DNA of 32,395 nt from Acidobacteriota bacterium (GTDB lineage Bacteria; Acidobacteriota; Vicinamibacteria; Vicinamibacterales; Fen-181): positions 1 to 32,395 of the forward strand of contig JANYLG010000192.1 in NCBI GenBank assembly GCA_025363775.1. Direction: 5' to 3'. Below the pieces are notes generated by a model. The model was not told the DNA's origin, ran no database searches, and was given only the letters and a program-made list of their open reading frames with translations. The position numbers and the translations under genes are program-made. Below, piece by piece: positions 1-32,395 of this stretch. Every line of letters starts with the position of its first letter. The stretch's first letter is position 1.

Positions 1-1367
1 ACGTCGCGGATGTTCGCCATGCCGGTGGCATAGACGACCGCGCGGTCGAACCCCAGGCCGAACCCGGCGTGCGGCACGGTCCCATACCGGCGCAGGTCTC
101 GGTACCACCAGTACACCGCAGGGTCGAGCCCCATCTCGGCGATGCGGCGGTCGAGGACATCGAGCCGCTCCTCGCGTTGGCTGCCACCGATGATCTCTCC
201 GATGCCTGGAGCGAGCACATCCATGGCGGCCACGGTGCGGTCGTCGTCGTTCAGGCGCATGTAGAACGCCTTGATCTGCTTTGGGTAGTTGAGCACGACC
301 ACCGGTCGCCCGGCGTGCTCCTCGCACAGGTACCGTTCGTGCTCGGCCTGCAGCGCGACACCCCACTCCACCGGGAACTCGAAGGAACGGCTGCTGCGGC
401 GGAGGATCGCGACCGCCTCGGTGTATTCCATCCGCACGAAGCTGGAGCGCACGAAGTCCTCGAGGCGGCGTACCACATCCTTGTCGATCCGATCGGCGAA
501 GAAGGCCATGTCGTCGGCCCGCTCCACCAGCACGGCGCTGAAGATGTACCGGAGGAACTCCTCGGCCAGATCGGCGTTGGCCGTGAGATCGGCAAACGCC
601 AGCTCGGGCTCGACCATCCAGAACTCGGAGAGGTGCCGGCTGGTGTTGGAGTTTTCGGCGCGAAAGGTGGGGCCGAAGGTGTAGACGCGCGAGAGCGCCA
701 GGCAATAGCTCTCGACATTGAGCTGCCCGGACACGGTGAGATGGGTGGGCCGCCCGAAGAAATCCTGCGCGAAGTCGATCCGCCCCTCCGACGTGTGCGG
801 GAGATTGGCCAGGTCGAGCGTCGAGACGCGGAACATCTCCCCGGCGCCCTCGGCGTCACTGGCGGTGATGATGGGTGTATGCACCCAGTAGTAGCCGTGC
901 TCGTGAAGGTAGCGGTGCATCGCCATGGCGAGGCAGTGCCGCACCCGCGCCACCGCTCCGAAGGTGTTGGTTCGGACGCGGAGGTGCGCCACTTCACGGA
1001 GATACTCGAAGGAGTGGCGCTTGGGCGTGATCGGGTAGCTTTCCGGGTCGTCGACCCAGCCCACCACGGTCACCGACTCGGCGAGCAGTTCCACCGCCTG
1101 TCCCTTCCCCTGGGACGGCGCCAGGGTTCCCATGGCGGTGACGGCGCAGCCCGCGGACAGGCGCAGGACCTCGTCCTGGTAGTTGGCCAGCGCGGCGGGT
1201 GCCACCACCTGCAACGGATCGTGGCATGACCCATCGTGAACATGGAGGAAGGAGAGCCCCGCCTTGGAGTCGCGGCGGGTGCGGATCCAGCCCTGGACGG
1301 TGGCGGGCAATCCGGCAGCCACCCGGCCCCCAAGGATGTCAGCAATGCGATAGGTCGGTGCGGCCAC
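1..1367 (-). CDS. asnS: Asparaginyl-tRNA synthetase (3' end truncated by window edge)
   Basis: Reverse-strand translation from GTG at 1367 gives [44 protein letters not shown]...[23 protein letters not shown]...[22 protein letters not shown], a class II Asn-type tRNA synthetase. It is missing from the ORF track because its stop codon lies outside the window. Confidence 0.93.
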
Positions 1368-1746
1368 AAGGCTCTCCTCTGATCGTGCCGGGCGGACAGG
1401 CGTCCCGGCGAATGTCGTTGCAATCCCCTTCGATTGTACTGGGAAATGGGACCGGATCGAATGTCACGTTCTGCCCGGCGACCTGCAGCACGGGAGATCG
1501 AGCAGGTGGCGGCGCACGTCGATCGTCTCCCCGTGGTTCTGAACAGGTATGATTGCCTGAGCGACGTAGAAAACCGCGAGGCGGGAGCTTCGCCAGCCGA
1601 ATCAACGGAGGCCGCGACGGTCGCTCGCGCGATCGCGGGGCCGTCTTGCCGCCTCGCCTGGCGCTGGTGATGGCCTGGCAGAACGGTCTTGCGGGATCTT
1701 GTGGGCATCTCAACACGACGGGCCGGTAGCCCGGGGAGTCTTCAGC

Positions 1747-3024
1747 ATGAGTGCGATTGCGCAGGTTCGGGCACGGGAAATCCTCGACTCGCGTGGAAAC
1801 CCAACGGTGGAAGTGGATGTCCACCTGAAAGACGGCGCCTGGGGTCGGGCCGCGGTCCCGTCGGGCGCCTCGACTGGCGAGCGTGAAGCCCTCGAGTTGC
1901 GTGACGGCGACAAGCACCGCTTTGGGGGCAAGGGCGTCATGCTCGCCGTGAATCACGTCAACACCGAGATCGCGAAGGCGCTCGAGGGTGCCGATTGTCG
2001 GGACCAGGCTGGAATCGACTGCCGGCTCATCGAGCTCGACGGTACGCCAGAGAAAACGCGGCTCGGCGCGAATGCGCTGCTCGGTGTCTCGATGGCCGTC
2101 GCGCGTGCCGCGGCTGATGACGCCAAGGTGCCTCTCTACCGCTACCTCGCCGGCAGGCGACGCGTCTCCCGCCTTCCGGTGCCGATGATCAATGTGGTGA
2201 ACGGCGGCGTCCATGCCGCGAACACGCTCGACTTCCAGGAGTTCATGCTGGTGCCGGTCGGAGCGCCGACCTTCAAGGAGGCCATTCGCTGGAGCGCCGA
2301 AGTCTTCCACGCCCTGAAGGCGCTGCTGAAAGAGAACGGCCATCCCACCTCGGTGGGTGACGAGGGCGGCTACGCGCCGAACTTCCACAAGGCGGAAGAA
2401 GCGCTGGACGCGATGGTCCTCGCCATCAAGCGCGCCGGCTACACGCCCGGCGCTGACATCAGCCTGGCGTTGGATTCGGCCGCCAGCGAGATGTGGGAAG
2501 ACGGCGGCTACGTCTTTCATAAAGCCGGCGGCGGCCGCCTGACGCCCGCACAGATGGTGGATCTCTACGCCGCCCTGGTTGGGCACTACCCCATCGTCTC
2601 GATTGAAGACGGCCTGGCCGAGAACGACTGGGACGGCTGGAAGGCGCTCACCAATCGCCTGGGAGCCTCGACGATGCTGGTGGGCGACGACATCTTCGTG
2701 ACCAATCCGGCCATCATCGCGAAGGGCATCGCCGCAGGGGTCGCGAACGCCACGCTCATCAAATTGAATCAGATCGGGACGGTGACCGAGACGCTCCAGG
2801 CGATCGAGACGTCGCGGACCGCGGGCTATCGGGTCGTGATCTCGCATCGTTCCGGAGAGACCGAGGACCCCTTCATCGCGGATTTCTCGGTCGCGGTCGG
2901 CGCCGATTACATCAAGACCGGTTCGGTCGCCCGCTCTGAGCGCGTGGCGAAGTACAACCAACTGATGCGGATCGAGGAGGAACTGGGAGCGGCGGCCCAG
3001 TACGGTCGCACGATCGTGGGCTAG
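1747..3024 (+). CDS. eno: Enolase (phosphopyruvate hydratase)
   Basis: [25 protein letters not shown]...[14 protein letters not shown]...[14 protein letters not shown]...[18 protein letters not shown]; full-length with enolase signatures. Confidence 0.98.
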
Positions 3025-3132
3025 CGGAAGGCCTTCGAGTTCCTTCGCGGCAGAGTTCGCGGAGGCGTATAGTTGATGTTGCCGATCGGAGACAATGAGG
3101 TCTCCGTGGAGCCTGATGGAGGAAGATAAGCT

Positions 3133-3723
3133 ATGCGTGTCAGTGTCAGATTCTTGGGGCTGGCCTTGGGCCTCGCTCTCTCGGTTGCCGGATGCGGGGC
3201 GCCGCCCGCGGCAGACATGAACGCGGCCAAGACCGCCGTCGAGAAGTCTGTGGCGGCAGGCGCTGGTGATTACGCCGCCGATTCGCTGAAGGCTGCCCAG
3301 GATGCCCAGGCATCGCTCGATGCCGAGGTGAAGGCCCAGGACGGCAAGTGGTTCAAGTCGTACGACAAGGCGAAGGAACTCTCGGCCGTCGTGAAGACGG
3401 CAGCCGACAAGGCTGCGGCCGATGCCGTCACCGGTAAGGAACAGGCCAAGACCGAGGCGACCGCCGCCATCGGCGAGGCCAAGACCCTGCTGGACGAGGC
3501 CAAGGCTCTCCTGAACAAGGCGCCGAAAGGGAAAGGCTCGGCTGCCGACATCGAGGCCATGAAGGCCGACCTGACGGCCGCGACCACCGCGATCACGGAA
3601 GCCGAAGGCGCACTGAGCAGCGAGCGCTTCCTCGACGCCAAGGCCAAGGCGTCAGCCGCCAGGAACACCGCCTCGAGCGTCAAGACCGCCGTTGAGACGG
3701 CCATGGCAGCCAAGAAGCGGTAG
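3133..3723 (+). CDS. Ala/Lys-rich alpha-helical lipoprotein (DUF4398-like appearance)
   Basis: Signal peptide with lipobox LSVAGC|GAPP, then a low-complexity Ala/Lys/Asp helical body and C-terminus ...AMAAKKR. Confidence 0.8.
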   Translation: MRVSVRFLGLALGLALSVAGCGAPPAADMNAAKTAVEKSVAAGAGDYAADSLKAAQDAQASLDAEVKAQDGKWFKSYDKAKELSAVVKTAADKAAADAVTGKEQAKTEATAAIGEAKTLLDEAKALLNKAPKGKGSAADIEAMKADLTAATTAITEAEGALSSERFLDAKAKASAARNTASSVKTAVETAMAAKKR

Positions 3724-3736
3724 CGCGATTCCCGGG

Positions 3737-3783
3737 CGAACCCCCTGCGGGACGGCGCCATCCGGCGCCTCCTACAGGGTTCG
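3737..3783. terminator. Nested hairpin between lipoprotein and L,D-transpeptidase genes
   Basis: Outer arms CGAACCCCCTG (3737-3747) and CAGGGTTCG (3775-3783), inner perfect stem GGCGCC-ATCC-GGCGCC (3754-3769). No T-tract. Confidence 0.45.
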
Positions 3784-3819
3784 CGTGTCGCGGCACCCTG
3801 GCCCTCAGGATTCTCTCCA

Positions 3820-5010
3820 TTGGAGAACAGCACACCGCAAGGCGCGAACGGTTGGGCGCGGAGCAGATGGTACGCCCTCGCCGCCGGCATCGCGCTGCTG
3901 GCGATCGCGTACGGCATCGTGAGCGTCATCGGATCGCGTCGCGAGACCGCGATCCGAACTGCGTCCGACGCCGCCCGCGTGGCCGTTCGGGAGGCACGTA
4001 CCGCAGAGGCCAAGACGTGGGCCCCGGATGAATTGAGGGCCGCCGAACGCGCCTCGAGCGACGCGCTGACCGCCCAGCGCATCGAGGAGACGGGATTCTG
4101 GCCCGTCCCCGACGCCGCGCGCGTCGTCCGAGCGTATGCTGGAGCCGAACGTGCGGCGCGAGAGGCGCTCACACTCGCGCGCACGCGCCGCGCGGCGGCG
4201 GAAGGTGGGGCGACCTCCCAGATCGAGGAAGCCGGCGCGGCCGTCTCGTCCAGCGAGACGCTGGCCTTGACGATCCACGTTGGCGCCGAGCGCCGCCGCA
4301 TGTTGGCCCAGGCGCGATCGGTCCTGGAGGAAGCGCGCGCCTACCAGCGCGAGGGCGATTTCAAGAGCGCGGCCATGCGTGCGCGCCAGGCCACGGAACT
4401 GGCCGTGGGCCTGCGCGACGACGCGGCTGCGGTGGCCGCCCGCTACGCCGATTCCGACACGGTCGCACGGTGGCAGCGCTGGAAGGAAGAAACCATCGCC
4501 TGGTCCCGGCGCGAGGGCCGGGTGGCAATCGTCGTGTTCAAGGAAGCGCACCTGCTGACGCTCTTCGTGCGCGGCGAGCCAGTGAAGACGTACCAGGTCG
4601 ACCTGAGCGTCAATTGGATCGCCGACAAGTCGCAGGAAGGCGACCGCGCAACCCCCGAGGGCCGATACCGGGTGGCCAGTCGGACGGCGAATCTGTCGTC
4701 GGTCTATTACAAGGCCCTGCTCCTCGACTACCCCAATGCGGAAGACCGCGCCAGGTTCAGCCGCGCGCGCCGCAGCGGTGAGGTACCGCCTTCGGCCAGA
4801 ATCGGCGGCCTCATCGAGATCCATGGCGGGGGCGGCCGTCGCCAGGATTGGACGACCGGCTGCGTCGCCCTGGCGAATACCGACATGGACGAGGTGTTTG
4901 GTCGCGTGGGCGTCGGCACGCCCGTCACCATTGTGGGAAACGACAACTATGGAGCCATCGCCGAGTTTGCCGTCAAGCAACGGCAGGCCAGAGCCGGCCG
5001 CCGGCCCTGA
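3820..5010 (+). CDS. Membrane-anchored L,D-transpeptidase (YkuD domain) with Ala-rich coiled N-terminal region
   Basis: TTG start; TM segment WYALAAGIALLAIAYGIVSVI; YkuD motif IEIHGGGGRRQDWTTGCVALANTDMDEVFGRVGVGTPVTIV (His...T-x-G-C). Confidence 0.88.
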   Translation: MENSTPQGANGWARSRWYALAAGIALLAIAYGIVSVIGSRRETAIRTASDAARVAVREARTAEAKTWAPDELRAAERASSDALTAQRIEETGFWPVPDAARVVRAYAGAERAAREALTLARTRRAAAEGGATSQIEEAGAAVSSSETLALTIHVGAERRRMLAQARSVLEEARAYQREGDFKSAAMRARQATELAVGLRDDAAAVAARYADSDTVARWQRWKEETIAWSRREGRVAIVVFKEAHLLTLFVRGEPVKTYQVDLSVNWIADKSQEGDRATPEGRYRVASRTANLSSVYYKALLLDYPNAEDRARFSRARRSGEVPPSARIGGLIEIHGGGGRRQDWTTGCVALANTDMDEVFGRVGVGTPVTIVGNDNYGAIAEFAVKQRQARAGRRP

Positions 5011-5740
5011 GCCCGACTCGCTATCGACATCTGCGCCGATCAACCCGTCTGCCATAGGTCCGCGCGGATTTGGCCTGCTTCCGCTCGACCGGCGTACCTG
5101 GAGTCTCGTGACACTGGTCACCCTGCTGCTCGCCATCGCGTGGGCGGGCACGGGTTATCGCTACGAGCCGTACGTGGAAGCGCCCCCAGCATTGTCGGGC
5201 GACGTCCCGGCCAACGATCGCAGCCTGAAGCCGTTGGCATCGCGCCTGGCCAGGCGCACACGCGATCTCAACGCTCGCTTGAAAGCGACCGCCCCGCGCG
5301 GGGTGTACATTGTCATCGATCAGACTCAGAACCGGCTGTACCTGAAACGCAACGATGAGACGCTGCTCCAGGCCGTGTGCTCGGCAGGCTCTGGCATGGT
5401 GCTCAAGGAGAGCGGCGGCAAGAAGCGCGAGTGGGTGTTCGACTCGCCGCGCGGACGATTCGAAGTGTTGTCGATGCTGCGCAATCCCGTGTGGAGGAAA
5501 CCCGATTGGGCCTTCGTGGAAGAGTCGCAGCCAATTCCGAAAAACCCGACCGAACGCCTTGACTACGGCTCGTTGGGCGAGTATGCGCTGTATTTCGGCA
5601 ACGGGTACATGATCCACGGAACCCTGTACGAACGGCTGCTCGGACGAGCCGTCTCGCACGGGTGCATCCGCGTGGGGCACGACGATTTGCGCGAGGTCTG
5701 GGCGCATGCGAATGTCGGCACGCCGATCTTCATCTACTGA
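4967..5740 (+). CDS. L,D-transpeptidase (YkuD domain), membrane-anchored
   Basis: TM WSLVTLVTLLLAIAWAG; YIVIDQTQNRLYLKRNDETL...MIHGTLYERLLGRAVSHGCIRVGHDDLREVWAHANVGTPIFIY. Start uncertain (TTG at 4967 overlaps the previous gene). Confidence 0.88.
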   Translation: MPSSNGRPEPAAGPEPDSLSTSAPINPSAIGPRGFGLLPLDRRTWSLVTLVTLLLAIAWAGTGYRYEPYVEAPPALSGDVPANDRSLKPLASRLARRTRDLNARLKATAPRGVYIVIDQTQNRLYLKRNDETLLQAVCSAGSGMVLKESGGKKREWVFDSPRGRFEVLSMLRNPVWRKPDWAFVEESQPIPKNPTERLDYGSLGEYALYFGNGYMIHGTLYERLLGRAVSHGCIRVGHDDLREVWAHANVGTPIFIY

Positions 5741-5807
5741 CATGCCACGATATCTGTTCCCCCGACGTCGAGGACTTCTCACATCAGGGACGAAGGTGTG
5801 GCAGGTC

Positions 5808-6554
5808 ATGACGAGACGCCGAGCACGGTGCGGCTGGGGGCTGGCGATGGTCGCAGTCGGCGTCCTGGCCGCCGCGTGCACGAGAGCCCCGACAACACAA
5901 AAGTCCACCGATCTTCGGGCGGAAGTGGCCCGGCTCCAGCGGACCAGCGCGCTCCTTCAGCGCCAGATCGATCTGGCCGACGAGAAGGAGTTTTACCTGG
6001 TGATCGATCCGGCCGGGTCCGAGGTGTCGCTGATGCTTCGTGGCGCCCAACTGCAGCGCTATCCCGTTCTTGGTCTGCAGATCGGACACCCCCGGGTCTC
6101 ATGGGTGGGCCGGCACGATCCGCGGCCGTGGCAGGGCACAACCTGGTTGAATGGCAAGCTGGATCCGCCCCGCCAGATCGACCGGCTTGTCATTCAGGCC
6201 GCCCCGCCGGGCAAGGACGTGGCCGAGCCCGAGCCGGCGGTAATCCCGCCCACAGCCGAGGAGCTCTACCCCGTGCCGACGCGGTACCATATTCGCTTCG
6301 CCGGTGGCCTCTCGCTGGAGATCCGCCCGCGTGAAGCGGACGCGAATGCGGGGCGCTGGGCACGTCTGTGGGCTTCCTGGAGCGCCAAGTGGCGTGATGT
6401 CGCTTCCGCGGTTCTTGCCAGGGATCGCGACGCCGTCAGGCTGCGCATGGCCATGAACCCGAAGGACGCCGAATCGCTCTACCGCTCCCTGCCGCCCGCC
6501 GTCCGGCTCATCGTCCTTGCCGGCCGCCCAGACGCGCCCGCGGATTCCAAGTGA
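5808..6554 (+). CDS. Lipoprotein, apparent catalytically inactive YkuD-like paralog
   Basis: Lipobox LAAAC|TRAP. EFYLVIDPAGSEVSLMLRGAQLQRYPVLGLQIG aligns by eye with VYIVIDQTQNRLYLKRNDETLLQAVCSAGSG of the upstream L,D-transpeptidase. The C-terminal VRLRMAMNPKDAESLYRSLPPAVRLIVL resembles the post-SHGC region, but His and Cys are absent. Confidence 0.65.
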   Translation: MTRRRARCGWGLAMVAVGVLAAACTRAPTTQKSTDLRAEVARLQRTSALLQRQIDLADEKEFYLVIDPAGSEVSLMLRGAQLQRYPVLGLQIGHPRVSWVGRHDPRPWQGTTWLNGKLDPPRQIDRLVIQAAPPGKDVAEPEPAVIPPTAEELYPVPTRYHIRFAGGLSLEIRPREADANAGRWARLWASWSAKWRDVASAVLARDRDAVRLRMAMNPKDAESLYRSLPPAVRLIVLAGRPDAPADSK

Positions 6555-7061
6555 CCAGTAGAGCCTTCTTCGCGAACTCGCCGGCCTGCATCAGCAGCCA
6601 CGTGATCGGATCGAGCGTGACGTCGAGCGGTTCCTTGTCGAGCGGGATGGTGAACGTCTGGTCGCGTTGACCGAACTGCACCACCTCGACCTTCGGCGCG
6701 GCGCCGCGATCGGTCACGATGCCGATGTCGATGGCCGTCACGTAGACCGTGTCGGTCGCCTGCGCCTGGCGGAGTTCAACGGTCAACACGCCGGCGGCGT
6801 AGGCCCAGCTCCCCTTGAGGCGCCAATCAGATCGAGGAGCAGTTCTGCGACACCGTCTGTCTTGAACACGAGGTCGATGTCGGCCTGGCCCGAGATGACG
6901 CGGGTCCCATCCTTCAGCTCGATCCTGAAGATGTACTGCTGGACGTCGATGCCTGGCTGTCTTGTGTAGGTGTCCGCCGCGGCCGGCGCGCCGGGCGCCA
7001 TGAGCATGACGGCGGCAACGCCGACATCTCCGACGAACCGGCCGATGAGCCGTCGAAACAT
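6508..7061 (-). pseudogene. M1-family metallopeptidase remnant (N- and C-termini joined, catalytic core missing, frame disrupted)
   Basis: N-terminal part in one frame: MFRRLIGR...AADTYTRQPGIDVQQYIFRIELKDGTRVISGQADIDLVFKTDGVAELLLDLIG. C-terminal part in another frame: RLKGSWAYAAGVLTVELRQAQATDTVYVTAIDIG...RDQTFTIPLDKEPLDVTLDPITWLLMQAGEF. No HExxH motif between them; junction about 6815-6832. Confidence 0.7.
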
Positions 7062-7149
7062 GAATTCGCTCCGTGTGATGGCCGAGGGTTCGTCTGCCAC
7101 CTCCCGGCGTGACCGGATGGCCGGTGGCCGCGACCAGTGCTGACAAGGC

Positions 7150-7189
7150 GAAGGCCCGGACCCGCCATTCCTGGCGAACCCGGGCCTTC
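7150..7189 (-). terminator. Strong hairpin downstream of C69 dipeptidase gene
   Basis: GAAGGCCCGG...CCGGGCCTTC 10-bp perfect outer stem with inner CGCCA-TTCC-TGGCG stem; lies about 65 nt past the stop of the minus-strand gene. Confidence 0.6.
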
Positions 7190-7253
7190 TCGACAATCCT
7201 GTGTTCGGCCGCCAATCACCCTGCCGAGACTCTGTGGTTCCGGCTCGACCGGG

Positions 7254-9059
7254 TTACGGCGTCTCGCTCTTCTTCTCCACCTTCTTCTCGCTCTTCCTCT
7301 CGACCTTCGGCGGGGCTGAGGGAGCCGTCGGAAGCTTCGTGCCAATCGGGCCCTGTTGCTGGAGCCACTCGGCCGGGATGGTCCGCTTCTCCGGGGTCGT
7401 GCGCGATCCGCCGTCCTGGTAGTCGGTGACGAGTTTGTCGGCCAGCTCCCACCACTTCATGAAGTTCTCTTGCGCGACACGGTTCGAGTAGTCGCTCATG
7501 AACGTGCGTGCGCGAGCGGGATCCGTCTGATGGATCTCGAGGGCCATCTTCTCGACGACCGGTTGATCGGCGAACAGCTTGTTCTCGATCTCGGCTTGTT
7601 TCGCGCGAATGTCCTGGATCATGCCGCGCCAGTTCAGGTTCGACCAGTTGCCGATGAAGTTCGACGCCCAGTAGGCGGAGTTGCGATCGAAGCGGTCGCG
7701 GCGACCGATCTCGAACGAGGTCGGCACCTTGAAGTTACCCGCGTAGAACGGCGTGAACACGGAGGTCTTCGCGTCATCCGGCGCGAACCACGCGAGGCTG
7801 CCGATCCACGCCGGCATGCCGGCGCGCGCCTGGAGCACCGTCACGTACGAGCACTGCTGCACGGCCACGACGCGCTCCACCGGCGAGTAGCCCTCGACCG
7901 GCTTGTAGTCCCGCGGCATCGACCAGCGGTTCGGCGTGCCAAACGGGCCGGCCAGCGGGTTCTTGGTCTGGTCGAACTCCGTCCCCTCGTAGACGTCGCG
8001 GTGAATCGCCATCAGGTCGCGGACGGTGACCTTCTTGTCGGGCTTCACCGAGAACGGCTGTTCCGGCGCCCACGGGTCGAGTTTCAGCGACGGCGCCAGG
8101 ATGCTGAGCACGCGCCATTCACGGCGGTTGGGTGTGGGCGGGCCCGACATCCCGAAGGTCCGGTTGAAGAGGAACGGTTCGCCCTTCTTCCACCAGCCCA
8201 TCTTCTCGGCCACGTCGTACACGTTCTTCGAGTACATCGTCTGATTCGGGTCGTCGGTCAGGGTGGTAATCCTCGACCGGTTGGCGGACACGCCCACTTC
8301 GCCGGGAGGAATCCGCTTGGCCGCCCAGACGGCCCCGATCTCGGCAGAACCCGGTCCGAAGATCTCGAACTGCCAGATCTCCTTGGCGTCACCGATCGTC
8401 AGGCACTCGCCGCCATCGCCGTAGCCGTGCTTCTCGGCGAACTCGCCCATGATCCGGATGGCTTCACGGGCGGTGGACGCGCGCTCGAGGGCCAGACGTT
8501 CGAGCTCCATGATGTCGAACATCCCTTCGTCGCTGTAGAGCTCGCGGCGGCCGCCGATCGTCGTCTCGCCAATGATGACGCCCTTCTCGTTCATGAAGGG
8601 GTAGGACGCGTCATAGCGGGTGAAGGTCTGCGCCACCTCCGCGATCTCGCCGGCCCTGTGTTCCTGCCCGTTGGGCGGCTTCTCTTCACCCAGGCCGCCG
8701 CCCTTCATGACGACGCGCTTGGCGTCGGCAGGGTGCTTTCCGCCCGGCACCACCTTGATCCGAATTTCGTATCCGCCGTCGCACGAGTGGCTGGTCAGCG
8801 TGCCGTCTGCGGACGTCTCCGGGCTGGTCGGAACCGACGTGCACGCCTCGCACGCGTTTTCCCACACCTCGTTCGGTACGCCCTCCGGCCTGGGCCACCC
8901 GCAGATCTTCTTGCCGTACAACTCCGGCTGAATGCTCTGCGCACCGTTCTGCGGCTTTCCGCTCTGTGGCTTCCCGTCCTGGGGGCCGGCCACGCCCACG
9001 AGGCCGGCCAGCATCACAATCAGTCCTGTACAAAGTATTCTCGTCATCCTCACGGACAT
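7254..9059 (-). CDS. C69-family dipeptidase (secreted)
   Basis: Signal peptide; ACTSVPTSPETSADGTLTSHSCDGGYEIR (C69 N-terminal Cys region); MNEKGVIIGETTIGGRRELYSDEGMFDIMELERLALERASTAREAI...GGECLTIGDAKEIWQFEIFGPG. Confidence 0.88.
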   Translation of the reverse strand: MSVRMTRILCTGLIVMLAGLVGVAGPQDGKPQSGKPQNGAQSIQPELYGKKICGWPRPEGVPNEVWENACEACTSVPTSPETSADGTLTSHSCDGGYEIRIKVVPGGKHPADAKRVVMKGGGLGEEKPPNGQEHRAGEIAEVAQTFTRYDASYPFMNEKGVIIGETTIGGRRELYSDEGMFDIMELERLALERASTAREAIRIMGEFAEKHGYGDGGECLTIGDAKEIWQFEIFGPGSAEIGAVWAAKRIPPGEVGVSANRSRITTLTDDPNQTMYSKNVYDVAEKMGWWKKGEPFLFNRTFGMSGPPTPNRREWRVLSILAPSLKLDPWAPEQPFSVKPDKKVTVRDLMAIHRDVYEGTEFDQTKNPLAGPFGTPNRWSMPRDYKPVEGYSPVERVVAVQQCSYVTVLQARAGMPAWIGSLAWFAPDDAKTSVFTPFYAGNFKVPTSFEIGRRDRFDRNSAYWASNFIGNWSNLNWRGMIQDIRAKQAEIENKLFADQPVVEKMALEIHQTDPARARTFMSDYSNRVAQENFMKWWELADKLVTDYQDGGSRTTPEKRTIPAEWLQQQGPIGTKLPTAPSAPPKVERKSEKKVEKKSETP

Positions 9060-9274
9060 TCTCCTTGGTAACCGGTCAGGTACTCTCGGTCATCGCGCCT
9101 GGCCGGGCGCATCGGCGCCCTCGGTGCATAGCCGTCGTCGGGCGGCGGACCACTGAGCAGGGCGAGGGTATCACGAAGCGGGCGCCAGGAGATCACGAGG
9201 GTCGGATTGGCCCCTTGTCCCGGGAAGACGTGTGCTAGCATTCGGTTCGGACCTCGCCGCTCCCTTGGGCTGAT

Positions 9275-11401
9275 ATGGCACGAACCGTCGTTCGCGTGGC
9301 TGCCGTCGTCGCGGCGCTGTGGTCGGTCACGCCGGCGTCGAATCCGGCCGGGCAAACTCGGCCTGCGCGGCGCCCGAACATTCTGCTCGTCACGATCGAT
9401 ACCCTGCGGCCGGACCGGGTCGGCGTGTACGGCGCCCGGTCGCCGGCGACGCCGGTGATGGATCGGCTGGCGGCTGGCGGCTGCCTGTTCGAGGACGCAG
9501 TGGTCCAGGTGCCCTTGACGCGGGCGTCTCACGCGACCATCCTCACCGGACTCTACCCGTTCCAGCACGGCATCCGCGACAACTTCGCTCCACCGCTCGC
9601 GGCCGCTCACCGGACGCTGGCCGAAATTCTCAAGGGACAGGGGTACGTCACCGGCGGATTCGTCGGATCGTTCATCGTGAATACGCAGTCGGGGTTGAAT
9701 CGCGGGTTCGACGAGTTCGACGACGTATTCGAAACGGGCGGCAAGGGCTCCGCCTTCTTCACCGAGTACCAGCGGCGTGCCGGGCAAGTGGAAGAGCGTG
9801 CAGGCCCGTGGATCGAGCGGGTAGCCGCCGGGAGCCGGCCGTTCTTTGCCTGGGTCCACTTCTACGACCCGCATTCACCGTACACGCCCCCGCCGCCCTA
9901 CAACACGCGCTATGCCAAGACCCCGTACGACGGCGAAGTCGCGTACACCGACGAAATTCTCGGGCGGCTCTTGGCGCGCCTGACCAAGCTCGGGGTCGCC
10001 GACCGTACGCTGGTGGTCTTCACCTCCGATCACGGCGAGGCGCTCGGCGAGCACAAGGAGGAAGAACACGGCTTCTTCGTCTACGACGTCGTGTTGCGCG
10101 TGCCGCTCATCCTGCGGATGCCCGGCCGGGTTGCCGCAGGCGTACGGGCGAAGACGGAGGCGCGGAGCATCGACCTGCTTCCGACGATCCTCGACCTGGC
10201 CGGCGTCCGCGCGGCCACTCCGCCGGGGCTGCCCGGTCGTTCGCTCGCGGCGGCGATCGACGCGCCCCAGAAGAAAGACCCGCAGGTCGTCTCCTACTCC
10301 GAGACGCTCTTTCCGCGCCTGCACTTCGGCTGGAGCGAGTTGCGATCGGTCCGCATGGGGGGCTGGAAGTACATCCAGGCGCCGCGGCCCGAACTCTACG
10401 ATCTCGCGCACGATCCCGGCGAGCGAAGCAATCTCTTCGCGGCCGAAGGGCAGCGCGCGGCAGCCCTGCGGTCGCGCCTGCTCGACACACTCGGCGGCAG
10501 TCCCGAGTCGGCCGTCGTCGGCGTGGCCAGCCCGAAGCTGGATCAGGCGACGATGGACCGCCTGGCCAGCCTCGGGTACGTCAGCGGGCCGGGCGGCGGC
10601 GCGCCGAGCAACGCGGACCCGAAGGACAAGATCGACGAGTTCCTGGCTTACGGCGGGGCAATCCGGAGCGCCCTCGCAGCGTTCGAGCGAGGCGACCTCC
10701 AGGCGGCGGTCAAGGGGCTCGAGGCCATCGTCTCGGCAGGGCGCGGCGGGTTCGACGTGAGCTTCTACCTCGGCCGCGCCTACCTCACGCTCGGGAATTT
10801 CCAGGCCGCGGTCCCGCACCTGCGCGAAGCGATCCTCAAGGTCCCGACCTACACGCCTGCCTATCTCGAGCTGGCAAAGGCGTTCGTGGCACTCCGGCAA
10901 TTCGACGAGGCCATGCGCATCCTGCGAGACGGCCTCGCGCGCGACCCCGGCAACTTCGAATTCCACTCGCACCTCGGCTTCATTGCCCGCGCCAGGCGGG
11001 ACCTGCCGACCGCGCGCCGGCACTACGAGACCGCCCGGTCGCTCGAGCCCGGGGACTTCGACGTGCGCATGAACCTCGGCGCGATCTACCGGGACCTGGG
11101 CGAGCCGAAACTGGCGCTCCAGGAGGTGGATGCCGCGCTGAAGATCCAGCCGTCCGCAGGCGAGGCGCACAACCAGCGGGGCATGCTGCTCGGAGGCTTG
11201 GGCGATTTTACCAGGGCGGCCGGCGCCTTCGAACGAGCCACGACCCTGGATCCGAAGAACGCGTCGACCTGGTTCAACCTGGGTCTGGCACGGCTGCGCA
11301 CGGGGAACAACGCGGGCGCCGCCGCCGCGTTGAGGAAGGCCATCGAGCTGAAGCCAGACTTCGACGAAGCCAAGGCACTGCTCGCCAAAGCCGGGCGCTG
11401 A
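9275..11401 (+). CDS. Sulfatase-like (alkaline phosphatase superfamily) protein with C-terminal TPR repeats
   Basis: RPNILLVTIDTLRPDRVGVYG...VPLTRASHATILTGLYPFQHGIRDN...FTSDHGEALGEHKEEEHGFFVYD; C-terminal TPR units (FYLGRAYLTLGNFQAAVPHLREAI...). Confidence 0.92.
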   Translation: MARTVVRVAAVVAALWSVTPASNPAGQTRPARRPNILLVTIDTLRPDRVGVYGARSPATPVMDRLAAGGCLFEDAVVQVPLTRASHATILTGLYPFQHGIRDNFAPPLAAAHRTLAEILKGQGYVTGGFVGSFIVNTQSGLNRGFDEFDDVFETGGKGSAFFTEYQRRAGQVEERAGPWIERVAAGSRPFFAWVHFYDPHSPYTPPPPYNTRYAKTPYDGEVAYTDEILGRLLARLTKLGVADRTLVVFTSDHGEALGEHKEEEHGFFVYDVVLRVPLILRMPGRVAAGVRAKTEARSIDLLPTILDLAGVRAATPPGLPGRSLAAAIDAPQKKDPQVVSYSETLFPRLHFGWSELRSVRMGGWKYIQAPRPELYDLAHDPGERSNLFAAEGQRAAALRSRLLDTLGGSPESAVVGVASPKLDQATMDRLASLGYVSGPGGGAPSNADPKDKIDEFLAYGGAIRSALAAFERGDLQAAVKGLEAIVSAGRGGFDVSFYLGRAYLTLGNFQAAVPHLREAILKVPTYTPAYLELAKAFVALRQFDEAMRILRDGLARDPGNFEFHSHLGFIARARRDLPTARRHYETARSLEPGDFDVRMNLGAIYRDLGEPKLALQEVDAALKIQPSAGEAHNQRGMLLGGLGDFTRAAGAFERATTLDPKNASTWFNLGLARLRTGNNAGAAAALRKAIELKPDFDEAKALLAKAGR

Positions 11402-11579
11402 CCATTCGCCTTGACACCATGGATCGACGCTCCTACACTACCTCACCGATAGCTCTTCCAGGGTCTGTGCACGTCCGTTCCACAAGTCTCGCATCGCGCC
11501 TCCACGCTCCTGTGGCGGTTTCTGTCGGGCTTGCGGGTTCCGCACGGGTCGGTCGTCTACTTGCGTGGGAGGTGATCGT

Positions 11580-14366
11580 ATGCGACGAGCTGTCCTCGGC
11601 ATGGTGCTGCTGGTGCTGGGCGCGTTCCTGCTCTCCCCGGCGTCAGGCACCGCACAAATCGTCACCGGCACCCTCCGTGGTGTCGTCACCGACGGCACCG
11701 GAGCCATACTCCCCGGCGTCACGGCGGAACTGACCGGGCCGGCGCTCATCGGCGGCCCGAAGACGGTGGTGACGGATGGGAAGGGCCAGTACCGTTTCCC
11801 GAACCTGGCCCCCGGGATCTACACGATCACCGCCACCCTCTCCGGCTTCCAGACGACGCGCCGCGAGGGGATCCGCGTCGAGGTTGGCAGCCAGTTCGAC
11901 GTGGACTTCAAGATGGCCGTCGGCGGCGTGTCCGAAACGGTCACCGTCGAAGCCGCCGTGAATCTGGTGGACACGTCCCGATCGGCCATGACGACGACGA
12001 TCCCGACCGAGTTGCTCGAGTCCACGCCCACCGCCCGGTTCACGTTCTTCGACGTCGCGTACATGACACCCGGCGTCTCGACCGCGCGGTTCGACAACAG
12101 CGCGTCCCGCGCGTCGGCGTTTGGCGCGAACGTCAACGAGAACCAGTACCTGTTCGACGGCGCGGACATCACCGCCACGCAGACCGGCGCGGCATGGGTC
12201 TGGCCGAGCACCGACATCATCGAGGAAGTACAGGTGATCGGTCTCGGCGCGCCGGCCGAGTACGGCAACTACCAGGGCGCGGTATTCAACGTCATCACCA
12301 AGTCGGGCAGCAACAGGTTCTCCGTCAACGGCAACTTCTACTGGCAGCCAGCGGCGCTGACCGGGACCAACGTGAAGCTGGAGAATCCAGATACCGGCGA
12401 CGTATGGGGCTTCAACCGATCGCAGTACCGGGACTTCAGCCTCCAGGTCGGCGGCCCGATCAAGAAGGACAAGCTGTGGTACTTCGGCGGCATGCAACTG
12501 CGCCACGATCACTTCTCCGAGCCGGGAACGAACCCCGCGTGGCCGAAGATGGAGAACGACTGGCGCGCCTTCGGCAAGGTGACGTGGCAGCTGAGCAAGA
12601 ACAACAAGATCAACGCTTCCTTGGAGTGGGACGGCAACACGATCCCGCGCACCGTCACGATCAACTCGCCGTACTCCGTCGGGGGCTCGGAGGTCGGCAA
12701 CCAGCCGGTGCCCAACATCTCGTGGACGTCAGTCATCAACGACAAGACGTTCGTGGACGTGAAGTACGCCGGGTTCTACGGCGTGGACAAGTGGCGGCCG
12801 AACTCCGGCGACTTCAACACGCCGGGGCACTACGACAGCTCCACCGGGGTGTACTCCGTCAACAGCGCCAGTTGGTACGACGGCAACGTGTGGAAGACGC
12901 AGATTTCGGGAAAAGTGTCTCGCTTCATCCCGAATGCTGCGGGGAGTCACGATCTGCGGGCCGGGGTGCAGTACATCGGGGGCGGCAGTGACTACAAGCA
13001 GGGCTACGCCGGCGGGATGACGTACTACGACTACAAGGGCCAGTACGACGAGCTGCGGGTCCAGAACGCGTACCACCGCGACAGCGCGATGCGCAACATC
13101 GGCGTGTTCATCGACGACACGTGGAACGTCGCGAAGCGGGTCAGCCTCACGCTGGGTCTCCGCTTCGACCACTCCACCGGAACGGTGCCAGACTATCCAC
13201 AGCTCGACGCCCTCGGCAACACGACCGGTACCACCATCACAAATCCAGGCGACGTCGTCTTCTGGAACAACATTTCGCCTCGTGTCGGCGCGAACTTCAG
13301 GTTCGACGAATCGGGCAAGACGATCGGGCGCTTCCATTACGGCCGGTTCTACGGCCAGCTGCAGACGCGCATCTACCGCGACCTCAACCGCGCGGTAGCG
13401 CCCGCCACGCTCTACGCCCTCGACCCGAAGACGGGCTCGAAACTGAGCGTCATCAGCGTCACGGATCCCACAATAGGAATCCCCGAACTACAGGACAACC
13501 TGAAGGCTCCTTACACCGACCAGATATCCGTCGGCCTCGACCGCGAGCTCGGCGGCAACATTTCGATTGGCGGGTCGTTCATCTACAAGAAGGGCGGCGA
13601 CCTCATCGGCCGCACGCGGCCCCACGCCACCTTCACGCCGGTCAACTGGACCTACACCGACCGCAACGGGCAGTCGAGGACGGTGACGCTCCAGTCGCAG
13701 AACAACACGGACGCCGTGGGGAACACCGTGCGTATCATCAGCCAACCGCTGTTCCACCAGGAGTACAGGGGGCTCGTCCTCCAGGCGAACAAGCGGCTGG
13801 CGAACAACTGGATGATGCTCGCGTCACTGACGGTGTCGAAGTCCTACGGCATGAACGCCGGGAGCGCCTCGCGCGACCCGGGCACGCAGCAGAACTCGAA
13901 CGTCGGCACGTTCGGCCGCGACCCGAACGACTTCATCAACGCCGACGGCGTACTGACCGGCGACCGCCCGTACATGTTCAAGATGCAGGGGGCGTACAAC
14001 CTTCCCCTCGGGATCCAGGTCAGCGGCGACTGGCAATTGCTTTCGGGCCGGCCGATTTTCACCGCGGTCCGGACGCCGAGCGGGCTGCTCAAACAGGGAC
14101 GGCTCTATATCTTCGATGTCCCCAGGCCTGAGGAAGTCGTCCGCGCGTCCCGGTTGAACCTGGTCGGTTTCCGCGCGCAAAAGGACTTCAAGTTCGCGAA
14201 CAATCGGAAGGCCAGCCTCTCCGTGGACCTCCTCAACGCGTTCAACGACGACTCGTACTACGAGGTGTCGAGCACCGTCGTCCCGTCCGCCTCGCAGGCG
14301 TACCTGCAGGGCGTCACGTTCGTGCCCCCGCGCCGGGCGAATATCGTGCTGAAACTGTGGTTCTGA
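11580..14366 (+). CDS. TonB-dependent receptor with N-terminal carboxypeptidase-regulatory-like domain (Oar-like)
   Basis: Signal peptide; GTLRGVVTDGTGAILPGVTAELTGP...; plug region NENQYLFDGADIT...EVQVIGLGAPAEYGNYQGAVFNVITKSGSN; C-terminal aromatic ...RRANIVLKLWF. Confidence 0.93.
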   Translation: MRRAVLGMVLLVLGAFLLSPASGTAQIVTGTLRGVVTDGTGAILPGVTAELTGPALIGGPKTVVTDGKGQYRFPNLAPGIYTITATLSGFQTTRREGIRVEVGSQFDVDFKMAVGGVSETVTVEAAVNLVDTSRSAMTTTIPTELLESTPTARFTFFDVAYMTPGVSTARFDNSASRASAFGANVNENQYLFDGADITATQTGAAWVWPSTDIIEEVQVIGLGAPAEYGNYQGAVFNVITKSGSNRFSVNGNFYWQPAALTGTNVKLENPDTGDVWGFNRSQYRDFSLQVGGPIKKDKLWYFGGMQLRHDHFSEPGTNPAWPKMENDWRAFGKVTWQLSKNNKINASLEWDGNTIPRTVTINSPYSVGGSEVGNQPVPNISWTSVINDKTFVDVKYAGFYGVDKWRPNSGDFNTPGHYDSSTGVYSVNSASWYDGNVWKTQISGKVSRFIPNAAGSHDLRAGVQYIGGGSDYKQGYAGGMTYYDYKGQYDELRVQNAYHRDSAMRNIGVFIDDTWNVAKRVSLTLGLRFDHSTGTVPDYPQLDALGNTTGTTITNPGDVVFWNNISPRVGANFRFDESGKTIGRFHYGRFYGQLQTRIYRDLNRAVAPATLYALDPKTGSKLSVISVTDPTIGIPELQDNLKAPYTDQISVGLDRELGGNISIGGSFIYKKGGDLIGRTRPHATFTPVNWTYTDRNGQSRTVTLQSQNNTDAVGNTVRIISQPLFHQEYRGLVLQANKRLANNWMMLASLTVSKSYGMNAGSASRDPGTQQNSNVGTFGRDPNDFINADGVLTGDRPYMFKMQGAYNLPLGIQVSGDWQLLSGRPIFTAVRTPSGLLKQGRLYIFDVPRPEEVVRASRLNLVGFRAQKDFKFANNRKASLSVDLLNAFNDDSYYEVSSTVVPSASQAYLQGVTFVPPRRANIVLKLWF

Positions 14367-14378
14367 TGTGATCGGTGG

Positions 14379-14400
14379 GCGCGGGGCGCCAGCCCCGCGC
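14379..14400. terminator. Perfect hairpin between convergent genes (candidate bidirectional terminator)
   Basis: GCGCGGGGC-GCCA-GCCCCGCGC, 9-bp perfect stem filling most of the 34-bp gap between two convergent stop codons. No obvious T-tracts. Confidence 0.65.
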
Positions 14401-16566
14401 TCACTCGTCGTGCGGCACCTTCTCCACCTCCGCCAGCAGCGTTCGCGCCTCCCCGAAATTCGGCTTGATCGCCAGCGCCCGGTGCAGCGCCTCAGCGGAG
14501 GCCCGCCGGTCGCCGGCCCGATACCGCGCCAGTCCCAGATTGAACCAGAACTGCGGGTTCCCGGGCGCCAGCGTCGATGCGCGCTCGAACGCCGCGGCCG
14601 CGTCCGGGAAGCGGCCGGCGCCGCCGAGCAGCATGCCGCGCTGGTTGTGCGCGTCGCCCTCGTCCGGCCGAAGGGCCAGTGCGGCGTCCACCTCGCCAAT
14701 GGCGCGTGCGACGTCGCCCGTGTCGCGATACACGGCCGACAGGTTCATCCGCACGTCGAAATCGCGTGGCTCCAGCGCCCTGGCCTTCTCGTACTCTGCC
14801 TTCGCGGCATCCAGATCCCGCCGCGCCCGCGCGATGAAGCCCAGGTGCGAGTGGAACTGGAAGCTGTCCGGATCCCTGGACAGGCCCTCCCGGAGTACCG
14901 CCACCGCGGCGTCGTACTGGCCGATCGCGACGTGCGCCCTCGCGAGGTCGATGTAGGACGGAGCGTAGGTCGGCAGCTTCCGAATCGCCTCCCGCAGGGG
15001 ATCGATCGCCTGCGCGGACCGGCCCTGCCGCAGGTACGCGGCGCCGAGATAGTAGTACACGTCGAAGGCCGCGCGCCCCGTCTCGATAGCCGACTGGAAC
15101 TGCGCGATCGCGGACGGGAGGTCGCCGCGGTCGTAGGCCTCAAACGCCCCGCGGACCCGCCGCGTGTACGCCTGGAATTCCGCGATCGCATCCTTCGGGT
15201 CGGCGCGGCCGCTTCCGCCGCCGCTTCCACCGACGTAACCCAGGCTGGCCAGACGGCGGAGCGTCTCCGGGTCGAGCGCGGGATTGGCGACGCCGACCAC
15301 GGCCGACTCGGGGCTGCCACCGAGCGCGTCGAGCAGGCGTGAACGCAGCGTCCGCGCACGCGGGCCCTCCCGCGCGAACAGGTTCGTCCGTTCTCCCGGG
15401 TCGCGATCGAGATCGTAGAGCTCGGGCCGCGGTGCCTCGATGTACTTCCACCCGCCGAGCCGGATCGACCTCAGGTCGGCGCAGTCGAAGTGGAGACGCG
15501 GGAAGAGGGTCTCGGCGTACGCGGCGACGTCGCTGGCGGTGCTGCCGGGCGTCCGGAGAGCCGGCGCCAGGGAACGGCCGGGCAGCGCACCCGAAATGCC
15601 AGTTCCGCCCCCGACGAGGTCGAGAATCGTCGGCATGAGGTCGATGCTTCGGGCCTGGGTCCGCGTCCGCAGTCCGGCCGGAAGCATCCCGGGCCCCCGC
15701 ATGATGAGCGGCACCCGCACGGTGGTGTCGTAGACGAAGAACCCGTGCTCGGCCTCGCCGTGTTCGCCCAGGCCTTCTCCGTGGTCGGATGTCACGACGA
15801 CGAGGGTGCGCTCGCGAATTCCGATCCGATCGAGCCGCGACAGCAGCAGGCCGAGCACCGAGTCGGTGTACGCCACTTCGCCGTCGTAGGGACGGCCCGC
15901 GTAGCGGGCTGCGTAAGGCGATGGCGGCGTATAGGGGGAATGCGGATCGTAGAAGTGCACCCACGCGAAGAACGGCCGGGCGCCCGAGGCGACGCGCTCG
16001 ATCCACGGGCCCGCGCGCTGCTCGACCTCACCGGCGTTCCGCTGGTGCTCGGCCAGGAAGCTTGACGCATCGCCGATTTTGCCGAACGAGTCGTCGAACT
16101 CGTCGAAGCCGCGGTCGAGACCCGACTGGCGGTTCAGCATGAACGCGGCGACGAACCCGCCCGTGACATAGCCCCGTGACGTCAACTCCTCCGCCAGGGT
16201 ACGGTGCTCAGGGGCGAGCGGGAACGAGAAGTTGTCGCGGATGCCGTGCTGGAAGGGGTGCTTCCCGGTGAGAATCGACGCGTGCGATGGGCGGGTCAGT
16301 GGGACCTCAACCGTCGCCTGCTCGAACAACACGCCGTCCTTCGCGAGCCGGTCGAGCGTCGGCGTCAACGAACTCGTCGCACCATATGCGCCCACCCGGT
16401 CCACTCGAAGCGTGTCGATGGTCACCAGCAGCACGTTGGGACGCGTGGCCAGCGACGGACCACGCCGGCGGGTCTCGCCGTGCGCCGCGATCACGGCGAG
16501 CGCCAGCGCAAGCGCCACGAACGACCGCCGACCCCGGAGACGCACTGCCTTCATCGTCCTGCTCAT
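14401..16566 (-). CDS. Sulfatase-like protein with C-terminal TPR repeats (paralog of 9275..11401)
   Basis: RPNVLLVTIDTLRVDRVGAYGATSSLTPTLDRLAKDGVLFEQATVEVPLTRPSHASILTGKHPFQHGIRDN...VTSDHGEGLGEHGEAEHGFFVYDTTVRVPLI; TPR C-terminus. Confidence 0.92.
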   Translation of the reverse strand: MSRTMKAVRLRGRRSFVALALALAVIAAHGETRRRGPSLATRPNVLLVTIDTLRVDRVGAYGATSSLTPTLDRLAKDGVLFEQATVEVPLTRPSHASILTGKHPFQHGIRDNFSFPLAPEHRTLAEELTSRGYVTGGFVAAFMLNRQSGLDRGFDEFDDSFGKIGDASSFLAEHQRNAGEVEQRAGPWIERVASGARPFFAWVHFYDPHSPYTPPSPYAARYAGRPYDGEVAYTDSVLGLLLSRLDRIGIRERTLVVVTSDHGEGLGEHGEAEHGFFVYDTTVRVPLIMRGPGMLPAGLRTRTQARSIDLMPTILDLVGGGTGISGALPGRSLAPALRTPGSTASDVAAYAETLFPRLHFDCADLRSIRLGGWKYIEAPRPELYDLDRDPGERTNLFAREGPRARTLRSRLLDALGGSPESAVVGVANPALDPETLRRLASLGYVGGSGGGSGRADPKDAIAEFQAYTRRVRGAFEAYDRGDLPSAIAQFQSAIETGRAAFDVYYYLGAAYLRQGRSAQAIDPLREAIRKLPTYAPSYIDLARAHVAIGQYDAAVAVLREGLSRDPDSFQFHSHLGFIARARRDLDAAKAEYEKARALEPRDFDVRMNLSAVYRDTGDVARAIGEVDAALALRPDEGDAHNQRGMLLGGAGRFPDAAAAFERASTLAPGNPQFWFNLGLARYRAGDRRASAEALHRALAIKPNFGEARTLLAEVEKVPHDE

Positions 16567-16605
16567 CAGGCCGGCGGAAGAGCCGGCCGGCCCGCCGCCG
16601 TTGGG

Positions 16606-17715
16606 TCAGGCGCAGAATTCCTGGCGCCGCACGGTGACCTTCTCCAGCCTTTCCTGCACCACCTCGACGCCAATCCCTGGCCCCGTCGGCACCGCCATCG
16701 TGCCGTCACGCGCCACCTCGAAGGCGGGCTCGACGATGTCCTGGCGGTAGTACCGCTTGCTGGCCGAAATGTCACCAGGCAGCGTGAAGTTCGGCAACGA
16801 GGCGAGCGCCACGTTGCCCGCCCGCCCGATGCCCGACTCCAGCATGCCGCCGTGCCAGACCGGGATGTGCTGCGACGCGCACAGATCGTGGATCAGCCGC
16901 GACTCGGTGAAGCCGCCCACGCGCCCCGGCTTGATATTGATCACGCGGCAGCTCTTCAGCTCGAGGGCCGCCCGCGCGTCCGCGACCGAGTGGATGCTCT
17001 CGTCCAGGCAGATCGGCGTCTTCAGCTCGCGCTGCAGCTTCGAGTGATCGTAGATGTCGTCGTGCGCGAGCGGCTGCTCGATGAGCAGCAGGCCGTACCC
17101 GTCCATGGCGCGGAAGATCTCCACGTCGCCCAGCTCGTACGCCGAGTTCGCGTCCACCTGGAACAGAATGTCCCGGTACTCACGGCGAACCGCCCTGACG
17201 TACTCGAGGTCGCTCCCCGGCGCGATCTTGATCTTGATCCGCTGATACCCTTCCTCGAGGTACCCGGTCACCTTCTTCACGAGGTCCGCGGGGGACGACT
17301 GGATGCCGATGCTCACACCGACGTCGATCCGCTCGCGGGTGCCGCCGAGCAGGCGCGACAGCGACACGCCCTGCGCCTTGGCGAACGCGTCCCAGAGCGC
17401 CGATTCCAGGCCGGCCTTCGCCATCATGTGCCCGCGCACGCGCGCCCCGAGCGCGATCGCATCGACCACGCTGGAGATCTCCTTGCCGAGAACGGCGGGA
17501 ATCAGGAAGTCGCGCAGGATGTGCCAGGCGGTCTCTGTCGTCTCGTAGGAGTAGAACGGCGTGCTCTCGACGACCGACTCGCCCCACCCCGTCACGCCGT
17601 CCGCGTCCACCCGGACGATGATGTGCTCCTCGTCGGTCTCGACGCCCATCGAGGTGACGAACGGCGCCACCAGGACGAGCTTCACGTGCCTCAGTTCGAT
17701 TCGCTCGATACGCAT
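16606..17715 (-). CDS. Enolase-superfamily o-succinylbenzoate synthase / N-succinylamino acid racemase-type enzyme
   Basis: YQRIKIKIAPG (KxK), LFQVDANSAY, LLIEQPLAHDD, ICLDESIHS, INIKPGRVGGF, PVWHGGMLESGIGRAGNVALASLPNFTLPGD. Confidence 0.88.
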   Translation of the reverse strand: MRIERIELRHVKLVLVAPFVTSMGVETDEEHIIVRVDADGVTGWGESVVESTPFYSYETTETAWHILRDFLIPAVLGKEISSVVDAIALGARVRGHMMAKAGLESALWDAFAKAQGVSLSRLLGGTRERIDVGVSIGIQSSPADLVKKVTGYLEEGYQRIKIKIAPGSDLEYVRAVRREYRDILFQVDANSAYELGDVEIFRAMDGYGLLLIEQPLAHDDIYDHSKLQRELKTPICLDESIHSVADARAALELKSCRVINIKPGRVGGFTESRLIHDLCASQHIPVWHGGMLESGIGRAGNVALASLPNFTLPGDISASKRYYRQDIVEPAFEVARDGTMAVPTGPGIGVEVVQERLEKVTVRRQEFCA

Positions 17716-17743
17716 ACGTGCTCCTGTCGAGGCCCTCGCGGCC

Positions 17744-19195
17744 TCATTCCCACTGGAAGAAGAGGACGGGCGGAATCAACAGCAGGAAGCTCAACACCAC
17801 CAGGATGAGCATCAGCGGGAAGAACCACCGCGCCCAGCGATCCCACGGGATCTTCGCCGCGCCGAGCACGCCCATCGTGACGGCGCTGGTGGGGAGGATC
17901 GGGTTGATGAACTCACATAACTGGTACGCGTACACGGCGGTCTGCCGCGTGATGCCCGTCAGGTCCGCCAGTGGCGCCATGACCGGCATCGTCAGCGCCG
18001 CCTGCGCCGTGCCGGAGTGGATGAAGAAGTTGATGACGCACTGGAGGAGGAACATGAGCTGGGCGATGACGCCCCGCGGCAGCGCGGTGAGCAGGCTCGA
18101 CGTCCCGTAGAGGATGGTGTCCATGATCTTCGCGTCCTGCGCGATGACCAGCAGGGCTCGCGCGCAGGCGACGATGAACACCACGCCGACCATGTCCTTG
18201 GCCCCGGTCACGAAGGTCTTCGCGACGCGGCTCGGCCCCATCCCGCCGGCGAACCCCAGCACGATGCCCATGCCGAAGAAGAGCATCGCGATCTGGTCGA
18301 TGTACCACTGCCACTTCAGGACGCCCACGACGAGCAGGACCATGGAGACGACAAACAGCGTCAGCGTGGCCACGTGCCGCGCGTCCCAGCCGACGTCGGC
18401 GCCGGAGTGCGGCTGCACCGCCTCGCGCTCGCGGTCGATGTCTCGGACCAGGCTGATCTCGGGGTGGCGCTTCACCTTCCGGGCGTAGCGCATCACGTAG
18501 GCGATGATGACCGCGGTCCCGACGACCCAGGTGATGAGACGGTAGACGAGACCCGAGTAGAGCGGCACGCCCGAGATGCTCTGCGCGATGCCGACCGTGA
18601 ACGGGTTGAAGAACGCCGCCGCGAAGCCCGCCGCCGCGCCGAGGAAGGGGATCGACGCGCCGACAATCGAGTCGTACCCGAGGCTCCTCGCCAGCGGGAT
18701 GAAGATGATCACGAAGGGGATGGTCTCCTCGGCCATCCCGAAGATCGACCCGGCGAGCGAGAACACCACCATCAGGGCCGGGATGATCATCCCCTCCAGG
18801 TACGGCCGCCGTGTGATCGACGCGGTCAGCCGCCTGATGCCGAACTCCACGGCCCCCGTCTCCTGGAAGATGGCGAAGCTGCCGCCGATCATCAGCAGGA
18901 AGCAGATCAGGAGGGCGCCGTCGAGGAACCCCTTGATCGGCGCCATCAGCACCATCTGCGGGCCCAGGTACACCTTCGGCACCTGCTGGTAGGTCCCCGC
19001 TACAGTGACGCTGCGCACACCCGCGCTCGTCTGGACGTTCACCCGCTGGTACTGCCCGGACGGGATCACCCACGAGAGGGCCAGCACCAGGATGACGAGG
19101 GCGAACACCACCACGAGGGTGTGGGGCATGTGCATCCGCTTCAGCCACGAGTGCCTCTCGGGCGGGACGACGGTCGCGGATCCAGTGCGATTCAT
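17744..19195 (-). CDS. YfcC-family (AbgT/DcuC-like) integral membrane transporter
   Basis: MHMPHTLVVVFALVILVLALSWVIPSGQYQR...GGSFAIFQETGAVEFGIRRL...SIFGMAEETIPFVIIFIPLARSLGYDSIVG...GFAAAFFNPFTVGIAQSISGVPLYSG. Confidence 0.87.
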   Translation of the reverse strand: MNRTGSATVVPPERHSWLKRMHMPHTLVVVFALVILVLALSWVIPSGQYQRVNVQTSAGVRSVTVAGTYQQVPKVYLGPQMVLMAPIKGFLDGALLICFLLMIGGSFAIFQETGAVEFGIRRLTASITRRPYLEGMIIPALMVVFSLAGSIFGMAEETIPFVIIFIPLARSLGYDSIVGASIPFLGAAAGFAAAFFNPFTVGIAQSISGVPLYSGLVYRLITWVVGTAVIIAYVMRYARKVKRHPEISLVRDIDREREAVQPHSGADVGWDARHVATLTLFVVSMVLLVVGVLKWQWYIDQIAMLFFGMGIVLGFAGGMGPSRVAKTFVTGAKDMVGVVFIVACARALLVIAQDAKIMDTILYGTSSLLTALPRGVIAQLMFLLQCVINFFIHSGTAQAALTMPVMAPLADLTGITRQTAVYAYQLCEFINPILPTSAVTMGVLGAAKIPWDRWARWFFPLMLILVVLSFLLLIPPVLFFQWE

Positions 19196-19223
19196 GCGTG
19201 CGATCCTCGGACGTGGGTTCGGC

Positions 19224-20387
19224 CTATTCGAAGGTGCCCCTGGCGAGCGCGACGCCCGCCTTCATCAGCCAGCGGCCCCGGGCGACGACGCTGTGGATCT
19301 CGAGATCCCCCGGCGTCAGCAACACCAGGTCGGCAGCGTGACCGGCTGCCAGCTGGCCCTTTCCGCGCAGCCTGAGGATGCGCGCGGGATTGGACGTGAT
19401 GACCGACAGCGCCACGTCCAGCGGCACCCGCTCCTGGAGCACGGCGTCGCGCACTTCCGGGAAGAGGCTGGTGACACGGCCCACGCCGACGCCGACCGTC
19501 CGGCCCTGCGCGTCGAAGTTCGGCAGGCTCCCCTGCCCGTCCGACGTGAAGGTGATCTGCGTCCCCGCCACGCCTGCGTCGAGCATGCGGCGCAGCCCCT
19601 GGCTGCACTTCACCTCGCCCTCCGCGATGTACGCCGGGACCGTGGACGTGGTGAAGTCCACGAACCCCCCGGCCTTCGCGTGCGCGATCCCCTCCTCGAA
19701 CAGGCCCGGGTTGCGGTTGATGTGGGTGGGCAGGAACTGCGTGGCCGGAATCTCGGTCTCGGCGATAACGCGGCGTAGCAGATCCAGCCCCCGGCGGCCA
19801 TCCCCGAGGTGGATGTTGACGATACCCGCCTTGCCCGAGAGGATGCCTCCGCGGCGCGATTCGGCCGCAAGGCGGACGAACTCGTCGAAGGTCGGTTGCG
19901 TCGAGCGGTGATCGGAAATGGCGACCTCGCCCACGCCGATGATCTTGTCCACGAACAGCAGGTCGCGTTCGATGCTGCCGGTGAGTGTCTGCAGCGGGAC
20001 GGCGTAGTGGCCGGTGAGCACGAACGTGCTGATGCCCTCCTCGTCGAGGCCACGGGCCTTCGCCAGGAGACCGGCGAGGCTGCGTGTGACGCCATCGGTT
20101 CCGAGGCAGCCGACCACGGTCGTCACGCCGCCGCGAATCGCGTCGGACAGCGCCAGCTCTGGCGTTCGCGTGGCGTACCCGCCCTCTCCGCCGCCCCCGA
20201 GGATGTGAACGTGGGCGTCCACGAAGCCGGGCACGGCGACGAACCCGGCGGCGTCGAACACCTCGCAGTACTCAACCGGCATGCGAATCTCCGGCTCCAC
20301 GCGCAGGACCCGGCCGCCAGCCATCAGCACATCCACTCGGCCGGCCCGAGCGGGCGTGTAGACCTCGGCGTTCTTGATCAACAGCAT
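19224..20387 (-). CDS. iadA: Isoaspartyl dipeptidase
   Basis: VPGFVDAHVHILGGGGEGGYATRTPELALSDAIRGGVTTVVGCLGTDGVTRS...LTGHYAVPLQTLTGSIERDLLFVDKIIGVGEVAISDHRS...HLGDG...PTHINRN...FTSDGQGSLPNFD. Confidence 0.92.
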   Translation of the reverse strand: MLLIKNAEVYTPARAGRVDVLMAGGRVLRVEPEIRMPVEYCEVFDAAGFVAVPGFVDAHVHILGGGGEGGYATRTPELALSDAIRGGVTTVVGCLGTDGVTRSLAGLLAKARGLDEEGISTFVLTGHYAVPLQTLTGSIERDLLFVDKIIGVGEVAISDHRSTQPTFDEFVRLAAESRRGGILSGKAGIVNIHLGDGRRGLDLLRRVIAETEIPATQFLPTHINRNPGLFEEGIAHAKAGGFVDFTTSTVPAYIAEGEVKCSQGLRRMLDAGVAGTQITFTSDGQGSLPNFDAQGRTVGVGVGRVTSLFPEVRDAVLQERVPLDVALSVITSNPARILRLRGKGQLAAGHAADLVLLTPGDLEIHSVVARGRWLMKAGVALARGTFE

Positions 20388-20417
20388 CGACAGCTCCCTG
20401 ACCGGCTCAGCCTCCGC

Positions 20418-21767
20418 CTACAGCGCGACCTCCGCGTACCAGCCCTTGACGGTGATCTTCGTTCCGTACGGCTCGGACAGCTTCTGGATCTTCTCGAACA
20501 TCTCCTTCGCCCGCTGATCGGTCACCAGCCGGGGCACGCCGTAGAGCGGCCCCTCGTCGTCGATTGCGATCGGGATCAGCTGGATCTTCCGCAGCTTGTC
20601 GCCGTTGACCGTCATTCGCACCAGCACGCCTTCCATCGTCTCCGGCGTGTCCCTCCGGTCCCACACCGACACGTTGGTCGGGCGTTCCAGCTCGGTGTCA
20701 CGCTGGTGGATCAGGTCGATCGGGATCTTGTCGGGCGTCCGGTACTGATAGATGAAGTCCGAGAGGCTGAAGAAGATCGGCTTGCCCTTGTAGATTTCGA
20801 TGCCGCGCAGCACGTGGGGCCCGCTGCCAAGCACCATGTCTGCGCCCGCGTCGATCGCTCTCCGGTACATGATCTCGTCGTTGGCCGGCGTCTTGTTCTG
20901 GATGCCGTAGACCCGGTGGTGGCTGACGTCGTGATTGTGGAGGGAGACCATGAGGAGGTCGGCGTGCCGCCTCGCCACCACGATGTCGTCTTCCATCGCC
21001 TGGACGTCGCCCTCGAGCGGCCCCTCGACCGATTCGACCTTGCCGTCCTTCGCCACGAGGATCATCGCCGGATCGATCGTGGCAAGCGAGGGTGCGTTCG
21101 GGTCCGCGCTGCGGTACTTGTTCGTCCAGTACCGCATGTACGACAGCAGCGAGAACCGGGTCGTCCGGCTCTGCACCCGGTGCGTGCCGGGCGCGTGCGC
21201 CGCGGCGAGCGTCGCGCCCGCCCCGGCGTGCGTGATGCTGGTCAGATCGAGCGCGCGCAGGCACTCCTTCAGCCCCTCGGGGCCGAAGTCGAGGGCGTGG
21301 TTGTTCGCCATGCTGACCATATTGATGCCGATGCTGGCGACCTCCCACGCGAACTCCCGCGGCGCCCGGAAGTTGTAGAACGGCCGCTGCAGCTCCGGGT
21401 GCTCGTTGATCGAGAACTCGAGGTTCCCATAGCCGATGTCCGCTTCCTGCATGATGCGGAAGAGGCCCTTGCGGTTGGGATCCGGCAGGTCGCTGATCTT
21501 CTGGTTGAAGATCATGTCGCCGACGGCGGTGATGATGGTGTCGCCAGGCTCCTCTTTGATGAGCTGCGTAATCCGCTCGTCCCAGTTGACGGTGGCTGGC
21601 GCCTCCTTGGGCCGGACGAGGCGGTTGTAGACCGACCGGCTCTGGTCCCACGTGATCTTGCCCTGCGGGGCCTGCGCGAGGCCAGCGTCGCCGGCCAGGA
21701 GCAGGAACCCGGCCAACCAGACTGGCACACAGAAGACCTTCAGCAGACCCCGCCAGTTCGCACTCAT
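20418..21767 (-). CDS. CapA-family (poly-gamma-glutamate synthesis / metallophosphatase-like) protein, secreted
   Basis: Signal peptide; DTIITAVGDMIFNQKISDLPDPN...ADIGYGNLEFSINE...ISMANNHALDFGPEGLKECLRALD-type region...GADMVLGSGPHVLRGIEIYKGKPIFFSLSDFIYQ. Confidence 0.88.
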   Translation of the reverse strand: MSANWRGLLKVFCVPVWLAGFLLLAGDAGLAQAPQGKITWDQSRSVYNRLVRPKEAPATVNWDERITQLIKEEPGDTIITAVGDMIFNQKISDLPDPNRKGLFRIMQEADIGYGNLEFSINEHPELQRPFYNFRAPREFAWEVASIGINMVSMANNHALDFGPEGLKECLRALDLTSITHAGAGATLAAAHAPGTHRVQSRTTRFSLLSYMRYWTNKYRSADPNAPSLATIDPAMILVAKDGKVESVEGPLEGDVQAMEDDIVVARRHADLLMVSLHNHDVSHHRVYGIQNKTPANDEIMYRRAIDAGADMVLGSGPHVLRGIEIYKGKPIFFSLSDFIYQYRTPDKIPIDLIHQRDTELERPTNVSVWDRRDTPETMEGVLVRMTVNGDKLRKIQLIPIAIDDEGPLYGVPRLVTDQRAKEMFEKIQKLSEPYGTKITVKGWYAEVAL

Positions 21768-21849
21768 GATGCCTCCTCGGCCCTTCTCAAAGCCGGGTGC
21801 ATTCTACCAGCGTCGCATCGATTCAGGCGGGATCTTTTCTGACGAGAGC

Positions 21850-23892
21850 CTACTCCTTCCCGGGCAACTCCGGCTTCGCAAAGTCCGGCAGCGGGTCACC
21901 AAAGATGTAGTGATTGAACCACCCCAGGTTGTGCTCCATCACGGCGCGCATCGCCTTCGGCTTGGTGATGCCGTGGCCGAAGCCCTTGTAGACGACCATC
22001 TCGGCCGTCACACCCCGATCCTCCAGCCCCTGGCGGAGCTCGTACGCGTTGGCGATCGGCACACGACGATCCAGCTCACCGTGCTGGATCAGCGTGGGGG
22101 TCCTGGCCTGCTTGATGTACGTCATCGGCGAGGTCTTCGCATAGATCTCCGGGTCGGCCGCCGGGTCGGCGCCAAGGTACTGGACGGTGAAGGGGGTGAT
22201 GTCGGTGTTGTAGTAGTAGGTGGCCCAGTTGGAGATGCCAGCGCCGACCGAGATCGCGGCGAACGCGTCACTCGAGGTCGTCAGGAACGCCGAGATGTAC
22301 CCGCCCTGGCTCCAGCCCATGCACCCCACGCGCTTGGGGTCCACCCATCCGAGCTTGACCAGGTGATCCACGCCGGACAGCACGTCCCAGGCGTCGCCCA
22401 CGCCGAGATTGCGCACGTTGAGCTGCCGGAACTTCTCCCCGTATCCGGCGCTGCCGCGGTAGTTGACTTTCAGGATCAGCGCGCCCCTCTCCGCCCAGAT
22501 GTCCGACGGATAGGTGCGCGTGTCGATCATCGTCGGCCGATCCACCCCGGTCGGACCGCCATGGATGATGCAGAGGAGCGGGTACTTCCTGGCCGCGTCG
22601 AAGTCGGCGGGCTTGATCAGCACTCCTTCGATCTCTGTCCCGTCCTTGCTCTTCCACGAGATGACCTCGCGACGACCCAGTCGGTAGCCGCTCACCTGGT
22701 CGGTCATCGTCGTCAGACGACGAGGCGCAAACGGCTGGATCGACGACACGTAGATCTCGCTCAGCGTCGTGGGCGAAGCCGCCGTAAAGACCACCGACCT
22801 GCCGTCCCTGGTGACGCTGGCCCCTCCGAGCATCAATGTATCCGGCTGGCTGAGACGCGTCGTCTTGCCCGTCGTCGGATCCACCCGGAACAAGTGGGAG
22901 GCTGTCTTCTGTGACGCCCCGAAGTAGATCCCGTCGGCGTACCAGTCGATCAGCCCCGGCTGCTCGTCGAATCCGTCGGTGATCGAGCGCGGCACGCCCC
23001 CTTCGACTGGCACGACCGCGAGCCGGCTGTTGGCGTGGAAGGACTTCGGGTTCCCCATCGCCGACGAGAACACCAGCATCCGGCCATCGGGCGACCACCG
23101 GGGACCGTTGTCCGGCCCCGCGAGGTCCACGACCTTTCGAACCGCGTTCGTGGACAGATCCAGGAGGTAGATATCGGCGGTGCCGTTTTGCACGAGGTCG
23201 GGGTTGACCGTGGCGCTGAACGCGATGCGCCGGTTATCGGGAGACCACGAGAACGAGGACACGGTGTAGTCCTTGCCCTTGGTGCGCTGCGTGCCTGCGA
23301 CGGGCGCTGCGAGCGCCTCTGCCACGTCGAACGTCCGCAGATGCTGGTGCGCGTACTCGCGGCGCACAACCTCGAAATCGCCCAGGTGGTCCCTGCGCGC
23401 CTTGACGTCCTTCTCGTTGACATCGCTCGTGGTGAAGGCGATCTGCCGGCCGTCGCCGGACCAGGCGTAGCCGCCCGCGCCGTTCTCGGCGTTGGTCAAC
23501 TGCACCGCCTCGCCGCCGTCGGGACGGATGACGAAGATCTGGCTCTTGTCACCCACGCGAGAACTGGTGAACGCCAGCCAGGCTCCGTCGGGCGACCACC
23601 CCGGACTGGCGCACGACTTGTCACCGCGCGTCACCTGGAAGTTCCGGCCGGACGCCACGTGCACGAGCCAGATCTGGGTGACGAACGCGTCCTGCTTCCA
23701 GTCGGCCGAGCTGACGGTGTAGGCCACCCAGGTGCCGTCAGGCGACACCTGGGGGCTGCCGAGGGTCTTCAGGTTGAGGAGGTCATCGATCGCTGGAACC
23801 TGCGTGGCGCTCGTCTGGGCGACGGCGGACCACGGCAGTGCCGCGAGAGCCAGGAAGAGCAAGGCCAGCAGGCGCTTCTTCGTCATTGTCAT
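21850..23892 (-). CDS. S9-family prolyl oligopeptidase / acylaminoacyl peptidase-like
   Basis: MTMTKKRLLALLFLALAALPWSAVAQ signal peptide; WD40-like propeller repeats (SPDGTWVAYT, SPDGRMLVFS); CIIHGGPTG; GCMGWSQGGYISAFLTT; PTLIQHGELDRRVPIANAYELRQGLE; GFGHGITKPKA. Confidence 0.93.
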   Translation of the reverse strand: MTMTKKRLLALLFLALAALPWSAVAQTSATQVPAIDDLLNLKTLGSPQVSPDGTWVAYTVSSADWKQDAFVTQIWLVHVASGRNFQVTRGDKSCASPGWSPDGAWLAFTSSRVGDKSQIFVIRPDGGEAVQLTNAENGAGGYAWSGDGRQIAFTTSDVNEKDVKARRDHLGDFEVVRREYAHQHLRTFDVAEALAAPVAGTQRTKGKDYTVSSFSWSPDNRRIAFSATVNPDLVQNGTADIYLLDLSTNAVRKVVDLAGPDNGPRWSPDGRMLVFSSAMGNPKSFHANSRLAVVPVEGGVPRSITDGFDEQPGLIDWYADGIYFGASQKTASHLFRVDPTTGKTTRLSQPDTLMLGGASVTRDGRSVVFTAASPTTLSEIYVSSIQPFAPRRLTTMTDQVSGYRLGRREVISWKSKDGTEIEGVLIKPADFDAARKYPLLCIIHGGPTGVDRPTMIDTRTYPSDIWAERGALILKVNYRGSAGYGEKFRQLNVRNLGVGDAWDVLSGVDHLVKLGWVDPKRVGCMGWSQGGYISAFLTTSSDAFAAISVGAGISNWATYYYNTDITPFTVQYLGADPAADPEIYAKTSPMTYIKQARTPTLIQHGELDRRVPIANAYELRQGLEDRGVTAEMVVYKGFGHGITKPKAMRAVMEHNLGWFNHYIFGDPLPDFAKPELPGKE

Positions 23893-23922
23893 TGTCGTCT
23901 CCGAACGGGGTCGGGTGGAATT

Positions 23923-23936
23923 AGCCCAATTGGGCT
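23923..23936. promoter_or_regulatory. 14-bp perfect palindrome upstream of the S9 peptidase gene
   Basis: AGCCCAATTGGGCT, self-complementary, about 30 bp upstream of the ATG at 23892, in the 264-bp divergent interval with tdh. Confidence 0.35.
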
Positions 23937-24156
23937 GCCTGGCAAAACGGAATTGTAATCCAGCTGATTGGTACCAGAGCCCACTTTCGTGAACACCTCC
24001 CCCAATCCACTTCACGAACGGCGAGCGCACGCCGTGCATCCCGCCCCCGGTGTCAGACGTGCGCGCCACACCAGAAGTTCGCCTTCCCGGCGCCTGCCCA
24101 GCACGCCTGCCCAGCGCTTCGGCCGCACAACGAATCGTGATACCCTCGTCGCCGAT

Positions 24157-25197
24157 ATGATCAAGACCATGCGCGCTCTCGTCAAGGCCGAGCGCGGCCC
24201 CGGACTCGTCATGCAGGAAGTGCCGGTTCCGGAGATCGGCCCGAACGACGTGCTGATCCGCATCCACAAGAGCGCGATCTGCGGCACGGACGTCCACATC
24301 TGGAAGTGGGACGCGTGGGCCCAGAAGACGATCCCGGTGCCGATGCACGTGGGCCACGAATACGTGGGCATCATCGAGCAGGTCGGCATCGCCGTCGTCG
24401 GCTACCAGCCGGGCGACCGGGTGTCTGGTGAAGGGCACATCGTGTGCGGCCACTGCCGCAACTGCCGTGCCGGCAAACGCCACCTGTGTCCGAACACCGT
24501 CGGCGTCGGTGTGAACCGGCCGGGCAGCTTCGCCGAATACCTCTGCCTGCCCGCGTTCAACCTGTTCAAGGTCCCCAAGGAAATCCCCGACGATATCGCC
24601 TCGATCTTCGACCCGTTCGGCAACGCGGTCCACACCGCCTTGTCCTACAACCTGGTGGGCGAGGACGTCCTCATCACCGGCGCGGGCCCGATTGGCATCA
24701 TGGCCGTGGCCATCTGCAAGAAGGCCGGCGCCCGTCACGTCGTCATCACCGATGTGAACGACTATCGCCTCTGCCTGGCCCGGACCCTGGGCGCGACGAG
24801 GGCGGTGGATCCCACGAAGACCGATCTCCGGTCCGTGATGAAGGACCTGGGGATGACCGAGGGCTTCGACGTCGGCCTCGAGATGAGCGGAGCGGGCGTC
24901 GCGTTCCAGTCGATGATCGACTCGATGGCCAACGGCGGCCGGGTCGCGCTCCTCGGGATTTTCGGGGAGCAGGTCGCGATTGACTGGGGCAAGGTCATCT
25001 TCAAGGGGCTGTTCCTGAAGGGCATCTACGGACGCGAGATGTTCGAGACCTGGTACAAGATGGCCGCGATGGTGCAGTCGGGCCTCGATGTGAGCCCGGT
25101 CATCACCCACCGCTTCCAGATTGAACGGTTCGCCGAGGGCTTCGAGGCGATGATCAGCGGCCAGTCGGGCAAGGTGGTCCTCGACTGGGGCGTCTAG
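24157..25197 (+). CDS. tdh: L-threonine 3-dehydrogenase (zinc alcohol dehydrogenase family)
   Basis: [69 protein letters not shown]...[14 protein letters not shown]...[36 protein letters not shown]. Confidence 0.94.
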
Positions 25198-25217
25198 CGT
25201 GTCTCACACCGCGGAGC

Positions 25218-26030
25218 TCAGAACACGACGACCTTCGTGACCTTTCCCTGCCGGAACGTGATCACCTGGTTCTTCAGGTCCTTCAGCTCGTACTGCCACT
25301 TCTCGATCGGGTCTTCGCCCGACACGTCCACCGTCTTCGTCTTCGGCTCCCCGAGGATGGCGAAGACGGTCTTCTTGTCCATGCCGACGGTGATCTGCCC
25401 GCGCTCCGCGGCGTCGCGGTCGTGGGGCGACAGGTCGCGCCGTGCGATTTCCTGCTTCAGCGAGGACGCGTCCACCAGTGGCTCGAGGTACGCCGCGAGC
25501 CGCGCCAGGTTGTCCACGTCGGCCTCGGTCACCGGCCGGTCGAACCGCAGGTTGATCCGCGAGCCGCCCGGAACCTTGCCGTTCGCCCCCTTCCGCTGTT
25601 CGCGCTGCTTCTCGGTGGTGGACATGTAGTCGCCCCACGTCCCGAAGCCACCGCCGTTCAGGTGGAGTTCGAGGTGCTTGGCCTTCAGAACGACCGTCGT
25701 GATGGTGGCGGGCTCGCCGATCTCGATCCCGACGCCATTGTCCTTGATCGTGCGCGTAATCACACGCTGGTCCCACGTCCCGTCGATGTGGAGATCGACG
25801 CCGAGGTTCGAGGCAGGGAAGGTGATCTTCGCCACCAACCGCTTGTTCAACAGCACGCGATCGAGCCGTTGCTGGCACCGGTCGCGGGCCTCTCCGTCCA
25901 GCTGTTCCTGCGCCGACACGGTCGTGCCAAGGTCGAGCGTGACCAGCGCGGCCGCCAGGACAAGCCAATACGGTTGGAACATCCCCTGCCTCCTCGCAAA
26001 ACGGACGGAATTGTCACGTGTGAGGTTCAT
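25218..26030 (-). CDS. Secreted hypothetical protein with C-terminal SmpA/BamE-like repeat
   Basis: Signal-like N-terminus ending VSAQ; C-terminal GQITVGMDKKTVFAILGEPKTKTVD...EKWQYELKDLKNQVITFRQGKVTKVVVF resembles SmpA/BamE-like small domains. Confidence 0.65.
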   Translation of the reverse strand: MNLTRDNSVRFARRQGMFQPYWLVLAAALVTLDLGTTVSAQEQLDGEARDRCQQRLDRVLLNKRLVAKITFPASNLGVDLHIDGTWDQRVITRTIKDNGVGIEIGEPATITTVVLKAKHLELHLNGGGFGTWGDYMSTTEKQREQRKGANGKVPGGSRINLRFDRPVTEADVDNLARLAAYLEPLVDASSLKQEIARRDLSPHDRDAAERGQITVGMDKKTVFAILGEPKTKTVDVSGEDPIEKWQYELKDLKNQVITFRQGKVTKVVVF

Positions 26031-26090
26031 TGTACCAGAGGTCGCGGCGGCGTAGGCCGGAGGTATAATTCGAAGAGGGGGAGGAAACCA

Positions 26091-26657
26091 ATGAAGAGCT
26101 CGTTACACTTCCCAGTCAAGCGCGCCCGGCAGGCAACCGCGTGCGCCTTGATCGTTGCCTGCCTGCTGGCGTGGCCGACGAACGCCCGAGCGCAGAGCGC
26201 CGACGAAGGTACTCTCATCCTGGCACCCGGCGTGCTGCCCAACGCGATCGAGCCAGCCAGGGTGCTTGGGAGCACTTGCGGCGGCGACACCTCCGCGGGC
26301 GGGTTCTGGGTCGGGCATCAGGCGGCACAACAGTCGAACGGTCCGGCGACGAGCCAGATTCGTCGTTCGGTGGCAAATCTGGACCTCCAGGCGATCACGA
26401 TTGCCGACCGGAAGCTCACGCCCGACGCGCAGCGGTCATACCGGGGGCGGCGCGGACGCCGGAATTCCGGCGACCGCGCGGTGATGGGCCTGGTGCTCGG
26501 TGCGATCGGTGGCCTCGTCGTCGGCGGTGTCATCGGCTCACAAATCTCAGCCCACTCTTGCCGCTGCGACAATCCAGAGCTCCACGGCTTCCTTATCGGA
26601 GCGCCGATTGGGGCAGTCGTGGGCGGGTTCCTGGGCTATGCCATCGCCGCGCGCTAG
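26091..26657 (+). CDS. Secreted glycine-zipper-containing hypothetical protein
   Basis: ATG with GAGGA upstream; signal peptide ...TNARAQ; two Gly-rich hydrophobic segments VMGLVLGAIGGLVVGGVIGSQIS and FLIGAPIGAVVGGFLGYAIAAR; two Cys (HSCRCDNPE) between them. Confidence 0.7.
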   Translation: MKSSLHFPVKRARQATACALIVACLLAWPTNARAQSADEGTLILAPGVLPNAIEPARVLGSTCGGDTSAGGFWVGHQAAQQSNGPATSQIRRSVANLDLQAITIADRKLTPDAQRSYRGRRGRRNSGDRAVMGLVLGAIGGLVVGGVIGSQISAHSCRCDNPELHGFLIGAPIGAVVGGFLGYAIAAR

Positions 26658-27041
26658 CAGCCCGTCGCGAGAGCGCGCAGCGAATAATCCTCGCGCAGAC
26701 CCGTTGACTGCGCTGCGGTGTGAGTCGTGCAGGTAGAGCGGACCTGTGCCGCACTGAGGACTATCGTTGAAATCGGCCCGGTCTTTCTCGCAGCGAGGCC
26801 GGCCCAGGTGCGCACGACCAGGCGGAAAAACGGTCGTCCACCACTCCAACCCACTCGAGATCGTGCGTGACAGCCATCACCGGGCAACGCGAGTCGGGCC
26901 AGTCTGACCCGTTGGCCGCCAGGTAGTTGAACACCGCGGCGCTCGCTCCGATCCGGTCGGCCGAAATCGTGCGTCAAACACCGGGGCGCCACCACGGAAC
27001 GAGTGGCGCGGCCCCCGCGGCGATCCGCGTTGCGATCCCGG

Positions 27042-27600
27042 CTACGCCGAGGTCGCTGTGTCGGCTGAGTATCCCGCACGCTGTTTCGCTTCAGCAGCGC
27101 TCAGCCGGAACACGGCCAAGGCCCCGGCTACGCCTGCGAGAAGGTCGACGCCGACATGCAATACCTGGCCCGGTTCAGGCTGCCCAGGGCCACGAACAGG
27201 ACCGCGAGCTGAAGGCCTACGAACGCCGTGCGCAGGATCCCCTTGATGCCCTGATATGCGTGCCCGATTCCGAACACGATCGCGCCAGCCACGACTGCAA
27301 CCCATGTCGAGCCGGTGGCCACGCGGAGAATGTTCACCAGCCAGCCCCGGTAGAGCAGTTCCTCACAGATACCTGCCGTCAGACACACGCATACGAAGGC
27401 TGCCATCTCTACGCCGGAGGCTGGCATCAGTCTCCGCAGGCGTCCGACTGCAGCAACGAGAGCCGGCAGCTGCGCGCGCCGCAGCCGCCACAGGACGATC
27501 CCGGACACCACGGCCAGGACAAGAAGGAGCGCAGAGGTGACAACGAAGGTCAGGTGTGCATCTCCAAGACGTTCACCGGCATCGCTTGCGGAAAGGCCGT
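27042..27600 (-). pseudogene. CPBP (CAAX-like) intramembrane metalloprotease, frameshifted and N-terminally truncated
   Basis: GLSASDAGERLGDAHLTFVVTSALLLVLAVVSGIVLWRL...TAGICEELLYRGWLVNIL...IVFGIGHAYQGIKGILRTAFVGLQLAVLFVALGSL, then the frame changes near 27165-27180 to (P)GQVLHVGVDLLAGVAGALAVFRLSAAEAK. Confidence 0.75.
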
Positions 27601-27610
27601 GACGCCGTGA

Positions 27611-27870
27611 TCGTCTTCGCCGGCAATCGCGCTCGGGTCCGCCGCGCTGTTCGGCGTCTCGATGGCCCTCGATGCGTTTCTCGCCGGGATCGTTGTCGGG
27701 CGGACAGACTATAGCTTGCGAGCGGCGTCTGAGGCGCTGCCGATGCGCGACGCGTTCGGGGTCCTGTTCTTCGTGTCCATCGGCATGCTGATCGATCCTC
27801 GCGACCCGATTGCCCGGCCTGGTCGAACGGTGGGCCGCTCGTCTGGAATGGCAGAGGCGGCTCGGACCGC
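27611..27870 (+). pseudogene. KefB-type (CPA2) cation:proton antiporter remnant
   Basis: AIALGSAALFGVSMALDAFLAGIVVGRTDYSLRAASEALPMRDAFGVLFFVSIGMLIDPR matches an internal CPA2 block; no N-terminus. A different frame continues RLPGLVERWAARLEWQRRLGP, like the end of the membrane domain. Confidence 0.72.
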
Positions 27871-28066
27871 AAGTGTCGCCGCAGGAAGGGTCGGCCGCGG
27901 ATCGACCTCATCCCGACAATTGTCGCGCGGATCCTGGCCGTCAGGCGGTGGTCGTCCGGCACACCACCCGGTGTCCGGAGTCCGTGCCCTTGATCTTCTC
28001 TTTCGCGACGAGTTCCGATACGATTGCGACCAACCGTGATGAGATCATAAGGAGCGACCCGGGATT

Positions 28067-28423
28067 ATGGACCCTCTCCAGAAACAAAGAGCGGAAAGCG
28101 TCGCGAAGGCCCACATAGGCTGGTTCGAGGATCTTCGGAAGGCTATGGAGACCGGCCAATCCGATATGGCGCCTGCGGTGGTCGCCGTGGACACAGAATG
28201 TGAGTTCGGAAAGTGGGTACATTCGGAACTCCACGCCTTGTGTTCTGCCGACCTCTTCGAGCAGATCAAGCGCATTCACGCAGATTTTCACCGGGCGGCC
28301 GCGGCAATCCTGACGCTGGCGTTGAATGGCCGACAGGCGGACGCTCGCGCCCGGCTTGGAGGAAGCTCAGAGCTGGGCGAGCTATCGAAGCGTCTCATTC
28401 AGAAGGTCCAGGAACTGCGCTGA
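28067..28423 (+). CDS. Stand-alone CZB (chemoreceptor zinc-binding) domain protein
   Basis: AHIGWFEDLRKAME...DTECEFGKWVHSELHAL...FEQIKRIHADFHRAAAAI has the His / C-x-FGKW / H..FH pattern of CZB domains; 118 aa with no MCP or GGDEF partner. Confidence 0.72.
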   Translation: MDPLQKQRAESVAKAHIGWFEDLRKAMETGQSDMAPAVVAVDTECEFGKWVHSELHALCSADLFEQIKRIHADFHRAAAAILTLALNGRQADARARLGGSSELGELSKRLIQKVQELR

Positions 28424-28535
28424 TCGTGATGGTGGGAGACAACGCCGGCCCGACTGCGTGGAACAGCCACGGCGTCGACTGCGCGTTGCCCAGGCCGGCC
28501 GGCAGAGGAGAATGGCCCGCGGTGCCCTGAACACC

Positions 28536-28965
28536 ATGAGCTCGAAGAAAGCCAGCAAGGGCATGATCGCCGGCCTCTTGCCGGACGAGATGACGGCGAC
28601 CATCCGTTCCTTGGTGGCAACCGAGAACCTCTATTTGTCGGCCACACGCGAAGTCGCGACGCAGCTCGAAAACCTGAACGACGAGTTCAATTACACGAAG
28701 GATCGCAACCGATCCACCTGATCGTCATGAGGGTCAAGATTGTGACCGTCCCGGTGTTCCTCTCGGATCGCACCGAGCTCGTCAAGGTCGAGGTCCAGAT
28801 ACGCATCGTCGCGATGGACTTCTGGGCGTCGCTGGAGCACGAACTGGCGTACCAGCTGGCCGACAGCGAGAACGGGGACGTGGCGGGGGAACTGAAGGCC
28901 TAGGCGGAGGTGATCCCAGAGACCGATCTCCGAATGCACGCGCTGCACAACAACGTCTCTCGCTC
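28536..28965 (+). pseudogene. Small alarmone synthetase / RelA-SpoT-domain protein remnant (core missing, multiple frame breaks)
   Basis: N-terminal MIAGLLPDEMTATIRSLVATENLYLSATREVATQLENLNDEFNYTKDRN, frame shift, (P)IHLIVMRVKIVTVPVFLSDRTELVKVEVQIRIVAMDFWASLEHELAYQLADSENG, stop at 28901, then in another frame EVIPETDLRMHALHNNV. The catalytic core between RNPIHH and LHLIVxVPVFxS is absent. Confidence 0.75.
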
Positions 28966-29399
28966 CAGCCAAGCGGCGTCGCGAACTGATCGCGTCCGGG
29001 CAGGCGGCTGGCGAGGCAGCCGAGGAACGGTCAAGGTCACGCTCGTTGGAATCGGAGTGAAGGGCTTCTGTCGGCCTTCGCGCCTCTAGCTCTCCCCACC
29101 CGAGTGCGCACTTCCTTCGTGGCTCCCTTGATCGGCAGGAGGTTCCCTGGAGACGGATGTGGTGTTGCTTGACGTTAGCGGCGATCGGACCTCCGCGTTG
29201 CCGTCAATCAGACCGGAACAACAGGAGTGCTGCCGGCGCCGTCCATAGCGATTTCGCCGGTGTTTCCGACACCTCCCACGTCCGTCCTCGCAGGCCAGTG
29301 TGAATTGGCTGACACAAAAGCGGCCACAACGCCTGCTCACCAGGCGCTGTTCGCACAAGACGCTGGACCGCAACCTCGCGTTTCTTAAGGGCTTAAAGT

Positions 29400-29475
29400 T
29401 GGTGGACGGCACAGGGCTCGAACCTGCGACCTCCGCGTTGCGAACGCGGCGCTCTCCCAACTGAGCTAGCCGCCC
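29400..29475 (-). tRNA. tRNA-Ala (anticodon CGC), CCA encoded
   Basis: GGGCGGCTAGCTCAGTTGGGAGAGCGCCGCGTTCGCAACGCGGAGGTCGCAGGTTCGAGCCCTGTGCCGTCCACCA; full cloverleaf, anticodon loop TTCGCAA, G3-U70 wobble pair typical of alanine tRNA. Confidence 0.95.
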
Positions 29476-29672
29476 ACTCCAAGGCACCAGCCCGTCGTCC
29501 CGGCTGGAGCTTTTGATTCTAGCACGGCCGGGCAAACCGCCACAATGCACCCTCGAGATCGTCGGTTGACGCAAGTTTCCGTGAGGCCCCTGGAATCTGT
29601 CTCAGGCGGACCTTCGCTGGCGTCCCCCGTGATTGACTTGACACCCCGCACAACCCGCAGGGAAGATACGGC

Positions 29673-30041
29673 ATGCCTGTTCCTCGCATCACCAAGGACG
29701 ATCTGAAACAGCGACTCGAAAGTCCTGACACCTCGGCCCGCCCGACGATCATCGACGTCCGCCTGAAATACCCGTACGAGCACAGCACGGTACGCCTGGC
29801 CGGCGCGGTCCGGATGATGCCGAACGCCCTCAACGTGTCGCAACTCTCCCGCGATCGTGACATCGTGGTCTACGACTCCGACCCCGACGAAGTGACCGGC
29901 TCCACGGTTGCAATGAATCTGATCAGGCAGGGCTTCCGGGTCTCGGTGTTGAAGGGCGGGATTGCCGAATGGGCGGGCGCCAACTTTCCCGTCGAGACCA
30001 AGAGCGCACCGAAACTCACATCGCCGCCCGCCAAGGCCTGA
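29673..30041 (+). CDS. Rhodanese-like domain protein lacking the catalytic cysteine
   Basis: ITKDDLKQRL...PTIIDVRLKYPYEHSTVRLAGAVRM...DIVVYDSDPDEVTGSTVAMNLIRQGFRVSVLKGGIAEWAGANFPVE; rhodanese fold motifs, but the active-site loop reads VVYDSDPDE. Confidence 0.85.
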   Translation: MPVPRITKDDLKQRLESPDTSARPTIIDVRLKYPYEHSTVRLAGAVRMMPNALNVSQLSRDRDIVVYDSDPDEVTGSTVAMNLIRQGFRVSVLKGGIAEWAGANFPVETKSAPKLTSPPAKA

Positions 30042-30059
30042 CGCGCGCAGGAATCCAAC

Positions 30060-32021
30060 GTGCACGTGCTGCGATTACGTCTGCTGGCCGCCGGAACCCT
30101 GGCGGCCGTCGCCTTCTTGCTCTACTCTTCGACGCTCCTCCCTGGACAGGATCTTGGCGACACCGCCTCGTTCCAGTCGATTGCCGGTGAGCGCCTGCTC
30201 ACGCCGCGCCAGGGCTATCCGCTCTACTTCGCCGTCATTGGGTTGTTCGTACACGGGCTGCCGGTCGAGGCTGCGCGCGCGACCAACCTTGCGTCCGCCG
30301 TGGCAGCCGCGGTGGCCGTCGGTCTCGTGGTGCTGGTCGGCGCCGAGCTTGGCGGTACGCTGGTCGCGGGCCTGGTGGCCGGCCTGCTGCTGGCCGGCTC
30401 GTACACCTTCTGGTCGCAGGCGATCATTGCCGAGGTCTACGCGCTCCACCTGCTCATCGTCGGCGCCTGCCTGCTGGCGTTGATCGGCTGGTACCGGCGC
30501 CCATCGCTGTGGCGCCTCGGCCTGTTCTTCGCCGTCTACGCGCTCGGCTTCGGCAACCACCTGTCGATGGTCCTGCTGCTCCCTGGATTTGCGCTGTTCC
30601 TGCTGATCGCGGCCCCCGGCGGCCCGCGCGAGATGGTGCGGCTGCGCGTGGTGCTCCTCGCGCTGGGGCTGGCGTCGATCTTCACGCTCCAGTACTGGTG
30701 GAACTTCTCGTCGCTGCTCGACGAACCCGGTCATCCGGGCTACGGCGAACTGCTCGGGAACTTCTGGTTCGACGTCACGAAGTCGGACTGGCGCGCCAAC
30801 ATGGTGTACGGGATCCCGGAGTCCACGCTCTGGGACCGATTCGCCATGTACTGGTTTGATCTGCGTCAGCAGTTTGGCGTGCCGGGCGCACTCGCCGCGC
30901 TCGTGGGTGCCGCCTGGCTGCTGTGGAAAAGATGGCGCATGGGGGTGATGCTGCTGGCCCTCTGGCTAACGAGCTGGTTGTTCGCGTTCACTTACAACGT
31001 GGGCGATACGCACGTCTTCTACATGTCGTCCCACCTGGTCGTCGCGCTGGCCGCTGGATGCGGTGCCGGGTGGGTCGTGCTGGCGATACGGGACACGGCC
31101 GCGCCCCGCCGGCCCGTCGCCTGGCAGAAGGTGTTGTCAGCTGGCACAGCCTGGCTGGTGACCGCAGTCGTCGTTGCCTATCCCGCATGGCGTGCGTTCG
31201 ACACGTACCCCGCGATGGACCGCAGCGGCGACCGGGAATCCACCCGGTTCCTGGACCAGCAGCTCACGGCTGGGATGGACGGGGGACGTGAGATCCTTGG
31301 CGCCGACATGAACTGGCAGTTGCACAACGGCCTCGACTACTACGCCAAGTACACGCGACCCGATCTCGTCGTGTTCAACCTGCCAGACACGCTGCTCTAC
31401 TTCCCATTCCTCGTGGCAACCAACGCGGCGCTTGGCCGGCAGATTGTCCTCACCGAAGGGGCGGCGACGATGGTCAGGGACTTGTACGGCCATCTCTTCA
31501 GCCTCGATCTGGACCCACGCCTGCCCGTGGAATCGCTGTCACAACGCGTCGCGACACTGCCCCCGGGGACCCGCTATGTGCTGGCGGTCATCGAGGCGTA
31601 TCCCGAGTCGCCAATCGACCCGACCGCGCTCTCAGCGGCCACCCGCCAGTTGGGCCTGCGCCCGGACGATCTGCCGACCGGTCGCTACGCCGCGGTGGTC
31701 GGGCGCGTGGGTGAACGGCCGGTCGCACGGTTGTCCGGCACCACGCCGTTCCGGGCGCGGACCGACCTGGAGGGGCAACTGGTGGACGTGCGGATCGAAT
31801 GCTGGCTCCCCGCCGACACCATCCGTCGGGCCGGCTTCGGCCATGTCATCGTCAACGATCGTCACGTGCTGACGCTCGACCGCGGCGTGTCATTCGTGGC
31901 GTTCGGCCCGAACGGCGCCGCCACGCTCCGGGCGTGGGACCCGGGTCTGTACGCCCCCCAGCCGAGGTTCATCGTTCGGCCGGGACATGGGCAGTCACAC
32001 GGATGGGGAGCGCCTCCGTGA
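30060..32021 (+). CDS. DUF2723-type (PMT/GT-C-like) multi-spanning membrane protein
   Basis: GTG start; LLYSSTLLPGQDLGDTASFQSIAGERLLTPRQGYPLYFAVIGLFVHGLP...NLASAVAAAVAVGLV...GSYTFWSQAIIAEVYALHLLIVG...GNHLSMVLLLPGF, typical of DUF2723 membrane proteins. Confidence 0.82.
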   Translation: MHVLRLRLLAAGTLAAVAFLLYSSTLLPGQDLGDTASFQSIAGERLLTPRQGYPLYFAVIGLFVHGLPVEAARATNLASAVAAAVAVGLVVLVGAELGGTLVAGLVAGLLLAGSYTFWSQAIIAEVYALHLLIVGACLLALIGWYRRPSLWRLGLFFAVYALGFGNHLSMVLLLPGFALFLLIAAPGGPREMVRLRVVLLALGLASIFTLQYWWNFSSLLDEPGHPGYGELLGNFWFDVTKSDWRANMVYGIPESTLWDRFAMYWFDLRQQFGVPGALAALVGAAWLLWKRWRMGVMLLALWLTSWLFAFTYNVGDTHVFYMSSHLVVALAAGCGAGWVVLAIRDTAAPRRPVAWQKVLSAGTAWLVTAVVVAYPAWRAFDTYPAMDRSGDRESTRFLDQQLTAGMDGGREILGADMNWQLHNGLDYYAKYTRPDLVVFNLPDTLLYFPFLVATNAALGRQIVLTEGAATMVRDLYGHLFSLDLDPRLPVESLSQRVATLPPGTRYVLAVIEAYPESPIDPTALSAATRQLGLRPDDLPTGRYAAVVGRVGERPVARLSGTTPFRARTDLEGQLVDVRIECWLPADTIRRAGFGHVIVNDRHVLTLDRGVSFVAFGPNGAATLRAWDPGLYAPQPRFIVRPGHGQSHGWGAPP

Positions 32022-32022
32022 T

Positions 32023-32395
32023 ATGGTTGTCTCAGAGTTTTGCCGGGTGCATGCTGTGATCTATCTGCTGCTCGTCATCCTGTCGTCGCTGGCCGTGAAC
32101 GCCGCGTCCCAACCGGCGAGGTCGGCGGCCGACGTAGCTCGTCACCTGCAGCGGAAGTACGACCAGGTCCGCGATTTCTCCGCCGATTTCGAGCACGCCT
32201 ACCTGGGTGGGATCCTGAAGAAGAAAGTCACCGAGCGGGGCACGCTGCTTGTCAAAAAGCCCGGCATGATGCGGTGGACCTACACGAACCCGGAGAAGAA
32301 GGAGTTCGTGTCGGACGGAGTGAAGCTCTATTCCTACGTGCCCGAGGACAAGCAGGTCATCGTCAGCACCGTGCCGGCCGCGAACGAGGCCAGCA
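32023..32395 (+). CDS. lolA: Outer-membrane lipoprotein carrier protein LolA (3' truncated by window edge)
   Basis: Signal peptide YLLLVILSSLAVNAAS, then ADVARHLQRKYDQVRDFSADFEHAYLGGILKKKVTERGTLLVKKPGMMRWTYTNPEKKEFVSDGVKLYSYVPEDKQVIVSTV. Start could instead be GTG at 32056. Confidence 0.88.
   Translation, partial: MVVSEFCRVHAVIYLLLVILSSLAVNAASQPARSAADVARHLQRKYDQVRDFSADFEHAYLGGILKKKVTERGTLLVKKPGMMRWTYTNPEKKEFVSDGVKLYSYVPEDKQVIVSTVPAANEAS

Follow-up and report, generated by a model that had tools for sequence, protein, structure and literature searches.

A conserved four-gene cassette of a predicted rod lipoprotein and YkuD-type proteins as a candidate system for reversibly fastening the outer membrane to peptidoglycan

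Downstream of an enolase gene in the window (the whole analysed stretch of 32,395 nucleotides from an Acidobacteriota draft genome), a lipoprotein gene is followed by three genes for YkuD or YkuD-like proteins, which raises the question of whether the four encode a system that fastens the outer membrane to the cell wall. An earlier note had described four consecutive same-strand genes, including a 196-aa lipoprotein that ends in AAKKR, and all of these open reading frames were confirmed on the + strand. Gene 1 (3133..3723) encodes this lipoprotein, the candidate tether and substrate, with the lipobox VAGC at Cys21, a predicted three-helix rod, an AP-x-GK turn containing Lys134 (K134), and the AAKKR tail. 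Gene 2 (YkuD-1; 3820..5010, +) combines an N-terminal transmembrane segment, a rod domain, and a C-terminal YkuD domain with the motif TTGCVAL, and is the candidate detaching hydrolase. Gene 3 (YkuD-2; 4949..5740, +) is the candidate attaching enzyme, membrane-anchored and bearing the transpeptidase signature MIHGT...SHGCIRV; its start is uncertain: one in-frame ATG, at 4949, lies within gene 2, and the conserved portion runs from about 5129. Gene 4 (5808..6554, +) encodes a second lipoprotein, with the lipobox LAAAC and a predicted degenerate YkuD-like domain, and is the candidate non-catalytic partner; the ATG at 5808 (MTRRRARCGWGLAMVAVGVLAAAC) is a likelier lipoprotein start than that at 5706. 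Pfam searches placed PF03734 in gene 2 (E 2e-17) and gene 3 (E 7e-21), and the source draft genome of 3.8 Mb holds three YkuD domains, two of them in these genes. Scans of the region for sigma-70 promoters and, on the + strand, for terminators gave no match.

The four genes form a conserved unit. In a gene-by-gene search of 60 relatives, all four were found in order in 8 genomes and split by contig ends in 2 more, and genes 2, 3 (as an orthologue), and 4 were absent from all of the remaining genomes. A scan of GTDB genomes was seeded with the gene 3 alignment, using peptide patterns that reach only fairly close gene 3 relatives, and returned 80 named loci in about 12 phylum-level groups, the taxon labels being those of the submitters and most records being metagenome bins. 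The source genome has Acidobacteriota as its nearest named relatives, one of which carries the label Vicinamibacterales. These groups comprise the Acidobacteriota (Aminicenantes included), Gemmatimonadota, Nitrospirota, Bacteroidota, Fibrobacterota, Myxococcota, Thermodesulfobacteriota, and Pseudomonadota, together with the candidate groups Eisenbacteria, Krumholzibacteria, Latescibacteria, and Lindowbacteria. The order lipoprotein, YkuD-1, YkuD-2, YkuD-like protein on one strand is kept in every sufficiently long locus except one (L121): on the same strand, gene 1 lies upstream of gene 3 in 67 of 68 and gene 2 in 73 of 74 sufficiently long loci, and gene 4 lies downstream in 79 of 80 loci. 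The other missing copies (12 of gene 1 and 6 of gene 2) all fall at contig ends. Gene 4 was counted with an HMM built from the first-found 52 loci, and the other 28 gave i-Evalues of 1e-5 to 1e-55 prior to their inclusion.

A second sample, in which a profile of gene 2 only was run against 149 Acidobacteriota genomes, yielded 30 full-length copies of gene 2 and further genomes with the YkuD part only. The flanks of 24 full-length, rod-bearing copies carried genes 1 and 3 in all 24 cases and gene 4 in 23, the remaining flank being cut by a contig end; for rod-less YkuD homologues, used as a negative control, partner genes were found in none of 7 flanks. The two samples overlap, since about half of the 24 gene 2 loci are records already present in the gene 3 scan. 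Synteny across relatives and phyla excludes chance co-occurrence. Linkage of the lipoprotein gene to the transpeptidase genes outside the source genome, whose absence the earlier note had named as one of two refutations, holds at all testable loci with a single exception. A search for a fifth obligate partner found no other gene family that recurs beside the four across phyla. Moreover, the gene 2 tree requires 15 changes of phylum label, compared with a minimum of 12 and with 35 in shuffles; since it tracks the labels so closely, the cassette appears ancient, and most of its inheritance seems to have stayed inside phyla.

The two YkuD enzymes had been taken as equivalent, a view that their active sites contradict. 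In YkuD transpeptidases, the second residue after the catalytic Cys is a conserved Arg, which DpaA and the L,D-carboxypeptidases lack (PMC8263019). The corresponding GC-x-R signature is present in gene 3 at all 80 loci; the window protein carries PF03734 together with HG...[ST]HGC-x-R and was aligned with LdtA, LdtB, LdtC, and LdtE, and its N-terminus is a transmembrane segment, the Pfam search having returned PF03734 only and no LysM domain. In gene 2, the Arg is found in 0 of 73 proteins, so that this position rules out reading both YkuD proteins as transpeptidases, and the differing signatures point to an attach/detach pair. The equivalent of the substrate-binding Lys83 of DpaA is kept in 71 of 71 gene 2 proteins and that of Tyr109 in at least 60 of 71 by a simple pattern, and of all NCBIfam models, that of DpaA (NF040599) matches gene 2 most often, in 28 of 29 members. 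Gene 2 is therefore a candidate DpaA-type hydrolase on the evidence of its residues, and hydrolysis of a tether bond would be its reaction.

The window protein scores far below the equivalog cut-off of NF040599 (33.7 versus 365 bits), and gene 2 could instead be an L,D-carboxypeptidase of the Csd6/Pgp2 type that trims tetrapeptides and thereby controls the donor supply of gene 3. Csd6 and Pgp2 are among its PDB sequence matches, and they too lack the Arg (PMC8263019); however, the best match is not one of the carboxypeptidase entries but 8ikr, a protein with a YkuD domain, and 69 of 71 gene 2 proteins have Glu at the position where Csd6-type enzymes carry the Trp of their D-Ala pocket. Trimming of tetrapeptides would also leave unexplained the rod that gene 2 shares with gene 1, and this carboxypeptidase role is considered quite unlikely. 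The periplasmic arm of gene 2 aligns with the whole gene 1 rod (hhalign P 2e-22, score 144.5, 167 columns), the heptad-block shuffles reaching at most 38 and the reversed profile 18.7; column, heptad-block, and reversed controls rule out composition as the cause of the similarity, which was recovered in genome searches as well. In gene 2, the YkuD domain occupies the position that the tail takes on the gene 1 rod, and the whole is usually held by a transmembrane segment or, at a few loci of Nitrospirota type, has a lipobox.

For gene 1, helices are predicted at residues 26-69, 78-129, and 137-195 (pLDDT 85), the longest of which has 52 residues and about 78 A, near the length of Lpp. They are read here as an antiparallel three-helix bundle, an order that would bring the tail to the end distal to the lipid anchor. 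A Foldseek search of the model against the PDB returned helical bundles only, designed antiparallel three-helix bundles included, and none was significant. The length of gene 1 is tightly conserved among the loci; 65 of 67 relatives have a lipobox pattern, and none has Asp at position +2. By the sorting rule of E. coli, in which lipoproteins without Asp at +2 go to the outer membrane, gene 1 would reside there, although that rule may not be the one used by these phyla. Membership in the Lpp family was considered and rejected, as neither the window protein nor any of 29 relatives matches PF04728.

The expectation that orthologs keep a C-terminal Lys survives in part. The tail is basic throughout, with Lys and Arg at 57% of the five C-terminal positions, compared with 13% of the body, and a Lys among the last five residues in 61 of 67 proteins, but the final residue is Lys in only 40 of 67 and another residue in the other 27; the window protein ends in KKR, and three Gemmatimonadota tails and one from Myxococcota have no Lys among their last eight residues. 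In Dickeya, a C-terminal Lys is necessary and sufficient for attachment (PMC12274547), so Arg-ended gene 1 proteins, that of the window included, would have to be trimmed or to use a different acceptor. A single Lys of gene 1 is invariant, the internal K134 of the AP-x-GK turn, present in 66 of 66 aligned relatives. It makes a real rival acceptor, since in Coxiella the attachment of LimB goes through an internal Lys (Lys21), and the gene 1 protein might likewise be a covalent tether joined to the wall through K134 rather than through its tail. None of the 71 gene 2 rods has this turn, which is hence not simply needed for the rod fold, yet the adjoining Ala, Pro, and Gly are equally invariant, as would suit a structural turn, and the predicted helix order puts K134 near the membrane and far from the wall. 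Attachment through K134 is held to be improbable, while the invariance of a Lys in a membrane-proximal turn still counts against a tether attached by its tail.

A further reading dispenses with covalent attachment: gene 1 may be a non-covalent activator or guide of gene 3, as LpoA and LpoB are for penicillin-binding proteins. Gene 1 would then extend from the outer membrane across the wall to activate gene 3, which would make ordinary 3-3 cross-links; gene 2 would edit stem peptides, gene 4 would be a structural partner, and the tail would bind the acidic wall or the enzyme. Such a role agrees with a tail that is conserved as basic rather than as terminal Lys, with the retention of both enzymes at loci whose gene 1 has an Arg-only tail, and with a rod common to gene 1 and an enzyme, as would be found in interaction partners; on the other hand, the Lys that most tails keep in their last five residues is not accounted for. 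The gap between genes 1 and 2 also bears on this choice. A terminator-like hairpin with a T-rich 3' edge lies within 110 bases after gene 1 in 25 of 67 loci, compared with 1.1% in shuffles, after gene 2 in 0 of 73, after gene 3 in 0 of 79, and after gene 4 in 7 of 76; it is absent from most loci, and the gap in the window (3724..3819, +) holds an imperfect GC-rich hairpin without a T-run. The hairpin is compatible with the production of more lipoprotein than enzyme, which would be expected of a structural tether and not of an activator. As a whole, the activator role is regarded as unlikely, though as the strongest of the rival readings.

Gene 4 was proposed to be a non-catalytic YkuD partner, which remains its likeliest identity from profile and model comparisons. 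It has no HG...GC motif and hence lacks the catalytic His and Cys, and it matches no Pfam family, PF03734 included; its profile nevertheless aligns with that of gene 3 (hhalign score 37.9, P 2.4e-5, probability 75%; block shuffles at most 26). The best PDB matches of its low-confidence model (pLDDT 60) in Foldseek are nearly all YkuD proteins, but at E 0.05 or worse, so none of the fold matches is significant. Its description as a lipoprotein applies to the window and some lineages, whereas in most lineages the protein is anchored by a transmembrane or signal segment.

Taken together, the preferred reading is a self-contained tether that reversibly fastens the outer membrane to peptidoglycan, an analogue and not a homologue of Lpp/LdtABC/DpaA, and its prospects of being right are put at about even. 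Gene 1 would be an abundant outer-membrane lipoprotein whose three-helix rod would bring the basic tail, rich in Lys, to the wall. From its anchor in the inner membrane, gene 3 would attach gene 1 covalently, using L,D-transpeptidation to link a gene 1 Lys amine to a stem peptide of the peptidoglycan; gene 2, in most cases likewise an inner-membrane protein, would hydrolyse that bond and free gene 1, its own rod either setting the height of the enzyme or docking onto gene 1 rods. Gene 4 may aid or regulate gene 3. The obligate gene linkage, the signatures at the active sites, the homologous rods, the basic tail, and the hairpin are counted in favour of the reversible tether. Its main weakness lies in the lysines, with 27 proteins lacking a terminal Lys, four of them lacking any Lys in the last eight residues, and the one invariant Lys being internal; the low DpaA score of gene 2 and the loci without a terminator-like hairpin are also counted against it. 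The earlier idea of a diverged or unrelated anchoring system with its own substrate, enzymes, and partner is thus borne out in its linkage and weakened at the terminal Lys. The source genome also encodes two OmpA-domain proteins; the cassette would therefore not be the sole tether, and other tethers would coexist with it.

The broader claim is more tentative, and we rate it slightly short of even: that the four genes encode a covalent and reversible tether of the outer membrane that is widespread, has not been described before, and shares no descent with Lpp, being kept as one cassette in about 12 phylum-level groups and detached by a gene 1 rod fused to a YkuD hydrolase. By title and abstract, the gene set was not found described in the literature on Lpp, DpaA, LimB, and OMP attachment, of which subscription journals were thinly covered. 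DpaA-like enzymes of Acidobacteria and Bacteroidetes have no known substrate (PMC8263019), and the cassette offers, across many phyla together, concrete candidates for a substrate, its writer, and its eraser. If the tether is real, it would supply DpaA-like enzymes with a substrate in bacteria without Lpp, a protein unrelated to the Braun lipoprotein would serve the purpose that this system has in E. coli, and Lpp-style tethering would have arisen independently under the control of a single gene cassette. Similarly, it would give some DUF4398-type proteins their first functional hypothesis: DUF4398 (PF14346), a Pfam domain of no known function, matches 14 of 29 gene 1 family members (best E 4e-10), the window protein being without a match.

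Compared with known systems, the nearest analogue is that of E. coli, in which Lpp is attached by LdtA, LdtB, and LdtC and detached by DpaA, and which likewise joins a helical lipoprotein with a basic tail, a GC-x-R YkuD transpeptidase, and a YkuD hydrolase without the Arg; E. coli lpp even adjoins a YkuD gene, ldtE, just as gene 1 stands beside YkuD genes. However, gene 1 is unrelated to Lpp, folds its roughly 176 mature residues into a predicted three-helix rod where Lpp has 58 residues in one helix, and often lacks the terminal Lys. Gene 3 is without the N-terminal LysM of the E. coli Ldts. Gene 2 resembles DpaA/YafK in its YkuD domain, in the non-Arg residue two after the Cys, and in the equivalents of Lys83 and mostly Tyr109, but differs from it in having a transmembrane segment (a lipobox in the few Nitrospirota-type loci) and a rod of about 170 residues. 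YkuD enzymes also fasten non-Lpp outer-membrane proteins to the wall in the LimB/OMP attachment of Coxiella, Legionella, and Brucella, although those substrates mostly use an N-terminal Gly or Ala or an internal Lys, and the literature found on them does not describe the four-gene cassette. Finally, the cassette differs from the Lpp system in forming one operon-like set, with a rod-bearing hydrolase and a fourth, apparently non-catalytic YkuD-like protein, and whereas Lpp-like proteins are confined to Gammaproteobacteria (PMC8263019), the cassette extends over about 12 phylum-level groups.

In the rod lipoprotein encoded by gene 1, the first ~100 aa recur at about 60–66% identity in a set of paralogues (L032–L038), in which a TonB C-terminal domain, matching PF03544 at E 4e-21, is fused onto this gene 1-like segment; their predicted architecture is a lipoprotein rod with a TonB domain at its end. 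These fused paralogues, such as that at L032:7864-8520 on the minus strand, are found within the same order as the source genome, which itself carries one copy, and BLAST around them (L032–L038) returned no matches to genes 2–4 nearby.

Close downstream of the cassette, and convergent with it, lies a family C69 dipeptidase gene (window:7254-9059, minus strand). Elsewhere in the window, one ORF combines a sulfatase domain with a long TPR array (window:9275-11401). Upstream of the cassette, 15 loci, apparently all from Bacteroidota, carry a divergent ECF-type sigma factor-like gene (e.g., L113:3309-3884, minus strand), a label assigned by eye.

Among Nitrospirota, the ORFs of gene 3 (YkuD with a transpeptidase signature) and gene 4 (degenerate YkuD-like) share a few bases in eight loci (L056, L062, L065, L066, L067, L072, L079, and L080), and this overlap suggests that the two genes are translationally coupled there. 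In gene 2 of the Nitrospirota-type loci L056, L057, and L066, a lipobox replaces the transmembrane segment; the candidate rod-bearing hydrolase is therefore a predicted lipoprotein in these loci.
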